A DNA stretch of 64,000 nt, taken from the IMG/VR virus record IMGVR_UViG_3300045918_000354, positions 1 through 64,000 of that record; one strand, given 5' to 3'. The translations under genes and the position numbers were made by a program. Positions 1-64,000 of this stretch are shown piece by piece. This DNA comes from a virus. The number at the start of each line of letters is the position of its first letter. Position 1 is the first letter of the stretch. The notes under the pieces were generated by a model that did no database searches, had not been told where the DNA came from, and saw only the letters and a list, made by a program, of their open reading frames with translations.

Positions 1-318
1 GGCTGTGAGAGCCTTGGCGGTCGTCACGAGGTTGGCGGTGACGGTCCACAGGCAGCCGGGGCGGAGGCCACCAATCTGCTTGCACTTGATCTTGGACAGG
101 TCACGGCTGAAGCCGATGATCTCGGCGTTGATGATGCCACGGGTCTTGGCGTCGAACACGACCTTGTCGCCGATGTCGAACGTGATGGCTTTGCCAACTG
201 CGGCGACCTTCATGGCGGCCTTCAGATTCGCGCAGAGCAGCTTGTTCAGAGCGCGCTGGTCGGCGATCGAGAGGGTCTTGATCTGGGACATCAGGCTGTT
301 CAGGGTGACGGTAGACAT
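1..318 (-). CDS. Hypothetical protein, C-terminus cut by window edge
   Basis: The reading frame is open from an ATG at 318 to the window edge, giving 106 visible codons. It begins MSTVTLNSLMSQIKTLS. A GGAG ribosome site lies 7 bases before the ATG. A helical N-terminus (residues 1-40) leads into a segment with a GDKVVFD pattern, typical of small beta-barrel (SH3/KOW-like) domains, and then RSKIKCKQIGGLRPGCLW-type sequence. It is the first gene behind a GTTACA/TATAAT promoter at 346-388. No function is recognised; the barrel reading is inference. Confidence 0.7.
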   Translation of the reverse strand, partial: MSTVTLNSLMSQIKTLSIADQRALNKLLCANLKAAMKVAAVGKAITFDIGDKVVFDAKTRGIINAEIIGFSRDLSKIKCKQIGGLRPGCLWTVTANLVTTAKALTA

Positions 319-345
319 GGTTGATCTCCAGTTGACGATGAAGTC

Positions 346-388
346 ATTATAATGCGAACCTAGGGTTTGTACATCGGTCAAGTGTAAC
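346..388 (-). promoter_or_regulatory. GTTACA-box promoter with TATAAT -10
   Basis: On the minus strand TATAATG occupies 351-345 and a GTTACA box 388-383, with 31 bases between them. A second GTTACA lies at 405-400. It reads toward the gene starting at 318. The same box/-10 pairing recurs at five other places in the window. Confidence 0.6.
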
Positions 389-438
389 GCCCCTGAACCT
401 GTAACGCCCTCGTCCTGAAAGAGGGCGGTCCCGAACCA

Positions 439-445
439 ATAAATA
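439..445 (+). promoter_or_regulatory. T4-type late promoter core (ATAAATA)
   Basis: ATAAATA on the plus strand, 27 bases before the ATG at 472. It matches the T4 late promoter core TATAAATA. It is one of the few plus-strand copies and fits a lone late plus-strand gene. Confidence 0.5.
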
Positions 446-471
446 GGAGACACAAATCAGTAGGAGCCAGT

Positions 472-1026
472 ATGGCGAAGAAGAGAGTGCCCTCACTCAT
501 TGTGGAGTTCGCCAGCGACAGCGGCAATCTCTACTACCTATCAGTGCTTGAGTATCGGCGAGAGAACTATCTCGTCGTGATCGACAATATCTCCGAGGAG
601 GAGATTGGTGCATACGTTCTTGATTTCGCTCAGCAAGAGCGCCTTGACGTTCGACAAATCCTCTCGGTCGTCACGCAATGGTTCTACCGTGGGTCAGGTC
701 AATATCCGCTGAGCTTTGAATTCAGTCGTCTCGGTATTACGCCGATGACGAATCGAATCTACAAGACATTTGAGCTGGCGCACGTCACGCGCCTCATCGG
801 CAATAACTTCAACTATGCCCTCGAAGCGGCGCCGAAAGTTCGACGCCGCCGAGTCAATTTGATTCCAGCCGGAACGGAGATTCGACTGAAGCGGTCAAGC
901 GAGGACCGTAAGGCCCTCGACTTGCTACAACAGGCGATCAGTCAAGAAGGTACAGCTGGCGGAGCTTCGTCAGCAACCATTCTTCCGATGCCTCGACCAG
1001 CTCTGGCGTCTTGCGACGTTGAGTAG
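472..1026 (+). CDS. Hypothetical protein, lone plus-strand gene
   Basis: 184 residues, starting at an ATG preceded by AGGAG (spacing 6) and a late-type ATAAATA. The sequence is a well-mixed globular protein, beginning MAKKRVPSLIVEFASDSG, with a basic patch (KVRRRRVN near residue 125) that could contact nucleic acid. No family is recognised. Its last 89 bases run antisense into the 3' end of the nucleotidyltransferase gene on the other strand, so the two genes overlap tail to tail. Codon texture and the ribosome site support a real gene. Confidence 0.75.
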   Translation: MAKKRVPSLIVEFASDSGNLYYLSVLEYRRENYLVVIDNISEEEIGAYVLDFAQQERLDVRQILSVVTQWFYRGSGQYPLSFEFSRLGITPMTNRIYKTFELAHVTRLIGNNFNYALEAAPKVRRRRVNLIPAGTEIRLKRSSEDRKALDLLQQAISQEGTAGGASSATILPMPRPALASCDVE

Positions 1027-1984
1027 AGCTCTCTTGCTTGGCGAGGACTTCCTCGTCCAGCTCGAGCAGTCGAGCCTTCACCTCTTCGAGCGGCACGAGA
1101 CCCTGCTTCACTGAGCGCAGGTAGTCGGCGTTCGGACGTGGGAACGTCAGTCGGCCGGTGTCCAGCAGCTCGAGAGCCTGCTCATAGACGCGCACCGCGT
1201 GGCTCAGCGACTTGTAGTCGACAACTTCCTTCGCAGCGCGATTGGTGCGCTCACCGTACTCGCTGACCAGCTTCTGCACGGCGAGCACGAGGTGTGACAC
1301 CGCCGTAGTCTCGAGGTACTCACGGCCGTTGAGCTTCAGCGTCTCGAAGGCGCGGTTGTTGTTCACGCTGGTGCCGAGCTCGAGGTTGGTTTCACGAGAC
1401 AGCTTGTGAAGGAGCTTTTCGCCGTCGGGCAGCACGGTGTCGAGGCGCGGGTTCAGATAGCTGCCTGGGTCCATTGCGTCGAGACAGTCGAACATCTCCA
1501 TGCAGACGTTCAGCACGTCGAGCAGCTCACGAGCCTGCTCCAGCCGTTCACCGCGCTTCACGTAGTCGAACGTCTGCTTCATCGCGAAGCTGACCATCGA
1601 GTACACCGAGCAGTTGCCGAACTTCTCGACCAGCTCGACCATCAGCTCGTGCTCACGAGCCGCTTGAAGAGTGTGGCCATCCGGCCCGTTGGCGAGGACC
1701 GCCCACGCCATCTCGAGCGCGTACGTCTGACCCTGCACGAAGTCGCGCACGAAGGTCTGAAGCGGGAAGTACTCGTGCTCCACGCCGTTGTCAGGCATCG
1801 AGCTCTTGTCGGGCACTGGCGACCCGTCGCTGTGCACGCGCGTCTTGGAGGTGCCGAGCTTGCGCCCGAGCAGCAGGTCGTCTATGGCTGGCAGAAACAC
1901 GGACTTGAGGTCGGTGTCCGAGGTGGGCGTGTTGGTGCCGTAGAGGCGCGACCCGTAGGTCACTTGAAACAGAACGTCTTTCAT
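938..1984 (-). CDS. RlaP-type nucleotidyltransferase
   Basis: 348 residues. The start is the ATG at 1984, which has AAAGGAG upstream and overlaps the stop of the preceding gene (TGATG). Near the N-terminus is a polymerase-beta-like nucleotidyltransferase signature, YGSRLYGTNTPTSDTDLKS, matching the G-S-x-L-Y-G...S-D-x-D pattern of the predicted nucleotidyltransferase family PF10127, which is linked to RNA repair in bacteria and phages. The two Asp residues of SDTD are the expected metal ligands. The rest is helical. Possible partner in this window: the HD-kinase fusion at 26741. The substrate is unknown; an end-modifying role on RNA is inference. Confidence 0.75.
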   Translation of the reverse strand: MKDVLFQVTYGSRLYGTNTPTSDTDLKSVFLPAIDDLLLGRKLGTSKTRVHSDGSPVPDKSSMPDNGVEHEYFPLQTFVRDFVQGQTYALEMAWAVLANGPDGHTLQAAREHELMVELVEKFGNCSVYSMVSFAMKQTFDYVKRGERLEQARELLDVLNVCMEMFDCLDAMDPGSYLNPRLDTVLPDGEKLLHKLSRETNLELGTSVNNNRAFETLKLNGREYLETTAVSHLVLAVQKLVSEYGERTNRAAKEVVDYKSLSHAVRVYEQALELLDTGRLTFPRPNADYLRSVKQGLVPLEEVKARLLELDEEVLAKQESSTQRRKTPELVEASEEWLLTKLRQLYLLD

Positions 1985-2250
1985 CAGAACTCCTTTAGTG
2001 CGAACGGCAGGGTGATGCGTTCGCGAGCGATGTGGGCAATTTGAGTGTGGTGGGCGTAGAGGATGGAGGGCAACGGCTCGTTGGTGACGCGCAGGTAGCC
2101 GCTGTTTTGCGGGAGTGGACGGTCGGCTTGAATGAGTTGATTGTCGACCCAAACCGCGAGGTGCTTGTCGTCGATGAGGACGCAGCGCTCGCCCGGATAG
2201 AACTTGTGAGCTTTGATGCCGGCGGGCAGCGGTTCGTAGACAATCTTCAC
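1984..2250 (-). CDS. Hypothetical small protein
   Basis: 88 residues. No ATG is available; I chose GTG at 2250 because GGAAGG lies about 10 bases upstream. A TTG at 2268 is in frame but has no ribosome site. Visible segments include KIVYEPLPAGIKAHKF and DDKHLAVWVDNQLIQADRP, an all-beta-looking small domain. The stop overlaps the start of the nucleotidyltransferase, suggesting translational coupling. Function not recognised. Confidence 0.65.
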   Translation of the reverse strand: MKIVYEPLPAGIKAHKFYPGERCVLIDDKHLAVWVDNQLIQADRPLPQNSGYLRVTNEPLPSILYAHHTQIAHIARERITLPFALKEF

Positions 2251-2279
2251 TTTCAAAGTCCCTTCCAAATCAGGTGCTC

Positions 2280-2312
2280 ATTGTACTCCACTGTACAGAG
2301 TTCAGGTGTAAC
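2280..2312 (-). promoter_or_regulatory. GTTACA-box promoter with TACAAT -10
   Basis: TACAATG at 2285-2279 and GTTACA at 2312-2307 on the minus strand, 21 bases apart. It reads toward the gene at 2250 and the nucleotidyltransferase. Confidence 0.55.
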
Positions 2313-2323
2313 GAGGGGGCGAT

Positions 2324-2343
2324 GTTACACTTCAAACTGTAAC
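2324..2343. repeat. Inverted GTTACA repeat
   Basis: GTTACA at 2324-2329 and TGTAAC at 2338-2343 form a perfect inverted pair with an 8-base spacer, overlapping the stop of the gene ending at 2332. With the box at 2307-2312 it makes three boxes in 37 bases, which looks like an operator cluster. Confidence 0.45.
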
Positions 2344-2649
2344 CCAGTATTTACTCTCCAGAATGGCACACTTCACCGAAGCAGCCAATTGATCAAAGTC
2401 GGTGTGGTGAAAGGAGCCGAGCTCCTCGCCACGCCAATTCGTCAGCGTTGCCCACTCGGGTGAGCGGCCGTTGTGATGAACGTAGGCCTTGATCGAGCCG
2501 GTCTTGCCACGCAGGTGAATGACCGTGCGATGAATGGTGACGCGCACGCCAAGGTCAATGAGCTCGCGCATCAGCTGACCAGCGTGGTCAGCGAACAACT
2601 CGCTTGACCAGCCCTTTTGGGCCTCGTATTCCTCGAGCGTGTGGGCCAT
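2332..2649 (-). CDS. Hypothetical protein
   Basis: 105 residues from an ATG whose first bases overlap the stop of the preceding gene (TAATG). The sequence is MAHTLEEYEAQKGW followed by a beta-rich half with GVRVTIHRTVIHLRGKTG. No motif assigns a function. It lies in a run of small genes with overlapping stops and starts, typical of phage early regions. Confidence 0.65.
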   Translation of the reverse strand: MAHTLEEYEAQKGWSSELFADHAGQLMRELIDLGVRVTIHRTVIHLRGKTGSIKAYVHHNGRSPEWATLTNWRGEELGSFHHTDFDQLAASVKCAILESKYWVTV

Positions 2650-2816
2650 TACTGCACCGTCGAGTGCTGACCGTAGACGACAACACCAGGGCGAGCGAAC
2701 TTGATTTCGGTCACCTTCGTGAAGACCAGCTCGAGTACGTACTTGATCTCCTTAGTGGTCATGTCCTCGAGATCGATCTCGCCATTGGCCCAGGCCTTCA
2801 ATCGCTTCTTACTCAT
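2649..2816 (-). CDS. Hypothetical 55-residue protein
   Basis: Short frame starting at the ATG at 2816 with AAGGAG 6 bases upstream; a second ATG at 2819 sits too close to the ribosome site. The protein reads MSKKRLKAWANGEIDLEDM and ends in HSTVQ, with the stop overlapping the next start. A charged helical N-terminus and a beta-like C-terminus are visible. No function recognised. Confidence 0.6.
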   Translation of the reverse strand: MSKKRLKAWANGEIDLEDMTTKEIKYVLELVFTKVTEIKFARPGVVVYGQHSTVQ

Positions 2817-2843
2817 CATGGGCTCCTTCGTGTAGAGAAGATC

Positions 2844-2849
2844 ATTCTA
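2844..2849 (-). promoter_or_regulatory. Possible -10 element TAGAAT
   Basis: GTGGTAGAATG on the minus strand, about 28 bases ahead of the start at 2816. A weak -35 (TTCACA, 16-base spacing) is present. No GTTACA box. Confidence 0.35.
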
Positions 2850-2887
2850 CCACACAATGAGCCGATGTGAAGTGGGTTTATCGAGGT

Positions 2888-3109
2888 TCAGTACCACGTG
2901 TCGATCTTGGCGGAGTCGGTGTCAGCGATGCTTGTATACATCTCGAGATAGTTGAGAGCAGCGAAGAAGAACTCGGTTGAGCTCATCGCCGCCACCTCGC
3001 TGCAAGTGTAGCTGAGAAAGTGGACCAGCGTCGCGGCGTCAACGTTGCGAATAACGGTGTCGCCGTCCTCATCAACGAGACCGCGAATGGTCATGCTCGT
3101 GATTGCCAT
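2888..3109 (-). CDS. Hypothetical protein
   Basis: 73 residues. Start chosen at the ATG at 3109 because GGAG lies just upstream; the frame could open further upstream but without a ribosome site. Begins MAITSMTIRGLVDEDGD, then a helical second half rich in Ala and Phe. It is eleven bases downstream of the gene ending at 3120, so probably co-transcribed with it. Function not recognised. Confidence 0.6.
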   Translation of the reverse strand: MAITSMTIRGLVDEDGDTVIRNVDAATLVHFLSYTCSEVAAMSSTEFFFAALNYLEMYTSIADTDSAKIDTWY

Positions 3110-3119
3110 GGGCGGCTCC

Positions 3120-3362
3120 TTAGCGAACTTGAACCTTGAGGTACATGACTTCATCGAAGAAGAACCAGCCGCTCAGGCGATCGTAGAAGATGCCTTCGGG
3201 CAGCTCGGTCTCGCCGATCAGCGGGAATTGCGTCCACCTGGCTTCGACGGCAGCTTGTCCGGCGCGCATTGGGATGACGCTACCAGCATGAATGTGCGTG
3301 AAGCCTTCGGCCTTGAGGGCTTCAAGGTAGGCAAACAGGGCGACTTTGGTGGCAGACTTCAT
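3120..3362 (-). CDS. Hypothetical protein
   Basis: 80 residues from an ATG with AAGGA upstream. Begins MKSATKVALFAYLEALKAEG and ends in a beta segment with GWFFFDEVMYLKVQVR. First gene behind a GTTACA/TATAAT promoter at 3389-3421, so likely expressed with the other small genes carrying that signal. Function not recognised. Confidence 0.65.
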   Translation of the reverse strand: MKSATKVALFAYLEALKAEGFTHIHAGSVIPMRAGQAAVEARWTQFPLIGETELPEGIFYDRLSGWFFFDEVMYLKVQVR

Positions 3363-3388
3363 GGTGGTGTCCTTGTTGACGTTGAGTC

Positions 3389-3421
3389 ATTATACACCAG
3401 CCTGCGGGTTCAGAGTGTAAC
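3389..3421 (-). promoter_or_regulatory. GTTACA-box promoter with TATAAT -10
   Basis: GTGTATAATG (hexamer 3394-3389) and GTTACA at 3421-3416 on the minus strand, spacing 21. An opposed GTTACG lies at 3433-3438 after a TGAGCGGC stretch that is also seen next to the boxes at 28203 and 30471. Confidence 0.6.
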
Positions 3422-3433
3422 GACTGAGCGGCG

Positions 3434-3592
3434 TTACGATTTACTGTACACTCGCTGCCAGTGGTCGCGCCGAAGCTTGATGGCTTCGTCGATTCTGAAC
3501 TTCGCCTCCTTCAGGAACTTCTCAGCCTCGGCGGCATCACAGCCCGTTCGATGGACGAACCACGCGACCTTCGCTAGCTGCTTCGCGTTCAC
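3434..3592 (-). CDS. Hypothetical 52-residue helical protein
   Basis: Starts at GTG 3592, overlapping the stop of the DnaE-like C part (GTGA), and reads VNAKQLAKVAWFVHRTGCD with a highly charged, helical remainder (EKFLKEAKFRIDEAIKLRR). Overlap with the upstream gene suggests translational coupling. It might be a small partner of the polymerase piece, but this is only positional inference. Confidence 0.6.
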   Translation of the reverse strand: MNAKQLAKVAWFVHRTGCDAAEAEKFLKEAKFRIDEAIKLRRDHWQRVYSKS

Positions 3593-4125
3593 AAGCTGCC
3601 CTGCTCAATCTGATGAAGTTGAAGCACGACCACCAGCGCGTACGCAAGCGCGTGCGACTTCTTGAAAGCGTAGCCGCTCTCGGGGTCCTTGGCGTACAGC
3701 AGCACGCGAGCCGCAGCCCGCTCCTTCGTGTAGAGACCGAGGAAAGCCTTCTTGCCAGGTCGAATCAGCGCCATGCAGTCCGCGAGCTCCTCGACGGATG
3801 ATGGCTTGACCGCCTTCAACATGTCACCATGCTTGGACAGCTGAAACAGCTTGCCGTGCGTTGAGGTGAGCTGAAGCAGCGACCAGTTGGGTTCAAGCGC
3901 GACGAGGCGCTCGATCTCCTCACGGGACTTGAACCCGTTGTAGGCGCTCAGGTGCAGAAAGTCGACCTTGAGAAAGCCGAAGTCCTCCGCTGCCTCGTGC
4001 GGAATGGCGGCGAGCTTGGTCAGTGGGTCGCGTGGCATGCGCTGAGGGTAGACGCCGCATGGGTGTGGCGTCAGGCGACCATCGCGGACGACCGAGGCGC
4101 GAACCCACGATGGGAAGAGCTTCAC
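3589..4125 (-). CDS. DnaE-like polymerase, C-terminal piece
   Basis: 178 residues from the GTG at 4125. It resembles the middle of bacterial DNA polymerase III alpha: FGFLKVDFLHL corresponds to the VKFDFLGL segment that carries the third catalytic Asp, KHGDMLKAVKPSSVEELADCMALIRPG to the region after the palm, and AFKKSHALAYALV to the FNKSHAAAYALV motif. The same frame continues upstream of the GTG to about 4191 and there encodes RRLIIDVDID, the expected D-x-D metal site, but without any ATG, GTG or TTG. GGAGG at 4175-4171 lies 6 bases before an ATC (4164). The N-terminal piece is at 8968-9513. It sits downstream of gp44/gp62, where T4 has gene 43. Whether the two pieces assemble is unknown. 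Confidence 0.65.
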   Translation of the reverse strand: MKLFPSWVRASVVRDGRLTPHPCGVYPQRMPRDPLTKLAAIPHEAAEDFGFLKVDFLHLSAYNGFKSREEIERLVALEPNWSLLQLTSTHGKLFQLSKHGDMLKAVKPSSVEELADCMALIRPGKKAFLGLYTKERAAARVLLYAKDPESGYAFKKSHALAYALVVVLQLHQIEQGSL

Positions 4126-4148
4126 TGGGTCGAAGCTGGTTTGCGTGT

Positions 4149-4373
4149 CTATGTCGACGTCGATGATGAGCCTCCGTTGGCTTCGATGGTTTCAATGATT
4201 CTTGGTAGCGCTTCGCACCAGCGCACGAAGACGAATGGGTCCGACGTCTCGCACAGCAGCGTATCGAACAGACCCATTCTAACTGCCCAGATGTTGAGCA
4301 CCAACCTATTCATAAGACGATTGTAGAACTTGGCGCAGTCAAGTGGCATCGAGGCGAAGACACGCCGTGCCAC
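4149..4373 (-). CDS. Hypothetical protein overlapping the polymerase frame
   Basis: 74 residues from a GTG directly after the stop of the zinc-finger gene (TAAGTG), with GAAGAGGG upstream. Begins MARRVFASMPLDCAKFYNRL and ends in a Ser/Thr tail. Its last codons share DNA with the upstream extension of the DnaE-like frame, read one base apart. It may be a free small protein, or a lead-in that shifts into the polymerase frame; no slippery heptamer is visible at the junction. Confidence 0.5.
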   Translation of the reverse strand: MARRVFASMPLDCAKFYNRLMNRLVLNIWAVRMGLFDTLLCETSDPFVFVRWCEALPRIIETIEANGGSSSTST

Positions 4374-5126
4374 TTAGAGACCCTCTTCCCGAGTAACCTT
4401 GTTGAAGAAGGCGAAGCGGCTTTGGTCCTGTTGAATGCGATTGACCATCGCACCCTCATTGACCGCACGCTGAAGTCGCGCCTTGTCCTCTTGGTTCAGC
4501 GAGCCGACGTGGTCGCGAAAGACCTTCGACGACAGCAGAAACCACGGACTGAGCTTGCGCCGTTCAATGAGCTGCACGAGCAAGCCGAGCGGCATCACCT
4601 TGAAGACGTCTGGGCGATAGCACTCGTAGTCGAGCGCAATCGTGGTGAGCAGCTCGAGCGACTCAAGGACCTGAACCTCTGGCGGGTGAGCGTTGTCGAA
4701 CCACTGAAGGTACATCGAGTAAGTTTGATCGCGACTCCACAGCGTCGGTGAAATGTCGTGCTCAACCATCAACCGAATGAAGAGCGGGATGTTCGGCATG
4801 TGCGTGCGGTCGGCGTACTCGGCGAACTTGACGAAGGTCGAGTAGAGCTTGGAGGCGCCGAACGATTCAATCGGCGGGACGCTGCGCTTCTTCATGCGCA
4901 TCCAGTCGCTGTAGTGCGCGTAGGCAGCCTGACCCTTTGGACCGCGCAGCACTTCAATGCGATCACGCTCGCGACAGCGATGGTTCATGAAGGACTTCTC
5001 AAACGAGAAGATGTGACCGCAGAACTCGCACGGCCACTTGACGTCAGGCTTGACGGTCTCCTCAACGACGCTTACTTGGCTTCGCCGGCTTGACGCTTGC
5101 TTTCTCAGCTGTTCCCGATCCATCAT
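4374..5126 (-). CDS. Zinc-finger protein of T4-like replication cluster
   Basis: 250 residues. A Cys-x2-Cys...His-x3-Cys finger (CEFCGHIFSFEKSFMNHRC) lies at about residues 35-55, followed by a helical domain with a KLSPWFLLSSKVFRDHV segment. I recall a family with this layout (finger, then a helical domain with an SPW motif) encoded beside clamp-loader genes in marine T4-like phages; the function is not established. ATGs at 5126 and 5123 share a GAGG site. Its first 65 bases overlap the end of the gp62-like gene. Probably binds nucleic acid. Confidence 0.7.
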   Translation of the reverse strand: MMDREQLRKQASSRRSQVSVVEETVKPDVKWPCEFCGHIFSFEKSFMNHRCRERDRIEVLRGPKGQAAYAHYSDWMRMKKRSVPPIESFGASKLYSTFVKFAEYADRTHMPNIPLFIRLMVEHDISPTLWSRDQTYSMYLQWFDNAHPPEVQVLESLELLTTIALDYECYRPDVFKVMPLGLLVQLIERRKLSPWFLLSSKVFRDHVGSLNQEDKARLQRAVNEGAMVNRIQQDQSRFAFFNKVTREEGL

Positions 5127-5574
5127 CTACCTCTTTCTTCAGCTTTGCTATCTCGTCCTTCTCCCACCCACACTCTTCGGCCATCTCAAGCAGGCTTGCG
5201 GCGTCGATGCGATAGGTGTTGGCCTCGCGCGTCGAGCACTCGTAGTACTGCTTGATGACCTCAAGCGAGAGCTTCTTGCTCTTCGGGCCTGGGCCCTTGA
5301 GCCAAGAGTAGCGAGCGTTCTTGCCAGTGGCGGCGACCGCCATAAGCTTGAACAGACCACTCTTGTCGGTTGTGCCGGTGAAGAGGAAGGGATTGACAAA
5401 GGTATTTATGCGAAGGATTTGCTGGGCATCCGAGGTGCCAGTCATCCAACGCGCCATCACAAACGGCGCTGCCGCCTTCTGTCCCTCAGGTGAAAGGTTT
5501 TGAAACCAGGACTTGTCACCTCGTGAAAGGCTGGCAAGTCCTGAGAAGAGATCGAATGCCGAACGGTCGCTCAT
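5062..5574 (-). CDS. 62: Clamp-loader small subunit, gp62-like
   Basis: 170 residues. The central part (KLMAVAATGKNARYSWLKG ... LEVIKQYYECSTREANTYR) lines up by eye with T4 gp62 (LMAAVPRGKRYGKWAK ... LLAKRYQVNTNDAINYKS), and the length is close to the T4 protein. Role in T4: with gp44 it loads the gp45 sliding clamp. The gene lies two small genes downstream of gp44, as expected for a T4-like replication block. The C-terminus is Lys/Pro-rich. Start ATG at 5574 overlaps the previous stop (ATGA). Identity rests on pattern plus position. Confidence 0.65.
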   Translation of the reverse strand: MSDRSAFDLFSGLASLSRGDKSWFQNLSPEGQKAAAPFVMARWMTGTSDAQQILRINTFVNPFLFTGTTDKSGLFKLMAVAATGKNARYSWLKGPGPKSKKLSLEVIKQYYECSTREANTYRIDAASLLEMAEECGWEKDEIAKLKKEVDDGSGTAEKASVKPAKPSKRR

Positions 5575-5786
5575 AGAATAGTGATTGTACCCACTACGAA
5601 GTCACACGGTGGGGCAATAGCTAGGATGCCAGCCTTGGCCTCCTCGTAGGAGTCGAACCAGATCGTGGTGTTCCAGCCCTCGCCGTAGTCGAAGACATGC
5701 GTTTGCCAGCGAAACCAGCGCCGCTCCTCGACGCGAAAGCCTTGCTTCGAACCAAGATTTCGCTCAATGATGCGAAAGGTTCTCAC
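5571..5786 (-). CDS. Hypothetical protein
   Basis: 71 residues from a GTG overlapping the preceding stop (GTGA). Aromatic-rich: WFRWQTHVFDYGEGWNTTIW then SYEEAKAGILA. This resembles small phage domains of beta-beta-alpha build, but no family is recognised. Inserted between gp44 and the gp62-like gene and coupled to both neighbours by overlaps. Confidence 0.6.
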   Translation of the reverse strand: MRTFRIIERNLGSKQGFRVEERRWFRWQTHVFDYGEGWNTTIWFDSYEEAKAGILAIAPPCDFVVGTITIL

Positions 5787-6088
5787 GCTGGTTCGATGTC
5801 GAGCTTGTCGCCGACAACCAGCACGCGAATGCGGGTGAGGCGAGTGCCGTCGTCGAGCAGCGGAGCTTGGTTCTCAGGCACCTCGACGACCACGCCGCCT
5901 TCGGGCAGGCACTGCAGCAGCGCGAGCTTCTGAACGATGGTGGAGACTTGCATCAGCTCGAGGTGGTGCGTGAGCTGCTCGACCTTATGCGAGAGCAGAT
6001 GGGCTTGCTCCATCAGCGCCAGCTCGAGACGCGTGTGGTCGCGCTTGGTGGTTTCGTCGGCGTCAGCGTGTGGTGAATGGTCGGTCAT
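5783..6088 (-). CDS. Hypothetical coiled-coil protein
   Basis: 101 residues, start at ATG 6088 just after the gp44 stop. An acidic, His-rich N-terminus (MTDHSPHADADETTK) is followed by a probable coiled coil (LELALMEQAHLLSHKVEQL) and a beta-rich end (VVVEVPENQAPLL ... RIRVLVVGDKLDIEPA). No function recognised; it belongs to the clamp-loader operon by position. Confidence 0.6.
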   Translation of the reverse strand: MTDHSPHADADETTKRDHTRLELALMEQAHLLSHKVEQLTHHLELMQVSTIVQKLALLQCLPEGGVVVEVPENQAPLLDDGTRLTRIRVLVVGDKLDIEPA

Positions 6089-6096
6089 TGTGTGGC

Positions 6097-7017
6097 TCAC
6101 TTGGTCAGGTTGTTGAGTTCGATGAACAGCGCCGCGGTGTTGATTTCCTTGTCCGCAGCGAAGGCGTGCTTGTACTGATACTCGGCGAGCAGCACGATCG
6201 CGTCGTCGAGGTTCTTGGTCAACCGCTTGACGCGGTGAAGGTTGTCGTAGAGAAAGCGAAAGACGTCCTGCAGCTCTTCGATGGTGGCGGACTCGCACAC
6301 GATCTTGCGAGCAGCCTTGAGGTCGCTGGCTTCGAGCGCTGGCAACAACTCGAGCTTCCAGTCCGCGACGCTTGCTGCGTTGGCGAGGTCGAGCCTGCCG
6401 TCGATGGAGTTGCCATCGAGCAGCTGAATCATCTTGCGCAGGTCAGGGTACGCAGCGGCCACGACCTTCTCGACGTCATCGAGCTCGAACGCAATGCCCT
6501 CGGCTTCGAGAATCTCTGCAGCCAGCACGAGCGAGTCCTCACGACCCGGTGCGGCAATCTGAAACTCTTGAAAGCGCGAGCGCAGCGGTGGTGTCAGCTT
6601 GCCGATGTAATTGCACGTGGCAATGAAGCGGCACGTGTCACTCACGTCCTCCATTAGAGCTCGCAGCAAAGCCTGAGCGTCGTGATTGAGGTAGTCGAAC
6701 TCTTCAAGGCGAACGACCTTGAAGTTGCCGATCGGCATCGTGGTTGCGAAGCCCTTGACCTTGTCGCGCAGCGCGTCGATCTTCTCGTCCGAGCAGTTGA
6801 TGCGCAGCGTGTCCTGCTTCTGAACGCCGATGTCGCGGAGCAGCGCCAGACTCAGCGAGGTCTTGCCAGTGCCGGGGCCGCCGTACAGCAGAATGTTTGG
6901 GAACTCACCTTGAGCGACCCAAGCGTCGAACGTCTTGCGCAGACGCTCGTTCGGCATGATGATGTCCGCAACAGACTTCGGCCGATAGCGCTCGACCCAA
7001 ACTTTTTTGATTGCCAT
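6097..7017 (-). CDS. 44: Clamp-loader large subunit gp44 (AAA+ ATPase)
   Basis: 306 residues, close to T4 gp44 (319). AAA+ features in order: N-terminal VERYRPKSVADII, Walker A GGPGTGKT at 46-53, a Walker B-like RLEEFD near 104-108, sensor-1 region ATCNYIGKL, and the arginine-finger SRF at 147-149. Together with gp62 it uses ATP to open and load the gp45 sliding clamp on primer-template junctions. No clamp gene is seen in this window. Start ATG at 7017; the leader carries a 10-bp inverted repeat and a possible -10. Confidence 0.93.
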   Translation of the reverse strand: MAIKKVWVERYRPKSVADIIMPNERLRKTFDAWVAQGEFPNILLYGGPGTGKTSLSLALLRDIGVQKQDTLRINCSDEKIDALRDKVKGFATTMPIGNFKVVRLEEFDYLNHDAQALLRALMEDVSDTCRFIATCNYIGKLTPPLRSRFQEFQIAAPGREDSLVLAAEILEAEGIAFELDDVEKVVAAAYPDLRKMIQLLDGNSIDGRLDLANAASVADWKLELLPALEASDLKAARKIVCESATIEELQDVFRFLYDNLHRVKRLTKNLDDAIVLLAEYQYKHAFAADKEINTAALFIELNNLTK

Positions 7018-7041
7018 TGTGATTCGCAGTAGTGTGAAGAG

Positions 7042-7071
7042 ATTCTACACCAAGAGGTTCGCTTGGTGTAG
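7042..7071 (-). promoter_or_regulatory. Inverted repeat overlapping possible -10, before gp44
   Basis: CTACACCAAG (7045-7054) and CTTGGTGTAG (7062-7071) form a perfect 10-bp stem with a 7-base loop. The lower arm overlaps TAGAAT (7047-7042 on the minus strand), so it may be an operator for the gp44 promoter or a terminator/processing hairpin for the upstream gene that ends at 7078. No clear U-run follows. Confidence 0.4.
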
Positions 7072-7077
7072 CCGTTG

Positions 7078-8271
7078 TCACGGTTCGATGGTGCGGAGCA
7101 AACCCTTGCTGTGGTCCAATCCAAGCGACTCGAGCGTGTGGCGCTCTCGCTGTGCCTTCAACGCCTGTTGAATCGAGTCGGCGTCGGCGTTCAGCTCGTC
7201 GAGATCGACGTCATCTGGAGCTTGTGACTTGTTGTGCCCGCGCCGTTGGCGGTACCAACGCTGCTGCTCAGCCGTCTCATCGACTACGTCTTCGAGGATC
7301 GGAGCTTCTGGATGCCAGATGTCTTGAGCCACTTCCGCTGACTGTTGAGGCTCATCTGGAGGTTGTGGCTGAGCCGACACCGAGCTAGCGTCGCTCACCA
7401 CATCAGCTTTTGGGGGTTCGGCTTTACCCTCGTCGGACATTCGCTCGACGAGCTCTTGCGGTGCGAAGTAGCGTGATTGGCCGACGGCGGCACGAGCTTC
7501 TTCAACCTCGTCGTAGGCGTCGCCAAAGACATCGCGCTCCTTTCTGCGTGGAGCGATGTCAACAATCGGCGTAGCCTTCAGCGCTCGCTTACGACGCCAC
7601 TCGGCGAGGAGGAAGTTGCCAGCCACGATGTCGAACACGGCGAGCGGGTCGAACACGAAGATGATCGTCAGAATGACCCACTTGATCGCCTCTTCAGGCG
7701 TGATGTTGAAGGTCTTCGAGATGGTGATGATTGGACCGGTCTTCGCCTCGATGCTGAGCTGCTTGACCTGCATCGTTGGAAGCTGCTTGTCAATCTCAGC
7801 GATCTTGAGCTGAAGGTCGCGCTGCTCGACCTTGAAGTTTGCGATGACGCGAGTACGATCGCGGGCTGACATCGTGTCTGGGACGCGAGCAATCTGATCG
7901 TCGATCTGCTTCTTGCGAGCCTCATACTTCGTCTGCTGCTCCTTGAGCGTGGCGACTTGAATGGAGCCCTCTTGCGATCCCAACATCGCCTTTTGAAACT
8001 CACCAGTCAGAAACGAGTAGGCTCCGGCTGAGGTGATGATCATCGTGATGAAGGTGGCGACGAGCGCGTAGCTGCGCATCATGTAGCCAAGCTGCTGCCA
8101 ACGGCTGTAGAGCAGCGTGACGTTGATGATCTTGTTGACGTCCAGCGCGATGGCCAGCGCAATGATGATCGGGTTGGCGCCGAAGAGCAGGCTCAGACCA
8201 ATGACGGAGACGAGCGTGCCAAGGGCTTCAATGCCGAAGGCCGTGATGAAGGTGGTGATGAGGAGTAGCAA
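7078..8271 (-). CDS. Large membrane protein with coiled coil
   Basis: 397 residues. Only a TTG at 8271 is available as start, with AAGGG 7 bases upstream; the frame is closed by a TGA shortly before it. Three hydrophobic helices lie in residues 1-90 (ITTFITAFGIEALGTLVSVIG, PIIIALAIALDV, LVATFITMIITSAGAY), then a charged coiled coil (about 95-175), a fourth membrane segment (WVILTIIFVFDPLAVFDIV, about 195-215), and an acidic, disordered tail of about 170 residues. Probably sits in the host inner membrane. I do not recognise the family by name. Confidence 0.75.
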   Translation of the reverse strand: MLLLITTFITAFGIEALGTLVSVIGLSLLFGANPIIIALAIALDVNKIINVTLLYSRWQQLGYMMRSYALVATFITMIITSAGAYSFLTGEFQKAMLGSQEGSIQVATLKEQQTKYEARKKQIDDQIARVPDTMSARDRTRVIANFKVEQRDLQLKIAEIDKQLPTMQVKQLSIEAKTGPIITISKTFNITPEEAIKWVILTIIFVFDPLAVFDIVAGNFLLAEWRRKRALKATPIVDIAPRRKERDVFGDAYDEVEEARAAVGQSRYFAPQELVERMSDEGKAEPPKADVVSDASSVSAQPQPPDEPQQSAEVAQDIWHPEAPILEDVVDETAEQQRWYRQRRGHNKSQAPDDVDLDELNADADSIQQALKAQRERHTLESLGLDHSKGLLRTIEP

Positions 8272-8313
8272 GATGCGGCCCTTAAGCGAGCTTGCTCAGA
8301 AGCTCGATTGCGA

Positions 8314-8646
8314 TCACTGATGCCAGGTCTCGTTGATGTCGTCGGTGACGAGCAGGATCTGAGCCGGATCGGTCTTCCAGACCTTCGTGTCCTTGTCGAG
8401 CTTGACGCCCTCCATCCACTGCATCGCCTGAATCAGAATGAAGTCGCCGACCTTGAGGTCAGGCTCAGCCTTCGGACCGACGGCGTAGACCTTGCCCCAA
8501 CGGTGAATCTTCTGTCGCGACTGCGTCGGCGCGATGAGGATGCCGGAGCCGAGCACACGGTCAGTGAAGCGACCACGCGAACCCTCGGTGATGTCGAGGA
8601 ATTGAAACAGAACGACGTCCCGTAGGGCGGTGATTTTCGGTGGCAT
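8314..8646 (-). CDS. GroES-like co-chaperonin (gp31-type)
   Basis: 110 residues. The Cpn10 layout is visible: N-terminal LRDVVLFQFLDI, a mobile-loop region (GRFTDRVLGSGILIAPTQ), then WGKVYAVGP...LKVGDFILIQ, matching GroES V-G-x-G...VKVGDIVIF. The end, QILLVTDDI, parallels the EVLIMSESDILA end of GroES. T4 gp31 replaces GroES for folding the major capsid protein; the same role is likely here. The long insert in the mobile loop is a difference from GroES. Start ATG at 8646. Confidence 0.75.
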   Translation of the reverse strand: MPPKITALRDVVLFQFLDITEGSRGRFTDRVLGSGILIAPTQSRQKIHRWGKVYAVGPKAEPDLKVGDFILIQAMQWMEGVKLDKDTKVWKTDPAQILLVTDDINETWHQ

Positions 8647-8679
8647 ATTGCTCTTTGCTATGGGTATTTGAAGGACGAC

Positions 8680-8910
8680 TTACTTCTTGCGAGCCGCTGC
8701 GCCGCGGGCATTGACTGCCGCGGCTTCATTGGCGACAGCCAGAAAGTCGATGTCTGGGACGACGGAGGTGCGAACGCCATCCTTCTCGTCGATTGCCACC
8801 TTGCGGTCTTCGACGACCTTCGGTGGTTGGGCGGATGCAAGCTGCTGCTTGATTGCGAGAAGGTCGAAGTCGACGATGTCGCCAAGAGCAGTGCGTACAA
8901 GTCTTGCCAT
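8680..8910 (-). CDS. Small conserved-looking phage protein
   Basis: 76 residues from ATG 8910 (GGAG 9 bases upstream). Reads MARLVRTALGDIVDFDLLAI then KQQLASAQPP and ends AARKK. I believe VDFDLL-IKQQLA-type short proteins occur in other T4-like phages, but the function is unknown to me. A late-type ATAAATA lies at 8951-8957, so it is probably expressed late, perhaps with the co-chaperonin behind it. Confidence 0.65.
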   Translation of the reverse strand: MARLVRTALGDIVDFDLLAIKQQLASAQPPKVVEDRKVAIDEKDGVRTSVVPDIDFLAVANEAAAVNARGAAARKK

Positions 8911-8950
8911 TTGAAAGTTCTCCAAGGTTGAACGGGCTATGCCGCTCTAT

Positions 8951-8957
8951 TATTTAT
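8951..8957 (-). promoter_or_regulatory. T4-type late promoter core (ATAAATA)
   Basis: CGATAAATAATAG on the minus strand, 41 bases before the start at 8910 and just after the stop of the DnaE-like N-terminal piece. Confidence 0.55.
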
Positions 8958-8967
8958 CGTCAGGATT

Positions 8968-9513
8968 TCAATCGTGAAAGAATTCTTCCATTGGCACATT
9001 ATACTTTACGCAGTCGACACAGTGCAACCCAAGAATGAAGAGGATGTAGGAGGCGCACGACGACCCACGGCCAACGCCCCACACGGTGCCGTTGGCTCGA
9101 AAGGTGTCGATGACGTAGATGATGGTCTTGAAGAACTCGACCATGCCACGCTTGGTGATCTCGACCAGCTCGGCGGCGACGCGAGTCAGCGCTTTGAACT
9201 GGTCGGGCTCAGCGAGGGTCAGCACGTAGTCAGCAGCCTTGTCGGCCACGTACTCGGTCAGGTCGATGGTGAGGTACTCGGGTGGCAGCTCCCACTTGAG
9301 GTCGATGCTGACGGGCTCGTCGTGGTCGAGGAGCAGGCGTTCAAGCTCAGCAACCCGAGCGTTGAACTGCTCAACGTCGGGCGAGGAGTGCGTCACGCGG
9401 AGCTGACACGGGTGGACGCCACGAAGCAGCACGGCCGAAACGGCGTTCGGATCCACGATCGAGACGCCGTCGAAGCGGAGCGTGCGGTCGTCGAGCTCAG
9501 TTCTGAGTTGCAT
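8968..9513 (-). CDS. DnaE-like polymerase, N-terminal piece
   Basis: 181 residues from ATG 9513, overlapping the upstream gene by 17 bases. The C-terminal third matches the start of the DNA polymerase III alpha palm: VWGVGRGSSCASYILFILGL corresponds to VGPGRGSGAGSLVAYAL in bacterial DnaE, and YNVPMEEFFHD to FDLLFERFLN. It stops exactly where DnaE continues with the PDFDID metal site; that segment is found instead at the start of the frame at 3589-4191, about 4.8 kb downstream. The PHP domain of bacterial DnaE is not present. No intein motif flanks the break. Alone it cannot be a complete polymerase. Confidence 0.7.
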   Translation of the reverse strand: MQLRTELDDRTLRFDGVSIVDPNAVSAVLLRGVHPCQLRVTHSSPDVEQFNARVAELERLLLDHDEPVSIDLKWELPPEYLTIDLTEYVADKAADYVLTLAEPDQFKALTRVAAELVEITKRGMVEFFKTIIYVIDTFRANGTVWGVGRGSSCASYILFILGLHCVDCVKYNVPMEEFFHD

Positions 9514-9859
9514 CGGCGGTCAGCATCGAGGCCATCAGGGCGTTCGCCTTGGCCAGCGCTTCGGCCTTGACGGCCTCACGTTCCTTGCGCGGCAGCACCT
9601 TCGGCGTCGGCGTCAGGTTCTTGGCGGCGAGGCGTTCAGCCTTCTCGACATCCGACTCGCGGCCGACGCCAAGCAAGAACGACGTGTAGGTGAACAGCAC
9701 GGTCATCGGCACTTCGATGAAGGGCAGCTGCGGGTAGAACTGCACGTCACCCCAGTTGCCGGTCTGAAGGAAGACCTTGAGGGATCGGACGTGCGCCTCG
9801 TTCGTCGGGTTGAAGTCTTCGCGAACGACGAGGGTGGATTTGTTCAGAATGTCGGGCAT
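9497..9859 (-). CDS. Hypothetical protein
   Basis: 120 residues from ATG 9859 with GAGG upstream. Beta-rich N-terminal half (STLVVREDFN ... WGDVQFYPQLPFIEVPMTV) and a Lys/Ala-rich helical C-terminus. Its end overlaps the DnaE-like N piece, so the two are probably translated together. Function not recognised. Confidence 0.65.
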   Translation of the reverse strand: MPDILNKSTLVVREDFNPTNEAHVRSLKVFLQTGNWGDVQFYPQLPFIEVPMTVLFTYTSFLLGVGRESDVEKAERLAAKNLTPTPKVLPRKEREAVKAEALAKANALMASMLTADATQN

Positions 9860-9870
9860 GGTGTCCTCTT

Positions 9871-10083
9871 TCAGTGGTTGAAGTAATATTTGACGGCGTT
9901 GCGGCTCATCAGGTCGGAGCGATACCGATCGTAGTCGATGAACTCACCGGCAGGATTGCGCAGAACCCAGTATCCGTTGAGTGGGTTACCATTTGGCGTG
10001 TCGCCATTTTCGCGAGCCATCTTCCAACCGCACTCGGATTCGTAGAGTTGGTTCTCGACTTTTTCGATGAAGGCGACGGTCAT
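9871..10083 (-). CDS. Hypothetical protein
   Basis: 70 residues; ATG at 10083 overlaps the dCMP deaminase stop (ATGA). Reads MTVAFIEKVENQLYESECGW then NGYWVLRNPAGEFIDYDRY. Small beta domain by appearance; function unknown. Likely coupled to dCMP deaminase translation. Confidence 0.6.
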   Translation of the reverse strand: MTVAFIEKVENQLYESECGWKMARENGDTPNGNPLNGYWVLRNPAGEFIDYDRYRSDLMSRNAVKYYFNH

Positions 10084-10544
10084 GGTGTTGGTGGAAGTTG
10101 TACGACCTCGATGCCGAGGGTTCTCAGCATGTCAAGGCCATCTGTGAGTCGGTACTGCCGACGGTAGACTGCACGGCGAATGCCGGCCTGATTCGCCAGC
10201 TTGGCGCACTCAGGACATGGGGAATCGGTTGAGTAGAGCGTGCCACCGTCCGCACCCATGCCACCGTGGCGACAGAGCTTGAGCAGGGCGTTCGACTCGG
10301 CGTGAAGCAGCTCTGGCTTGGTGATGAGGTCGCCGTTCGGTCCGTAGACCTCGCAAACGTCGTCCTTCCAGCCGGATGGCATTCCGTTGTAGCCGTCGCT
10401 GATGATTTGTCGACCGACGACCACGAGGGCTCCGACTTGCAGTCGATTTGCCTTTGAGCGCTTCGCCCAAACTTCGGCCATCTGCATGTAGGCTTCATCG
10501 AGTTCAATTCGGTTGGGGTTGATTGTGAGGATTGGTCTGGTCAT
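10080..10544 (-). CDS. cd: dCMP deaminase
   Basis: 154 residues. Zinc-dependent cytidine/deoxycytidylate deaminase signature: LLHAESNAL (His ligand and catalytic Glu) and SPCPECAKL (two Cys ligands), separated as in the family, plus YNGMPSG near residue 54. Converts dCMP to dUMP, feeding thymidylate-type synthesis; this links to the TS-family enzyme at 54452. The ATG lies six bases after TACAAT, so the mRNA may have little or no leader. T4 gene cd is the counterpart. Confidence 0.9.
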   Translation of the reverse strand: MTRPILTINPNRIELDEAYMQMAEVWAKRSKANRLQVGALVVVGRQIISDGYNGMPSGWKDDVCEVYGPNGDLITKPELLHAESNALLKLCRHGGMGADGGTLYSTDSPCPECAKLANQAGIRRAVYRRQYRLTDGLDMLRTLGIEVVQLPPTP

Positions 10545-10550
10545 GCGAGC

Positions 10551-10556
10551 ATTGTA
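10551..10556 (-). promoter_or_regulatory. -10 TACAAT, likely leaderless start of dCMP deaminase
   Basis: TACAAT followed by six bases and the ATG at 10544. There is no room for a ribosome site. Same geometry at 28165 and 30720. Confidence 0.4.
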
Positions 10557-10591
10557 TCACTCGCAGCGACCGTCTCATCCTGAGCCTTGGT

Positions 10592-10837
10592 TCAGAAGCC
10601 ACCGCAACCCATGCGACCGGTGCCAGGGCCACCGCCACAGCCTTGGTCGGCGAGGCCGGCGATGTAGGTGAAGAACCAGGCGAAGAGGGCGAAGATGGTC
10701 GGGACCATGATGTAGATGGAGAGCAGCGCTTGGCCTCGAGCGTGACCCTCGACGACGATCTCGGCAGCCATGGCGAACCCAGCGGCGGTGGCGAGGGCGA
10801 TGGTGGCAATGCGCCAGGCGTGTTGAAGGAAGGTCAT
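10592..10837 (-). CDS. Small membrane protein
   Basis: 81 residues; ATG at 10837 with AAGGA 6 bases upstream (the frame opens earlier without a ribosome site). Two membrane segments: IATIALATAAGFAMAAEIVV and IYIMVPTIFALFAWFFTYIA, then a short Gly/Cys-rich tail (GCGGGPGTGRMGCGG). Topology suggests both ends on the same side of the inner membrane. Function unknown. Confidence 0.7.
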   Translation of the reverse strand: MTFLQHAWRIATIALATAAGFAMAAEIVVEGHARGQALLSIYIMVPTIFALFAWFFTYIAGLADQGCGGGPGTGRMGCGGF

Positions 10838-10854
10838 TTGGGGTCCTTGGTGGT

Positions 10855-11211
10855 TTAGACGTCGTAGCAGATGAAGGCGGGGAGTGAGGTGCACTGCTCG
10901 GAAACCGCTAGCAGTTCAGCGGCTTCGCGCTCCAGTCGAGTCCAGGTGCCTCGGGCGGACGTGGTGTTGGCCACTGCCGATTCGGGAGCCAGTGAGCAGC
11001 GACCGCACTCGACGACGCTTTCATCCTCAACGAAGGTGAAGCCGAGCGAGCCGGTCTGTTCGTGGACGACGACACCCTTGACGGTGTTGACCTTCGAGCC
11101 AGACTTGAAGGGCTTCGGCTGAAACTTGGACGTCGTCTTGGGATTCTTCCAGACCTTCTGACCTACCATTGAATCGGCACGGTCGAGGTCGGCTTGGGTG
11201 ATGGTTCGCAC
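10855..11211 (-). CDS. Hypothetical protein
   Basis: 118 residues. I chose GTG at 11211 because ACAGGAG precedes it; the ATG at 11238 lies inside the TATAATG promoter element and could not be in the transcript. Reads VRTITQADLDRADSMVGQKV, then a beta-rich middle (KGVVVHEQTGSLGFTFVEDE) and two Cys (VVECGRCSL). Function not recognised. Confidence 0.65.
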   Translation of the reverse strand: MRTITQADLDRADSMVGQKVWKNPKTTSKFQPKPFKSGSKVNTVKGVVVHEQTGSLGFTFVEDESVVECGRCSLAPESAVANTTSARGTWTRLEREAAELLAVSEQCTSLPAFICYDV

Positions 11212-11236
11212 ATCTGGCTCCTGTGTTGGTGAGACC

Positions 11237-11280
11237 ATTATACACCATCCTGAGGGTTCAGGTGCTCGCAAACCTGTAAC
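11237..11280 (-). promoter_or_regulatory. GTTACA-box promoter with TATAAT -10
   Basis: GTGTATAATG (hexamer 11242-11237) and GTTACA at 11280-11275 on the minus strand, spacing 32. Reads toward the gene at 11211. Confidence 0.6.
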
Positions 11281-11284
11281 AAGC

Positions 11285-11296
11285 GTAACGCGTTAC
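11285..11296. repeat. Palindromic GTAAC-GC-GTTAC
   Basis: Perfect 12-base palindrome formed by two opposed GTTAC half-sites, five bases beyond the promoter box at 11275-11280 and overlapping the stop of the tail adhesin gene. Likely part of the same regulatory site. Confidence 0.45.
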
Positions 11297-12714
11297 AAGT
11301 CTGGGAACGCGGCTGGATTGATCGTGTAGTTCGCTCCCCATGGCAGGAAGAGCTGCTCAGTGATGCGAAGTTCATCGAACCAACCAATCAGCTGGTCGTT
11401 GCCTTGTGAGCGACCGATGTTCAGACTTCTGTCGGCGAGACCAATGCTTGTCACAATCGTGTCCGCCATGACAGCTGAGCCTTGCCAGATGCCGTTGACC
11501 CAGACACCGACCTCGTGAGAGGTTGCGCCGCGGACTGCGAAGGCAATCATGTTGAAGGTGTCGAATGCCCAAGACGAGATTGGCACGAGCGTTTGAACGC
11601 CATTGTAAGCAAAGCGAACCGACCGGCTTGGACCGTTGAGATTCACAAGAGTCGCCGTGAGCCAGCCGAACGCGCCGCCAGTCACCGATGGCGAACCATA
11701 GATGACACCGCCAGTTGCGCCGGTGTCGAGGTAGAGCGCCATTTCAAAAGTGAGCGGACGAGCGTCTGAGCCAAGCGTGGTCCACTCGTCTGCCGTTTGA
11801 TTGACGATGCCAAAGTTGACTGCTGCCTTCATGTGAAGCGACGCGGTACCACGATAGGCGTGAAGGTGCGACACGCTCACAGTACTGCTGGTCGAGCCGT
11901 CAACGGCGTGTCCATAGTTGGACGCGTCAGTGTAGGTAGCCGTGCCGTCCGTGCCCTCACCGTGCATCAGCACACGCACGTTGCTGAAGATTGGATTGTA
12001 GACGCCGACTTGAGCAGCACCTGGGTCGATTGGGTCAAGGTCGCCAAAGAGGTCCCACTCGTTCGCTGCAACCTTCGTAAGCCTGGCGGTGCCGTGCAGC
12101 TTGGTCAGCGTCAAGGTAGACGGAGTGTTGATGGTGACGCCTGGGTCAGGCGCAAAAGTGATACCACCGGCCGGAGCGTGGCAGCTGAAGGTGGCGAAGC
12201 CACCAGTTGGCATTGGGCCAACGTCTGGTGCAAAGCCGTCCATCCAATACTCCGCGGTGCCGGTCCACTGACTGTCCGCAAAGACTGAGACGACGATTGG
12301 TGAAGCAGCCGTCGAGCGAATGTAGGCGTTGTGGTCGTAAGCCTGGCCAAAGTCAACATTACCAGTCGTGTTCCAAACGTCGAACGGCGCTGGCTTGATG
12401 ATTGGCGGGCCGGCCTCAAGCGTTGGCGAAACTTCTACTTGCCAGCTTGAGCCAGTGAAGTAGATGGTCCCACTCTGCCCAACACGATAAAGACGAGTTT
12501 GGGAGACTATTGGCGTAGTCCCAGATGAGCCGAACTCAATCTGAGAGCCGGCGCCAAGTGAATCCACGTAGAAGTGAATGAAGTCACCGTTTGTAAAGGT
12601 TGCGCCATCTGGTAGAAAGACAGTCCCGAGCGTGTCAGCGCCGACGACGCGGAGCAGAACGCGCTTACCAACGTGCGTGGAGTCGAGGTCTTGCTGTGTT
12701 GAAAGTGTAGGCAT
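11293..12714 (-). CDS. Tail fibre/adhesin with lectin-like domain
   Basis: 473 residues. The C-terminal half has the layout of a LamG/concanavalin-like jelly roll: LMHGEGTDGTATYTDASN, SLHMKAAVNFGI, LTFEMALYLDTG, FNMIAFAVRG, VGVWVNGIWQGSAV and a final WFDELRITEQ, matching the 'D-x-x-R-I-T' end seen in this fold. The N-terminal half is beta-rich and Gly/Thr-rich. It follows directly after the long tail fibre gene, so it is probably a receptor-binding tip or cofactor of that fibre. Two relatives of the lectin domain are at 30770 and 33030. Start ATG 12714. Confidence 0.75.
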   Translation of the reverse strand: MPTLSTQQDLDSTHVGKRVLLRVVGADTLGTVFLPDGATFTNGDFIHFYVDSLGAGSQIEFGSSGTTPIVSQTRLYRVGQSGTIYFTGSSWQVEVSPTLEAGPPIIKPAPFDVWNTTGNVDFGQAYDHNAYIRSTAASPIVVSVFADSQWTGTAEYWMDGFAPDVGPMPTGGFATFSCHAPAGGITFAPDPGVTINTPSTLTLTKLHGTARLTKVAANEWDLFGDLDPIDPGAAQVGVYNPIFSNVRVLMHGEGTDGTATYTDASNYGHAVDGSTSSTVSVSHLHAYRGTASLHMKAAVNFGIVNQTADEWTTLGSDARPLTFEMALYLDTGATGGVIYGSPSVTGGAFGWLTATLVNLNGPSRSVRFAYNGVQTLVPISSWAFDTFNMIAFAVRGATSHEVGVWVNGIWQGSAVMADTIVTSIGLADRSLNIGRSQGNDQLIGWFDELRITEQLFLPWGANYTINPAAFPDL

Positions 12715-12720
12715 GGCTTC

Positions 12721-15150
12721 TTACATTGTGAGTGGAACTGACGGGCAACGGGCGGTGACAATCACCTCCGTTGGTGTCACGTTAGCGACGTCAAGCCCAG
12801 CACCAACAGTGATGGCTGACACCGCTGAGGTCTTGACCGTGCCGGCGGCATCCTTGATTACGACTGGTGAGCCAGAGGAGACAACGCCGATTGTGGTGAT
12901 CTCGCCGAGGACGCCAGAGTTCGTGACCGTGAAGGCGTTGCTGAAACGAAGCTTGTTGGTCGTGGTCGCCTCATTGTTCGCAGCGGTCTGAGCGCGTGGG
13001 AATGTGCTGACCGTCGTGACGACGCTGGTCAGCGATGTTTGCTGAATGTCCAGCAGCTGTGGTTGAACCAGAATGGCGTCTAGACCGAAGCCAAGCGTTG
13101 AGCCGCCTTGCGTGCTGTATGACCTGACGAACTGACGGTCGAACGAGAAGCAGTGAATGTCTGTTTGCGTTGCTGGCCGGTCATTGATGAAGCCACTCTC
13201 GCCGCCAACCCACAGGCCGCTGTTGGCTGTCGCGCCGGTGTTGACCAGCTCAAGCTGCAGGTTGCCACCACCAAGGTCGGCTGCGCGAATGAGCGGCTGC
13301 GTTGAGAGCGTGTTGCCGAACAGTGTCAGCGTCGTTGGGGTGAATGTCTCATAGACGTTGCCAAGCGTCAGGTCATAGACCATGTTGCCCTTGACCGTCG
13401 TGATACCGCTGCTGCCGCCACCGCTTGCTGTTGAGGCGACCGTCAGCGTGTTTGCGACGTCGTCGTAGGTCAGCGTGATGTTTGCGCCAGCGACAAGCAG
13501 GCTGGCGACACGGTCATCAACGGCTTCGCTGAAGTCGGTGATGGTTGAAGCGGCTTGCGTGTGAGAGACTGCGGCCTTGGTATCGAGGGCTGTTTGCAGC
13601 GCGACGATGTCGATGATGTTGTGTTGGTGCGCTGTCGCAGCCTTGCCGTTGAGCGCCGTCTGAAGTCCAGTCGTGTCGCCAATGACGTGTGTATGCGTCG
13701 TGGAAGCCTTGCCGTCGAGAATGGCTTGCAGCCCAGTCACATCAGCAATGATGTGCGTGTGCGTAACACCAGCCTTGTCTGCCAGCGCCGCCGATAGACC
13801 TGTGATGTCAGCGAAGTCGTGCAGATGCGAGATGAGGGCATACTCAGCGTGTGAGTGAATGACTGCGGCATACTCCGTGTGCGTGTGATTGGTGAATGCC
13901 TTGCCGTCAAGAGCGAGCTGAAGACCAGTTGTATCGCCGATGACGTGAGTGTGATTGACGTTTGACTTCGACGTCTGCAGCGTTGTGATGTCGCCCTCAA
14001 CTGCGGTGACACGTGGGTCGAGCCCAGCCAGCGTGTTGTAGAGCGAGGACGACAGGTAGCCGTTCTGAGTACCCGATGCGGCTGGCAGCGAGACGGTCGT
14101 GACGATCTCGCCGTGTGAGTTCGTTGAGGTGACGGCAACGATTGGCGGCTCGCCAGAGATGAGCGAACCTGCTTGAGCAACCACTTGTGGGATCGTTTCA
14201 GCGTCTACGTAGAATAGAATGGTTCTGGCATTCTTCACAAACCCGACGCGATAGGCTTGAATGCTGACTGGACGGGTTGTGGTGAGCTCACCGTGGAACC
14301 CGCAGTAGAGTGGCTTGCCAATGTCGGCGGACCAGTTCCAACCGTCGTAGGTGATCTCGCCAGTCTGAGTGATGACGCCAACCTCATTGATACCAAGCGG
14401 CTGCTCGATGATGCCGATTGGGTTCTTCTGAATCAGAAGCGCTGGGTCAGAGCTGGCGAGGCTGACTGAGTCAATGCCGCTGAAGTAGACGAGGCTCATC
14501 GCTGGGATGGACTCGTTGGCTCGAACCGGAATGAAGTTGTTGATGGAGTTGGTCAGCACGCCAGAGGTGCCGACCGTGCTGTGAACGCGAACCTGCGTCG
14601 CGCTGGTCAGCAACTCACCGGCGCTGGTGCGCAGTGGTCGCATTCCCTCGTCGAAGAGCAGATAGCCTGGGTCGCACGGCGTGTTGAGGTTGACAGTGCT
14701 GCCGATGGTGTTCACCACGAGCTGCGAGGTGCCAATGACACGTCCAACGAACAGGCGAATGACCGTGCGCCACTTGGCGTTGTCTGGTGTTCGAACCTTC
14801 ATCGTCGTGGTTGTCAGGTCAAACCAGTGCTGCCCAATCACGGCTGGCGGTTCTTGCGTGCTGACGACCGGCTCGCGAGTGGTGATGCCGCGGCTGGTCA
14901 CGCCAGTGATTAGGTCGACGTCGATGTAGAGGTAGTTGACGACGTTGTCGGTCAACGGACCCCAAGCGCTCGAAACGCTGGCGTCGAACTTGAGCAGGTA
15001 ATCAGAGCGCCCGTGGGCGATCGTGACGAGCAGTGGGGTCGGTGCGACCTTGATGTCGACAAAGCCAGCCGTTGATGCCAGAACGAGAAAGTCAGGCTGT
15101 GGTCCTACCTGCTGGCAGGAGATTACGCCTTGGCGAAAGTTCAACTTCAT
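12721..15150 (-). CDS. Long tail fibre protein with H-x-H repeats
   Basis: 809 residues. The N-terminus (MKLNFRQGVISCQQVGPQ) begins a virion-attachment-like domain containing WFDLTTTTMKVRTPD. At about 370-530 lies a run of repeats of the type HTHVIGDTTGLQ-ALDGKA with H-x-H pairs, as in T4-like fibre shafts, where such His pairs can bind iron. The C-terminus is beta-rich. Start ATG overlaps the stop of the membrane protein gene (TAATG). It likely binds the host surface together with the adhesin at 11293. Confidence 0.85.
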   Translation of the reverse strand: MKLNFRQGVISCQQVGPQPDFLVLASTAGFVDIKVAPTPLLVTIAHGRSDYLLKFDASVSSAWGPLTDNVVNYLYIDVDLITGVTSRGITTREPVVSTQEPPAVIGQHWFDLTTTTMKVRTPDNAKWRTVIRLFVGRVIGTSQLVVNTIGSTVNLNTPCDPGYLLFDEGMRPLRTSAGELLTSATQVRVHSTVGTSGVLTNSINNFIPVRANESIPAMSLVYFSGIDSVSLASSDPALLIQKNPIGIIEQPLGINEVGVITQTGEITYDGWNWSADIGKPLYCGFHGELTTTRPVSIQAYRVGFVKNARTILFYVDAETIPQVVAQAGSLISGEPPIVAVTSTNSHGEIVTTVSLPAASGTQNGYLSSSLYNTLAGLDPRVTAVEGDITTLQTSKSNVNHTHVIGDTTGLQLALDGKAFTNHTHTEYAAVIHSHAEYALISHLHDFADITGLSAALADKAGVTHTHIIADVTGLQAILDGKASTTHTHVIGDTTGLQTALNGKAATAHQHNIIDIVALQTALDTKAAVSHTQAASTITDFSEAVDDRVASLLVAGANITLTYDDVANTLTVASTASGGGSSGITTVKGNMVYDLTLGNVYETFTPTTLTLFGNTLSTQPLIRAADLGGGNLQLELVNTGATANSGLWVGGESGFINDRPATQTDIHCFSFDRQFVRSYSTQGGSTLGFGLDAILVQPQLLDIQQTSLTSVVTTVSTFPRAQTAANNEATTTNKLRFSNAFTVTNSGVLGEITTIGVVSSGSPVVIKDAAGTVKTSAVSAITVGAGLDVANVTPTEVIVTARCPSVPLTM

Positions 15151-15563
15151 TACTCAACCTTCTTCGCGTCCTTGACGGACGTTTCGTTGTAGCCGTACTT
15201 GGCGGAGACGAACTTGCTCCAACCTTCAATGGCGCCGACGTAGGTCAGATAGAGACCGAGAACGCCCTCGTTGATGCCGCCGTGCAGCGTCAGCTTGATG
15301 ATGACCCAAGTGCCAGTGATGCCACCCAACAGCTGCAGCACCTTCGTGAGGCTGACCGAGCGACCGTCCTTCGTGATCATGTCTGCGAAGTCGAGCGTGC
15401 CGGACTTTTGAAAGCGCCAGAACAGAAAGAGCAGGCCGAGGAAGGCGAAGCCGATTGCGAGAGCTGCGCCGTTGACCTGCACGCCCATGATGTCGAACAT
15501 CTGCGAGGACATCGCCTTGATGCCTGAGGCTGAGATTGAAACCGGTGTTGCTGCGTCTGCCAT
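15150..15563 (-). CDS. Holin-like membrane protein
   Basis: 137 residues. A first membrane helix, LAIGFAFLGLLFLFWRF, lies at about 34-50; two further hydrophobic stretches follow (VLQLLGGITGTWVIIKL and VLGLYLTYVGAIEGWSKF). The layout resembles phage holin-type proteins, and the ending AIEGWSKFVSAKYGY is reminiscent of proteins annotated so, but this is not proof. Strong ribosome site GGGAG and a late ATAAATA at 15589-15595 show late expression, in keeping with a lysis role. The endolysin is separate, at 18021. Confidence 0.6.
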   Translation of the reverse strand: MADAATPVSISASGIKAMSSQMFDIMGVQVNGAALAIGFAFLGLLFLFWRFQKSGTLDFADMITKDGRSVSLTKVLQLLGGITGTWVIIKLTLHGGINEGVLGLYLTYVGAIEGWSKFVSAKYGYNETSVKDAKKVE

Positions 15564-15588
15564 GAGATCTCCCTATAGGTGTTTGCTC

Positions 15589-15595
15589 TATTTAT
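15589..15595 (-). promoter_or_regulatory. T4-type late promoter core (ATAAATA)
   Basis: CTCATAAATAGAGC on the minus strand, 26 bases before the start at 15563; lies just after the hairpin at 15616-15641. Confidence 0.6.
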
Positions 15596-15615
15596 GAGAC
15601 GGCCCCCTAAATGCC

Positions 15616-15641
15616 CGAAGAGGACCTCACGGTCCTCTTCG
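15616..15641 (-). terminator. Hairpin after glutaredoxin gene
   Basis: CGAAGAGGACC and GGTCCTCTTCG form a perfect 11-bp stem with a 4-base loop, 46 bases beyond the glutaredoxin stop and before the late promoter at 15589. Downstream sequence GGGCATTTAGG has only a short T-run. Confidence 0.65.
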
Positions 15642-15679
15642 ATTCCTTATTTGGCAACTAATGCTATTAAATGTGCGCG
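15641..15679 (-). repeat. 39-bp dispersed repeat, copy 1
   Basis: Reverse complement matches 56977-57015 at 37 of 39 positions. Read along the minus strand it starts CGCGCACATTTAATAGCATT and ends AAATAAGGAATC, directly before the hairpin at 15616-15641 and directly after the glutaredoxin gene. Confidence 0.8.
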
Positions 15680-15686
15680 GATGGTG

Positions 15687-15953
15687 TTAAGCGGCCTGTC
15701 TCAGAAAGGACTGCAGCTCTTGATAGCCGCCGAGGAGGCGGGCTGAGTTGGCGTCGTGATAGACGATTTGCGGCATTGTGCGAACGCCTGGAAGCCGAGC
15801 GAGCAGGTCCTCACGGCTGATGTAGGTTTCGGTTTCGACCTGTGGTTGCCCGACGTCGAGGTTGACAACGCTGAACTCGTGCCCTTGTGACTTGAGCAGC
15901 GCTTTGGCTTGATCGCACCACGTGCAGGCTGGTTTGGAATAGACAGTGAACAT
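15687..15953 (-). CDS. Glutaredoxin
   Basis: 88 residues. Thioredoxin-fold redox protein with the active site CTWC at residues 11-14 (KPACTWCDQAKALL), the cis-Pro TMPQIVY near 61, and LLGGYQELQSFL at the end, the glutathione-binding G-G-x-x-x-L motif. It supplies electrons to ribonucleotide reductase; the class II reductase gene lies 48 bases upstream, and T4 nrdC is a functional parallel. Start ATG 15953 with AGGAG upstream. Confidence 0.92.
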   Translation of the reverse strand: MFTVYSKPACTWCDQAKALLKSQGHEFSVVNLDVGQPQVETETYISREDLLARLPGVRTMPQIVYHDANSARLLGGYQELQSFLRQAA

Positions 15954-16001
15954 TGGATCTCCTAAGTAAGTGCGAGAGCCACGTGGCTCTCGCTTGTTGA
16001 A

Positions 16002-17933
16002 TTAGAACTCGCAACCACCGGCCGTGCAGGCCAGCGTCTGAGCGCCCTCGACGTTGTCGCTGATCTCGACGATCGAGTCCCACTCGATGTTCGACGGCAG
16101 CTTGGCAAGCAGCTCTTCGAACTGCTTCTCAGTGCAGTCCTCGTACGGAGCTTGACGGTATGAACCACCGTCCATCGGCAGGAACGACACGCCAGACATT
16201 TCGTCGAAGTGGTCCCACACGAAGGCGCCAACCGCTGGCCACTCCTTCTCGGTCACGCTGACGGTCACCGACGGCTTGTGCTCACAGTAGTGGCGCTGAT
16301 AGACGAGCCACAGCTTCAGATGCTGAATGGCGGTCAGGTCCTTGCGAAGCAGCGCGCCTTCAGGTGCCTTCATCGGGAAGGTGAAGATGGTCGTGCTGGC
16401 CGGCTTGGTCACATCAGGCTCGTGCGGAACGCCAACGCTGATCATGAACTGCGTCAGCGGATCCTTGTTGTCAGCGCGAACGCGACGATAGTAGAAGTCG
16501 TTGTGACGAGCGTGGAGGCCAGAGGCTGTGTTGCAGCGCTGTGACACGGTGCCAGACGGCTTGACTGCGGTGGTGGCAGCGGCCTGCGGAATGCCGAGCG
16601 TCTCAGCGAAGTCCTTGTTGACCTCGATGACGTGATCACGGAAGGCTTGCAGAACGGCAGGCAGATTTGCATCATCTGGATTGTTCAGCATCGCGTGGTC
16701 GAGCGCACCGGTCATCGACACGCCGAGCAGGCGTTCTGCTTCGGTGTTGGTCGTCCAGATCTTGCGCAGGTACGGGAAGTGCGTGAGCGTCGATTGGAAC
16801 GTGCCGAGAATGGCAGCGATGCGGAACTTGCGCTTCAGATCGTCGAGACTGTCGGAGGCGCGAACGATGACCTCGGTCAGGTTGCAGAACTGGTACGGAC
16901 GGAGAATGATCTCAGAGCACGGGTTGGTGCCGAACTCGTAGTTCGGGTCACGACGACCATTGCGCTTGACGACGTTGATGGCTGCTTCGCGATTGAAGAT
17001 GCCACGCTCGCCTGACTTCGACTCGTACAGCGACAGCCACTCGCGCATGAAGGCGCCAACGTCTGGACGCTCAGTGTAGCACGCCGAGTTGTTTGCCAGC
17101 GCGCGCTGACCTTGCGTCTCCCACCAGGCGCCGGCCTTGGCGTGGCGCATACGGTCGTCGGACAGATTGGACAGCGAGATCATGGCCGAGCGACGAACGC
17201 CACCGACCACAACCACTTCGCCGATCTTGCACATGATGTCATGGCACTCGAGCGAGGTCAGCTTGCGACCAACGGCGTTCTTGAAGGTGCGAACGACGAA
17301 CTCGAACAGCGCCATCAACGGCTCAGGACCAGAGGCACGACCGCCGAACGTCTTCAGACGAGCGCCGGCCGGACGAACCTTGTCGGTGTTCCACTGTGGA
17401 GCCTCGCCGCTGTAGAGCAGCGAGATGATTTGACGCAGCGCCTTGGCCCAGCCCTCTTTCGAGTCGGACACGACCACGGTCGTCTCGCTGTCGTAGATGC
17501 GATCTGGAATCTCAGGCATCTTCTGAACGTACTGACGCTCGACGCTGAAGCCGACGCCAGTGCCGCACAGCAGAATGTACATTGCTTCGTCGAACGACTT
17601 CGGGTCATCGACCGGCAGATAGGCGCAGTTGTAGCCAGCGGTGTTGTCGCGAGTGAGCGCCTTGCCGGCGGTCATCAGCGCCCGCATGGACGGCATGACT
17701 TCGCAGTTGATGATGGCGTTGGCCAGCTCGTCGTAGAGCTCGGGCGACATCGTGTAGCCGTGCTTCGTCTTGAGGTGCGCGGCCATGAAGTCCATGTAGC
17801 GATGAGCGGTCTCATCCCAGTTTTCACGACGAGTCTTGTCGTCGAGATAGCGCGCGTAGCGGGACTTGGCAATGAAGGTTTCGTAGATACCGTGGATCAT
17901 GTCTTGTGGTTGGTTGGTGGGCATAGCTTTCAT
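16002..17933 (-). CDS. Class II (B12-dependent) ribonucleotide reductase
   Basis: 643 residues. It resembles the monomeric adenosylcobalamin-dependent ribonucleoside-triphosphate reductase: Cys103 (AGYNCAYLPV), Cys339 and Glu341 (NPCSEI) and Cys350 (QFCNLTEV). The 11-residue spacing of the second and fourth of these equals C408/C419 of the Lactobacillus enzyme. The C-terminal CTAGGC pair can re-reduce the active site. Converts ribonucleotides to deoxyribonucleotides without oxygen. Glutaredoxin follows it. ATGs lie at 17933 and 17924; the first overlaps a TAGAAT element, so the second may be used. Confidence 0.92.
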   Translation of the reverse strand: MKAMPTNQPQDMIHGIYETFIAKSRYARYLDDKTRRENWDETAHRYMDFMAAHLKTKHGYTMSPELYDELANAIINCEVMPSMRALMTAGKALTRDNTAGYNCAYLPVDDPKSFDEAMYILLCGTGVGFSVERQYVQKMPEIPDRIYDSETTVVVSDSKEGWAKALRQIISLLYSGEAPQWNTDKVRPAGARLKTFGGRASGPEPLMALFEFVVRTFKNAVGRKLTSLECHDIMCKIGEVVVVGGVRRSAMISLSNLSDDRMRHAKAGAWWETQGQRALANNSACYTERPDVGAFMREWLSLYESKSGERGIFNREAAINVVKRNGRRDPNYEFGTNPCSEIILRPYQFCNLTEVIVRASDSLDDLKRKFRIAAILGTFQSTLTHFPYLRKIWTTNTEAERLLGVSMTGALDHAMLNNPDDANLPAVLQAFRDHVIEVNKDFAETLGIPQAAATTAVKPSGTVSQRCNTASGLHARHNDFYYRRVRADNKDPLTQFMISVGVPHEPDVTKPASTTIFTFPMKAPEGALLRKDLTAIQHLKLWLVYQRHYCEHKPSVTVSVTEKEWPAVGAFVWDHFDEMSGVSFLPMDGGSYRQAPYEDCTEKQFEELLAKLPSNIEWDSIVEISDNVEGAQTLACTAGGCEF

Positions 17934-17937
17934 TCTA
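17932..17937 (-). promoter_or_regulatory. Possible -10 TAGAAT at reductase start
   Basis: TAGAAT, then seven bases, then the ATG at 17924. If active, the transcript would start about at that codon. Confidence 0.3.
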
Positions 17938-18020
17938 CATTGTTTGGTGAGTAATCAGACCAAGGAATTGGTTGGCGCGCCGACTAGACGGCTCAGAAGA
18001 GTCAGCACGATGGAGGTTGC

Positions 18021-18608
18021 TTAGGCGAGGGTGGTTGGAAGATTGGTGACGAACGTCTGCATCTCGTTGATGCGACGGAGCCAACCGTTGAGATATTTGG
18101 CTTGAACCGGCTTGACCGCTACGATGTCACGGTAGAACTGCTCACGAAAACGACAGACCGTATTGCAGACCTGAAGCTCATCGAGCAGTCGAACCTTGGC
18201 GAGAGACGCTGGACCGACCTCACCGTCTGGGCTGACACCAACTGCGCGCTGCAGAAAGATGCCAGCACGACGGATGCCGTTGTTGACGCAACCATCAAAG
18301 TGCAGAACGGCGAGACGAGGTGGCAGTTTGTCGCAAGCTCCAGCGAGCCAATAGCGCTTGTGATAGACGGCCATTGCGCCGTCCCAGTCAAGCGTCCGAA
18401 TGTTCAGATCCGTGTTGGCGTTTCCGGCGACACCGAACTTGGTCTCGCCACCAGCGTCATCTGGATCGTTTGTATAGCCTACCGCCCGTCGCTGCTCTTT
18501 GGTGTCGCAGAGACCCGCACGAACTTCAGGCGTGAGCTTCCAGAACCCTCCAACCTCATACAGCATCGCGTGGTCGACGGCGGCTTCAAAGGCTTTTGAG
18601 TAGGACAT
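18021..18608 (-). CDS. Endolysin, GH108-type N-acetylmuramidase
   Basis: 195 residues. N-terminal domain has the family pattern: Glu18 in LYEVGGFWKLT (usually EGGY), then YTNDPDDAGGETKFGVAG, typical of glycosyl hydrolase family 108. The second half (VLHFDGCVNNGIRRAGIFLQ ... DGEVGPASLAKV) fits the associated peptidoglycan-binding domain. Cleaves the glycan backbone of the cell wall at lysis. No signal peptide is seen, so export depends on a holin. Late TAAATA at 18636-18641; GGAG ahead of the ATG. Confidence 0.88.
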   Translation of the reverse strand: MSYSKAFEAAVDHAMLYEVGGFWKLTPEVRAGLCDTKEQRRAVGYTNDPDDAGGETKFGVAGNANTDLNIRTLDWDGAMAVYHKRYWLAGACDKLPPRLAVLHFDGCVNNGIRRAGIFLQRAVGVSPDGEVGPASLAKVRLLDELQVCNTVCRFREQFYRDIVAVKPVQAKYLNGWLRRINEMQTFVTNLPTTLA

Positions 18609-18635
18609 ACACGGGGCTCCAGTTGTGCGAGTGTC

Positions 18636-18641
18636 TATTTA
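18636..18641 (-). promoter_or_regulatory. T4-type late promoter core (TAAATA)
   Basis: GGCTAAATAGAC on the minus strand, 27 bases before the endolysin start; overlaps the stop codon of the upstream gene. Confidence 0.5.
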
Positions 18642-19148
18642 GCCGATGATGTCGCCTACGGTCTTGCCTCCGATCCAACGATAGCAATCGTGTGGGCCGA
18701 CGATAATTCCGTAGAAAAGTTGCTTGCCGTGCATCAATTCTGGTCCTGTCGGATGAATCATGGCGGAGCCCTTCGGAATCTCAGGTGCTATGCAGACACC
18801 CCGATCCTGAAAATCAATGACCTGCACCTTGGCGATCTTCGGCTTGCTGTCATCAGGTGAAAAGAGCAGAGCGGGTTGGTCGAACGAGGCGCACTGCGCG
18901 ATCGGCACCATGTCGATCGTGTAGGTCTCTTGATCGAGAATCATGATGTGCCACGACGCCGGCAGATCGATCTCAAGGTTTTGAGCGCGAATGCGAATCG
19001 TCTTGCCGACGATCTCCTCAAGGTACTGCGTCTCCTCCAGCTTGAAGTCCATCATGTGACCGCTGAAGGTCCAGAAGTGCGACACGCCCATTGGGGCGGT
19101 GAAGCTGTCGATGATGTAGGGACGATTGATTTCAGAGAGGATTTGCAT
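18639..19148 (-). CDS. Hypothetical protein
   Basis: 169 residues from ATG 19148 (GAG five bases upstream; a GTG two codons earlier overlaps the previous stop). A mixed alpha/beta protein: MQILSEINRPYIIDSF, FWTFSGHMMDFKLEE, ASWHIMILDQETYTIDMVP, and an ending HDCYRWIGGKTVGDIIG. No known motif. Lies between the DUF4326-type gene and the endolysin. Confidence 0.65.
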   Translation of the reverse strand: MQILSEINRPYIIDSFTAPMGVSHFWTFSGHMMDFKLEETQYLEEIVGKTIRIRAQNLEIDLPASWHIMILDQETYTIDMVPIAQCASFDQPALLFSPDDSKPKIAKVQVIDFQDRGVCIAPEIPKGSAMIHPTGPELMHGKQLFYGIIVGPHDCYRWIGGKTVGDIIG

Positions 19149-19150
19149 GG

Positions 19151-19423
19151 TCACTCATTGGCTAGGTGTAGAAGAATGGTTGCGTGGCAGGCTTTTGGAG
19201 CGCACCAGCAGATTAGGTTTTGACCGCGTAGCTCGGTCTTCGCTGCTTCAATCACCGCGGGTTGCGTTGAAAGCCAGCGCTCGTACTTTTTAATGACTTC
19301 GGCTCTTGAGCCATCCTTTCCGATTTCAAACGGGTTACCGAACTTGGAGGGTCGACCGACGTAGACGCCGGTCTTCGGCTTGTCGCGCTGATTGAGCACG
19401 CGCGGTGGATTCGAGAAGAGCAT
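19151..19423 (-). CDS. DUF4326-type small protein
   Basis: 90 residues. Reads VYVGRPSKFGNPFEIGKDG, then an EVIKKYERWL helix and LRGQNLICWCAPKACHATIL, which are the hallmark motifs of the DUF4326 family found in phages and bacteria. The conserved Cys-x-Cys...Cys-His cluster may bind metal. No biochemical function is established for the family, as far as I know. ATG overlaps the UvsW stop (TGATG). Confidence 0.75.
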   Translation of the reverse strand: MLFSNPPRVLNQRDKPKTGVYVGRPSKFGNPFEIGKDGSRAEVIKKYERWLSTQPAVIEAAKTELRGQNLICWCAPKACHATILLHLANE

Positions 19424-20838
19424 CAGATCTTCAACTTGACTGGCTTCAGCACGTTGTACGAAGCCTGCTTGTAGTACTTGCTGCGCTCACGCCAGTGCTT
19501 CATCGACCACTTGAGGTTCGAGTGCACCTCACAGCAGTGCGCCTTGTCCTTGTCGTGGCCCTTGCGAAGCGAGCGACCGATCGACTGAATGCAGCGAACG
19601 AACGACTTGCCAGCATCGATGAGGAACAGGCAGAACACGCGATCGATCGAGATGCCAGTGGAGGCGATGCCAGACGTCGCGATGACGATCAGATCATCAC
19701 GATCGGCGAAGGCGGAGTACCACTCGGCGCGCACGTCGTTGTCATCGGCGCCGTGCAGAAACACGGAGTCGTGAATCAGCTTCTGCAGCATCTTGCCCTG
19801 TCGAATCGAGTTGACGAGCACGAGCGTGTTGCCGTACATCTCAGCGCGAGCGATGATGAGGTCGGCGAGCACGTCAAGACGCTTGCCGCTCTTGGCGAGG
19901 AACGTCTTCTCAGACGAGTAGTCAGGGAACTCCTCAGTCACATCCTCGTCGACGATCTGAATCGGCTCGATGTCAAGCTTAGCCAGATAGCCCATCTCCA
20001 TCAGCTGAGCTGCGGTGATGCGATACAGCACCTCACCAACTGCACCACGCAGCGTCATCGCATCCAGCTTCGGCTTCGGCATCGTGCCGGTGAAGCCCCA
20101 ACGATAGGCGCAGTGCTTGCCGTGAACGTTGATCAGCTCACCAATCGTCTGAGCTGTCGCGCCGTGCGCCTCGTCAACGATGATGGCGTGAAAGTCCTCG
20201 ACGATGCGTGGATTGTTCTGCAGCGCCTGCCACGTGGCGACGACGGTCGCGTGCGCGAGGTCCTTCTTATCGCCTGAGTAGGTGCCGACGTCCAGCTTGC
20301 CAAGGTGAAAGGTCGCGATGGTCTGAGCGACGAGGTCAGACGACGGCACGATGACCATCGCTCGCAGCTCGTTCTTGTTCAGCACGTCGGCGAGCGCAGC
20401 GACCATCCACGTCTTGCCAGAGCCAGTCGCAGCTTCGATGAAGCCAGAGCCAACCTCAAGCGCAGCGTTGATGGCGTCAACCTGATAGGGCCGCAGCTCA
20501 ATCTTCAGCTCAACGTCAGGCTTGCTAGTGAACCACGTCTTGTCGACGCGGGTGTCAACCGTCTTGAATGGCTTGCGCTCATCGTGCAGCTCGATGTCAT
20601 AGCCCCAGCCGGTGAGGTACTGCTCGATGTCGGCGAGCAGCCGAAAGTACATCTTGCCGCCCTTGTCGAGAAAGCGAATCTTGCCATCCCAACGCCCGAG
20701 CTTGTAGGCTGGCATGAAGAACGCGCCATCCTTCATGACCGCGAGCTTGTTCTCGAGGAACTCGAGGTCCTGCGGTTCGAGGCCTGCTAGCGTGCAGTAG
20801 ACCTCGTCGCGAACGGTGATGTGAACCGTCTTGGTCAT
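19423..20838 (-). CDS. uvsW: UvsW-like DNA/RNA helicase
   Basis: 471 residues (T4 UvsW about 500). Superfamily 2 motifs: Walker A ATGSGKT at 137-143, DEAH at 222-225, motif III FTGTMP, motif IV-like TLVLVNSIRQ, motif VI QSIGRSLRKG. The N-terminal ~110 residues form the small UvsW-type DNA-binding region. In T4 UvsW unwinds R-loops and branched recombination intermediates and helps switch from origin to recombination-dependent replication. Grouped with UvsY, UvsX and gp32 genes upstream. Start ATG 20838 overlaps the preceding stop. Confidence 0.92.
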   Translation of the reverse strand: MTKTVHITVRDEVYCTLAGLEPQDLEFLENKLAVMKDGAFFMPAYKLGRWDGKIRFLDKGGKMYFRLLADIEQYLTGWGYDIELHDERKPFKTVDTRVDKTWFTSKPDVELKIELRPYQVDAINAALEVGSGFIEAATGSGKTWMVAALADVLNKNELRAMVIVPSSDLVAQTIATFHLGKLDVGTYSGDKKDLAHATVVATWQALQNNPRIVEDFHAIIVDEAHGATAQTIGELINVHGKHCAYRWGFTGTMPKPKLDAMTLRGAVGEVLYRITAAQLMEMGYLAKLDIEPIQIVDEDVTEEFPDYSSEKTFLAKSGKRLDVLADLIIARAEMYGNTLVLVNSIRQGKMLQKLIHDSVFLHGADDNDVRAEWYSAFADRDDLIVIATSGIASTGISIDRVFCLFLIDAGKSFVRCIQSIGRSLRKGHDKDKAHCCEVHSNLKWSMKHWRERSKYYKQASYNVLKPVKLKI

Positions 20839-21545
20839 ACGGCTTTGAAGGTGAAGTGGCGCTCGAGCTGATTGGCCTTGACGTAGGCGTGAGCCGAGAA
20901 CGAGTAGGGTTGCGTCGCAGCCGAGAACAGCATCGCCGAGATCTTGAGTGAGTCGGTCGCCGTGAGCTGCCAGTCAGGCGTCAGCGTCATGCGAATCAGC
21001 ACGCCGGTGTCGTCGTGCTCTTCGAAGATGATCGGCGGCAGCTTTGGCGAGCGTGACTTGGCTTGCTGAAGCTGGCTCGTCACGGTACCGATGCCATTGC
21101 CTGGAACGACTGAGGCGCCGATGCTTGTGTACGGTTGGCCGGCGACGCTGAAGGTCCCGTGGCCAGCGCCACCGCTGTAGATCGTGCCCTGCGAGCTTGC
21201 AGGCTGATACGAACCGCCTTGCTGAGGGCCGCTTGGTGGCAGCTGCGCGGCAGACAAGACTGTCTCATCATAGATGACCTTGTGAATCTTTGGCATGCTG
21301 GCGGCCATCTTGAAGTCGTCGTCTGTCGGCGATAGCTTGTAGCGCAGAATGACTTTAACTTCATCGTTTGAGAGCCGAACATCAACGATGTAATCGCTGA
21401 TGGTCCCGATCTCGGCCTGATACCGAAGCAGGCTGCCGGCCTGCTTCCACAGATAGGCTTTTGTTTGGTCATCACGCGGCTCGAATGCGACGCTCTGCAG
21501 CAGGTCGTCAAGGTCGTGTTGAATGTAGCGTTCGATGTCAGTCAT
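20835..21545 (-). CDS. Hypothetical protein, possibly virion-associated
   Basis: 236 residues. First part: LLQSVAFEPRDDQTKAYLW and a beta segment YIVDVRLSNDEVKVILRY. This vaguely recalls C-terminal domains of contractile-tail proteins (AFEPND... pattern), but I would not assign it. The middle is Gly/Ser/Gln-rich and probably disordered (about 110-160), and the end is beta-rich. It sits between uvsW and the uvsY-like gene. Confidence 0.6.
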   Translation of the reverse strand: MTDIERYIQHDLDDLLQSVAFEPRDDQTKAYLWKQAGSLLRYQAEIGTISDYIVDVRLSNDEVKVILRYKLSPTDDDFKMAASMPKIHKVIYDETVLSAAQLPPSGPQQGGSYQPASSQGTIYSGGAGHGTFSVAGQPYTSIGASVVPGNGIGTVTSQLQQAKSRSPKLPPIIFEEHDDTGVLIRMTLTPDWQLTATDSLKISAMLFSAATQPYSFSAHAYVKANQLERHFTFKAV

Positions 21546-21553
21546 GTGAATCC

Positions 21554-22015
21554 TTAGATGATGACGTCGCCGAGCTCAGCAACGCGTAGTTTGGTAATGT
21601 GGCCGACCATCCAACCCATCTGCTTGAACGACTCGGCAATCTCCTCGAACTGGCGATAGAACTGCGTCGCTTCAATGATGAGCTGCTTGGTCTCAATGAT
21701 TTCGGAGGTGCCGCCGATGAGGATCTTCTGATCGGATGCGGAGAAGGCGCGCTGTCCAGCGAGCAGTCGCTTGAGCGCTTCAGCCTCTTGACGGGACTGA
21801 CGAGTCTCAAGCCACTGCATCAGCGCCTTCAGCTCGAGAGCACGATGAGAGTAGTGAGCTTGATGCTGTGGCACATCGCGCGCTAGCGCTTCAAGCTTTG
21901 AACCCTCGATCTCAAACAACGGAGCGGCAGCCGCAATATCCTTCTCAGCCTTGGCGAAGATCGGCGGCAGCTGTTCGGTCAGCTTTGATTCGTCGAGAGT
22001 GAAGAGGAAGCTCAA
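21554..22015 (-). CDS. uvsY: UvsY-like recombination mediator
   Basis: 153 residues, almost all helical. The C-terminus KQMGWMVGHITKLRVAELG parallels T4 UvsY KSRGFAIKHIQDMRAFEAG, and the central helices with RLLAGQRAFSASDQK fit the same family. UvsY loads UvsX onto gp32-covered single-stranded DNA. Context supports it: uvsW is downstream, uvsX and gp32 genes upstream. Start is TTG at 22015 with AGGG five bases upstream; no ATG is available. Confidence 0.7.
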   Translation of the reverse strand: MSFLFTLDESKLTEQLPPIFAKAEKDIAAAAPLFEIEGSKLEALARDVPQHQAHYSHRALELKALMQWLETRQSRQEAEALKRLLAGQRAFSASDQKILIGGTSEIIETKQLIIEATQFYRQFEEIAESFKQMGWMVGHITKLRVAELGDVII

Positions 22016-22042
22016 GGTTACCCTATGGTGGTGTAGAGGTAC

Positions 22043-22048
22043 ATTCTA
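22043..22048 (-). promoter_or_regulatory. Possible -10 element TAGAAT before uvsY-like gene
   Basis: TTGGTAGAATG on the minus strand, 27 bases before the TTG start at 22015. Confidence 0.35.
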
Positions 22049-22089
22049 CCAAGTAGTTGAGCGCACGCAACCGTGCTTTAGGATGCCCG

Positions 22090-22113
22090 AAGAGGGTCGC
22101 ATGCGACCCTCTT
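22090..22113 (-). terminator. Perfect 24-base palindrome, probable terminator
   Basis: AAGAGGGTCGC-ATGCGACCCTCTT pairs as a 12-bp inverted repeat, 17 bases beyond the stop of the gene at 22131. Followed on the minus strand by CGGGCATCC, as at the 15616 hairpin (CGGGCATTT). No long T-run. Confidence 0.6.
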
Positions 22114-22130
22114 GTCAGCGGACGAGCAGC

Positions 22131-22328
22131 TTACTCGGCTGCGTCGTCTTTGTCAGCCTTCTTCGGAAGCAGCGTGTGCTGGTCGATGACGCCGCGGATG
22201 GCCTTCAGCAGCTTGGCTGTCGAGGTGAAGACCTCGGTGCGCGTGTCGCCGTTGGCGTCGGGTGCGTACAGCACGTAGCCGCCGTGGACGATGCTGATGG
22301 AGACGCCTTGCTCTTGGGATTTGCTCAT
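22131..22328 (-). CDS. Hypothetical 65-residue protein
   Basis: ATG at 22328 overlaps the previous stop. Reads MSKSQEQGVSISIVHGGYVL then APDANGDTRTEVFTS and a basic/acidic tail. Beta-beta-alpha appearance. Lies at the end of the uvsX transcription unit. Function unknown. Confidence 0.6.
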   Translation of the reverse strand: MSKSQEQGVSISIVHGGYVLYAPDANGDTRTEVFTSTAKLLKAIRGVIDQHTLLPKKADKDDAAE

Positions 22329-22567
22329 GATTGGTTCTCGTAGTTGATAGAAAGTTGGTAGAGGATCTCGTCGATCTCTTCGATCGAGAACCCATGCTCT
22401 TCAAGTTGTAGGATCAGGCGCTGATTGAGCCAGTGCCGATAGCCGTCTTGCAGGTCGAGAGGCAAGCCTTTGAGCGAACCACGCGGCCACGCGATCGTGA
22501 GAGGGTGACCTCCCTCGACGTTGATGGAGACCTCGTCAAAGGTCTGTGCCACGTGGACTGCTCTCAT
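22325..22567 (-). CDS. Hypothetical 80-residue protein
   Basis: ATG at 22567 overlaps the UvsX stop (ATGA). Reads MRAVHVAQTFDEVSINVEGG, with a helical C-terminus HWLNQRLILQLEEHGFSIEE. Coupled to uvsX by overlap; function unknown. Confidence 0.6.
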   Translation of the reverse strand: MRAVHVAQTFDEVSINVEGGHPLTIAWPRGSLKGLPLDLQDGYRHWLNQRLILQLEEHGFSIEEIDEILYQLSINYENQS

Positions 22568-23712
22568 GCTGTCTCTTCAACCTTCTTGGCCTTGCGCTTC
22601 AGCACCAGCTCGGCTGCCGCTGGGGCGACGACCTCGTCCTGATCGACGATGCCTTCAATGGCTTCTTCGTCGGTCTCTGGCTCGAGGCGTGGGTCGATCG
22701 GCTGCGCCTTCGGGTGCTGAAAGATCTTCTGCACGATCTCTTCGGTCAGGTCCTGCTCGCTCTTGAACTTGATGCGCTCGCCGTTGACCTCGCAGATGTA
22801 GACGGTCTTCTCACCAGGCTGCGTGCCCTTGGCAATGACGCCCATGGCTTCGAGCAGCTCGATCAGACCGCTGAACGCTGACATGCCGGTGGCGTACGGA
22901 ACCTCCAGCTCGAGCTTGGTGCCGATGACGGCGAAGCGCGACTTGTAGGTCTCGAAGCGCATGCGAACACCAGTGATGACGCCTTCTTCCTTGAGCTTCA
23001 GCTTCGTGATGATGCCGATGATCGAGGACGAGAACTTCGTCGAGTTGGTGATCGCCCAGGCGCCGTCGCCCATCATGATGTCCTGCGGATAGACGTGGTC
23101 CGTGCAGATCATCGCCATTGGCAGCGAGCGAAGGTGACCGAGAGCGAGGCGCAGCATGGCCTTGCGACGCTTGGCCAGAATGCCTTGGTCCGACTTGATC
23201 TCACCGGCCTTGTCGTAGTTCTCGATTTCGGTCTTGCTTGACAGCATGGCCAGCGAGTCGATGACGATGAGCACCTTCGGCGAGTCAGGGTTGTTCTTGC
23301 CGTAGGCCTTGCGGTAGCTGGCGAAGAAGTCGGCGAGCACGGAGTTGACGTCCTCGATCGTCGTGACCTGCGCGTACGTGAAGTGCTCTTCGTCGAGGTT
23401 GACGCCGATCTTGCCGAGGTACTCAGCGTCGAGGGCGTTCTCGGTGTCGATTGCGAGAATGTGATAGTCCTTGAACTTCTGCGCCCAAGCCATCACGTTC
23501 GAGCCGATGAACGACTTGCCAGCGCCAGACGGGCCAGCGAACAGCGTGATACGGTTCAGCGGAATGCCACGCAGAAAAGAGCCCGAGAGCCCGTAGTTCA
23601 GCGCGTAGTTGCCGGTGCTCAACCATTCAACCGGACGCATTTGTCCGATGTCAACGGTATCGAGCTTCGACATCGACTTCTTGAATTCTTTGAGGAATGA
23701 AAGTCCTGCCAT
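22564..23712 (-). CDS. uvsX: UvsX recombinase (RecA family)
   Basis: 382 residues, near the T4 UvsX length. Walker A GPSGAGKS at 60-67, Walker B KVLIVIDSLAML, a RecA-core loop segment (KLKEEGVITGVRMRFETYKSR partly), and GDGAWAITNSTKFSS. Forms filaments on single-stranded DNA and drives strand invasion for recombination-dependent replication, with UvsY and gp32. The C-terminal 50 residues are acidic, then Lys-rich (KRKAKKVEETA). A hairpin separates it from the gp32 gene. Confidence 0.95.
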   Translation of the reverse strand: MAGLSFLKEFKKSMSKLDTVDIGQMRPVEWLSTGNYALNYGLSGSFLRGIPLNRITLFAGPSGAGKSFIGSNVMAWAQKFKDYHILAIDTENALDAEYLGKIGVNLDEEHFTYAQVTTIEDVNSVLADFFASYRKAYGKNNPDSPKVLIVIDSLAMLSSKTEIENYDKAGEIKSDQGILAKRRKAMLRLALGHLRSLPMAMICTDHVYPQDIMMGDGAWAITNSTKFSSSIIGIITKLKLKEEGVITGVRMRFETYKSRFAVIGTKLELEVPYATGMSAFSGLIELLEAMGVIAKGTQPGEKTVYICEVNGERIKFKSEQDLTEEIVQKIFQHPKAQPIDPRLEPETDEEAIEGIVDQDEVVAPAAAELVLKRKAKKVEETA

Positions 23713-23730
23713 TGAGTCTCCTTAAAGTGG

Positions 23731-23758
23731 AGAGGGTCGACCTTGCGATCGACCCTCT
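23731..23758 (-). terminator. Hairpin between gp32 and uvsX genes
   Basis: AGAGGGTCGA and TCGACCCTCT form a perfect 10-bp stem with an 8-base loop, between the gp32 stop (23765) and the UvsX start (23712). It could be an attenuating terminator or a stabilising 3' end. Confidence 0.55.
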
Positions 23759-23764
23759 TGTTGC

Positions 23765-24667
23765 TTACGCGTCGGCGGCTTGAGCTGCCTTGGCGGCAGC
23801 GGCACGAGCGCGGAGGACATCGACGAGGGACGGCTTGGCGGCGCCAGCGTCGGCAGCAGGAGCTGCGTCGGCTGAAGCAGCGGCAGGAGCCGCTGCGTCT
23901 TCGGCCTTGGCCTTCTTGACGAGGGCGAGACCTTCGGTCTTGGCCTGAGCCGGCTTGGCATCGCCGTACTGAGCGCCGGTCTGATCAGCGACCAGCATGG
24001 CTTCGAGGACTTCACGCGACACCTTGGCGGTGCGGTGTTCCTTGAGGTCGTACAGGTTCAGCTTCTCGATGACGTCGTCACCCACGTCGGTCTGCTTCGG
24101 GGCGAAGCTGGACGTCGTGTAGGAGGCGTACTCGCCGCTCTTGGACTTCTTGATGCGGAAGTTGTAGCCACCCTTCAGTTCGAACGGTGCTTCTTCCAGG
24201 TCGCCGGATTGGAACGCGGCTTGAATCTGCTTGAACACGGCAGGGCCGAATTCGATGAGCTTGACCAGCATGTCCTGATCGTGCTCGATCGGTGTGTCGA
24301 TCACGAGGACCTGGCCGATGTAGCTCTTCTTGCGGTAGTACTTCTTGCCCAGCTGTTCGTTGTGGTCCGGCGACTTCTCGTCGTAGTAACCTTGCGACAG
24401 GGTGCAGATCGGGCACTCTTCGCCGTACATCTTCAAGCACGGAACCGTTTGACGCTTGCCATTGATGGTCAGCTCGTGGGAGAGGTTCTCCACAAGGAAA
24501 CCCATGGCATTGTCTTCGTCAAGGTCGGGGAGGAAGCGCACGGTGGACACGGTGTCCATGTCGGCCTTCCAGAAGGGGAAAAACAATTTCCACGAGGCGT
24601 TGGTGGAGCCTTCGTTGGTCTTCTGCTTGAATTGTTCGGTGAGTTGTGCGAGGGAGCGCTTAGCCAT
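23765..24667 (-). CDS. 32: Single-stranded DNA-binding protein gp32
   Basis: 300 residues (T4 gp32 is 301). Start ATG 24667 with AAGGA 7 bases upstream. The N-terminal basic arm MAKRSLAQLTEQFKQKTNE is followed by the core with aromatic residues (WKLFFPFWKADM), a partial zinc motif EECPICTLSQ, and KKYYRKKSYIGQVLVI. The C-terminus is Ala-rich and ends in a less acidic tail than in T4. Coats single strands and organises replication and recombination with UvsX/UvsY. Leader holds a strong late promoter and a hairpin. Confidence 0.92.
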   Translation of the reverse strand: MAKRSLAQLTEQFKQKTNEGSTNASWKLFFPFWKADMDTVSTVRFLPDLDEDNAMGFLVENLSHELTINGKRQTVPCLKMYGEECPICTLSQGYYDEKSPDHNEQLGKKYYRKKSYIGQVLVIDTPIEHDQDMLVKLIEFGPAVFKQIQAAFQSGDLEEAPFELKGGYNFRIKKSKSGEYASYTTSSFAPKQTDVGDDVIEKLNLYDLKEHRTAKVSREVLEAMLVADQTGAQYGDAKPAQAKTEGLALVKKAKAEDAAAPAAASADAAPAADAGAAKPSLVDVLRARAAAAKAAQAADA

Positions 24668-24708
24668 GATGTTTTCCTTCAAATGAGAAAGTTGTGGTTC
24701 GGTTGTCA

Positions 24709-24743
24709 AATCACTGACTTCGTTGTCAGCGATTCTATTTATA
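24709..24743 (-). promoter_or_regulatory. gp32 leader: full late promoter plus hairpin
   Basis: TATAAATA at 24743-24736 is a full match to the T4 late promoter. Beside it, AATCACTGAC (24709-24718) and GTCAGCGATT (24725-24734) pair as a 10-bp stem with one G-U. In T4, gp32 represses its own translation through a leader structure; this hairpin is a candidate for a similar role in longer transcripts (inference). Confidence 0.5.
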
Positions 24744-24845
24744 CGGAATCGTTGGATTCTGCAGTGGGCAACCTAGAAATACCGAGTGCTACTCACGACT
24801 CGATAGATCTATCATAACTCGATTTGAAAGATGCTCGTCTTGGCT

Positions 24846-25589
24846 TTAGGATGTGATGTCAAGCTCTTTGAGGAGCTCCTTGAACATCGGGCTCTTGCGG
24901 CGAACGCCAATGTAGCTGTCGCCAACGATGAGCGCTTCATGATACTGCTTTCGAAGGATGGTCATCAGGTCAGCGGCGTCATCGGAGAACTCTCGCGGGC
25001 CAAGTCTCTTCAACATTCCGTCGATTTCGCCTGGCCATTTTTCGACGTCTTCTTGAGCCCACTTTCGTTGAAGTTCACCAGAGTTCTTGTCCTTCGCAGT
25101 CTTCTTTCGATCCGCGAGCGCGATAAGCTTTTCACCGATGTCACGCATCGTGTAGAACGAGTAGGTGTTGATGCACTTGTCGTAGACCTGCGCCGTCCAA
25201 CCGTCCTTGACGAAGACCGCGTAGACATCACCCCAATCGTCGGCAACGGTTTGCTTTGCCGTCGTGAAGATGGAGTTGCCGCGCGTGACCTTGAGACCCT
25301 TGCTCGCGAAGAACTTGTTGAGCGCCTTGTGCTTGCTCAGGTTCATCTGAACCGGCTTGCGGTCAGGACGAATGCCAGTGACGATGACATTGGCACCATC
25401 ACCCTTCACGCCGCGATAGAGAACCTTGCCAGTCTCCTGATAGGCCTTGAGCATGATCTTGCAGTTGGCCCGAATCTTCTCGGCGAGCTTCTGAACGTCG
25501 TCAACCTTCTCGACCTCCTTGTCCTTTGGCTCCTCAAGGTCGTGAACCTTGTAGCGGTCGAACTCTTCGAACAGCTCAGCAACTCTCAT
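24846..25589 (-). CDS. Putative head-packaged ADP-ribosyltransferase-like protein (family B)
   Basis: 247 residues. N-terminus MRVAELFEEFDRYK fits the capsid-targeting pattern of this phage with a cleavage-type L-F-E. The rest shares a layout with the genes at 25586, 62962 and 63639: an Arg in LYRGVKGD, a SIFTTAK motif followed by DDWGDVYAVF, and a Glu in YHEALIVGDSYIGV near the end, which together read like the R-S-E triad of ADP-ribosyltransferases. Toxic or host-modifying activity is inference. ATG overlaps the stop of the next gene upstream (ATGA). Confidence 0.6.
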   Translation of the reverse strand: MRVAELFEEFDRYKVHDLEEPKDKEVEKVDDVQKLAEKIRANCKIMLKAYQETGKVLYRGVKGDGANVIVTGIRPDRKPVQMNLSKHKALNKFFASKGLKVTRGNSIFTTAKQTVADDWGDVYAVFVKDGWTAQVYDKCINTYSFYTMRDIGEKLIALADRKKTAKDKNSGELQRKWAQEDVEKWPGEIDGMLKRLGPREFSDDAADLMTILRKQYHEALIVGDSYIGVRRKSPMFKELLKELDITS

Positions 25590-26197
25590 TTCAATCCCAG
25601 TGCTTGCTTGACGGTTGGCCAGATCGACGAATCAACATCGATGCCGATGTAGCCCTCACCAGCGAACAGCGCTTCAACTGGGTCCTTCTTGATGAAGGCG
25701 GCCAGCGCGCCAGTTGTCTGAAACTCGCGTGGCCTCAGGCGCGCGAAGGCTTCCTCAGCCGCTGAATCATCGCCACGCATAGACAGACCAGCGATAGCCG
25801 AGAGGTCGTAGTAGGCGTAGTCGTCAAGCTTGTTGTCGAACACCAGGCACTTCCAACCGTTCTTGACGAAGATGACGTAGGGATCGCCCCAGTCCTCGGC
25901 AAGGCGAAACTGCGCGGTGGCGAAGAGACCGTTGGTGCGATTGACCTCGAAGCCCTTCTCTTGAAAGAAGGCCTCAAGCGCGTTGTGCTTGGCCTGTGGC
26001 ATCTCGACCGGCTTGCGATCCTTGCGAATCGGGAGGTCGATGAAGGCACCAGCGCCCTTGACGCCGCGAAAGAGATACTTGCCGGTCTGCTTGTAGGCAG
26101 CGAGGAACGTGCTGCACTCGGTCCGAATCAGATCGATGAGCTTGTCCTCGGTGTCGACGACCTTCGTATCGCCCTCAAACAGATCGGCGAGCTTCAT
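25586..26197 (-). CDS. Putative head-packaged ADP-ribosyltransferase-like protein (family B)
   Basis: 203 residues from ATG 26197. N-terminus MKLADLFEGDT is a capsid-targeting-type sequence. Clear paralogue of the neighbour at 24846: YLFRGVKGAG, RKPVEMPQAKHNALEAFF, NGLFATAQ...EDWGDPYVIF, and VEALFAGEGYIGI. The three motifs keep Arg, the small-residue/Thr strand and Glu. The two genes probably arose by tandem duplication. Activity not shown. Confidence 0.6.
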   Translation of the reverse strand: MKLADLFEGDTKVVDTEDKLIDLIRTECSTFLAAYKQTGKYLFRGVKGAGAFIDLPIRKDRKPVEMPQAKHNALEAFFQEKGFEVNRTNGLFATAQFRLAEDWGDPYVIFVKNGWKCLVFDNKLDDYAYYDLSAIAGLSMRGDDSAAEEAFARLRPREFQTTGALAAFIKKDPVEALFAGEGYIGIDVDSSIWPTVKQALGLK

Positions 26198-26198
26198 C

Positions 26199-26705
26199 TC
26201 AGGCGATCTTCTGCCAGTTGCGAATGTAGGTGTTCGCACCAGTCGGTGAGACGAGATAGCGAGTGCCATCCTCGAACTTGATGATGGCGATCTCACCGAG
26301 GTCCTTCGGATTCATCTTGATGCTGACCTGTGGACCCTTCGGCTTCGAGTCGTAGCCGAACACTTCCTTGCCAGTCCAAGTCTTCAGCTTGCCGAGAACC
26401 TTCTCGACCTTCTTGAGAGCGACTTCGTGAATGTTGCGCTTGGCTGCGTAGCCCTGACCGTCGAAGTCAGACCACTCGTCAGGCTTCTCGGTGAGCTTGA
26501 TGCCCGCATCGGCGAGCGCGTTCTCGGAGCCAGACCCGAAGGCCTGCATCATCGAGATTTCCTTGGCGCCAGCCGGTACGCCACCCTTGGTCAGGCGAGC
26601 GCCGAGCTTGGCTTGAACCTCAGGTGGCAGTGTGTCGTCGATCTTCGATTTACCGAAGCGAGCGTGGATGACGTCGCCTTCAGCGAGCAGTTCTTTGATA
26701 AGCAT
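26199..26705 (-). CDS. Putative head-packaged protein
   Basis: 168 residues. N-terminus MLIKELLAEGD carries an L-A-E cleavage-type site, like other candidate internal proteins here. The rest is a mixed alpha/beta domain (QVSIKMNPKDLGEIAIIKFE, RYLVSPTGANTYI). No family recognised. First gene of a three-gene unit of internal-protein candidates behind a late promoter at 26732-26738. Confidence 0.6.
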   Translation of the reverse strand: MLIKELLAEGDVIHARFGKSKIDDTLPPEVQAKLGARLTKGGVPAGAKEISMMQAFGSGSENALADAGIKLTEKPDEWSDFDGQGYAAKRNIHEVALKKVEKVLGKLKTWTGKEVFGYDSKPKGPQVSIKMNPKDLGEIAIIKFEDGTRYLVSPTGANTYIRNWQKIA

Positions 26706-26731
26706 AGAGGATCCTCATGATGAGCATCCTC

Positions 26732-26738
26732 TATTTAT
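26732..26738 (-). promoter_or_regulatory. T4-type late promoter core (ATAAATA)
   Basis: AAGATAAATAGAGG on the minus strand, 27 bases before the ATG at 26705; drives the three putative internal protein genes down to 24846. Confidence 0.6.
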
Positions 26739-26740
26739 CT

Positions 26741-27898
26741 TCAACAGCCACTGAAGACCACTTCGAAGTCGTCGACCTCGGTCGGGTACATCGGCGTCGT
26801 GATCGCTGTGTAGATCATGTGAGCCCGGTGGTACGGCACGTCCTTGTCCGGCCGAGACTTCTGCCGAGCGTGCATGGCACCTTCAGAGATGAAGAACTCC
26901 ACCGAGCGGATGATGTAGCGATGCTGCTTGCCAGCGCTGATCCACATGCCACGCGACTTCTTCGTCTGGTTCGTGCGATCGATGACGACGGTGCGACCGG
27001 TCTTGACGGCTGCTTCCAACTGAGCCCGAGCGTACTTGTCGTACTCCTTGGCGTGGTCGAAGCAGAACTGCCACGCGGTTGCGTACTGCGTCTTCGCGTC
27101 CATCCGCGGCCACTCGGCCGAGTCGATGTCGTTGAAGTGATCGATCGCGAACTGCATGCGATAGTCGTCCTCTGACACGACGATCAAGTCTGGCCACGTC
27201 TCACGCAACTTCTCGACGTACGTCGTCTTGCCGACGCCCACCGGACCAACCATGACGTACATGACCGGACCGACGTTGATGGTCGGACGATGGTCGTGCT
27301 GAACCTTGTGGAAGTCGTGAATCCACGTCCAAACGTTCTGACGCTTCGTCTCATGGTCGTCCGAGATGCGACCGTTACAGTCTGACATCAACATGTCGTA
27401 GAAGGCCACCATGCCCTCGTCGCCCAACGTGTACTGCAACATCGTGCGCAAGTCGCGGCGCTTCGTCTCGTTCTTCAAGCCATACGGCAAGTGGTGTTCG
27501 ATCATGACCTTGATGGCGCGGATGTCTTCCCACGTCAATACCGCCAACAACATGTCGCGAACGGCAGTGTTGGAGCAGACGAAGCTTATGAACTCATTTG
27601 CGGAAACGGGTTCGTGCCCAGCGTAGCGGCGATAGTGAGTGCCGTCGTCGCGGCCGACGACCTCCTCCGCTTCCGGCTTGCCGAAGTCGTGGAACGTCAA
27701 GGCGACGCAGGTCATCAAGCGCTGTCGCTCGGTCCGCTGAAAGGTGAAGTTCTCGTCGTAGAAGGCCAAGCACATTTCGGTGTGGACGGCGACGTTGGCT
27801 TCACGATGCCACTGTGAGTCCTCGACGGTGCTGACCAAGGTCTGCCACTGCGGGGATGCCTTTACCAAGGCATAGAAGGTTTCGTAATCGAAGTTCAT
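26741..27898 (-). CDS. HD-domain hydrolase fused to polynucleotide-kinase-like P-loop domain
   Basis: 385 residues from ATG 27898. N-terminal half is an HD-type metal phosphohydrolase: His in VAVHTEMCL, the HD pair in LTFHDFGKPE, and later EHHLPYG and a final Asp. C-terminal half is a T4-Pnk-like kinase: Walker A VGPVGVGKTTYVEKL, then VSEDDYRMQF and TVVIDRTNQTKKSR. Such a phosphatase/kinase pair would trim and phosphorylate broken RNA or DNA ends; T4 Pnkp has the same two activities in other folds and order. No RNA ligase is seen in this window. Confidence 0.8.
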   Translation of the reverse strand: MNFDYETFYALVKASPQWQTLVSTVEDSQWHREANVAVHTEMCLAFYDENFTFQRTERQRLMTCVALTFHDFGKPEAEEVVGRDDGTHYRRYAGHEPVSANEFISFVCSNTAVRDMLLAVLTWEDIRAIKVMIEHHLPYGLKNETKRRDLRTMLQYTLGDEGMVAFYDMLMSDCNGRISDDHETKRQNVWTWIHDFHKVQHDHRPTINVGPVMYVMVGPVGVGKTTYVEKLRETWPDLIVVSEDDYRMQFAIDHFNDIDSAEWPRMDAKTQYATAWQFCFDHAKEYDKYARAQLEAAVKTGRTVVIDRTNQTKKSRGMWISAGKQHRYIIRSVEFFISEGAMHARQKSRPDKDVPYHRAHMIYTAITTPMYPTEVDDFEVVFSGC

Positions 27899-28158
27899 GA
27901 GAAGAGTTCCGGATGCGTTTCGCGAATGACAGCGCGGGTGGCGGCGCACTCGGCACCGTACTGTTCGGCGGTCTTGAGGTCAGCGATCGGCCAGAGCCAG
28001 CGAGTGCCGGGACTGTACGAACCCTTGGCCTCGATCACCAGCGCGTTCTTGCGCCTCACTTCGGCGACCACGGCGGTGACAGCGTAGTGTCCGCCACGTC
28101 CGCGTCCGTCGCAGACGAAGTGAACGGTGGAACCGGCGATGCAAGAAGATTTGTCCAT
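27895..28158 (-). CDS. Hypothetical protein
   Basis: 87 residues from ATG 28158, which lies six bases after TATAAT, so the message may be leaderless. Reads MDKSSCIAGSTVHFVCDGRG, then beta strands with HYAVTAVVAEVRRKNALVIE and a helical end. It overlaps the HD-kinase start by four bases (ATGA), so both may be translated from one message. Function unknown. Confidence 0.65.
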   Translation of the reverse strand: MDKSSCIAGSTVHFVCDGRGRGGHYAVTAVVAEVRRKNALVIEAKGSYSPGTRWLWPIADLKTAEQYGAECAATRAVIRETHPELFS

Positions 28159-28164
28159 GCTGAC

Positions 28165-28208
28165 ATTATACCACAGGAGTTGCCTCCTGTACTTAGCCAA
28201 GTTGTAAC
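28165..28208 (-). promoter_or_regulatory. GTTACA-box promoter with TATAAT, probable leaderless start
   Basis: TATAAT at 28170-28165 and GTTACA at 28208-28203 on the minus strand, spacing 32. The ATG at 28158 begins six bases after the hexamer. The spacer contains an inverted AGGAG...CTCCT pair. Confidence 0.6.
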
Positions 28209-28211
28209 AAA

Positions 28212-28730
28212 TCAGCGGTTGTGGCCGGGCCTGTTACGCCCTCTTTGAACAATCACCTTGTCGGCGTTGATGGTGACCGGTCCCGTCGGCACGAACGCCG
28301 GAGAGGCTGACGAGACGGGCGCCGTCGGACGAACCGGAGAGAAGTACACCATGAGCAGGCGCGAGGTGCCGACGTAGCGATACTCGTAGGCCGTCGGACG
28401 ATGCCCAACGATCTGAATCTCGGTCATGCGCGACCAAGCGTTCTGCCCAGTCGGCGACGTGCAAGCAGCTTCGCGAGTGTTCACCTCGTTCGTGCCAAGG
28501 CAGACGAGGATCTCACCGTCCAGCGAGATCGTGTTGCGATCGGTGCCGAAGATGAAGGCGCGTGGTGTTCCCTCCACCGACATCACGCTGCCGCTGCTCT
28601 CGAGCGGCAGCGGGTAAGAGGAGCCCTTGGCAATGGCGGCAGCCGAAACTGCCAGGGCGCCAAGGGTGATCATGCCGGCGATCATGCCGCCGAGGTAACG
28701 AAGGATGAAAGCGTCTGGGTCGGCGGCCAT
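28212..28730 (-). CDS. Membrane-anchored hypothetical protein
   Basis: 172 residues. One N-terminal membrane segment (YLGGMIAGMITLGALAVSAA, about 12-33) could be an anchor or signal; the rest is a beta-rich soluble domain (FIFGTDRNTISLDGEILVCL) with two Cys, then a Pro/Ser-rich C-terminus ending in RGRNRPGHNR. Possibly periplasmic. Function unknown. Confidence 0.65.
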   Translation of the reverse strand: MAADPDAFILRYLGGMIAGMITLGALAVSAAAIAKGSSYPLPLESSGSVMSVEGTPRAFIFGTDRNTISLDGEILVCLGTNEVNTREAACTSPTGQNAWSRMTEIQIVGHRPTAYEYRYVGTSRLLMVYFSPVRPTAPVSSASPAFVPTGPVTINADKVIVQRGRNRPGHNR

Positions 28731-28739
28731 GATGGGTCC

Positions 28740-29261
28740 TTAGAAGGGAAGCTGTTCGTCAGAGCGGAGACGGCTCATCCACACAAAGTAGCCGTGGAAT
28801 TTGTAGCTTTGCTGAAGGTCTTGACACTCAAACCAGCCGACGAACCAGGAGTTGGTCTCATCCTCGGTGTCGAAGACCATGTAAATCGTGTGCGGGTCCG
28901 CATTCTCCGCTTCCCATTGGTTCACAGTGAACGTTTTGGCGCTTACGGAATTTCGCATCGCCTTCACATCCACTAGGAATTTGCCCTTGGGAGTCAGAAT
29001 GGAGAGGTCATACGACCGATTGTCGTCCGGTGCGAATTCCACCGTCCAATCGAGGCGATTGTCAAGAGCGTACTTGACGAGGTATTCGAGCACGGCGTGC
29101 TCGAGCGAAACGCCCAACAGCGAATCCTCGAAAATCTGCTTGTACGAGCGTTGGCGGGCAGACCGCGGGCGACGATGAACGTTTCGTGCAATCTCAGCAG
29201 TACGCTCAGTGACATCAAGGTTGCCAGCATAAGCGGCAGGGTTCAGGTCTTCTATTTGCAT
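28740..29261 (-). CDS. PD-(D/E)xK-type nuclease candidate
   Basis: 173 residues. A restriction-nuclease-like core is visible: Glu in EHAVLEYLVKYAL, Asp in SYDLSILTPKG, and DVK in KFLVDVKAMRN twelve to sixteen residues later, matching the D...(D/E)-x-K pattern of the PD-(D/E)xK superfamily. Remainder is beta-rich and aromatic (WFVGWFECQDL). Might degrade host DNA or process phage DNA; substrate unknown. ATG at 29261. Confidence 0.6.
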   Translation of the reverse strand: MQIEDLNPAAYAGNLDVTERTAEIARNVHRRPRSARQRSYKQIFEDSLLGVSLEHAVLEYLVKYALDNRLDWTVEFAPDDNRSYDLSILTPKGKFLVDVKAMRNSVSAKTFTVNQWEAENADPHTIYMVFDTEDETNSWFVGWFECQDLQQSYKFHGYFVWMSRLRSDEQLPF

Positions 29262-29333
29262 GGGGCTTCTCCTAAAGTCGGCGAGAATGAAGCCGATGTG
29301 CTACCGCCGACCGCGGCACATCGGCAGGGAAAT

Positions 29334-29690
29334 TCAGTCGATGCGCGAGTCGACTTCGCAGCGCATGCCAGCGTCGGTCAGGACCTTGGCGAAGGCGTGG
29401 CAACCGGCGATCTTGGCATCCATCCACTGGGTCGGATGACCGCTCGGGTTCCAGATCATCCAGCCGCCGGAGCTACCGACGCGACCGGTTTCGCCGGGCA
29501 GGCTCTTCAGCATGTCGATGAAGCGACCACGAGCAGGCTTGATCGTGACCCAGGCGAAGCCACACGGGTACCAGACGCCAGGGTTCTCGTCGATCTTTCT
29601 GGCACAGGCCTTGCTGGCGGCTTCACAAGCTGCCTTGTAGAGGGCGAGCTCGACGGAGTAGTCCATGATCTTCGGTGAGGATTTCGCCAT
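29334..29690 (-). CDS. Conserved-looking phage protein
   Basis: 118 residues from ATG 29690 with AAGG upstream. Reads MAKSSPKIMDYSVELALYKA, then WYPCGFAWVTIKPARGRF and GGWMIWNPSGHPTQWMDAK. I recall this G-F-A-W-V-x-I-K-P-A-R-G layout from other phage proteins of unknown function. A small globular alpha/beta domain; no role proposed. Confidence 0.65.
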   Translation of the reverse strand: MAKSSPKIMDYSVELALYKAACEAASKACARKIDENPGVWYPCGFAWVTIKPARGRFIDMLKSLPGETGRVGSSGGWMIWNPSGHPTQWMDAKIAGCHAFAKVLTDAGMRCEVDSRID

Positions 29691-29695
29691 GATGT

Positions 29696-29974
29696 TCAAC
29701 CTTGAGGGTAGATGACGTTGAGGAGAGCTTGAAGGACGTAGCGCGGCTCGGTGTCGAAGGCACCGAACATGTCGTAGCGCCGCATGGCGACACCCATGAA
29801 CGTCTCGACGTACTCGCGACCGTTGTTGAGGTCCACGGCGTAGGCGAGCGAGGTGTTGAGTGACTTGGCGACTTCTTCGACGCCGTCCATGTCGTAGAGC
29901 TGCCAGTCGTCGGCGGTGAGGACCGGGTCCACCGTCTGCTTGGTTCTGAGGTTCAGAAGGGGTGCGTATGACAT
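29696..29974 (-). CDS. Hypothetical protein
   Basis: 92 residues from ATG 29974. Reads MSYAPLLNLRTKQTVDPVLT, acidic centre, end FDTEPRYVLQALLNVIYPQG. Five bases before the next start, so in one operon with both neighbours. Function unknown. Confidence 0.6.
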   Translation of the reverse strand: MSYAPLLNLRTKQTVDPVLTADDWQLYDMDGVEEVAKSLNTSLAYAVDLNNGREYVETFMGVAMRRYDMFGAFDTEPRYVLQALLNVIYPQG

Positions 29975-29977
29975 GAT

Positions 29978-30406
29978 TTAGAAGCTCGGGTTTTGAGTGT
30001 AGACGTGACCACCGACGAGGTACCAGGTTCCACCGGGCGATGAGACCCAACCGCCAGTGTCACGATGACGACGGTAGGTCTTGCCAGTGGAGGTTTCCAC
30101 GATGAGGGTCTTGGAGACCTTGACGACGGTGCCATCGGGGTAGCAGTCGCCGTTGAAGGCGTAGGAGACTTCGTCACCGACCTTGGGAGCGCGAACGATG
30201 TCGTACTCGGCGTTGCGTTCGGTGCCGACGTAGAGGTCGCCGGTCATGGCGGTCAGATAGCGAGCGATGCCATCGACCTGAGCGCGGCTGGTCCAGTCGT
30301 GGCGATTTTGCCAGGCGCGGTCGCGAATCCCATCGAGGAGTTCGGCGGGGTAGTCGTTCGAGACTTCGAGCGGCAGACCAGATTCGGTGAGCTTGACGTA
30401 AAGCAT
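29978..30406 (-). CDS. Hypothetical protein with SH3-like segment
   Basis: 142 residues from ATG 30406 (AAGGA 9 bases upstream). N-terminal helical part (LYVKLTESGLPLEVSNDYP), then PKVGDEVSYAFNGDCYPDGT and TLIVETSTGKTYRRH, which look like a KOW/SH3 barrel. First gene behind the GTTACA promoter at 30434-30476. Function unknown. Confidence 0.65.
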   Translation of the reverse strand: MLYVKLTESGLPLEVSNDYPAELLDGIRDRAWQNRHDWTSRAQVDGIARYLTAMTGDLYVGTERNAEYDIVRAPKVGDEVSYAFNGDCYPDGTVVKVSKTLIVETSTGKTYRRHRDTGGWVSSPGGTWYLVGGHVYTQNPSF

Positions 30407-30433
30407 GATGGGGTTCCTTGGTTCCGACAGGTC

Positions 30434-30476
30434 ATTATACACCGAACGCGACGCCCGGCACACTCAAAAGTGTAAC
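30434..30476 (-). promoter_or_regulatory. GTTACA-box promoter with TATAAT -10
   Basis: GTGTATAATG (hexamer 30439-30434) and GTTACA at 30476-30471 on the minus strand, spacing 31. The sequence beyond the box (CTCAGCGGCGTT on plus) repeats that seen at 3421 and 28208. Confidence 0.6.
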
Positions 30477-30479
30477 AGC

Positions 30480-30713
30480 TCAGCGGCGTTTCCGCCAGGT
30501 GTAATCGTGACCGTCTGGGGTTTTTCCATCTTCGACGGACGTAACGCCAGCCTTGCCGACGGAGCCAGCAAGCTCGGACGAAATCGTAACGTGCGACTTG
30601 GTTGGGTCGTTCCGCACCCGATTGGCGAAGGCGAGCGACTCAACCAGTTGAAGGTCGGTGAAGGGTTCGAAGTTGGCAACATCCCCTGAAAGCCAGAATA
30701 CTACTATAGACAT
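30480..30713 (-). CDS. Hypothetical protein
   Basis: 77 residues. ATG at 30713 lies six bases after TATACT, so it may be leaderless. Reads MSIVVFWLSGDVANFEPFTD, helical centre, and a basic end (DYTWRKRR). Function unknown. Confidence 0.55.
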   Translation of the reverse strand: MSIVVFWLSGDVANFEPFTDLQLVESLAFANRVRNDPTKSHVTISSELAGSVGKAGVTSVEDGKTPDGHDYTWRKRR

Positions 30714-30719
30714 GCGTAT

Positions 30720-30725
30720 AGTATA
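30720..30725 (-). promoter_or_regulatory. -10 TATACT, likely leaderless start
   Basis: TATACT, six bases (ATACGC), then ATG 30713. Directly follows the terminator-like hairpin at 30730-30763. Confidence 0.4.
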
Positions 30726-30729
30726 TCAC

Positions 30730-30763
30730 AACCTGAAAAGGGACCGAAGCTTCTTTTCAGGTT
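30730..30763 (-). terminator. Hairpin after lectin-like adhesin gene
   Basis: AACCTGAAAAG and CTTTTCAGGTT form a perfect 11-bp stem with a 12-base loop, seven bases beyond the stop at 30770. It separates the late structural block from the small early-type genes. Confidence 0.65.
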
Positions 30764-30769
30764 CGAGCG

Positions 30770-31540
30770 TTACGCGTTCGGGAACGCGACGGTCGGTGGT
30801 GTGAAGGCCGTCGTGTAGCGAGCGACACCGCTTGTGATGCGGAAGTCGTCGATCAAACCGGTGGTGCCGAGACCGCCGGCTGTTTGAGTGATGACGCGTC
30901 CAACGCCAAGTCGGACCGTCTGGTCGAAGGTAACGGCAATGTTTTGCGTCGTGGTGTTGATGCCTGTCTGAGTACCGTTGAGGAAGATACGAGTCGACGC
31001 ACCTGAGCGCGAGACGGCAACGTGGTTCCAAGCGCCTGTAGTGAGCGCCGTTGACGATGATAGCGTGATGGCTGTGCCAGCCCCATCAGTTGGGGCGATT
31101 GACCAAGCCGGCTTACCTGCTTGCAGGTGCAGCTGCCAACGATTGCGTGGCGCAGTTGACGCCGAGTTGGCCCATTGGCCGCAAATCTGCGCAGACGGGG
31201 CGGTTGTGACGTACACCCAGCACTCGACCGTGAAGTCAACACCCTGCGCCCAAGCAAAACCGGCATTGGCCGGCACGAGAATGCCAGACGATGTGGTTCC
31301 GAAGGTAGCGTAGGTGTCGCCAAACTTTGGGGTTGGTCCAGTTGCTCTCGAGGCGACTGTGCCAGCCGTATTGTTCGCCGCATCCATCGCCGCAGCAATT
31401 GGACTTGAGTCAGTATAGATGCCGCTGGGACCGCTGGCGTCCATGTGCATGAGCAGCACGACGTTGCCAAAGTACGGATCACCGGTGTTGGCGATCGTTG
31501 GGTAGATCCCAGCGATCTGTGACATGTAGATTCCACTCAT
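30770..31540 (-). CDS. Lectin-like (LamG/concanavalin) structural protein
   Basis: 256 residues. LamG-like order: VVLLMHMDASGPSGIYTDSS, YATFGTTSSGI, DFTVECWVYVTTAP, WNHVAVSRSGASTRIFLNG, RLGVGRV and the closing LIDDFRITSGVARYT, which is diagnostic of concanavalin-like adhesin domains. Probably displayed on the virion to bind surface glycans. Related to 33030 and to the C-terminal half of 11293. Ribosome site AGGAG ahead of ATG 31540. Confidence 0.75.
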   Translation of the reverse strand: MSGIYMSQIAGIYPTIANTGDPYFGNVVLLMHMDASGPSGIYTDSSPIAAAMDAANNTAGTVASRATGPTPKFGDTYATFGTTSSGILVPANAGFAWAQGVDFTVECWVYVTTAPSAQICGQWANSASTAPRNRWQLHLQAGKPAWSIAPTDGAGTAITLSSSTALTTGAWNHVAVSRSGASTRIFLNGTQTGINTTTQNIAVTFDQTVRLGVGRVITQTAGGLGTTGLIDDFRITSGVARYTTAFTPPTVAFPNA

Positions 31541-31549
31541 GTCGACTCC

Positions 31550-32968
31550 TTAGGTCACGGCGCCACTGATGACGACCTGCGTGACTGTGTTGTACCAGAT
31601 GACGCAAGAGCCACGGGCTGCGAGTGTCACGGTGCCGCCAGAGCTGACCACCGTGCCGTTGCCGTCACGATACGCCGTGAGACCAGTGCCAAGCGTCAGC
31701 GTCGCGTTGGTTGCTGAGTCGTTGTAGACGCTGATGGCATCTCCAACTGCGATGGCAACAGAGTCAGAGTAGGTCGTGGCTGGGATGGTGAAGCCGGTAG
31801 TGATCGCCAGACGCTTACCCTTGCCAGTTGAGTCAAGCGTTGTAGCAGCCGAGGTCACACGCGGGATGTTACGATAGCCAAGTTCAATGCCGCCAGCTGT
31901 GACAGCGCCTGTAACGGCGAGCGATGCGAGCGTACCGACAGAGGTCAACGATGATGAGACGATACCAGCCGGAAGAGTTGTACCGGACAGATTGGCAGCG
32001 GTCAGCGACGTCAGGTTCGCACCAGACACGGCGCCAAACGAGCCAGACCAAGTGCCAGACGTGACGGTGCCGACGGAGGTCAGCGATGACGCGGTCACGT
32101 TTGATGCCAGAGTCGTGCCAGTCAGAGAGCCAGCAGCGGCAGGCGCTGATGAACCAGTGAACTGAGCGAAGGTCAGAGCAGTGGTGCCGAAGGTAATCGT
32201 GCCGTTGTTGGTGAGGACCCAACCAGTGTCAGCGTTGACCGTACCTTCTTGAACGAAGCAGAACGCGCCACCAAGAACCTCACCAGCCGGTGAGTTGTCA
32301 AAGTCAGATGTGCGAGTCCACGTACCTGCATTGACGGTGAAGATACCGTTCTGCGTGCCGGTGGTTTGATTCTTGGCGAGGACACGGTCACCAGCGATGA
32401 CAGCAACGCCGTCGATGGTCTGCGTGCCAGACAGGGAAATGTTGCCAGTGGTTGCGACACGAACGGCTGCCTTGACCGTCAGCGAATCGAAGTTGACCGT
32501 GACGTCAGTCCATGAAGCGTTAGAGCCGTCAGTGACGAGCGCCTTGCCAGAGTTGCCGGTCTGCGTTGGCAGCAGCGAGTTGAGCGTCGGAATGACTGCG
32601 GAGGCGACCCAAGCCGCACCATCGTAGAAGTACAGCTTGTTGCCAGACGTGTCGTTCGTCTTGAAGAACATGTTGCCAGCATTGCTGACTGGCGGCAGCG
32701 TCGTGCCATAGTCGAGCGTCACCGTGATGATGTCGCCAACCAGCGTAATGCCAGAACCGCCAGTCAGAACCGTAGGCGTGACGCCGCTGCCGGTTGCGCA
32801 AGCTACCCAGTCCGAGCCGCTGTAGACCCAGAGCTTGGTGTCGATGCCGTCAGTCTTGTAGAACAGCTCGCCAGGGCTGTTACCAGTTGCTGGGAATGTC
32901 GTACCGTACTGGACCTGAAAGTCAACGGCTACGGTGCCGGCGAGTAGTGTGATGCCGTCTTGAAGCAT
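31550..32968 (-). CDS. Beta-rich virion structural protein
   Basis: 472 residues, Gly/Thr/Ser-rich. Two N-terminal repeats of the type YGTTFPATGNSPGELFYKTD / YGTTLPPVSNAGNMFFKTN, each followed by KLW/KLYFYDGAAWV, as in fibre/collar proteins. Around 285-350 a LTSVGTVTSGTWSGSFGAV / LTSVGTLASLAVTG repeat typical of fibre shafts. Ends in an all-beta domain. Late promoter at 32999-33005. Likely a tail fibre or decoration protein. Confidence 0.7.
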   Translation of the reverse strand: MLQDGITLLAGTVAVDFQVQYGTTFPATGNSPGELFYKTDGIDTKLWVYSGSDWVACATGSGVTPTVLTGGSGITLVGDIITVTLDYGTTLPPVSNAGNMFFKTNDTSGNKLYFYDGAAWVASAVIPTLNSLLPTQTGNSGKALVTDGSNASWTDVTVNFDSLTVKAAVRVATTGNISLSGTQTIDGVAVIAGDRVLAKNQTTGTQNGIFTVNAGTWTRTSDFDNSPAGEVLGGAFCFVQEGTVNADTGWVLTNNGTITFGTTALTFAQFTGSSAPAAAGSLTGTTLASNVTASSLTSVGTVTSGTWSGSFGAVSGANLTSLTAANLSGTTLPAGIVSSSLTSVGTLASLAVTGAVTAGGIELGYRNIPRVTSAATTLDSTGKGKRLAITTGFTIPATTYSDSVAIAVGDAISVYNDSATNATLTLGTGLTAYRDGNGTVVSSGGTVTLAARGSCVIWYNTVTQVVISGAVT

Positions 32969-32998
32969 GGATAAATCTCCCTGTTAGGTGGTCAGGTC

Positions 32999-33005
32999 TA
33001 TTTAT
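32999..33005 (-). promoter_or_regulatory. T4-type late promoter core (ATAAATA)
   Basis: CCAATAAATAGACC on the minus strand, 31 bases before the ATG at 32968. Confidence 0.6.
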
Positions 33006-33029
33006 TGGCAGACCTACCAGGGGAGAGGA

Positions 33030-33773
33030 TTACCAGTTCAGCTCTGAGGTTGGCGGAATGAATGCTTGGGTGTACACGGCGTTGCCGATTGTCAGCTTTA
33101 CGCTCTCTTGCGCGCCAACGAACGCTCGAGGATTGCCAGACACGCTTACCGACAAAGCACTGCGCCACGATGGTGATGAGGTGAAGTTTGTTGTGCAAGC
33201 GCCAGAACCAACGAGCGCACCGTCCCTGAAGAAGCGCACGGTGCCGCCTTCGCGAGCAATAGCCCAGTGATACCAAGTGGACCCGCCCAATGAGATTAAA
33301 GTTGTGTCATCAACCGTGAAGTATGTTGTCCCATCGGCATTCTTTATTGCATACCGCAGAAAATACCGGAGCGGCGCAGTCAGAACTTCGATGTGAATCG
33401 AAATGTCGAATGCTCCGATGCCGGCTGTGAGGTTCGGGTAAGCTCGAAGAATGATTGCGGACTGTTGAGCCGCCGTCGCAATAGGGCGAATCCAACCCTC
33501 AACGCAAAAATCGTTGGTGCCAATCGGCGTGACGCCACCAGCCGAAACTTCATAGTACCCTGATTGCGTCGCAGAGGAGTAAAGCGAGCTTCCAGGAAAC
33601 TTCAGTGGAGTTGAGGTCGATGAAACTCTGGCGGTGGTAAGCGTTACCGGGTGCCCAGCTGGCGAGCTGTCAACCGTCGTAGCTGAGCCATTGAGCTCAT
33701 TGAAGTTCAGCAGAAAGCCATCGAACCCCAACGGAACGTAGCTTTGAAAAGGCGAGAGTAGAAAACCTGCCAT
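33030..33773 (-). CDS. Lectin-like (LamG/concanavalin) structural protein
   Basis: 247 residues. FLLNFNELNGSATTVDSSPAG, FPGSSLYSSATQSGYYEVS, FCVEGWIRPIATA, WYHWAIAREGGTVRFFRDGA and LTIGNAVYTQAFIPP give the LamG-like order. More diverged than the copy at 30770 and lacking its closing D-D-F-R-I. Probably part of the same adhesin set. Located just after the terminase gene on the same strand. Confidence 0.7.
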   Translation of the reverse strand: MAGFLLSPFQSYVPLGFDGFLLNFNELNGSATTVDSSPAGHPVTLTTARVSSTSTPLKFPGSSLYSSATQSGYYEVSAGGVTPIGTNDFCVEGWIRPIATAAQQSAIILRAYPNLTAGIGAFDISIHIEVLTAPLRYFLRYAIKNADGTTYFTVDDTTLISLGGSTWYHWAIAREGGTVRFFRDGALVGSGACTTNFTSSPSWRSALSVSVSGNPRAFVGAQESVKLTIGNAVYTQAFIPPTSELNW

Positions 33774-33795
33774 GCGAATCCTAAGTCTAAGATAG

Positions 33796-33802
33796 TATTT
33801 AT
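33796..33802 (-). promoter_or_regulatory. T4-type late promoter core (ATAAATA)
   Basis: GAGATAAATACTATC on the minus strand, 23 bases before ATG 33773 and directly after the terminase stop. Confidence 0.6.
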
Positions 33803-33803
33803 C

Positions 33804-35348
33804 TCAGACCAGCATGAACGGCATCGCTTCGCCTGAATCGCCCTCTTCGTCCTCAGGGTTCACGTACTCGTTGACCTGCTTGAACGCAGCATCGTTGTAG
33901 TCGGCGAGGCGCTTGAGCAGGCGAGTGATGCCAACCGTCGCCATGACGCAGTCATCCGTCGCGCCCTTCTTGCCCTCGTAGGTTCCACCCTTGGCGATGA
34001 AGTTCTTCAGCTCGAACAGCAGAATCTCAGAGTTGATCGTCATGCCACCCTTCGTCTTCTCGATCAATCGCTTGATCTGAAGGCAGGACAGAATCTTGCT
34101 CTTGCCGGTGGTGTAGACGCCGAGCTTGCCTGGGACGTCGCAGTACAGCTCGGCGTGCTCTGGCTGCTTCTCATCGTTGAAGTAGAGTGCGGCCAGCGCC
34201 TCACCGATGCCGTTGCGCTCGAACGTCCAGACGACCTCGGCGCGCCCGCGCCCCCTCGCCTCACAGAGCAGGTTCAGCATCCACTTGATCTTGGCGTAGA
34301 GCAGCGGGACGTTGATGTCATTGCTGCGCCACTCGGCAATCTGATTCAACCCTGGAAAGTCGAAGACCTCGACGACGCTGAAGTCGTTGCCGTTGCCTGT
34401 AGCAGGGTCAACGGACAGAAAGTACGTCTTGCCGGCACCGCCAAGCGAATCCTTCGGCACCCAGAACTTGTAGCCCATGTCAAGATGGTCGACCATCTTG
34501 GCGGCAAGCTTGTTGAGCACCATCGAGCTGATGAGCATAGCTTCAGAGCTGAGGAACTCACAGCCAACTTCCTGCCGAGTCTTGAGCTCGCCAAGCATGT
34601 TGACCATCGTCTGCCAGTACTCGTCGCTTCGCTCTGGGTGCTCACGCCAGTGCACCTCGAACGGTGCGAAGTTGGTGCCAGCCTTGTCCTCTGAGCCAGA
34701 CATAGCACGGCGCCAGATCTGAGCGAACAACTCAGTGTCGCCGTTTGGTGTCGATGACATGATGGCTGAACCACCAGTCGAGAGCGTTGGTGCCAGCGAC
34801 GCCCACAGCTCTTCTTGAATGCGTGGGTTGATGAACGCCAGCTCGTCAAGGTACAGCTTGGAGATGGACAGACCACGACCAGTCTTCTCAGTCGTCGCTT
34901 CAGAGACAATACGGGACCCATTGTCCATTTCAAGATTGTGCCGATTGTAGTACTTCATACCTGGTTTCAACCAGTTCGGCAACTCTTCGTAGGCGAAGCG
35001 AACACGAGCAGCGATCTCAAGGGCGTGTGATTGGTTCTTAGAAGCAATCAACACTGTTGCGTCATCAATGAAGCAAGCGTACCAAAGAAGATACATGGCA
35101 ACAGTCAGCGTCTTGCCGCACTGACGTGGTTGTAGTGTAACAACAAACCGGTTCGAGTGCATGTGTCGAACGAACCGTTCTTGGTAGTCAAAGAGATCGA
35201 ACTTGATTGTTCCACGTGTTGGGTGTTGAATCATCACGTAGTTGCGCATGAAGTAGACAGGATCTGTCCTGCACTTGCGTAATTCCATCACCATTTGAGG
35301 TGTGTATTCATCAGTCGCGTAAGCGCGCTTAATCTGAGGATTTTTCAC
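33804..35348 (-). CDS. 17: Terminase large subunit gp17
   Basis: 514 residues. Walker A QPRQCGKT at 73-80, Walker B LYLDE at 165-169, coupling motif SSTPNG near 199-204. The RNase-H-like nuclease domain has its first Asp in LSVDPATGNGND (313) and another acidic cluster at GATDDCVMA near the end. It is the ATP-driven DNA packaging motor and headful nuclease. GTG start overlaps the stop of a shorter paralogue upstream (GTGA). Slightly shorter than T4 gp17 (610). The two genes upstream are ATPase-domain relatives. Confidence 0.93.
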   Translation of the reverse strand: MKNPQIKRAYATDEYTPQMVMELRKCRTDPVYFMRNYVMIQHPTRGTIKFDLFDYQERFVRHMHSNRFVVTLQPRQCGKTLTVAMYLLWYACFIDDATVLIASKNQSHALEIAARVRFAYEELPNWLKPGMKYYNRHNLEMDNGSRIVSEATTEKTGRGLSISKLYLDELAFINPRIQEELWASLAPTLSTGGSAIMSSTPNGDTELFAQIWRRAMSGSEDKAGTNFAPFEVHWREHPERSDEYWQTMVNMLGELKTRQEVGCEFLSSEAMLISSMVLNKLAAKMVDHLDMGYKFWVPKDSLGGAGKTYFLSVDPATGNGNDFSVVEVFDFPGLNQIAEWRSNDINVPLLYAKIKWMLNLLCEARGRGRAEVVWTFERNGIGEALAALYFNDEKQPEHAELYCDVPGKLGVYTTGKSKILSCLQIKRLIEKTKGGMTINSEILLFELKNFIAKGGTYEGKKGATDDCVMATVGITRLLKRLADYNDAAFKQVNEYVNPEDEEGDSGEAMPFMLV

Positions 35349-36034
35349 ACGAAGTCCCCACCCAAGTCAACTGGGTGCAGCGTCCGTCCATTGATTCTCG
35401 ACGAGCGAATGTTCCCCATCTGCCACAAGTCGAAGAAGAAGTGATCTTGAGTGGTTGGATATCCGTGAATCAATAGCCGCCCGTCTGCTGGTATTGCCGG
35501 CAGCAGCGACTTCAGTCCGTCTACTACTTCTTCGCTGTTGCACACCGTCACGTCGCCAAGGACGATTAGGTTAGTTAAGTAGCCCGTGCCAACGTTATCG
35601 TGAAGGCGAGAGAAGTGAATGCGACTTCCATTGTCGAAGCGAACCTCGGCGCGGTTGTAGTAGGTCATGCTCGCGCCGACGTTCGCGCTCTGAGAGCCGA
35701 ACATAGCCAATGCCTGGTCGCGAACCATCGCTGCCATCGTAGAGGTTGGCAGCACGAACAGACAGAAGACGTTGCTGTGGAACTGAGCGTACCACAGCGC
35801 GTAGGCGATGGAGGCGAGAGTGACGCCAACACCTCGGTCTTGCTTGCAGACGACCAGAAAATCATCGTGAAGTCGCGTCACCAGATGAAGCTGCTCATCG
35901 TTCAAATCGAACCGTCGACGATGTGGCAGCTCAAGGTGATGCTCGATGAAGTAGATTGGGTCGAAGCAGGACAAGTCCTCAACGGACATTGCGTCGTACT
36001 TGTCCTTAGCGCGCTTTGAGAGAATCAGTGCCAT
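35345..36034 (-). CDS. Terminase ATPase-domain paralogue, P-loop Lys lost
   Basis: 229 residues. Aligns with gp17 over its ATPase half: FDPIYFIEHHLELPHRRRF ~ TDPVYFMRNYVM, KQDRGVGVTLASIAYALWYA ~ QPRQCGKTLTVAMYLLWYA, YYNRAEVRFDNGSRIHFS ~ YYNRHNLEMDNGSRIVS. The P-loop Lys is Val and the Walker B acids are missing (LIVLGDVT). No nuclease domain. So it is probably inactive as an ATPase; it may be a structural or regulatory partner of the packaging motor. ATG 36034. Confidence 0.75.
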   Translation of the reverse strand: MALILSKRAKDKYDAMSVEDLSCFDPIYFIEHHLELPHRRRFDLNDEQLHLVTRLHDDFLVVCKQDRGVGVTLASIAYALWYAQFHSNVFCLFVLPTSTMAAMVRDQALAMFGSQSANVGASMTYYNRAEVRFDNGSRIHFSRLHDNVGTGYLTNLIVLGDVTVCNSEEVVDGLKSLLPAIPADGRLLIHGYPTTQDHFFFDLWQMGNIRSSRINGRTLHPVDLGGDFV

Positions 36035-36037
36035 AGC

Positions 36038-36826
36038 TTATCCTGGTATTTCAGCGCCGAGCTCGCGCTTTGTGTTGTATAGACCTGAGGTCTGAACGTT
36101 CGCGTCCCACTTAGCTTGCGAAGCGTACGGTAGGTCCCAATAGCCAATGCTGTGCGCGTGCAGTGGTGGCACACCAAAGATGGTCTTTGACCAGAGCTGA
36201 GCGAACATGTCCAGCGCGGTGTTTGGCGTCGAGTGCATGAAGACGCGTGAGCCTCTATTCATCGAGTTGATGTGCTGCACCCAAGTAATGTTTGCGACAG
36301 CCAAATCGAAGTAGGCGAAGTCAGTGAAGTAGATTGACGCTGGCGTCATCGTGTAGTGCAGATTGGCGTTCGCCGCTGCGAAGTAGACGACTGAGCCGTT
36401 CATCAGCACCAGCGACATGTTCACCGATGAGGCGACTGGCGACGACAGCCAGAACGGCACGCTGCCAAGCAAACTGCGGAACGTCTCGTACGCCTGTCGA
36501 GCCATCGTGGAGTTTGGTGCGAGCACGATGCGCGGCTCATCTGAGCGAAACAACACCTCCCAAACCAGATACGCCATGGCAATCGTGCTGACGCCAGCGC
36601 GGCGCGGATGCTTGGTGATCAGTTGATTGTGCGTAGCCAGCTCGTTGATCAGATTCTTCTGCAGCTCATAGAGCGGGATTGGACGCAGAACCCCGCCAAC
36701 TGGTAGACGAATGAAGTGCTCGATGAAGTACAGCGGATCGTCCTTGCACTTCATGGCTTCAGCAGCGCGCTCACTAGCCTTTCGCTCGCCGGCCCTTAGA
36801 CGTGCTCGATGCGACAGAATGTTCAT
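36038..36826 (-). CDS. Second terminase ATPase-domain paralogue
   Basis: 262 residues. Same layout as gp17's ATPase half: DDPLYFIEHFIRLP, ITKHPRRAGVSTIAMAYLV in place of Walker A (the Lys is again Val), SLVLMNGSVVYFAA, ASIYFTDFAYFDLA in place of Walker B (Glu missing), and HSTPNTALDMFAQLW matching the coupling motif SSTPNGDTELFAQIW. Ends before the nuclease domain. The retained coupling segment argues for a kept fold. Three bases upstream of the other paralogue; both precede gp17 in one unit. Confidence 0.75.
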   Translation of the reverse strand: MNILSHRARLRAGERKASERAAEAMKCKDDPLYFIEHFIRLPVGGVLRPIPLYELQKNLINELATHNQLITKHPRRAGVSTIAMAYLVWEVLFRSDEPRIVLAPNSTMARQAYETFRSLLGSVPFWLSSPVASSVNMSLVLMNGSVVYFAAANANLHYTMTPASIYFTDFAYFDLAVANITWVQHINSMNRGSRVFMHSTPNTALDMFAQLWSKTIFGVPPLHAHSIGYWDLPYASQAKWDANVQTSGLYNTKRELGAEIPG

Positions 36827-37410
36827 GCGAATACCTCCTGAAACAATGCCTCGCGAATGATCTGAACGGTGCGCTCATGTGAGAGCACCTCAAAGTGATT
36901 CGCCTTGACCTCGATCTTGGTGCCATACGGCAGCGCCTTCTGACTTGAGATGGCGACAACGCTGTCGTTCGGCTCCAGACTGCCACCGAGCTGTCCGCCG
37001 ATAGAGATGATGTTCGTGACTGGGATCTGAAGGGATGAACCCAACAGCTCTCGAATGCGTGAGCTGTGCGGCATGACGTCGCTCATCACGGCCGGATGTC
37101 CAGGCACCCAGCGCAGTAGGCTTGCTGCCTTGCTGCCAGCGATCGGCGAGGAGATGGTGAGAACGCGCTCGACGTTGATGATGCCCTGACAGGCGATGAG
37201 GAGGGCGATGATGCCGCCGAGCGAGTGCCCGACGATGGAGATTGGAACGACCTTCGGTAGAAGGTGAACGATCTGCTCTAGCGACTTCTCGAGCGGTTGA
37301 TGACTCGCATAGTTGATGCAGATCTTCTTGTGCGCCGGCAGGTCCCGTAGCATGTAGTTGAAGGACCGATGAGACCCAGCAAGACCATGAATGTAGGCGA
37401 CGGTTTTCAT
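36823..37410 (-). CDS. Alpha/beta hydrolase
   Basis: 195 residues. YIHGLAGSHRSF holds the oxyanion HG, the nucleophile elbow is GHSLGG (about 62-67), and the likely catalytic His is in KANHFEVLSHE near 175. Resembles small lipase/esterase-type hydrolases; the substrate may be a lipid or ester on the cell envelope. ATG 37410; a late TAAATA lies at 37437-37442. Coupled to the terminase paralogues by overlap (ATGA), which is odd for an enzyme of this kind. Confidence 0.75.
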   Translation of the reverse strand: MKTVAYIHGLAGSHRSFNYMLRDLPAHKKICINYASHQPLEKSLEQIVHLLPKVVPISIVGHSLGGIIALLIACQGIINVERVLTISSPIAGSKAASLLRWVPGHPAVMSDVMPHSSRIRELLGSSLQIPVTNIISIGGQLGGSLEPNDSVVAISSQKALPYGTKIEVKANHFEVLSHERTVQIIREALFQEVFA

Positions 37411-37436
37411 TTGAGGGATCCGTATAGTGTTTCCAC

Positions 37437-37442
37437 TATTTA
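37437..37442 (-). promoter_or_regulatory. T4-type late promoter core (TAAATA)
   Basis: TTCGTAAATAGTGG on the minus strand, 26 bases before ATG 37410; drives hydrolase, terminase paralogues and gp17. Confidence 0.55.
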
Positions 37443-37456
37443 CGAATCCCTGGAGG

Positions 37457-37813
37457 TCACTTCAGATTCTCTAGCTTGTATTTGATGCGAGAGACTTCGG
37501 CGAGCAGCTCTTGATACTTGTTGACGAGGAACCCGTCCTTCGGAACGCTACCCTCAAGCTGCTCCAACACAGTGAAGAGCTGCTTAATGAACTCGAGCGG
37601 GTCTTGTTCGCTGAAGTGATTCGGATCGCTCTGACTGATGTTCAGGTCTTGACCGTACTTGCCCATGTACATCTCAGCCAGATCGTCGGCGAAGTCTGTC
37701 AGCTTCTCGTACAGCTCGCCAAGCGCAAGGTGCATGGCGAAGGACTTGGTCTTCCAATGGTGCACGTGCGCGCACCGTTGAGCCATGAGCAGGTTGCGAA
37801 TGATGTTTTCCAC
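37457..37813 (-). CDS. Ferritin-like helical protein
   Basis: 118 residues from GTG 37813 (GAGG five bases upstream). Helix 1 has CAHVHHWKTKSFAMHLALGE and LYEKLTDFADDLAEMYMGKY, the pattern of the phage DUF5856/ferritin-like family, with His and Glu/Asp that could hold metal. The second half is a helical hairpin (FIKQLFTVLEQLE ... YQELLAEVSRIKY). Role in phages unknown; metal binding is inference. Confidence 0.65.
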   Translation of the reverse strand: MENIIRNLLMAQRCAHVHHWKTKSFAMHLALGELYEKLTDFADDLAEMYMGKYGQDLNISQSDPNHFSEQDPLEFIKQLFTVLEQLEGSVPKDGFLVNKYQELLAEVSRIKYKLENLK

Positions 37814-37825
37814 GTGAGCCTCTTA

Positions 37826-38149
37826 TTATTTTAGTTGTGCGCGAAGCCACCACCCAAGACCTCGCTCTTCGGCAAGTAGGAATTCCTTGAAGGTCAATGC
37901 CTCTTCAAGCTTTGGTGTGAAGTACTTGATCTTCTTGTTTGGCGATTGCACCTGAACGAACTCAATGCCTCGAGCGTCGTAGTGCCGAATCAACCAGTAG
38001 TTCTTGTCGACCGTGTGAATGTACTCGTGCCCGACCTCTTTAGCGTGGTCAAGGAGGGAGTCATCGAACTCCTTTGGTTCAAGCTCAAGGAGCTTGTTCG
38101 TCTTGAGCATCGATGATACAATGCTGTGAGCGCGTAGTTCGAGATCCAT
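37826..38149 (-). CDS. Hypothetical protein with C-terminal targeting-like motif
   Basis: 107 residues from ATG 38149 overlapping the previous stop (TAATG). Near the C-terminus it carries LTFKEFLLAEERG, which matches the N-terminal capsid-targeting sequences of its neighbours (MLTFKEYLEEA) although it lies at about residue 85. The rest (LELEPKEFDDSLLDHAK, YWLIRHYDARGIEFVQV) has no recognised family. Confidence 0.6.
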   Translation of the reverse strand: MDLELRAHSIVSSMLKTNKLLELEPKEFDDSLLDHAKEVGHEYIHTVDKNYWLIRHYDARGIEFVQVQSPNKKIKYFTPKLEEALTFKEFLLAEERGLGWWLRAQLK

Positions 38150-38898
38150 TAGTCATCCTCGTCATATAGAACGCCGTCGAGGCGCACCGCGCCCTTGTAG
38201 GTCAACACGCTTGTGTCAAACCAGGCGATTGATTCAACGTCCCAACCGTAGGCAAGACCGCGGGTGTCGTGTCCGAAGGTGTGAACGCCATCGAAGTAGT
38301 GCGCAAGCTTGTCCCACGGAAAGCGATAGCGCATGTCGTTTTCGCTGTACTCTTGCGTCCACTCAGACTTAGGCTTCGACATTCTGTCGTACTGCATCGC
38401 CCACTGATAAAACTGCTCGTGGTGTCCAAGGTCAAAGAGGCGAGCGCCAGGCTTGACCTCAAACAGGTAGCCGTAGTCGGTCTGCCACTCTGGAAAGGTT
38501 CGCTTGACATAGCGATACCAGTCAGAGGTGTAACCGTGCTTGGTCTGAATGGCTGTGCTGGTCCAGAAGGCGCTGCCTGGCTTGTTGTCGCCGGGTGGCT
38601 GCTCCTTGAAGGAGGTCAGCACTGGAATCGTTTCTTCCTTCAGCTTAGCTTCTTCAGCCTCTTGCTCTCGACGCGTTTGATAGTACCGACGCTCAGAGGC
38701 ACGACGCTTCTCCTTCTCAGGATCGCGTCGCTTTGGCACGAACAGCTGCAGCTCTCGCTCAGACTTGCGAGCGTCCCAAGACAGATACTGCTGCATGTCT
38801 CGGACCGACCCGTAACCAGAAGGGTAGTCACGAATCCAATCGTCATCTACCTTCTTCTTACGGGGCGCCTCGCGCAGGTACTGTTTGAAGGTGAGCAT
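38149..38898 (-). CDS. Putative head-packaged protein
   Basis: 249 residues. N-terminus MLTFKQYLREAPRKKK gives a capsid-targeting sequence with an L-R-E cleavage-type site. A highly charged linker (about 55-90) leads to a C-terminal domain: AFWTSTAIQTKHGYTSDWYR, YGYLFEVKPGARLFDLG, VESIAWFDTSVLTYKGAVRL. The FWTSTA strand and final WFDTSVL could belong to another ADP-ribosyltransferase-like fold, but I cannot place a triad. ATG 38898 directly follows the upstream stop. Confidence 0.6.
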   Translation of the reverse strand: MLTFKQYLREAPRKKKVDDDWIRDYPSGYGSVRDMQQYLSWDARKSERELQLFVPKRRDPEKEKRRASERRYYQTRREQEAEEAKLKEETIPVLTSFKEQPPGDNKPGSAFWTSTAIQTKHGYTSDWYRYVKRTFPEWQTDYGYLFEVKPGARLFDLGHHEQFYQWAMQYDRMSKPKSEWTQEYSENDMRYRFPWDKLAHYFDGVHTFGHDTRGLAYGWDVESIAWFDTSVLTYKGAVRLDGVLYDEDD

Positions 38899-41800
38899 TT
38901 AGTCCTTGCGAAGACCGACGCCACCAGTGGCGCGCTTGCGATTGTAGTCCTTGTGCTGCTCTTCTTCCGACGGACCCTTGTTGCCCTTGTTCAAACGCTT
39001 CTCAGCAGCCAGATTGAACTTGTGCAGGCGCTCGAACTCGGCCTTGTCAGCCGATGCTGCTGGCTTGCGCTGTGAGCCGTACTTGCCCTCGCCTTCCTTG
39101 TCGACCTTGGCTTGAAGAGCCTTCGACTTGTCGAGACCAGCGAGCTTCGCCTTGGCGACGAGAGCGTTGCTGACTTCGTCGAGGTGCTCTTCCTTCATCG
39201 GCTTCTTGTCTGCCTTCGCCTTGAGCTCTGACGGCTTGACCGACTGCTTCTGCGAACGGTCTGCAGCTGGGCGCTTGTCAGTCTCACCAGGCATGCGTGG
39301 AATCAGGCTTGTCTTGCGAGCCATGCGACCAAGACCTTCGCGTACCTTGCGAGTCGGCGGTGCCTCCTCACCAGTCACGTCCTTGACCTTCTTGAGCTTG
39401 TAGCCCTTCTTCTCGCAGTGCGCCTTGCAAGCAGCTTCGTCGGCGGCGTGCAGCAGCATCGAACGATTGCCACCCTTGTCGTCGGTGCAGCTGATGCGGA
39501 ACAGCTTCTTGTCTGCGCTCTCGCCAACGTGCTGAATCGATTCGTCGTAGTGACCGTGCGTATCGGCGTTGCCGTTAATTTCCTTCTTCAGCTTGCGCAG
39601 ATCCTCTTCACCGTTGATGTCAACATCAAAGTGTGTGAGCGGACGCTTGTTTGGATTGCCAGCATCGCTGGAGCTCGAGTGCCAAGCTACGCTCGCAACA
39701 AGCTTGTCATTCTTCACGTAGAAGTTGATCTTTGCTACACCAAGCGAAGCATGAACGTTCGTTGGGAACAGCGGCTTCGTCTTGTCAGACAGATCGCGCA
39801 GCTTGGCATTGTTGCTCGGGAAGTAGCGTGAAATCATTGCACGTTCGTCATCGGTGATCTCACGCGAGTGAATACGGTCCTTCGGCTTCTCCTTGCCCTT
39901 GAACAGATCCATGATGCCTTCTTTGACGACCTTCTTGATCTCCGTCTGATTGACGTACGCGCCGTTCTCGAGCGCGTAGTGATAGTCCTTGCCGAGCTTC
40001 ACGATCTTGGATGTACCACGACCCTTCTCCTGCCCAGGCGACATCTCATAGGAGACGGTGTCACCGACCTTGTACTTCGGCGCGCCGGTTGGGTGACCCA
40101 TGACGGCGCCAGCCAGCTTGGTCAGCGCGCTCTTCGGTGGGACGTAGTCGGACTTACCTGATCGCTCGGTGCCGAGGTTGGAGTAGCGGTTGCTGTTCTT
40201 CACGTGCTTCTTGGCTTCGTCTTCATCCTTCGAACCCCAGATCTTTGCGGCTTCACCGCGAGCCTTCTGAGTTGCTTCGGCACCGCGCTTGACCTTTGCG
40301 ACGAAGTCGCCGACCTTGCCCTCAGAGCAGTTGGCCTTGCTGCGCTCACGCGACAGGTCCTTCAACAGACGCGTGCGAGTCTGCTCGTGCGACACTTGGT
40401 CGCCTGGCGACAGCGTGCCGTACTTGGCTTCGCGATCACCCTTGCTCTTGGCGTGCGCTGCGAGCTTGCCCTCAACTTCCTTCATGCGTGGCTTGCCACC
40501 GCTCTTGGCTTCGGTGATGGCTTGAACGAGGACGCGATAGCCGACCATGTCGCCGGCTTCGTACAGACCGTTGCGGAGCTTGAGCAGCTCAGGCATCGTC
40601 AGCGCACCGTTGTCGACACGAGTCTCAGTGACGGCCTTGAGCAGACCACGCTTCAGCTGCTGACTCTCGACGATGGCAACGTCGTCGGTGCGAATCTTGG
40701 CTGTCTTCGACTTGGCGGTGTACTTGATTGCCTGGTCATCGAGGCCCTGTGGCTTGATGAGCAGACCACCGTCTGGGTGAATGCCAACGACCTCATGTGG
40801 TTCGCCAGCGTGCTGACCCTTGTTCGGCTTGACGACGTCGCCAACCTTGAACTCAGGCGTGACAGCGTCGGCGGACACTGTATCGGTGTCAGCGGTCGTT
40901 GTTTCTGGCTCTTCATCGGCAGGCGGCTCGTCGGTCGGCGCAGCGTCATCGGCTGGCAGCTCATCGTCAGCAGGCACATCACCGTCTTCTGGTGCTGGCT
41001 CGTCGGTTGATGCCTCATCGTCGACTGGCGGAGTCTCGCCGTCCTCAGGTGGCAGCTCATCATTAGCTGGTGGCAACTCATCTTCTGGTGGCTTCTTGCC
41101 CTTCTTGATGTTGCGACCAAGCGCCTTGAGCTCTTCGCTTTCCTTCAGCGTGTCGTGACCGTGATTGCCGTGAACGAACTCAACGGCTTCTTCCTTGCTG
41201 TCGAATGGACCTTCGACCTCGTAGTGCTTGAAGTCGCGGGTCAGCATCGACATGATCTCGTGAGCACTGAGGTAGCTCATGAATCGACCACCCCAGGCGT
41301 ATGGCGGCTTGCCAGACACCACGTGCTCGCGCCAGCGACCACCGTCCTTCTCGAACTCGCCGATGAACGACTTGTTCTCGTCGCTGTCGTGAATGACCAC
41401 GAAGAACGATTCATCACCGTCACCGCCATCGTACTCATCTTCGTTATCACCATCATCGCCATGGTCGTGATCGTCATCGATCTTGCGCAGGTCAGAGGCG
41501 TGGAATGAGTGAGTGCTGTTCGAGCTGTAGATCTTCACGGCAACGAAGCCACCGTGCAGGCTTTCGACCTCGCCGACGCAGTCTTGAAACTGAACGTTGC
41601 CAGAGACCTCGACAGTGTCGCCAACGGAGAGCTCGCCGTCTTGTGCTTCGGTGATGTGGTGACGCTTCTTGTACGCCGACATGATGGCGGCGTAGCGCAT
41701 CTCGCCAACAGTGTCCTTTGGACGTGGCTTGCTCTTGTAGTAGGCGTACAGCGCTTCGAGGTCGTCGTCGAGCAGCGCAGCAGCGCGCTTAGCGATTTGA

Positions 41801-41934
41801 TTCTCGCCCGTACCGAGCCAGGTCTTCAGCGTGAGGTCGGAGAGCGTCTTGCTCTCTGCCAGTAGAAAGCTCTGAATGGCCTTGAGCTCCGACGTATTGT
41901 ACGCCGAAGAGGTGAGTTCTTGCAGAATGGACAT
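38899..41934 (-). CDS. Large head-packaged protein, possible polyprotein
   Basis: 1,011 residues from ATG 41934 (GGAG nine bases upstream, late promoter at 41961). Starts MSILQELTSSAYN and is very hydrophilic. At least three SH3/KOW-like segments (LSVGDTVEVSGN, FKVGDVVKPNKGQ, YKVGDTVSYEMSPG) are separated by linkers, one a long Pro/Glu/Asp repeat (about 325-390). Cleavage-type sites of (L/I)-x-E form recur: LLAES, HITEA, TLKES, AIVES, GLYEA, AITEA, HLDEV. This suggests processing by the prohead protease into several peptides. A single scaffold- or core-like protein is the alternative. Confidence 0.65.
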   Translation of the reverse strand: MSILQELTSSAYNTSELKAIQSFLLAESKTLSDLTLKTWLGTGENQIAKRAAALLDDDLEALYAYYKSKPRPKDTVGEMRYAAIMSAYKKRHHITEAQDGELSVGDTVEVSGNVQFQDCVGEVESLHGGFVAVKIYSSNSTHSFHASDLRKIDDDHDHGDDGDNEDEYDGGDGDESFFVVIHDSDENKSFIGEFEKDGGRWREHVVSGKPPYAWGGRFMSYLSAHEIMSMLTRDFKHYEVEGPFDSKEEAVEFVHGNHGHDTLKESEELKALGRNIKKGKKPPEDELPPANDELPPEDGETPPVDDEASTDEPAPEDGDVPADDELPADDAAPTDEPPADEEPETTTADTDTVSADAVTPEFKVGDVVKPNKGQHAGEPHEVVGIHPDGGLLIKPQGLDDQAIKYTAKSKTAKIRTDDVAIVESQQLKRGLLKAVTETRVDNGALTMPELLKLRNGLYEAGDMVGYRVLVQAITEAKSGGKPRMKEVEGKLAAHAKSKGDREAKYGTLSPGDQVSHEQTRTRLLKDLSRERSKANCSEGKVGDFVAKVKRGAEATQKARGEAAKIWGSKDEDEAKKHVKNSNRYSNLGTERSGKSDYVPPKSALTKLAGAVMGHPTGAPKYKVGDTVSYEMSPGQEKGRGTSKIVKLGKDYHYALENGAYVNQTEIKKVVKEGIMDLFKGKEKPKDRIHSREITDDERAMISRYFPSNNAKLRDLSDKTKPLFPTNVHASLGVAKINFYVKNDKLVASVAWHSSSSDAGNPNKRPLTHFDVDINGEEDLRKLKKEINGNADTHGHYDESIQHVGESADKKLFRISCTDDKGGNRSMLLHAADEAACKAHCEKKGYKLKKVKDVTGEEAPPTRKVREGLGRMARKTSLIPRMPGETDKRPAADRSQKQSVKPSELKAKADKKPMKEEHLDEVSNALVAKAKLAGLDKSKALQAKVDKEGEGKYGSQRKPAASADKAEFERLHKFNLAAEKRLNKGNKGPSEEEQHKDYNRKRATGGVGLRKD

Positions 41935-41960
41935 GCTTGGATGCTCCAGTGAGTGTTCTC

Positions 41961-41967
41961 TATTTAT
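41961..41967 (-). promoter_or_regulatory. T4-type late promoter core (ATAAATA)
   Basis: CGAATAAATAGAG on the minus strand, 27 bases before the ATG at 41934. Confidence 0.6.
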
Positions 41968-41977
41968 TCGTGCAGGC

Positions 41978-43105
41978 TTACATTGCGAAGCCAATTTTGT
42001 CAGCAAGGTGGCCTGGTGAGGACTTGCTGCGCAGATTGGCCTTCGAGATGTCGCGACCAGACTTGAGCGGTTCAACCTTGATCGTGCCGTCAGAGTTCAA
42101 CTTCGACTTAACGTACCAGAGATCTGGAATGGAAAGCTGCACGAGCGGCAGAAAGTTCAGTCCAGCCTGCTCATTGATCCACTTGACGGTCGAGGCTTCG
42201 AGACGAGCAATCGTCGTATCGTCGGTCGGCGCTGCAGCCTTCTTGTACTTGCCTGGGAACGTCGTCGCAAGCCAGTCGTTGATCTTGGCAGGAGCAAGCT
42301 TCACGGAGGAGGTGTTGATGATCGTCATCAAATCAAACTCGCGCTTGTACTTCTTCTTCAGCGCTGCGTTGCCATCCACCAGCTTGACGACCTCGCTGAC
42401 CTTCAGCGTGTTGCTGTTGCTGCCTGACTTCTTCGAGGAGAACTGCGTCGTCTGATCGTCCTTCTCAACCTCAAAGTCGAACAGCGGAGCATTGCCGAGC
42501 TCTGGGAAGTTGGCTGTGCCACCCTTGAACTCTGGCTTCTCGTTGACAACGAAGAATGGTCCGAGCAGCTCCATGAAGTCGCGGCTGATCGAGTTCGTCA
42601 GGGCTGTGTCGCCCTTGATGCCATTGTCGACGTACAGCTCCTTGACCTTGTCAGTCTTCTTCGTGTCGGTCGGCTTCTCAGCGTGATCGACGAGCGCCTT
42701 CAGATAGGCGCCGGTCTCCTCAGGAATGTCGCTGTGATCGTCGATGAGCGTCTTGATTTTCTTGGCGAGCGTCGAGATCTTCTGCTTGCCGGTGAGACCA
42801 AGCACGTCAGGCTTCAGATCGCTCTTGACCGTGTGGTCCATCTTGAATGGCTTGTCGATGTCGGTGAGCTTCATGCGATACTCACCCTTGCCAATGCGAA
42901 CGCGTGGCTTGGTGTCGTACTCGCCGGCGAGGACCTTGATCTTGTCGCCGCGAGCGACCTCCTTCTCGACCGGCGTGCCGAAGACGTCGTAGAGCTGCGC
43001 ACCGTCGGTCTTGACGATCGTCTCGGTGTCAGCGTCGGCGAAGTACTTATCCCACTTGTCGGGGCCAGAGCTGGCCTCGGCGAGAAACTGCTTGAAGGTG
43101 ATCAT
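41978..43105 (-). CDS. Putative head-packaged protein, nuclease-like segment
   Basis: 375 residues. I chose ATG 43105 because an upstream in-frame ATG (43126) lies too close to the TAAATA at 43131. N-terminus MITFKQFLAEASSGPDK is a capsid-targeting sequence with L-A-E. Residues about 195-245 read FPELGNAPLFDFEVEKDD then TQFSSKKSGSNSNT; the D-F-E...S-S-K-K order is compatible with a PD-(D/E)xK-type nuclease core, but this is only a suggestion. Rest alpha/beta. Confidence 0.6.
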   Translation of the reverse strand: MITFKQFLAEASSGPDKWDKYFADADTETIVKTDGAQLYDVFGTPVEKEVARGDKIKVLAGEYDTKPRVRIGKGEYRMKLTDIDKPFKMDHTVKSDLKPDVLGLTGKQKISTLAKKIKTLIDDHSDIPEETGAYLKALVDHAEKPTDTKKTDKVKELYVDNGIKGDTALTNSISRDFMELLGPFFVVNEKPEFKGGTANFPELGNAPLFDFEVEKDDQTTQFSSKKSGSNSNTLKVSEVVKLVDGNAALKKKYKREFDLMTIINTSSVKLAPAKINDWLATTFPGKYKKAAAPTDDTTIARLEASTVKWINEQAGLNFLPLVQLSIPDLWYVKSKLNSDGTIKVEPLKSGRDISKANLRSKSSPGHLADKIGFAM

Positions 43106-43130
43106 GGTGTCGGTGTTTGTAGGCATCGCC

Positions 43131-43136
43131 TATTTA
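43131..43136 (-). promoter_or_regulatory. T4-type late promoter core (TAAATA)
   Basis: GAAGTAAATAGGCG on the minus strand, 26 bases before ATG 43105. Confidence 0.5.
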
Positions 43137-43138
43137 CT

Positions 43139-43933
43139 TCACCCAGACATCTTGTTCTGAAGAACAAGAGCATCCCAGGTCTTGTCGGTCATGATCAGCA
43201 CCTTGCCGGACACCCATACCTCTGCCTCGTCCATGGCGTTGCGAACTGATCGTGAATCGTACTGTTCGAACCCAAGAATCTCAGGTGACAGGCTGCCGTT
43301 CAGATAACCCATGAAGTCGTCGAGAACGTCCGTGTCCTTCGCCGCCTCTGGAAACGCTTTTTCAAAGCCCTTGACGGCATCTTCATCCCGATTGGCGAGC
43401 TTCTCGGCGAAGTCGCAGAGGCCATCAATCGTGTCTGTAATCTTGAGATGCTTAAGCCAAGAGTTGAAGTCCTCAAAACCTATAGAGCTTCCAACGCCGA
43501 ACGGTTGAAACTCAACGCCCCAAATGTCAACGGCCTCGACGCTGCCAATCTTCGCGTCATTGAACGGAACGATTGCGTAGAGCCCACCGCTGCGCTGCGA
43601 GTAGCCCTCGGCGTAGTTCTTGTCGAGCGAGCAGATGAGCGACTGACTGCGCTTCGGCCAGCCCTCAAAGTAGCTGCTGTGATCGAGGATCTCAGTGTAG
43701 TAGTTTTGCGAGTTCTGCGATTTGCGCTTTGACTGGTGCGTGTCGATGACTGCGATCTTGCCTTCTGGCGCTGGCTGCACTCCGTGAAAGCCCTTCCAAA
43801 TCGGACGATCCTTCTCCAGCATCCACTTCGCGTTCTTGCACGATGTCTTGAACAGCTCAAGCGCGTTCTCAATGACCTCAGGCTTCAGCGGCGATCCCTT
43901 GACCTCGGCTTCGAAGAGTTCAGCGAGTCTCAT
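43139..43933 (-). CDS. Putative packaged ADP-ribosyltransferase-like protein A1
   Basis: 264 residues. N-terminus MRLAELFEAEVKGSP is a targeting sequence with L-F-E cut site. First of four closely related paralogues: PIWKGFHG (the usual Arg is Lys here), NYYTEILDHSSYF, PKRSQSLICS, LYAIVPFNDAKIG and AEVWVSGKVLIM. The conserved Arg, Ser and Glu positions across the set resemble the R-S-E triad of ADP-ribosyltransferases; loss of Arg in this copy may mean altered or no activity. Stop follows the late promoter region of the next unit. Confidence 0.6.
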   Translation of the reverse strand: MRLAELFEAEVKGSPLKPEVIENALELFKTSCKNAKWMLEKDRPIWKGFHGVQPAPEGKIAVIDTHQSKRKSQNSQNYYTEILDHSSYFEGWPKRSQSLICSLDKNYAEGYSQRSGGLYAIVPFNDAKIGSVEAVDIWGVEFQPFGVGSSIGFEDFNSWLKHLKITDTIDGLCDFAEKLANRDEDAVKGFEKAFPEAAKDTDVLDDFMGYLNGSLSPEILGFEQYDSRSVRNAMDEAEVWVSGKVLIMTDKTWDALVLQNKMSG

Positions 43934-44703
43934 TCGTCATCCTGCACGCCAGCGTCATACGCCTTGCGAATGCGCTGCCACATTGGCTCTTCGATCATCA
44001 TGACCTTGCCACCAACCCAGACCTCGCCCTCAACGCCCTTCATGTTCGAGGTGGTGTGCAGCGTGAAGCCAAGATTCTTTGGCGAGTACTCGCGATAGAG
44101 GTAGGCCATGAAGTCATTGCGCTCTTCTTGTGAGATGTACTTCATGCCGCTTGGCACCTCGAACTTCGGATCCTTCAGCTTCTTGGCGAAGGCCTTGAGA
44201 CCCTCAATCGTATCTGGAATGCCGGCTTGCTCGAACTTCTTGTTCATGTAGTTCAGCTCTTGCTCGAAGTCGCCAAACGACACCGTCGCATCCCAGATGT
44301 CGAAGCTATTCACCGCGCCAATCTTGGCATCGTCGAATGGAATCATGGCATAGAGGTACGAGCCGAAGCCAGTGAAGTCATAGGACCGAGTCTTCTCAGT
44401 TGTGCCAATGAGCGACTGACTGCGCTTTGGAAAGCCAGCCATTGCTGGATTGTTGTCGAAAATGACCGTGTAGTAGTTCTTCGTGTTCTCAGACTTGCGC
44501 TCTGACTGGCTCGTGTCAACGACGAGGAACGGCGCAGCCTTGTTCGTCTTCGCACCACGCCAGATTGGCTTGTTCTCGTGCAGCATCCAAAGGGCGTTCT
44601 TGCAGTGCGTGTTGAGAATGTCAATCGCCTCCTTCGTCTTCTTCGGATCGTACTTGATCGCCTTGCCCTTGACTGCGGCTTCATAGAGTTCTTGTAGCTT
44701 CAT
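43930..44703 (-). CDS. Putative packaged ADP-ribosyltransferase-like protein A2
   Basis: 257 residues. Targeting N-terminus MKLQELYEAAVKGK. Motifs: PIWRGAKT (Arg), SERKSENTKNYYTVIF, PKRSQSLIGT (Ser strand, last Cys-Ser changed to Gly-Thr), LYAMIPFDDAKIG, and GEVWVGGKVMMI (Glu). Overlaps both neighbours by four bases (ATGA), so the set is translationally coupled. Predicted activity: transfer of ADP-ribose from NAD+ to a host target after injection; unproven. Confidence 0.65.
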   Translation of the reverse strand: MKLQELYEAAVKGKAIKYDPKKTKEAIDILNTHCKNALWMLHENKPIWRGAKTNKAAPFLVVDTSQSERKSENTKNYYTVIFDNNPAMAGFPKRSQSLIGTTEKTRSYDFTGFGSYLYAMIPFDDAKIGAVNSFDIWDATVSFGDFEQELNYMNKKFEQAGIPDTIEGLKAFAKKLKDPKFEVPSGMKYISQEERNDFMAYLYREYSPKNLGFTLHTTSNMKGVEGEVWVGGKVMMIEEPMWQRIRKAYDAGVQDDE

Positions 44704-45491
44704 TCGTCGTCCTCAACCGTTTGCCCAGCTGCCTTGCTCAACTCCTTGTACGACGCGCGAATGCGGTCCCACATCTTCTTCTTGATCAGCATGACCTTGC
44801 CCTCGACCCAGACCTCACCAAACTTAGCTCTCTTCACGGTCGCTGAGTTGTGAAGCGTGAAGCCAAGCCTCTTTGGATCGTACGCGTCGAAGATGGTGCC
44901 CATCAGGTCTTGCCGTTGCTCGGCTGTCAGCATCTTATCCAGCTGATGAATGTCGCCAGCCTTCACTCGTGCCGCAATCTTCTCAAGCCCCTCGATGCTT
45001 TCGGCTGCGCCAAGATAGCGCCAGAAGTCATTCCACTCTTCAATCTCCTGCGTCACAGACCCTAAGGAGACTCTAGCGTCCCAGATGTCCTCGCTGTTCA
45101 CAGCGCCGATCTTGGCGTCGTCATATGGAATCAAGGCGTAGAGCCAGCTGCTATTGTGCTGCGCGTAGCCAAACGCACGATCAAGATCTTTCGAGCAGAT
45201 GAGCGACTTGCTGCGCTTTGGCCAGCCAGCCATCTTCGGATTGTTGTCGAGGATGATTGTGTAGTAGTTGCGCGTGTTGGTGCTGGCGCGCTCCGACTTG
45301 GAGGTGTCGACGGTTGAGAAGTCTTCAAGCGAATGCTTGTGCCCGCGCCACAGCGGATTGTTGTCGTGCAACATCCACAGCGCCTTCTTGCAGTGCTTGT
45401 TGAGAAGGTCAATGGCGTCTTTGACACCCTTACTCTCAATCTGCATGTCCTTGCCGTAGACGGCAGATTCGTGTAGCTCTTGTAGGTTCAC
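44700..45491 (-). CDS. Putative packaged ADP-ribosyltransferase-like protein A3
   Basis: 263 residues. Targeting N-terminus MNLQELHESAVYGKD. Motifs: PLWRGHKHS, SERASTNTRNYYTIIL, PKRSKSLICS, LYALIPYDDAKIG, GEVWVEGKVMLI (E-x-W...E). All three triad positions are kept. Helical inserts differ from A1/A2 in the 140-200 region, as expected if target-recognition parts vary. Confidence 0.65.
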   Translation of the reverse strand: MNLQELHESAVYGKDMQIESKGVKDAIDLLNKHCKKALWMLHDNNPLWRGHKHSLEDFSTVDTSKSERASTNTRNYYTIILDNNPKMAGWPKRSKSLICSKDLDRAFGYAQHNSSWLYALIPYDDAKIGAVNSEDIWDARVSLGSVTQEIEEWNDFWRYLGAAESIEGLEKIAARVKAGDIHQLDKMLTAEQRQDLMGTIFDAYDPKRLGFTLHNSATVKRAKFGEVWVEGKVMLIKKKMWDRIRASYKELSKAAGQTVEDDE

Positions 45492-46273
45492 TTGGCGCCC
45501 TTGGTAAGTGACTTGTAGGTCTTGACAAGCTTGTCCAACATGTCTGGGTGAATCATCATGACTCGACCGCCGACCCAGACCTCACCTTCGACGCCGTGCA
45601 GATTAGAGGTGGTGTGCAAAGAGAAGCCGAGCTTGTGTGGCGAGTAGGCATCGTACAGCTCGTCCATGAAGTTTTCCTTAACGTCATACGTGATTGAAAG
45701 CCTTGCACTGCCGTACTTCAGACTTGGCTTGACGTCGCCGGCTCGAAGGTTCTCAGCAAACTCCTCAAGGCTACGAATGTTGTCCTCAATGCCCCACTGC
45801 TCGTAGACCTCATTGATATTGGAGATGCTTTCAGTTAGGCCAAAGATCGACACTTGAACGTTCCACATGTCGGCCTCGTTGACAGCGCCAATCTTGGTGC
45901 CGTCAAATGGGATGATGGCGAAGGCACTAAGATTACCAGACGCAAAGGCTTCAGCATCATGCCTGTCCATCGAGCAGATGAGCGACCTGCTGCGCTTCGG
46001 ATACTTCGCCATCTTCGGATTGTTGTCGAGAATGGCAGTGTAGTAGTTCGATGTGTTCTCGCTGACTCGCTCGGTCTTGCTCGTGTCGATCATTTGAAAC
46101 AGCAAGTTTGGCGCGTGCGAAAAACCACGCCAGATCGGCGTGTTGTTGTGCAGCATCCACAGCGCGTCCTTGCAGTGAGCGTTGAGCAGGTCAATCGCCT
46201 TCTGAACATCAGGCACCGGCTCAAACTGAAGCTCCTTACCAGCAGCGGCTTCGTAGAGTTCGGCGAGCTTCAT
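45488..46273 (-). CDS. Putative packaged ADP-ribosyltransferase-like protein A4
   Basis: 261 residues from ATG 46273 (upstream GTG lacks a ribosome site). Targeting N-terminus MKLAELYEAAAGKEL. Motifs: PIWRGFSHA, TERVSENTSNYYTAIL, PKRSRSLICS, FAIIPFDGTKIG, GEVWVGGRVMMI. Last of the first group of four; the kinase gene upstream separates it from the second group. Confidence 0.65.
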   Translation of the reverse strand: MKLAELYEAAAGKELQFEPVPDVQKAIDLLNAHCKDALWMLHNNTPIWRGFSHAPNLLFQMIDTSKTERVSENTSNYYTAILDNNPKMAKYPKRSRSLICSMDRHDAEAFASGNLSAFAIIPFDGTKIGAVNEADMWNVQVSIFGLTESISNINEVYEQWGIEDNIRSLEEFAENLRAGDVKPSLKYGSARLSITYDVKENFMDELYDAYSPHKLGFSLHTTSNLHGVEGEVWVGGRVMMIHPDMLDKLVKTYKSLTKGAK

Positions 46274-47034
46274 TTGTACCACCCATTGACGAGCTGCTTG
46301 AGCTTGTCATCCGTGACGATCGATGGCTTCAGATACTTCTGCTTCGTCTCTTCAAGCTTGGCGAGCGTGCGCTTACCAACTGGATTCTTGAGCGGTGCGC
46401 TGAAGAACGCTTGCACCGACTTGTAAGCCTTCTTCAAGGCGTCATCGTTGAGCTGACCTGCGTCGTTGTCGACCTGACGGAAGAAGGTAGTCTTCGACTT
46501 CAGATAGGCGACGTTCTCGGCGTTCTGATCGGCGACGAACTTGATGAAGTCCTGCGTGACCTTGCGACGACGGTTGTTGGCGCGCTGCACAGCGGTTTCG
46601 AAGGTGGCGTTCACAAACACGATACCCACGTCGTAGCCAAGCGATTCGAGAATGCCGACACGGTGCATGATGCGCGATACGTTGTTCGAGGTGCCGTCGA
46701 CGAAGAGCGGCAGCATGCCATCGATGTAGCCAGTGAGCGTGTTGACCGTGATGCGCTGCGCCGAGTCGGCAATGTCCTGAGTCCACTGGTCATCGACCTC
46801 ATCCTCATTCTTGTCGAAGGTCTTTGCGTCGGTTCGAATGTTCTTCTTGCTCTTCGTGATGCCAGTGAGGTGCTCAACAGCACGGTCGGTGTTGACGATG
46901 CGCGGCTCAACGCCGCCGCTGAGCTTCGTGATCGTGTAGCTCTTGCCAGAGCCAGGCAGCCCGATGACGAAGATCGCCTTGAAGAGACCCTTGTCGTTGA
47001 TTGATTCGTCGAGATACTGCTTGAAGGTGATCAT
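46270..47034 (-). CDS. Putative head-packaged P-loop kinase
   Basis: 254 residues. Targeting N-terminus MITFKQYLDESINDKG. Then Walker A AIFVIGLPGSGKSYTITKL (about 20-35), PLFVDGTSNNVSRIMHRV and DVGIVFVNATFETAVQRANN, which is the order of small zeta-toxin/polynucleotide-kinase-like P-loop enzymes. Arg residues in RANNRRRKV could form the lid. Substrate unknown (nucleotide, nucleic acid or UDP-sugar). Sits between the two groups of four transferase-like genes and overlaps both. Confidence 0.7.
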   Translation of the reverse strand: MITFKQYLDESINDKGLFKAIFVIGLPGSGKSYTITKLSGGVEPRIVNTDRAVEHLTGITKSKKNIRTDAKTFDKNEDEVDDQWTQDIADSAQRITVNTLTGYIDGMLPLFVDGTSNNVSRIMHRVGILESLGYDVGIVFVNATFETAVQRANNRRRKVTQDFIKFVADQNAENVAYLKSKTTFFRQVDNDAGQLNDDALKKAYKSVQAFFSAPLKNPVGKRTLAKLEETKQKYLKPSIVTDDKLKQLVNGWYK

Positions 47035-47900
47035 ATCGCGTTCTTCTGGTAAGCCTTGTGAATCGGGTGTCCTTGCGTCTCCAGCTCAGTCAGAATCTCG
47101 CGAAAGATGCTGACTGGAATCAAGATCGCCTTTGCTGAGAACCAGCACTCTTTTCCGTGAGGGCTGTTGACGTTCGTGACACCGAGGGCACTGCCGTATT
47201 TATGCAGGCTCAGCTTCAAAGTTGCCGGGGTTAGGTCTTGCGAGGCGATGTAGTCGAAGCGATTGTTCTTGACCTTCTCGAAGATCTTGGTGTACGTTGG
47301 CCAGTTGAATGTCTTCGGCATCGCGGCAGCCAGCTCAGTGACGAACTCCTCAGCCGTCGCCTTTGCGAAAGCTTTGTTGACCATGGCAGCGTCCGTGAAC
47401 TTGTATCCCTTAGGCTCGTAGCCAAGACTAGTGGCAAGATTTTCAAGCTGGTAGCTGAAGCTCTCAAGACCTTGAGTGAAGGTGCCGGTCTTGTACTTGG
47501 CGTAGAGCAGATCTCGCTTCTCATAAACAGCAATCTGCGTTCCATCCTCTGGAATCACAACGTACACCGAACCATAGGCGTTGGCGTTTAGAAAGCTCGT
47601 CGAGCAGATGAGCGACTTGCTGCGAGACGGATAGTCTTGCAGCGCTGTCGAGCGCTCCATTGCGAGCTGGTACAGGCTGTTCGAGTCTCTTGAGGTTCGA
47701 ATGCCAGTTCGCGGGTCGATCGTGTGAATGGCGTCAGGCGCGTTCTCATTGCCACGAAACAGCAGCCCACCGTTAGAGATGGCGCTAAGCCCGTCCCGAT
47801 GTGAGGTGTTCAGAATGTCGATCGCCTTGCGAACCGTGAGATTCTGGCTCTCCCACTTCTTGATGACCTTCTCGGCGAGGAACTCTTTGAAGGTGATCAT
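47031..47900 (-). CDS. Putative packaged ADP-ribosyltransferase-like protein A5
   Basis: 289 residues from ATG 47900, overlapping the next gene upstream (ATGA). Targeting N-terminus MITFKEFLAEKVIKKWE. Second subgroup motifs: GGLLFRGNEN (Arg), RTSRDSNSLYQLAMERS, PSRSKSLICS, VYVVIPEDGTQIA, and KECWFSAKAILIP (Glu; subgroup has E-C-W instead of E-V-W). Confidence 0.65.
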   Translation of the reverse strand: MITFKEFLAEKVIKKWESQNLTVRKAIDILNTSHRDGLSAISNGGLLFRGNENAPDAIHTIDPRTGIRTSRDSNSLYQLAMERSTALQDYPSRSKSLICSTSFLNANAYGSVYVVIPEDGTQIAVYEKRDLLYAKYKTGTFTQGLESFSYQLENLATSLGYEPKGYKFTDAAMVNKAFAKATAEEFVTELAAAMPKTFNWPTYTKIFEKVKNNRFDYIASQDLTPATLKLSLHKYGSALGVTNVNSPHGKECWFSAKAILIPVSIFREILTELETQGHPIHKAYQKNAI

Positions 47901-48760
47901 GTTTGCCACGCCATGCTAGCGTACTTGTGAGCGATCTCGTGTCCGCTCTTGTCTAGCTCTTGCAACATGCCCTTGAAGATCTTCATCGGAATCATGAGGC
48001 ACTTCGATGAGACCCAGCACTCGACGCTCTTGTCGCTGAGAAAGGATCCGTACGGAACCAGGCGAAGATCGAGCTGAAGAGGCGACATTGAATCAGCGGC
48101 GAGATAGTCGAAGCGGTTGTGAACGTTTCGCTCAAACTCCTTGAGCAGCATCGCTTGAGCGCCAGAGTCAATTGTGTTTGACGCGCGGGCAACAAGCGCT
48201 GTTGTGAACTTCTTCGCATTGAGCTTGGAGAAGATCTTGTTGAGCTCTGCTGCCGTTTCAAACGTATCTTTGACCTCGCCGCCGCAGTCTTTTACTAGAC
48301 GTTGAAGGTCAGGTCCGAAGGCTCGAATCTCATCGCACACAATCGAATCGTGAATAGTCTGCTCGAGAAAGTCACCCTCTTCAGAGACGGCAATCTTCGC
48401 GTCGTTTGCCGGAATGAGCGCGTACGCGTAGCCGTAGGTGCTGGCACCACTTGGCGTTGTTGAGCAGATGAGCGACTTACCGCGCGATGGATAGAGCTTC
48501 ATTGCTGGTGAGATGTCCATCGCGAGCTGATAGATGTTGTTCGTGTCGCGCGACGAGCGAAGACCCTTCGCTGGATTGATCTGACGAACCTCACCGTGTA
48601 TGTCGTGCTGACCACGGAACAGCAGTCCACCATTCGTCACGGCAGACAACCAGTTCGAGTGCGTCTCGCTCAATCGCTTCGTCAGCTTCTTGGTGTCGAT
48701 GTCCTTCTCTTTCCACGGCTTGAGAACGGCTTCTTCCAGGTATTCTTTGAAGGTCAGCAT
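47897..48760 (-). CDS. Putative packaged ADP-ribosyltransferase-like protein A6
   Basis: 287 residues from ATG 48760. Targeting N-terminus MLTFKEYLEEAVLKPW. Motifs: GGLLFRGQHD, RSSRDTNNIYQLAMDIS, PSRGKSLICS, YALIPANDAKIA, VECWVSSKCLMIP. The C-terminal helix after E-C-W (MKIFKGMLQELDKSGHEIAH) is shared by the whole subgroup. Confidence 0.65.
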   Translation of the reverse strand: MLTFKEYLEEAVLKPWKEKDIDTKKLTKRLSETHSNWLSAVTNGGLLFRGQHDIHGEVRQINPAKGLRSSRDTNNIYQLAMDISPAMKLYPSRGKSLICSTTPSGASTYGYAYALIPANDAKIAVSEEGDFLEQTIHDSIVCDEIRAFGPDLQRLVKDCGGEVKDTFETAAELNKIFSKLNAKKFTTALVARASNTIDSGAQAMLLKEFERNVHNRFDYLAADSMSPLQLDLRLVPYGSFLSDKSVECWVSSKCLMIPMKIFKGMLQELDKSGHEIAHKYASMAWQT

Positions 48761-48762
48761 AG

Positions 48763-49632
48763 TTAGTTCTTGTAGTGCCACGCGGTCGCGTCACCGATGT
48801 ACTGTCGATAGATTGAGTAGTCGGCATCCTCAAGCTGTCGAATGATTGAGGCGAAGCGCGACACTGCGATGACGAGGCAGCGCGTGTCAACCCAGCACTC
48901 GACGCCGCGATCAGGAGAGAGCGTCTCGCCAAACTTCTTGAGGCGCAGCTCAAGAGCTCGTGGTGTCAGCTCATCGCTGGCGAGCGCGTCAAAGCGATTG
49001 CGCTTGTGCGTCTCGAAGAACTTTTCGTAGTAGATGAGGTCTGCCGGTGATGCTGCGTCGAACACGAGCTCGGCAGCACGGCGCGATGTGACGGCGTCGA
49101 GTGCAGCGTTGATTGGCTTAGCGTCGATGAACTTGCCCTGCTCATTAGGCTCGATGTCGAGCAGATTGCAGAGGCGTCGAAAGAACTTGTCGAGGCTTGT
49201 GACGCGACTACCAAAGTCGCTCTCAATCGGCTGCTCTAGAAAGTCTGAGACGTTCGACATCACGACCTTCGCGTTGTTCGGTGGAAACACGACGAACACG
49301 TTTCCATAGTCATCAGCGTGGTGCCAGCTCGTCGAGCAGATGAGCGAGTGCGAGCGCTTCGGATAGTCTTGTAGCGAGACAGACCGGTCCATACCAAGCT
49401 GATACAGGTTGTACGAGTCGCGTGAGGTGCGGGCAGCAGACGTCGGGTCGATGTAGACAGAGTCCTTGACGGTCGCTGTATTGAAGCCGCGGAACAGCAG
49501 CCCACCGTTCTCGATAGCCTTCAGCGCTGACTCGCTCTTTATCAGCAGGTCGAAGAGCTTGTCGTGTTCGACTGGCTCCTCCTCCCACTTCTTGAGAATG
49601 ACCTCGTTGAGGTATTGCTTGAAGGTGATCAC
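48763..49632 (-). CDS. Putative packaged ADP-ribosyltransferase-like protein A7
   Basis: 289 residues, GTG start overlapping the previous stop (GTGA). Targeting N-terminus (V)ITFKQYLNEVILKKW. Motifs: GGLLFRGFNT, RTSRDSYNLYQLGMDRS, PKRSHSLICS, VFVVFPPNNAKVV, VECWVDTRCLVIA. All triad positions kept. Confidence 0.65.
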   Translation of the reverse strand: MITFKQYLNEVILKKWEEEPVEHDKLFDLLIKSESALKAIENGGLLFRGFNTATVKDSVYIDPTSAARTSRDSYNLYQLGMDRSVSLQDYPKRSHSLICSTSWHHADDYGNVFVVFPPNNAKVVMSNVSDFLEQPIESDFGSRVTSLDKFFRRLCNLLDIEPNEQGKFIDAKPINAALDAVTSRRAAELVFDAASPADLIYYEKFFETHKRNRFDALASDELTPRALELRLKKFGETLSPDRGVECWVDTRCLVIAVSRFASIIRQLEDADYSIYRQYIGDATAWHYKN

Positions 49633-50537
49633 TCTTGTCGCCCAATCATCTTTGGAAAGATTCCGTTTTCCATCATCGTCTTGTACTTAGCGTGAATCGG
49701 GAAGCTCTGCTCCTTAAGTCGATTCAGAATGTCGCCGAACATCGGGCACGGGATTGCCATGCAGCGCGCGCTGAGCCAGCACTCGTAGTCGTAGATTGGT
49801 TCAAGGTTCTCGCCGTACTCGACGAGGCGAGTGCTGATCGTCGCTGGTGTAAAGCTGAACGTGGCGATCGCGTCAAAGCGATTCTTCTTGTGCTTCTCAA
49901 AGAAGTCGATCAAATCTTCTTTCGATATCACACAGTAGCTGTACGAGTCGAATGCCTCAGCGATCTCTTCAGGCGTCTTAGAGTCGAAGACACGATTGAG
50001 CGCATCAGCATCAGTGAACTTGCCATCACCGCGGTGATCAATCTTGAGTTGCTCAGCGACGCGCCGTAGCAGCGTGCTGAAGCTTTCAACGGACGAGGTG
50101 AAGCTGCCCTTCATGAACGTCTCAGTTGCGAAGTCTTCAGACTGCGACACCGCAATCTTCGTACCGTCGACTGGCACGATGACGTACGGCGTACCGTAGT
50201 GGCGAGCGTCGTAGGCGCTCGTCGAGCAGATGAGCGCCTTGCTGCGAGACGGATAATCCTTCAGCGCAGCAGAGCGATCCATCGCGAGCTGATACATGTT
50301 GTTCGAGTCGCGTGAGGTGCGCTCGCCCTTCGATGGATCGACGATCGCCATCGAGCCACGCTCAACGCCGAGCTCCTTGAACCCGCGGAACAGCAGCCCG
50401 CCGGTCGTGATGGCCTTGAGACCATCACGATGCGAGGAGTTCAGCATGCCGACAGCCTTCTCCGTCTCAACGGAGAACTGCTCCCACGGCTTGATGATAG
50501 CCTCGCCGAGGCTAAGGAACTGCTTGAACGTGATCAC
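49629..50537 (-). CDS. Putative packaged ADP-ribosyltransferase-like protein A8
   Basis: 302 residues, GTG start overlapping the previous stop. Targeting N-terminus (V)ITFKQFLSLGEAIIKPW; the cut site here is shifted to L-G-E. Motifs: GGLLFRGFKE, RTSRDSNNMYQLAMDRS, PSRSKALICS (Ser to Ala once), PYVIVPVDGTKIA, YECWLSARCMAIP. First-translated of the array, next to the gp16-like gene. Confidence 0.65.
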   Translation of the reverse strand: MITFKQFLSLGEAIIKPWEQFSVETEKAVGMLNSSHRDGLKAITTGGLLFRGFKELGVERGSMAIVDPSKGERTSRDSNNMYQLAMDRSAALKDYPSRSKALICSTSAYDARHYGTPYVIVPVDGTKIAVSQSEDFATETFMKGSFTSSVESFSTLLRRVAEQLKIDHRGDGKFTDADALNRVFDSKTPEEIAEAFDSYSYCVISKEDLIDFFEKHKKNRFDAIATFSFTPATISTRLVEYGENLEPIYDYECWLSARCMAIPCPMFGDILNRLKEQSFPIHAKYKTMMENGIFPKMIGRQE

Positions 50538-51004
50538 TTCAGCTCCGCGTCCGTTGCCATCATGCGCAGCAGATCTTCACGCGAGGCGACGACCGCACCG
50601 CTTGTCTTGTTGTTTGAGAACGGTACGAACGCTGCGTTCTTCTTGCGATCACCCTTGACCTTGGCGCGCACCGACGCTGCGTTCAGCGCGATGTTCAGAT
50701 AGTTAGCGGCGACCTCTGCGTTGCGAGCGGCGTAGCGTGGCTCGATGACCTCGAGGTAGGCGGTCTGCGTGTTGAAGGCGCCGATGGCTGCCTCGTAGAC
50801 CTCATCGACCTTGCGATCGATCTCGATGTCCTCGTCGTCCTTCTCGACGACCGCGGTGCCATCGTTGCCCTGCGCTACCGCGAGCTCACCCTCAGTGACG
50901 CCAACGTAGTTGTCCGCCTCTTCGAGATCGTTCGGCAGCGTGTTGAAGAGATCATCCAATGGGTTGGTAATCTTGACCTTGCCGAGAGTGCGAACGTCGC
51001 TCAT
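50534..51004 (-). CDS. Terminase small subunit gp16 candidate
   Basis: 156 residues from ATG 51004, close to T4 gp16 (164). Acidic N-terminus (NPLDDLFNTLPNDLEEAD), central helices (IDRKVDEVYEAAIGAFN ... EPRYAARNAEVAANYLNIAL) and an end with NNKTSGAVVASREDLLRMM. This order (acidic arm, two helices with an R-x-x-E-V segment, N-N...V-x-S-x-x-L tail) is what I expect of gp16 from T4-like phages, but the match is weak. It overlaps the transferase array by four bases and lies near head genes. Confidence 0.45.
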   Translation of the reverse strand: MSDVRTLGKVKITNPLDDLFNTLPNDLEEADNYVGVTEGELAVAQGNDGTAVVEKDDEDIEIDRKVDEVYEAAIGAFNTQTAYLEVIEPRYAARNAEVAANYLNIALNAASVRAKVKGDRKKNAAFVPFSNNKTSGAVVASREDLLRMMATDAELK

Positions 51005-51288
51005 TGGTCGTCCTTCACTGCGTAGACCTTGATGTCGCGTGGACCACCCTTTGCTTGCGACGTGACGGTGCCGTACACGACCTTGACCTTCTTGCCGTGC
51101 AGCGTGGTCACGCCGTGCTTGAGGTCCTTTGCCTTGTCCATCATGTGGATCGTTGTCTTGTCGTAGGTGTTGCCGTCGATCGTTGCCTTTGGCGCAACGT
51201 AGGCAGTCCCAACGGCGATAGCGAATGGCGCAGCGATCATCGCTGTCTTGCTCGCCCAACCTTCATCGAGTAGTTCATTGACCTTCAT
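51001..51288 (-). CDS. Putative head-packaged small protein
   Basis: 95 residues. N-terminus MKVNELLDEGWASK gives an L-D-E cut-type site. A hydrophobic stretch (TAMIAAPFAIAVGTAYVA, about 15-32) is followed by a beta-rich domain (KKVKVVYGTVTSQAKGG). After processing it could be membrane-active. Overlaps both neighbours by four bases. Confidence 0.6.
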   Translation of the reverse strand: MKVNELLDEGWASKTAMIAAPFAIAVGTAYVAPKATIDGNTYDKTTIHMMDKAKDLKHGVTTLHGKKVKVVYGTVTSQAKGGPRDIKVYAVKDDQ

Positions 51289-51737
51289 ACTGCTGCTCCT
51301 ACTGCCTTCTTCGGCTTTTGCTTGAACATGGTTTGCTCAGTGAGCACGCGAAAGACTGCGCCGTTCTTCTCGGCGTACTCAGCGGCGTACTTCCACTTTG
51401 CTTGATTGATCATGAGCGCTTGACGATCGCGATCGGTCATCTTTGGCGTCACAACGCTTTCCTTGTGCGGCTTGATCTCGATGATCTCGCGCTTGACCGC
51501 GCCGGTCGTGTCCATGTACATGATGACCATGTCTGGATAGTACCGATGCATGCGCCCGTCAAAGGGATGCACGTACGGAATGGCGAGCTCTTCTGAACCC
51601 CAGCGCAGAATGGCATTGTTGGTGTCGAGCCACTTCATGAAGGCGCACTCCCACGACGACCGAAACATGATTTGGTTCGTGCTGCGCCCCACGTACTTCT
51701 GCGGGTTCTTTGGAATGAAGCGACCTTGATGTGCCAT
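51285..51737 (-). CDS. 4: Head completion protein gp4 (nuclease-like)
   Basis: 150 residues, as in T4. Lines up well by eye with T4 gp4: GRFIPKNPQKYVGRSTNQIM ~ GKFVPKNPSKYAGDPTKI, ECAFMKWLDTNNAILRWGSEE ~ NFFKYCDLNPNVLKWGSEE, HRYYPDMVIMY and IEIKPHKES (the D...E-x-K of a restriction-type nuclease), KWKYAAEYAEKNG and FRVLTEQ. Completes the head and trims the packaged end before tail joining. Start ATG 51737 overlaps the upstream stop. Confidence 0.9.
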   Translation of the reverse strand: MAHQGRFIPKNPQKYVGRSTNQIMFRSSWECAFMKWLDTNNAILRWGSEELAIPYVHPFDGRMHRYYPDMVIMYMDTTGAVKREIIEIKPHKESVVTPKMTDRDRQALMINQAKWKYAAEYAEKNGAVFRVLTEQTMFKQKPKKAVGAAV

Positions 51738-53098
51738 TAGGTCTGTCCGTAAGGGATGTCAACGCCAGTCGATGTCACCTGCGTCATTGACGGTGTGCCA
51801 GTCGAAGTTGAGTCTGCGCCAGGGCGAGATGATGAGCTAACATTGGACGCGGTGCGCCCATTCGGGTTCGTGGCGCTGCTGAGCAGACCGCCAATGCCAG
51901 ATACGGCGCCATTCAACAGTGCGTCGCCAGCACCGCCAAAGGCGCTGCCAGCTTGCTGTGAGATGACGTTAGCGAAGCGTCCATTGCCTGCCACGGTCTT
52001 GAGCGCCTTTGAGGCGAGGTCCTTTGAGACGTTCGTGAGCTGGCGATCGACGATGGAGCCGAGCGCACCAGACAATCCCTTGTTGCCACCAGCAGCAGTA
52101 GCGTTGGTGCCGCCATTCACGCTGTTTGGTGAGATGTCGGTTGGGGCGCCGTGCAACCCCTTCGCCATCATCTGTTGCTTCTGATCATCGCCGTATGACA
52201 CGGTCTTCGAACCGATGGTGCCGATGTCGACCATTTCCATCCAGTCGTAGTCGAAGACCATTGTCAGCAGATTGACTTCATTGCTCTCGTGCGACAGCTC
52301 ATCAAGGTCAAAGTTGGTGATGCGTGGATTGATGAAGTCGTACGAGACCATCTCAACTGCGTCTGCCAGACCCTTCATTGGGTTGACGAAGATTTGCTTG
52401 ACTCGAATGCTCTCAATAGAGTTGCCGAACGTCGAGTTGACGACGGCGCGGTGAGCGTTGTCCTTATTGTTCGCCGCCTGCTTGTTGAGCATGTTCTCAG
52501 TCAGCTGCGTGAATGCCATGCTGTTGCCGGCATTGTACGAAGCTTGAATGCGCTCTGGCGGTAGCATCGTGCCATCACGAGCAACAGCACGCTGCGTGAT
52601 TGGAGAGTGAATCATCATCATGACACGGAAGAAGTCGAAGACGCGATTGCCAACGTCGTCCATGAAGATCATCGTCAACTCTCGGTGCTGAATGTTCTTC
52701 AGCGCCTTCGTGCGAAAGTTGTACATGTTGACGCCCTCTTCGTACTCGAAGGTAATCTTCGGGCGGTCAACCTGCTTGATCATGAACGAGAACTCTTTGC
52801 TCTTCAGATTTGGAACGGTGTTGATGACCTTCTGAGCTTCTGGGGTGAAGTTGAACTCGACCTTGAAGAGGAACTTAAGCTTCGGGCGAAAGTCTGAGGC
52901 ACCAGCAAGAGCCGCAGCGTAGGACGTTGCGTACCACGACCCATCATTGCGATTGACCTTTGGTTGAACCTTGTTCGGATCAGTAAGCCCGAGCGTGCCG
53001 TGCGCGAAGCCCTCAACCGCCGCACCGAACTTATCGGACGCTTGCTTCTCAAGCGCGATCTGCGAGTCGTTCAGTAGGCCTTTGATTGATGCTGGCAT
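51737..53098 (-). CDS. gp54-like baseplate/tail-tube protein
   Basis: 453 residues. Residues about 70-180 carry a tail-tube-type fold: LKFLFKVEFNF, FSFMIKQVDRPKITFEYEE, NMYNFRTKALKNIQHRELTM and IFMDDVGNRVFDFFRVMM. I associate this run with the baseplate-tail tube initiator (gp54) of T4-like phages; gp48 is an alternative. The C-terminal 140 residues are Gly/Ser/Asn-rich and not typical. It precedes gp4 and follows the tail tube gene. Late promoter at 53122-53128. Confidence 0.65.
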   Translation of the reverse strand: MPASIKGLLNDSQIALEKQASDKFGAAVEGFAHGTLGLTDPNKVQPKVNRNDGSWYATSYAAALAGASDFRPKLKFLFKVEFNFTPEAQKVINTVPNLKSKEFSFMIKQVDRPKITFEYEEGVNMYNFRTKALKNIQHRELTMIFMDDVGNRVFDFFRVMMMIHSPITQRAVARDGTMLPPERIQASYNAGNSMAFTQLTENMLNKQAANNKDNAHRAVVNSTFGNSIESIRVKQIFVNPMKGLADAVEMVSYDFINPRITNFDLDELSHESNEVNLLTMVFDYDWMEMVDIGTIGSKTVSYGDDQKQQMMAKGLHGAPTDISPNSVNGGTNATAAGGNKGLSGALGSIVDRQLTNVSKDLASKALKTVAGNGRFANVISQQAGSAFGGAGDALLNGAVSGIGGLLSSATNPNGRTASNVSSSSRPGADSTSTGTPSMTQVTSTGVDIPYGQT

Positions 53099-53121
53099 TT
53101 ACGGTCCAAGTGTGATGAACC

Positions 53122-53128
53122 TATTTAT
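53122..53128 (-). promoter_or_regulatory. T4-type late promoter core (ATAAATA)
   Basis: GCAGATAAATAGG on the minus strand, 24 bases before ATG 53098, right after the tail-tube hairpin. Confidence 0.6.
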
Positions 53129-53146
53129 CTGCTTTCAGGATACGAC

Positions 53147-53168
53147 AACGGGACCCTAGGGTCCCGTT
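53147..53168 (-). terminator. Terminator hairpin after tail tube gene
   Basis: AACGGGACCC-TA-GGGTCCCGTT, a perfect 10-bp stem 19 bases beyond the gp19 stop, followed by GTCG rather than a T-run. Confidence 0.65.
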
Positions 53169-53187
53169 CCAATGTGCTCGTGAAAGC

Positions 53188-53781
53188 TTAAGCGACGTTA
53201 CCGCCGAGCGCAGTACCGTAGCCAGCGCCGGTCTCGATGTGGCGAGCGTGGTCGAAGCGAATCGACATCACGATGGTAGCGGCTTCAGAAGCCGAGTAGT
53301 CACGATCGCCGAAGTCAGCGGAAGCGATGAAGCAGCCTTCAAGGATCCAGGTCTGAACAACGCCTTCGTCGCCGTCGAGCTGATCGATCTTGGCGCCGAA
53401 CTTGTAGTCCGAGCCAGTGGCAGCAGTGTTCAGCCAACGACCGTCGAGGTCAACGCCGATGATGCGACCTTGAGTCTCGAGCTGAGCCTTGACAACCGTG
53501 GCGGCGAGGCCGGTGATGTCGTCTTCGACCGTCACGTTGATTGGCTGCCACTCGTGCTTGCCGGCGATGTACGCAGTCGAGTTGTAACGATGCAGAACAA
53601 CTTCGGTGAACGAGATGTTCGGCAGCGTGATCGTCGTGACCTGCATTGTCATGTTGCGTGAGTTGGTGCCTGGCACGAGCTGACCAATGTTCAGAAACGT
53701 GATGCGGAACTTGTTGCGAAGGCGTGGGTGAAGAATACCAGCGCCGGCGCCCGGAATACCCATGTTAGCCAGTGTTGCCAT
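53188..53781 (-). CDS. 19: Tail tube protein gp19
   Basis: 197 residues (T4 gp19 is 163). Begins MATLANMGIPGAGAGILHPR with NKFRITFLNIGQ, then MQVTTITLPNISFTEVVLHR, KHEWQPINVTVEDDITG, VQTWILEGCFIASADFGDRD and ATIVMSIRFDHARH. This is the characteristic order of the T4-type inner tail tube, a hexamer ring stacked along the tail. Gene order with a terminator behind and late promoter ahead (53822) supports high late expression. Confidence 0.9.
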   Translation of the reverse strand: MATLANMGIPGAGAGILHPRLRNKFRITFLNIGQLVPGTNSRNMTMQVTTITLPNISFTEVVLHRYNSTAYIAGKHEWQPINVTVEDDITGLAATVVKAQLETQGRIIGVDLDGRWLNTAATGSDYKFGAKIDQLDGDEGVVQTWILEGCFIASADFGDRDYSASEAATIVMSIRFDHARHIETGAGYGTALGGNVA

Positions 53782-53821
53782 TGTCTTATCTCCTGTGAGC
53801 TCATAGAGCAGTGTGATGACC

Positions 53822-53828
53822 TATTTAT
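53822..53828 (-). promoter_or_regulatory. T4-type late promoter core (ATAAATA)
   Basis: CGCATAAATAGG on the minus strand, 41 bases before the gp19 ATG. It stands back to back with the plus-strand cassette promoter at 53911. Confidence 0.6.
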
Positions 53829-53910
53829 GCGAGGGCACTGAAATTTTGGTGCATCCTGAGCAGGCGGTTCGTTGATCCTGAAGACGGGTCGAGGCGTGCC
53901 GCCGATAAGA

Positions 53911-53916
53911 TACAAT
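53911..53916 (+). promoter_or_regulatory. -10 TACAAT of plus-strand cassette
   Basis: AGATACAATC 24 bases before ATG 53940, with GGAAAG as ribosome site. No good -35 and no GTTACA box. Start of the only multigene plus-strand unit in the window. Confidence 0.4.
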
Positions 53917-53939
53917 CTGCTCATCACTACGGAAAGACC

Positions 53940-54455
53940 ATGAACGTCCTTCAAATCATCGCTCACCCCGATCCACGCCATGGATCGTTCTGTCATCAGT
54001 TGGCGGACAAGTTTCACAAGGGTGCTGACGACGCCAAACATTGGGTTCGACGCGCGCACGCCTTCGACGGCGGCTGCTCTGACTTCGTTCATCGGCTTGT
54101 GACAACGGGTTGGGCAGAGCACATCAACTTCGTCTACCCGTGCTGGTGGGAGATGCCGCCGGCCAAGCTCGTCGACCTGCTTCAAACAGTCTTCGTCCGG
54201 GACATGGCGTTCAAGTACGATGAGAAGCTTGGTAGAATGACACCAACGCTGAACATCCCAGTGACGTGCTTCATCACGCTGGGTCAGGACAAGGATCCAG
54301 ACCTGACCTATCTTGGCGATGCCATGCGCTACTGTGGCCTTCATCCCTCCTTTCACGTCTGCAGCAACGTGGGCCCACGCATGACGCCAGCCCTCGCCGA
54401 CGCCTATCTCACCTCAGCCTACAACACCGGCTTCAACCTTCAAGGACAATCATGA
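53940..54455 (+). CDS. Flavodoxin-fold NAD(P)H oxidoreductase-like protein
   Basis: 171 residues. Reads MNVLQIIAHPDPRHGSFCHQ at the N-terminus, the nucleotide-binding start of the flavodoxin-2/quinone-reductase family, then INFVYPCWWEMPPAKLVDLL, where the family has YPxWW-x-x-P for flavin binding. Usually binds FMN or FAD and reduces quinones or similar. First of four genes on the plus strand; role in the cassette (possibly a reductive step) is inference. Overlaps the next gene by four bases. Confidence 0.7.
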   Translation: MNVLQIIAHPDPRHGSFCHQLADKFHKGADDAKHWVRRAHAFDGGCSDFVHRLVTTGWAEHINFVYPCWWEMPPAKLVDLLQTVFVRDMAFKYDEKLGRMTPTLNIPVTCFITLGQDKDPDLTYLGDAMRYCGLHPSFHVCSNVGPRMTPALADAYLTSAYNTGFNLQGQS

Positions 54456-55405
54456 CTCTCGACTACACCTCCGATGACGAACAGGCCGCTGGCGAGTTCT
54501 GGGCCGTTTGCGCAACGCAGAAGTACTTCATCGGCAACAACTTCGAGACGATCTACCTCGACATGCTGCGCATGCTGAAGGAGAATCCCGAGTACACCCC
54601 GTCGCCGCGTGGCGTTGGTTCGCGTGAGATCACGAACCTGACCTTCGAGCTGACCGACCCGCGCGACCGCATGGTCTGGAACAAGGCTCGCGAGGTCAAC
54701 TACGAGTTCGCGATGAAGTTCTTCATCTGGATGGTCAACGGCGACACCGACTTCTCCTACGTCTCCGGCGCCAACAAGCACGCGGTCGAGTTCATCGACA
54801 AGCCGAAGGACGACAAGGCGATGCCGACGAACTTCTCGACGGCGTACGGTCCGCGCATTCTCAAGCAGCTGCCCTTCATCATCGAAGAGCTGACGCGCGA
54901 CCCTGACTCACGTCGCTGCGTCATTCACGTGCTGAACGAGGACGACCTCAACATGCTCGGCACCGACACGAAGGAAGAGTACCCATGTACCGACTCCTTC
55001 ACGTGGCTGATTCGCGACGGTCATCTGAACATGTACACCCACATGCGCTCCAACAACATGGTCCTCACCCTCTGCTACGACGTGTTCAACATGACGATGC
55101 TGCACGAGTACCTGTGGAAGGCGCTGAAGGCCGTGCACCCAGCGCTCGAGCTCGGCATCTACCATCACAACATCGTCAGCGCTCACTACTTCGAGCGTGA
55201 GCAGCCGTTGGTCGACAAGATTCTGGCCGACGCCGAAGACGGTCGCATTGGCGTGATTCAGAAGAAGGCACCGCCGCAGATCAAGACGATCACGGTCCCG
55301 GCTGCGGTGATCTTCAACGACGAGGATGGTGTTGAGCCGCCAACCACCGGTGGCTGGAACAGCTTCGTGCCGACGATGCCTGACCTGAAGGTCGCTTCGC
55401 AATGA
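54452..55405 (+). CDS. Thymidylate-synthase-family enzyme (dUMP type)
   Basis: 317 residues. Catalytic Cys in EEYPCTDSFTWL (TS: PPCHxxxQF), phosphate-binding RS in HMRSNNMVLTL, then YDVFNMTML where the aligned Asn keeps the dUMP-binding choice (dCMP hydroxymethylases have Asp), and SAHYFERE for TS AHIYxxH. RRCVIHVLNEDDLN holds the paired Arg segment. It could make thymidylate or hydroxymethyl-dUMP; PCTDSF instead of PCHxxxQF favours an altered reaction. ATG 54452 (AAGGA upstream) overlaps the reductase stop. Confidence 0.75.
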   Translation: MTLDYTSDDEQAAGEFWAVCATQKYFIGNNFETIYLDMLRMLKENPEYTPSPRGVGSREITNLTFELTDPRDRMVWNKAREVNYEFAMKFFIWMVNGDTDFSYVSGANKHAVEFIDKPKDDKAMPTNFSTAYGPRILKQLPFIIEELTRDPDSRRCVIHVLNEDDLNMLGTDTKEEYPCTDSFTWLIRDGHLNMYTHMRSNNMVLTLCYDVFNMTMLHEYLWKALKAVHPALELGIYHHNIVSAHYFEREQPLVDKILADAEDGRIGVIQKKAPPQIKTITVPAAVIFNDEDGVEPPTTGGWNSFVPTMPDLKVASQ

Positions 55406-56445
55406 GAGCGCTCTGGCTGCCCATCTTCTCGATGCGCAGCTATGAGACCGGCAAGTACGCCATCCTCAAGGATGGCAACTTTCAGCTGGCTCTAGCTCGC
55501 GCGCTCGCGTCCGACTTCGACTACGTCGCGCTCGGCGTGCCGCTCAACTCGAGCGACTACGCTGAGGCCGCTGCCTTCGTTCACGCTCGAACCGACCGCA
55601 TCAAGATTCGTCCGTTCGAGTACGGCGAGAATGCCGTCGAGACTCGTGAGATCTTCTGGGCTGCGAACGACGTGGACAAGATTCACGGCTTCGACCTGCT
55701 GATCACCGACATCACTGGCTACTACGGCAAGCTGCCGGTCATCTACAACTTCAACATCACGAAGCTGCCAGAGCTCGATCGGCCGTACATCGACAAGTTC
55801 TTCGAGAAGGATCTGAAGTCGATCGAGCAATCGCTCTTCACGACGGTCATCAACCCTCGACAGCGCGAGTACATCCTCGAGGTTCGTCCGGACCTGATCG
55901 ACCGTGTCTTCTTCGATCTGAAGTGCGCGCACTCGCTGCTGTTGCCGAAGTCCAAGCCAACGCCGCCGGCCTGCGACCCGATGCTGATCTTCTGGCCGTT
56001 CCGCCTGTCCGACAAGGCCTACAAGTGGACTGAGTTTCTCGAAGCGTTCGAGCGCCAAGGCCTCGCCGACAAGGGCTGGTTCGTCGTCATCACCGATCCG
56101 AACGAGAGCAGTGGCGACGCGCTGCCAGACTATGTTCAACGGATCAAGCCGACGAAGGCCGAGTACTACGGTCACCTCGACTCGGTGCCGATGATCGTGA
56201 TGCTCGACGACATCGACACGGTCCTGCACCCAGGCACCGTCGAGTTTCTGTACTACGGTTGCCCAATGGTGACGTTCACCTCGAACCTGATCGACAACCC
56301 AGTGGCGATCGACAACCTCGATCAGCTTGAGACTGCGCTTGAGACGGCGTGGTATAATATGCTCGACCATACTCCGTTCGTCTACGAGCCGGCGGAGACC
56401 GACCAGTACTACAACCAGGAGTTCGTGCGTGTCTGCAAAAACTAG
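55402..56445 (+). CDS. Glycosyltransferase-like (GT-B) protein
   Basis: 347 residues. N-terminal half reads MRALWLPIFSMRSYETGKYA, ... LLITDITGYYGKLPVIYNFN; C-terminal half has MLIFWPFRLSDKAYKWTEF, FVVITDPNESSGD, YYGHLDSVPMIVML and HPGTVEFLYYGCPMV. The last, a H...E-F-x-x-Y-G-C-P pattern, is the nucleotide-sugar-site signature of GT-B enzymes. Probably glycosylates modified DNA bases or nucleotides. Overlaps the TS-family gene by four bases and the kinase by 17. Confidence 0.65.
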   Translation: MRALWLPIFSMRSYETGKYAILKDGNFQLALARALASDFDYVALGVPLNSSDYAEAAAFVHARTDRIKIRPFEYGENAVETREIFWAANDVDKIHGFDLLITDITGYYGKLPVIYNFNITKLPELDRPYIDKFFEKDLKSIEQSLFTTVINPRQREYILEVRPDLIDRVFFDLKCAHSLLLPKSKPTPPACDPMLIFWPFRLSDKAYKWTEFLEAFERQGLADKGWFVVITDPNESSGDALPDYVQRIKPTKAEYYGHLDSVPMIVMLDDIDTVLHPGTVEFLYYGCPMVTFTSNLIDNPVAIDNLDQLETALETAWYNMLDHTPFVYEPAETDQYYNQEFVRVCKN

Positions 56446-56989
56446 CTTCATTGTCTTCGACGGCATGGACAACTGCGGCAAGTCAACGATGATGCGCCAA
56501 GTGAAGCACGCGTGTCCTGGTGCTGCGCACATCATCGAGTTCAAGAAGACGCTGCCGTCTGGCGACCTGCTGCGCATCAACACCGAGAAGGACTTCGAGC
56601 TGCTGTTCTCGATGTTCGAGCTGCTCGACCCGTCCAAGGTCTATCTGCTCGACCGCTTCGTCGTGTCGAACCTCGTCTACGACAAGGTGCTGCGTGGCGA
56701 GTCGACCGCTGTGTCTGAGTTCTATCACGCAGAGTTTCTACGTCGGTTCGACGTGCTCGAGGTCTTCTTCACTCGACCACCCGTCACGCAACCCTTCGTC
56801 GACGATCGCATCAAGTTAACCGTTGAGCAGTTCAATGCCGGTCTCACAGAGTACCAGAAGTACGGCACCAACTATCAGGTCCTCGACCGTGATACCGATG
56901 ATCAACCAACGACTCGGACGATGTGGAGCGACTACGTGTTCGACATGTGCGTCTACTTCGTGATCACAAAATCACTCGCGCACATTTAA
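56429..56989 (+). CDS. Deoxynucleoside-monophosphate kinase-like protein
   Basis: 186 residues from GTG 56429 with CAGGAG seven bases upstream. P-loop FIVFDGMDNCGKSTMM at 7-22, then VYLLDRFVVSNLVYDK, the D-R-x-x-x-S motif of thymidylate kinase, and LEVFFTRPP with a following helix. Raises a (modified) dNMP to dNDP for DNA synthesis. With the TS-family enzyme and glycosyltransferase it completes a modified-pyrimidine pathway outline. A 39-bp repeat overlaps its stop and a terminator follows. Confidence 0.78.
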   Translation: MSAKTSFIVFDGMDNCGKSTMMRQVKHACPGAAHIIEFKKTLPSGDLLRINTEKDFELLFSMFELLDPSKVYLLDRFVVSNLVYDKVLRGESTAVSEFYHAEFLRRFDVLEVFFTRPPVTQPFVDDRIKLTVEQFNAGLTEYQKYGTNYQVLDRDTDDQPTTRTMWSDYVFDMCVYFVITKSLAHI

Positions 56990-57015
56990 TAGCATTAGTA
57001 GGCAAATAAGGAATC
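56977..57015 (+). repeat. 39-bp dispersed repeat, copy 2
   Basis: Matches the reverse complement of 15641-15679 at 37 of 39 positions. It overlaps the last codons and stop of the kinase gene and lies 14 bases before the hairpin at 57030-57055. Confidence 0.8.
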
Positions 57016-57029
57016 GCGTGCGGTTCACC

Positions 57030-57055
57030 CAATGGGAGTTAGTCGACTCCCATTG
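57030..57055 (+). terminator. Terminator of plus-strand cassette
   Basis: CAATGGGAGT and ACTCCCATTG form a perfect 10-bp stem with loop TAGTCG, followed by TCGTTTTA, a fair T-run. Ends the plus-strand unit facing the minus-strand gene at 57061; may work both ways. Confidence 0.75.
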
Positions 57056-57060
57056 TCGTT

Positions 57061-57624
57061 TTAGGCGGCTTCGCCCTTGACGTAGATTCGTGAGAATGGA
57101 TGTCGAACGTACTTGCTGCCGTTCTCAGACTCGATGCCATCCCGAATAGCTTCGAGACGCTCTGGCGTCAGGTTCTTCGAGCGCAGTCCGTTCATCAGCA
57201 GAAAGTGAACTGGGATTGGTTGATCGCCGAGAATCTTCTGAATGGCAATCATGCGAGCTCGACCCTCATGCCCCTCGATGCGTGGCAGACCCTCGTCGTT
57301 CAGTCGAAGCTGCATGAACGGAATGCCACACGCGTAGCCCTCCTCAATCAGCCGCTGAATGTTGCTCGCGTCAAGCTCACGCTGACCGTCGTGCGGCAGA
57401 GCGAGCTCTAGAAACGTTGATGGCTTTGTCATCCCGACGAAGCCGAAGTAGTTGACCTCTTGATTGTACGGCACCGCGCCAAGACCATTGGCTGCGCTGA
57501 ACGTGACGTCACCGATGGTGTAGTCGCCCTCAGCCAGCTTAGCAGACCAAGGCTTTGCGTCCTTGATCTTCTTGGCGTGGATGGTTCGTTCTTCCTCTTC
57601 GAGGAACTGCTTGAAGGTGATCAC
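57061..57624 (-). CDS. Putative head-packaged ParB-like-fold protein
   Basis: 187 residues, GTG start overlapping the previous stop. Targeting N-terminus (V)ITFKQFLEEEERTIHAK. Then DYTIGDVTFSAANGLGAVPYN, FVGMTKPSTFLELALPH, and RIEGHEGRARMIAIQKI near 115-135, which has the E-G-x-x-R core of ParB-like (sulfiredoxin-fold) domains. I recall phage proteins of this build with the same GLGAVP and GH-G-R segments. Enzyme activity unknown. Behind the same late region as 57621 and 57965. Confidence 0.6.
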   Translation of the reverse strand: MITFKQFLEEEERTIHAKKIKDAKPWSAKLAEGDYTIGDVTFSAANGLGAVPYNQEVNYFGFVGMTKPSTFLELALPHDGQRELDASNIQRLIEEGYACGIPFMQLRLNDEGLPRIEGHEGRARMIAIQKILGDQPIPVHFLLMNGLRSKNLTPERLEAIRDGIESENGSKYVRHPFSRIYVKGEAA

Positions 57625-57968
57625 TTCGCCTCGATCTCGGCAATCTCGTCTTTGATCTGCTTGACGCGAAGCTTGCGCTCAGCCTCACCGAAGGTGTAGC
57701 CCATGTTGTGAAAGTCAGTTGTCAGCTCACGAAGGCGGCGCTTCAGCGTTGCCAGCTTCTCGGAGTTGTCCTTGACGCCTTCGGCGACGCGTGCCTTCAG
57801 ATTGAAGCCACCAACGACCTTGCCAGCCTCGTTGTAGGCGACGATGCGATCAACGGCGCCACCGCCGTGCTCGTCGCGCTTGAACTTGACGGCTCCCTTT
57901 TTCGTCATCTCAGCCTTCCAAGCCGCTTGACCTGGTGCCAGACTTTCGAATAGTTCAGTTACCTTCAT
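57621..57968 (-). CDS. Putative head-packaged protein
   Basis: 115 residues. Targeting N-terminus MKVTELFESLAPGQ with L-F-E. A beta segment (AVKFKRDEHGGGAVDRIVAY) leads to a charged coiled coil (EKLATLKRRLRELTTDF ... KQIKDEIAEIEAK). Overlaps both neighbours by four bases. Function unknown. Confidence 0.6.
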   Translation of the reverse strand: MKVTELFESLAPGQAAWKAEMTKKGAVKFKRDEHGGGAVDRIVAYNEAGKVVGGFNLKARVAEGVKDNSEKLATLKRRLRELTTDFHNMGYTFGEAERKLRVKQIKDEIAEIEAK

Positions 57969-58603
57969 GACTTCTTCCCGAAGGTTCCCAGACCTTCCTT
58001 CTTGGCGAGACGCTTGACCGCTTCACGCTTCTCGTACTTGGCTGAAGACAGCGTGAGACCATTGTCAATCACTCTGCCATCGACGCGCACGACGTACTGA
58101 TAGCCGTCGTCGCCACCTTCTTGCTTGTACGTGACACGGTTCCAAGTACCCTTGCCGTAGAGCTCGTCGTACTTCTTCATGTCTTCACGGCGACCAGCGG
58201 CAGCGTACTTCGACGCTTCAGCCTTACGCTTCGGCGCGTCCTTCTTGTGCTGCACCATCTTCTTGAAGTCAGAGATGACTCCAGCGGTAGCGGACTCCGC
58301 TGCCTTCTGAATCACCTCGGCGGCGTTCGGCTCGTCGGACACGACCTTCACGCCGTATGGGCGAGTGTCATAGAGCTTGAACAGCACCGATTGGTCGATG
58401 ACCTTGCCAGTGAGGGTCTTGAGCGTGTAGCCCTTCTTGCTGCCGAGCGTCTTGCAAACGCTCATGATGCCGGCCACGATGGGACCTGACTTGGCGCTGG
58501 CTGACACGGTGTAGACGTTGCCAGCCTGCTTGACGCCGATGGTTCCAATGTTCTCAAGCTTTGGCAGAACTGAGTAGGCTTCGAATAGTTCAGTGACCTT
58601 CAT
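57965..58603 (-). CDS. Putative head-packaged protein
   Basis: 212 residues. Targeting N-terminus MKVTELFEAYSVLPK. A mixed alpha/beta N-domain (GTIGVKQAGNVYTVSASAKS) and a basic C-domain (KKDAPKRKAEASKYAAAGR, RDEDMKKYDELYGKGTW-type) resembling internal head proteins that bind DNA. First gene of the three behind the late promoter at 58635-58640. Confidence 0.6.
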   Translation of the reverse strand: MKVTELFEAYSVLPKLENIGTIGVKQAGNVYTVSASAKSGPIVAGIMSVCKTLGSKKGYTLKTLTGKVIDQSVLFKLYDTRPYGVKVVSDEPNAAEVIQKAAESATAGVISDFKKMVQHKKDAPKRKAEASKYAAAGRREDMKKYDELYGKGTWNRVTYKQEGGDDGYQYVVRVDGRVIDNGLTLSSAKYEKREAVKRLAKKEGLGTFGKKS

Positions 58604-58634
58604 GTGTCATCTCCGGTGTGGATTGTGCTGCGTC

Positions 58635-58640
58635 TATTTA
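58635..58640 (-). promoter_or_regulatory. T4-type late promoter core (TAAATA)
   Basis: GCTGTAAATAGACG on the minus strand, 32 bases before ATG 58603, right after the tail-sheath hairpin. Confidence 0.55.
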
Positions 58641-58644
58641 CAGC

Positions 58645-58666
58645 AACGGGGACCTAGGTCCCCATT
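58645..58666 (-). terminator. Terminator hairpin after tail sheath gene
   Basis: GGGGACCT-AGGTCCCC palindrome (58648-58663), extended by one or two pairs on each side, 20 bases beyond the gp18 stop. Same layout as the gp19 terminator: hairpin, then late promoter. Confidence 0.65.
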
Positions 58667-58685
58667 CGTCGACGCGCTGGTCGAC

Positions 58686-60539
58686 TTAGATAGTGGCTGA
58701 AGTAGCCACGACGCGGATTGGGATGGAGATGAACTCTGCCGCACGCGTTGGCTTGATGGCAATGTCCAGGATCAGCTGGTTGTTGTCGATCACGGTTGGC
58801 GTGTTGTTCGTGCCATCGCAGTAGGTGGCGAAGTCATAGAGACCGCGCTTGACCATCATGTCACTGAGCAGAGCGTCGGCGGCTGCCTTCAGGTTGTCAC
58901 GAGTGATCTGGTCATTCGGTTCGAACACGAACGGCATCGCACCCTTGCGAAGCACACGACGCAGGAACATGACACCACGGACGACGTTGATACGGTCCAT
59001 GGCTGACGAGTCGTACTGCGAGGTCTTCTGACCCCAGACGAGGGTACCACGACCTGGGAAGAATGTGATTGGGTTGATGGCGTGGCCTTGAATGTACATG
59101 TCATCGCGCTGACCTTGGTTCAGGTTCGTCTCGATGAAGGTCGTTGCGGTGCCGAGCGTGCCGGTGACGTAGCCAACCGACTGAATGCCGAAGGTGCGAC
59201 CACGAGCGGTACCGGCTGGTGCGAACCAGACGTACGACTGATCATCGCTGAAAGCCAGCGTGCGCAGCGCGACAGCCGATGGCGGGATCAACACGAGGGC
59301 GCCGTCGAGGTTCGACTGAATGGCCCATGGGTAGTAGTACGCGTTGCCGTTGCCGCCTTGACGCTTCGAGGTCATTGCCCACGATGTGACTTGCTCTGGG
59401 TTCAGGTCGCACGGTGTGTCGAGCAGAACGAAGGCTTCGTCGTGAATGCTGTTGGCGAGGTCGATGAGCGAGGCTGCGACGTCGTAGTTGCCTGGGCAGA
59501 CAATGAGGTTGTACTCATAGAGCTCAGAACGGATTTCGACGTTGAGACCAATCGCGGCGCGCAGAGCCTTGGCGATCTCACCGCGACGAGCCAGGTCGGT
59601 CGAGCCGAGCGGCGAGACGATTTGAACTTGAGCTGCGGTGATGTCGAACTCGTCGCCAGCGACGAACGGGAGTGTGCCAGCCAGAATGGTGAAGTTCAGC
59701 TTGTTGTTGTCGAACGGCGAGCCAACGACGCCAGAGTCTGGAGTGTTGATGCCGTCAGACACCGAGTAGGCGGTCGGTGACGAGAACGTGATGGTCCAAA
59801 CGCTGTTCGTCAGATAAGCGTCAGTGCGCAGACTTGTGACGGTGCCATTACCCGTGTTGCCAACGGCTGGGGTAGCAGCGTAAACGAGATCGAAGGTGAA
59901 CTTGTCGCCAGCGACGAAGGCGTGCGAACCAACACCAGCACCAGCGGTGATCGACAGCTGAATTGGCGATGCGACTGGCAATGGTTGACCGACGTTGCCG
60001 GCGGTGATGTAGCCGCTGACCGAGCCAGTGATGCCGAAGGACGTTGGGCTTGAGAAGGTCACAGTGATCGTCTGCGTCTTGACCAGGCTTGATGCAGCGC
60101 TGATGCCAGTGCAAGTGCCAGTGCCGAGACCAACGAACTGAAGGTTCTCAGCGACTGGAGTGCCGAGCGACATGAAGGTGTCGGTCTGGTCATTCAGGTC
60201 GATGTTGGCGCGAACGACGAAGGCACGGTTGCCGATGCCGAGGAAGTTGTTCAGCGTGAACAGACCGTACTCATTGCGAGCATCGCCGTGCAGACCCTGA
60301 CCAGAGATGTCGGTGTGGAAGTACGGCACGCCATACAGCTGCAGCGACTGCGTCACTGAGGTGATGGTGCGAACGACGCCACTTTCAAGCGTGCCAGACG
60401 CCGTCGAGACGCCGTCAGCCTGACGCTTGTTGGCGCGAGTTGCCAGGAAGATGAGCGGGACTGTCGCCGCAGCGGTCGGGAAGAAGAAGCTTTGGTCGGT
60501 GACCGTTACGCTTACGCCCGGTGAAATGAGAGCTGCCAT
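58686..60539 (-). CDS. 18: Tail sheath protein gp18
   Basis: 617 residues (T4 gp18 is 659). N-terminus MAALISPGVSVTVTDQSFFF is the standard sheath start (P-G-V...D-x-S). Near the middle LIVCPGNYDVAASLIDLANS and later SYVWFAPAGTARGRTFG, FPGRGTLVWGQKTSQYDSSA with the conserved G-x-x-x-W-G-x-R/K-T, then FVFEPNDQITRDNLKAAAD and a C-terminal domain ending in RVVATSATI. Contractile outer layer of the tail. Late ATAAATA at 60594-60600; own terminator behind. Confidence 0.95.
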   Translation of the reverse strand: MAALISPGVSVTVTDQSFFFPTAAATVPLIFLATRANKRQADGVSTASGTLESGVVRTITSVTQSLQLYGVPYFHTDISGQGLHGDARNEYGLFTLNNFLGIGNRAFVVRANIDLNDQTDTFMSLGTPVAENLQFVGLGTGTCTGISAASSLVKTQTITVTFSSPTSFGITGSVSGYITAGNVGQPLPVASPIQLSITAGAGVGSHAFVAGDKFTFDLVYAATPAVGNTGNGTVTSLRTDAYLTNSVWTITFSSPTAYSVSDGINTPDSGVVGSPFDNNKLNFTILAGTLPFVAGDEFDITAAQVQIVSPLGSTDLARRGEIAKALRAAIGLNVEIRSELYEYNLIVCPGNYDVAASLIDLANSIHDEAFVLLDTPCDLNPEQVTSWAMTSKRQGGNGNAYYYPWAIQSNLDGALVLIPPSAVALRTLAFSDDQSYVWFAPAGTARGRTFGIQSVGYVTGTLGTATTFIETNLNQGQRDDMYIQGHAINPITFFPGRGTLVWGQKTSQYDSSAMDRINVVRGVMFLRRVLRKGAMPFVFEPNDQITRDNLKAAADALLSDMMVKRGLYDFATYCDGTNNTPTVIDNNQLILDIAIKPTRAAEFISIPIRVVATSATI

Positions 60540-60593
60540 GTTTGATTTTCTCCTGAGTAGACGGTCAACGACCGTTCTGATTGTTCATGGGAG

Positions 60594-60600
60594 TATTTAT
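60594..60600 (-). promoter_or_regulatory. T4-type late promoter core (ATAAATA)
   Basis: GCCATAAATACTCC on the minus strand, 55 bases before the gp18 ATG. Confidence 0.55.
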
Positions 60601-60632
60601 GGCGATGACGATTTCACGCCATCGTTTTCGAC

Positions 60633-62180
60633 TCACTTTTCGGCGAAGAACCAACGAAGGTTGAGGGTACTTTCAGGTCTGTCTGCCACCGCGTGAAGGT
60701 CATCCGTTGTCACTCCAAGGCGCTTCAGCAGCAGCTTCAGCTCAGCACGGTGGCGCGCGCTTGGATGCTTGATGCCGAGTGAGACAAATGAAGAGTGAAG
60801 CTGCTCCATCAGAATGTTGATGATGAAGTTCACCGCCTTGCCGCGCTGCACTGCCGTGACGTTGCCCTTCTTCGCCATCTCCATCATTTGGTCATACGGT
60901 AGATTGTTCTCGCTCGCCATGTCGAGAATGTCGGTGATTGGGCGATTGTCGAAGTCATCGTTGTGGTCGCGCGTCGTACCGAGGTCCATCATCGCTGCCA
61001 GCTTCTTCAGGTACAGCTTGCGCTCGGCGTCAGGGTCGCAGGCGACCTCAAGCGCTGAGACGAAGCGCAGCGAGGCTGAGCGAACCTCGTTCAGGCGCTT
61101 GTGATAGTTCTCGTTGCCGACGATGCGAAACTCAAGATAGCCGTGCGCCAGCTTGCTCAGATTGACCGACGAGTACTTCTGATTGGACAGCACCGACTTT
61201 GCCAGGTCGATGAGCGCTTGCGCCTCCTTCGGCATTTTGCCTGATGAGCCGACTGAGTTGATGATGCGCTCAGACTGCTGCGATGTGTAGGTGTTCAGCA
61301 CCCGATTGAACTGTGTCAACACGTGCTTCTCACCGAGAAAGACGATGAGCTTGACTGGGTCGAGGTTCGAAAGATTTGGCGTGCTGACGTTGATGTGAAA
61401 GCCCGTGCTCGCGTTGGTGATGACGTACTGGCTCTTCATCCACGCGAACATCTCAGCAAGCTTCTCAAGACCTTCCTTCAGCGGCAACGGTGGTGAAACG
61501 ACCTCGACGCCGCTGCCACCGCTGATTGAACCATCTGGCACCACCATCCACTGCGTCGACGGTTCGTGTGGTTCAATTGCTGGGACAACGATGTCAACGC
61601 CGAGGTCGCTGTGCAGCTCCTTGGCGACAAGCTCGTGCGTGAACTTCTCATCGTCCTCAGATGCTTGCGAGGTGTAGAAGGCTGATCGGTCGTTGTTGCG
61701 CTCGTCGCTCCAGCCGTGGTCTGGCGACACGCCAAAGTGAGCCAGCATCTCAAGGCGACTGCCATACTCGCTCTTGACGAACTCGAGCTCGGTCATGCCT
61801 TCAGCTTCTCTGCGTTCGTAGTAATCCAACGCTTCGCTGCGCCCCTCATCTTCATCATTCTCGTTATAGGCGTTCCAGTTCTCATCAACCCAGAGGTTCT
61901 GAGCTTCTTCCTTCCAATCGTTGTAGGCGCTGTTGAAGCTGCTGAAGTCTCGGCGAGCAGCACCAAGAGCGTGCAGCAGCTCCTCCATGTCATCGAACTC
62001 GTCGAGCGTTGCCGTGTCGCGCATCTCGTTGCTCTCGGCGGAGATGAGGCGATGTCCAGGCGGCAGGGCGAACTCGAACTCGAAGCCGATCTTCGCAGTG
62101 TTGGCGTGCCGAGTCGCGACCTTCTCAAGCTCAGTTGCGCTCATCGAGCGCTCTTCTAGATACTGACGAAAGGTGATCAT
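60633..62180 (-). CDS. Putative head-packaged amidoligase-like enzyme
   Basis: 515 residues. Targeting N-terminus MITFRQYLEERSMSATE with L-E-E. Then the amidoligase (glutamine-synthetase-like COOH-NH2 ligase) order: KIGFEFEFALP (metal Glu pair), QWMVVPDGSI...VEVVSPPLPL, NASTGFHINVSTPN and YLEFRIVGNENYHKRL. Such enzymes join carboxyl and amine groups in peptides. An injected or virion-borne amidoligase is unusual; target unknown. Followed by the tail sheath gene. Confidence 0.75.
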   Translation of the reverse strand: MITFRQYLEERSMSATELEKVATRHANTAKIGFEFEFALPPGHRLISAESNEMRDTATLDEFDDMEELLHALGAARRDFSSFNSAYNDWKEEAQNLWVDENWNAYNENDEDEGRSEALDYYERREAEGMTELEFVKSEYGSRLEMLAHFGVSPDHGWSDERNNDRSAFYTSQASEDDEKFTHELVAKELHSDLGVDIVVPAIEPHEPSTQWMVVPDGSISGGSGVEVVSPPLPLKEGLEKLAEMFAWMKSQYVITNASTGFHINVSTPNLSNLDPVKLIVFLGEKHVLTQFNRVLNTYTSQQSERIINSVGSSGKMPKEAQALIDLAKSVLSNQKYSSVNLSKLAHGYLEFRIVGNENYHKRLNEVRSASLRFVSALEVACDPDAERKLYLKKLAAMMDLGTTRDHNDDFDNRPITDILDMASENNLPYDQMMEMAKKGNVTAVQRGKAVNFIINILMEQLHSSFVSLGIKHPSARHRAELKLLLKRLGVTTDDLHAVADRPESTLNLRWFFAEK

Positions 62181-62965
62181 GGCAGTGGCGTCGGTGGGAA
62201 TGGTGTCGGACCAGACGGGTCGCGAGTCGTGATGTCAAGCGTGGTCAGCACGGTGCCGAACGGCAGAATCTCACCGTTCTCATCAACGACGCCAATCTGC
62301 ATGCTGTCAAGGTCGCCGATGCGAATCGTGATGCGGCGCACCAGATCGTCCTTGACGCCCATTGGAATGCTCAGATAGATTGGAACCTCGAACATTAGAG
62401 TCCAGGTGATTATCCGCTTGTCAGTGCCAGTCGGATAATTCTCCTCGTTGCTGATGTCGGTCAGCTCGACCTTCGTCAACTTCGTCCAGTCGAATGGTCC
62501 ATCGCTCTTTTGAATCTGCAGGTCTGGGTTGAACAGCACCAGCAGCTGCTCGAGAATCTGATCGCGCTGCTGCATGTTCGAGGCGTAGATGGACAGCTCG
62601 AGCGTCATGTTGTATGGGATTGGCATGGCGCGCTTGACAACCGTCAGGTCATCTGGGAACACACCACCAGCCTTCATCGTGACGCGCTGGTCGACGTACG
62701 CCTGCACCTTGCGGCGCTCTGGCGCCTGTGCAAGTGAGACGAGGTGAGCAGACATCAGCGGCAGCGCGAACGACCGATTGTTGGTGTTGCCAGTCATGAT
62801 GGCAGCAACGACCTTGTCCTTGTTGCCGATGACGACTGGCACTTGAATGAACTCAGGTTCATCGCACTCGCCCTTGCCAGTCTGCACCTGCAGTCCGTAG
62901 AAGATGCTGACGAACTGCAGCATGTAAGCGCGCAGCTGATTGTCAAAGTGGTAGTTAGAGATCAT
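62177..62965 (-). CDS. 15: Tail sheath stabiliser gp15-like
   Basis: 262 residues. Begins MISNYHFDNQLRAYMLQFVS, then FIQVPVVIGNKDKVVAAIMT, ALPLMSAHLVSLAQAPERRK, RAMPIPYNMTLELSIYASNM and QILEQLLVLFNPDLQIQKSD, the run found in gp15-type terminator proteins of T4-like phages. It caps the tail and holds the sheath. C-terminus is Pro-rich (GPTPFPPTPLP). Overlaps neighbours by four bases. Confidence 0.8.
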   Translation of the reverse strand: MISNYHFDNQLRAYMLQFVSIFYGLQVQTGKGECDEPEFIQVPVVIGNKDKVVAAIMTGNTNNRSFALPLMSAHLVSLAQAPERRKVQAYVDQRVTMKAGGVFPDDLTVVKRAMPIPYNMTLELSIYASNMQQRDQILEQLLVLFNPDLQIQKSDGPFDWTKLTKVELTDISNEENYPTGTDKRIITWTLMFEVPIYLSIPMGVKDDLVRRITIRIGDLDSMQIGVVDENGEILPFGTVLTTLDITTRDPSGPTPFPPTPLP

Positions 62966-63642
62966 TTGTATCCGTACTTGATGCCGGTGAGGGCGGTCAT
63001 GACCTTAGCGACAGCAGTGCCACCGTTCGGACCACGAGACAGCGGAAGATGAACGAGCAGATACTGATTGCAGTCGAACATGATCTCATGATCAGATGCA
63101 ATAGCGCGCCCAAGGTCTTGATTGGTGTAGCCAGCTGTGTCAAGATACTCGACCCACTTCTCAATCATCTCGTCTCTCGACAGGTTGGCTTCATACCAGT
63201 CCTCTTTGATCTCATCGTAGGCGATGTAGAGGTCGGCAATGTCCTCAGACCAGATGAAGCGAAAGTCGCCGAGCGGAATGAAGATGTTACCCTCGCCGTA
63301 GTCGCGAGCGAGACTGAGGTTCTTGACGGCGAAGGTGCCATCGCGGCGTGGCGTCCAACGAAAGTGCTGATTGAAGTAGGCGTCAGCGGCGTTAGAGAAC
63401 GCCTTCGGCGTGCTCACGGGTTCGCGATCACGGCGTGCGTCCATGATGATCCACGACACCTCGCTACCGTCGATCTCCTCGGTCGTGTAGCTCTGAAGCG
63501 GGACGGTCAGACCACGGTACAGAAAGCTTGTCTTCACGCCAGCAGTGTTGAGATACTTCCCAGCATCGGCGGCAAGTAGGTCGCCGAGCTCAGATGGATG
63601 AAGCGCAGGCTTCTTAACTTCGAAGAGGTCTCGTAGGTTCAT
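62962..63642 (-). CDS. Putative packaged ADP-ribosyltransferase-like protein (family B)
   Basis: 226 residues. Targeting N-terminus MNLRDLFEVKKPALHP. Motifs shared with 24846/25586/63639: FLYRGLTVPLQ (Arg), GTFAVKNLSLARDYGEGNIF (strand with small residues, then D-Y-G), and HEIMFDCNQYLLV (Glu). Fits an R-S-E-type fold with the middle Ser/Thr changed to Ala/Val, so activity is doubtful. Overlaps gp15-like gene and the partial gene upstream. Confidence 0.6.
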   Translation of the reverse strand: MNLRDLFEVKKPALHPSELGDLLAADAGKYLNTAGVKTSFLYRGLTVPLQSYTTEEIDGSEVSWIIMDARRDREPVSTPKAFSNAADAYFNQHFRWTPRRDGTFAVKNLSLARDYGEGNIFIPLGDFRFIWSEDIADLYIAYDEIKEDWYEANLSRDEMIEKWVEYLDTAGYTNQDLGRAIASDHEIMFDCNQYLLVHLPLSRGPNGGTAVAKVMTALTGIKYGYK

Positions 63643-64000
63643 GAGATGCCAGTCAGGTCTTTGATGTATTTACGGGTTGCCACATCGTTCACGGTAGTGC
63701 TGTTTCGGTCAACCAGAACAGCAATGTAGCTGCCGCAGTCGACCATGATCTCCTTGCGCGAACGAATAGCATCACCCAGACCGCTGCTGACGTAGTCAGA
63801 GCTCTCAAGCTTTTCGACGAGAGCCTTCATGCGCTCGTCATCATTGAGGTTGCTAAATTTTGGCGACATTCGAATCTTGTTCACCAGCTCGTACATGTCG
63901 CGAACGAAGTCTGACCACACGAAGCGGGTCTTGCCGATCGGCAGAAAAATGTGCGTGTCGCCGTAGATGCCGGTCTCAAGCTCGTACCCAGTTGCAAACG
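63639..64000 (-). CDS. Putative family-B transferase-like protein, N-terminus outside window
   Basis: The frame runs from the stop at 63639 to the window edge without a clear start. A GTG at 63920 would cut a conserved stretch in half, so I regard the gene as incomplete. DTHIFLPIGKTRFVWSDFV matches EGNIFIPLGDFRFIWSEDI of the gene below, and KEIMVDCGSYIAV matches HEIMFDCNQYLLV. Close paralogue of 62962. Confidence 0.6.
   Translation of the reverse strand, partial: FATGYELETGIYGDTHIFLPIGKTRFVWSDFVRDMYELVNKIRMSPKFSNLNDDERMKALVEKLESSDYVSSGLGDAIRSRKEIMVDCGSYIAVLVDRNSTTVNDVATRKYIKDLTGIS
63667..63672 (-). promoter_or_regulatory. T4-type late promoter core (TAAATA) inside gene end
   Basis: CCCGTAAATACATC on the minus strand, 25 bases before the ATG at 63642 and within the last codons of the upstream gene. 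Spacing fits the other late promoters. Confidence 0.45.

Follow-up and report, generated by a model that had tools for sequence, protein, structure and literature searches.

The terminase locus and its two additional genes

The window analysed here is a stretch of 64 kb from a giant phage, out of a 69,468-base virus record. Its minus strand carries, in this order, an alpha/beta-hydrolase-like gene (36823..37410), a 262-aa TerL-like copy (P0003, 36038..36826), a 229-aa TerL-like copy (P0002, 35345..36034) and TerL itself, a gp17-type large terminase of 514 aa (33804..35348) with intact Walker A (RQCGKT) and Walker B (LYLDE) motifs and a nuclease domain. The last three frames, which a sequence-only reading of this DNA had delimited, exist with exactly these boundaries. 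The hydrolase gene, at the 5′ edge of the slot occupied by the copies, overlaps the 262-aa copy by 4 nt; the two copies are separated by 3 nt, and the 229-aa copy overlaps the start of TerL by another 4 nt. The window TerL is nearest to those of jumbo myoviruses (XacN1, 43%; RAS14, 40%; PA5oct, 38%), and other genes of the window encode a tail sheath, a tail tube, a helicase, a UvsX-like protein and a ribonucleotide reductase. Eight tandem paralogous genes of phrog_12810, of unknown function, occupy positions 43139-50537 (257-302 aa, two subgroups, 22-50% identity), the array being broken by a polynucleotide-kinase-like gene with an intact P-loop (46270-47034).

Sequence comparison and structure prediction indicate that each copy is homologous to the ATPase half of TerL and has a gp17-like ASCE ATPase fold. 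By BLASTP, TerL is 27% identical to the 229-aa copy over 222 aa (E 2e-22) and 23% identical to the 262-aa copy over 248 aa (E 5e-26), and the copies are 26% identical to each other (E 2e-16). PHROG terminase profiles match all three proteins, and Pfam Terminase_6N is above cut-off in TerL and the 262-aa copy. The AlphaFold models of the 262-aa copy (pLDDT 93.0) and the 229-aa copy (pLDDT 87.5) match T4 gp17 (3cpe) with Z scores of 28.3 over 245 residues and 24.9 over 214 residues, respectively; both were built on a TerL-rich alignment, so that the predicted fold is not independent of the homology. The structural matches also include a TerL bound in an Avs3 complex (8dgc_E). The proposed relationship to the ATPase half of TerL is thus borne out by BLASTP, PHROG profiles and predicted fold. 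The proposed lack of the nuclease domain also holds: Terminase_6C, the RNase H-like nuclease, has a match in TerL alone, just under cut-off, and none in either copy, and both frames (the longer one including the lid) end at the ATPase/nuclease domain border without the C-terminal nuclease.

Both window copies are apparently inactive, judging by their catalytic motifs. In gp17 numbering, assigned by alignment, the P-loop lysine K166 is replaced by Val in both (DRGVGVT in the 229-aa copy and PRRAGVST in the 262-aa copy vs. PRQCGKT in TerL). The Walker B segment LYLDELAF of TerL reads IVLGDVTV in the 229-aa copy (core LGDV; D to G, E to D) and IYFTDFAY in the 262-aa copy (core FTDF; D to T, E to D), so that the DE pair has become GD or TD and the catalytic Glu is gone from both. 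The valine substitutions and the degraded Walker B motifs had been claimed in the sequence-only reading, correctly in each case. Q143, R162 and G165 are present in both copies; mutation of R56 of HK97, the equivalent of R162, affects both packaging and ATPase activity (PMC9410871). R245 is absent from both, the finger Arg-Gly (R245 G246) being replaced by T-G and Y-T. This residue aligns with R139 of P74-26 TerL, a trans-acting finger confirmed biochemically; for T4 itself this position of the finger is unproven, and in D6E a different arginine serves (PMC5727402). At TerL alignment position 72, seven residues before the lost P-loop Lys, a Lys is found in 5/5 copies of the window group and also in three TerLs; it might partly stand in for the missing residue.

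Recurrence of ATPase-only TerL paralogues in large phages

Viral contigs were searched with profiles of TerL and of the paralogues, their flanks were scanned, and named phages were searched as well. This yielded 17 further ATPase-only paralogues of similar make-up from other phages, almost all of them large or jumbo; single-protein searches for close homologues in viral contigs gave no matches, and profile searches were required. Fifteen of the 17 lie directly 5′ of TerL, both in viral contigs (L087, L171, L088, L094, L009, L105, L106, L025, L143 and L204, of which L094, L106 and L025 measure 332, 364 and 102 kb, respectively) and in the cultured phages CBB, GAP32, Kaldavass, XbC2 and BF. The placement of an ATPase-only copy 5′ of TerL, to which the sequence-only reading had drawn attention, is therefore found in contigs and cultured phages alike, and here too copy and TerL are joined by short overlaps or gaps. 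SNUABM Erwinia phages have orthologues of 40% identity. In Phosso and Atu_ph07 the copies are located away from TerL; the Phosso protein (XYS97501.1, L329 2309-3154) is TerL ATPase-like with GRSMGIT at the P-loop, lies near the major capsid gene and is annotated as terminase small subunit.

The nearest named phages by TerL (XacN1, RAS14, Phosso and PA5oct) have no clear copy beside TerL. In RaK2, TerL alone was matched, and phiM12 gave a single match, in a TerL-length frame, despite the truncated copy named for it in PMC5259590. Two candidates were too weak to be counted. One is a 319-aa frame directly 5′ of TerL (L027 6988-7926) with RQSGST at the P-loop site, maybe a very diverged copy, for which hhalign gave a probability of 55 to the TerL ATPase profile. 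The other, XacN1 ORF261 (L003 2315-3100), resembles a very diverged dead P-loop copy in its N-terminal part (KRMHGIT); over about 30 residues close to the C-terminal end it matches gp23, the major capsid protein, at ~65%, and it is possibly a chimera. A second ATPase fragment in L025 (7073-7489, 138 aa, intact P-loop, 46% identical to the adjoining copy) looks like decay under way. TerL genes of this group can themselves be split or hold inserts, as in Atu_ph07 and RaK2, and a 715-aa TerL frame in L102 (1882-4026), ~200 residues longer than its relatives, probably contains an intein or insert.

The two window copies and the 17 others were compared at 41 TerL-invariant positions, of which they retain 57% on average. 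The losses are selective: K166 is present in 3/19 copies (L025, L094 and L204) and E256 in 4/19, compared to 18/18 for Q143 and R162 and 19/19 for G165, with F120 likewise always present where aligned. In 15 copies the Lys is replaced, in 13 of them by I, L, V or F (I 5, L 5, V 2, S 2, F 1); the Glu is missing from all 15 and present in all three Lys-bearing copies. In the sixteenth Lys-less copy, that of L143, the whole P-loop region is gone. R245 is present in 14/19 copies, including L087 and all five CBB-type copies, which are themselves just 39-86% identical. The C-terminal end falls at TerL residues 263-272 (gp17 350-359), near the ATPase/nuclease border, in 16/19 copies. This pattern suggests proteins that have abandoned hydrolysis but still possess the domain and some of the nucleotide pocket. 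The copies of L025, L094 and L204, whose catalytic residues look intact, may represent older or different states.

Empty slots in close relatives

The hydrolase gene lies 5′ of the occupied slot in the window, L087, L088 and L094. In L089, L096, L090, L007, L102 and L110 this gene immediately precedes TerL, and no copy intervenes. In the close relative L089 (TerL 71% identical) the slot is thus empty, and when the L089 (112 kb) and L090 (311 kb) contigs were searched over the entire record, TerL was the sole match. Slot content therefore varies within one clade. The hydrolase-like gene is kept directly upstream of the slot in ~10 related contigs.

Related copies evolve fast under purifying selection

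Selection was assessed by simple Nei-Gojobori dN/dS on copies related to the window genes, several values being near saturation and the window copies having no relative close enough for this test. The ratio is ~0.15-0.5 across the tested copies, with the same range in the CBB group. The L087 and L171 copies are 61% identical (dN 0.32, dS 1.03, dN/dS 0.31; their TerLs, dN 0.08, dS 0.69), the CBB and GAP32 copies 57% identical (dN 0.32, dS 1.46; TerLs 97% identical, dN 0.02), and the Kaldavass and XbC2 copies have a dN of 0.07 and a dS of 0.46. Non-synonymous change is ~4-20 times faster in the copies than in TerL. For L087 and L171, neutral simulation at the observed divergence gave a mean of 10.9 stops per pair and left 0/2000 open. 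By these measures the copies related to the window genes are selected genes under purifying selection rather than debris, which supports the earlier view that inactive-looking copies have been retained.

In trees, most copies sit on long end branches (up to ~3 changes per column vs. a median of 0.29 over all rows) and fall into two to four groups. Window-group and CBB-group copies join with support of 82/82, on long branches. AU tests do not reject a single origin of all copies (p 0.087 with 12 copies and 0.279 with 18). Loss of the P-loop Lys takes no fewer than two events on the larger tree, and no fewer than three on the smaller one.

A possible partner of the packaging motor

The two genes are best seen as dead, nuclease-less TerL paralogues, and their likeliest role, for which confidence and doubt weigh about equally, is that of a co-translated pseudo-ATPase partner of TerL, either in a mixed ring or as a regulator of packaging. 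The linkage to TerL, the domain-exact truncation and the residue pattern together point to a TerL-related role. Both copies would be translated in step with TerL and would associate with it as partners that do not fire, either at the portal or ahead of docking. In this way they would modulate packaging; they might fill some positions of the ring, for instance, or slow down initiation, translocation or cutting. Copies with the finger arginine (CBB, GAP32, BF and L087) could donate R245 to a neighbouring active TerL. Since R245 is lost from both window copies, such donation is unlikely here, and the window copies are more likely to be passive or inhibitory partners.

Mechanically, a dead partner made of the ATPase domain alone is plausible, because T4 motors containing dead gp17 still package, if less well (PMC8589836), and because in the D6E terminase cis and trans arginine mutants complement each other and removal of the nuclease domain raises ATPase activity (PMC5727402). 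On the other hand, one dead subunit is reported to stop the lambda motor, according to the discussion in PMC8589836, so that subunit doping could be harmful, and the Phosso and Atu_ph07 copies are not beside TerL. An obligatory ring subunit is disfavoured by the slot being empty in close relatives and by the copies evolving much faster than TerL; the same fast evolution and patchy presence leave room for a regulator or for a decoy of TerL-sensing Avs proteins. The hetero-oligomeric motor or packaging regulator put forward in the sequence-only reading is thus upheld in part: homology, inactivation and retention under selection are borne out, and a mixed motor is compatible with the data and with the tolerance of T4 for dead subunits, while the empty slots and fast evolution count against an obligatory ring subunit, and both window copies have also lost the finger arginine that most other copies retain. 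That many jumbo phages would have a packaging ring of two or three different gene products, with dedicated dead subunits setting the firing pattern and donating an arginine finger where they still have one, is a speculative extension that we consider rather doubtful.

The main rival, an unlikely one, is a decoy or dominant-negative protein directed against bacterial TerL sensors of the Avs1-Avs3 type: a mimic of the TerL fold would bind the sensor without triggering it, for want of the nuclease half and perhaps of the nucleotide. What Avs1-Avs4 recognise is, according to the introduction of PMC12931631, the large terminase, the portal or some other protein of the phage; the Avs3-bound TerL among the structural matches, as well as patchy presence and fast evolution in the manner of an arms race, would fit. 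However, a decoy has no need for a position beside TerL, and the retention of R162 and Q143 would be left unexplained. If correct, this would be a phage answer to TerL-sensing immunity. Somewhat less probable is a selected, TerL-descended protein whose present role is unrelated to packaging: long branches and the displaced Phosso and Atu_ph07 copies agree with it, but TerL linkage in most genomes and the retained motor residues do not.

We regard as improbable a replacement or helper of TerS, recognising or loading DNA for TerL from the T4-like TerS gene position, even though the copy lies directly 5′ of TerL, as TerS does, and the Phosso copy is annotated accordingly. PF11053 (T4 gp16) was not over cut-off in 13 records, but no control was over cut-off either, and so insensitive a scan does not establish that TerS is absent; moreover, close relatives without a copy must package too, and the fold is that of the gp17 ATPase. 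Least credible, and very much so, are non-functional remnants of a tandem partial TerL duplication (e.g., after intron or intein traffic) persisting by chance. The split or insert-bearing TerL genes of Atu_ph07 and RaK2, the broken second copy of L025 (138 aa) and the L143 copy without its P-loop region are what such a history might leave, but frames open at 33-61% identity, dN/dS well below 1 and the neutral simulation speak against it, as do a truncation point and residue pattern that are alike across lineages. The selection tests lead us to reject a pseudogene reading, and a split gene or intron is rejected for the window, where TerL is complete and the copies span the ATPase domain.

Should the partner role be correct, viral packaging motors may not always consist of identical subunits. 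Whether the positions of a ring divide the labour among them has been an open question for phi29 and T4, and a natural, selected, inactive TerL half beside TerL in cultured CBB, GAP32 and BF makes it directly accessible to genetics and biochemistry. The rings of viral packaging ATPases are described as homomeric (PMC9410871); a mixed ring, if true, would break that rule for tailed phages.

Comparison with known systems

CBB has been described as having two gp17-domain proteins, one of them (CBB_274) truncated; in that report this is called unusual, and a truncated gp17-domain protein is said to be shared by other Rak2-like phages, phiM12 and phiN3 (PMC5259590, 2017). Beyond this remark we found no discussion of inactive TerL paralogues in the open-access literature, subscription papers and preprints lying outside the search. 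Relative to that literature, what seems to be new is the loss of the active site, the evidence of selection, the recurrence in many phages, the presence of two copies side by side and the existence of empty slots, the excerpts of PMC5259590 being silent on active site and function. TerL-like copies of this kind, which often carry the annotation of a large or small terminase subunit, are probably misannotated.

The Rak2-like proteins CBB_274, GAP32_268 and BF_0272 resemble the window copies in being ATPase-only TerL paralogues directly 5′ of TerL. The truncated Rak2-like copies measure 229-236 aa; their P-loop Lys is replaced by Leu or Ile (Val in the window), and in both cases the Walker B Glu is lost and the P-loop Arg kept. 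Rak2-like phages differ in having one copy, not two, and other flanking genes, and the finger R-G is found in 5/5 CBB-type copies, whereas R245 is lost in both window copies. With the T4 gp17 ATPase domain (2o0h, 3cpe) the window copies share the fold over 214-245 residues at ~2 Å, the adenine-motif Gln and the P-loop Arg, but not the P-loop Lys, the catalytic Glu or the nuclease domain. T4 motors doped with ATPase-dead gp17 are mixed live/dead rings like the state proposed here (PMC8589836). The subunits added there are engineered (Q163A) and carry the nuclease domain, whereas the window copies are natural and nuclease-less. In the phi29 packaging ring one subunit is special and labour is divided among ring positions, all subunits coming from one gene. 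The division of labour in our proposal would be alike, except that here distinct genes would supply the subunits of the ring.
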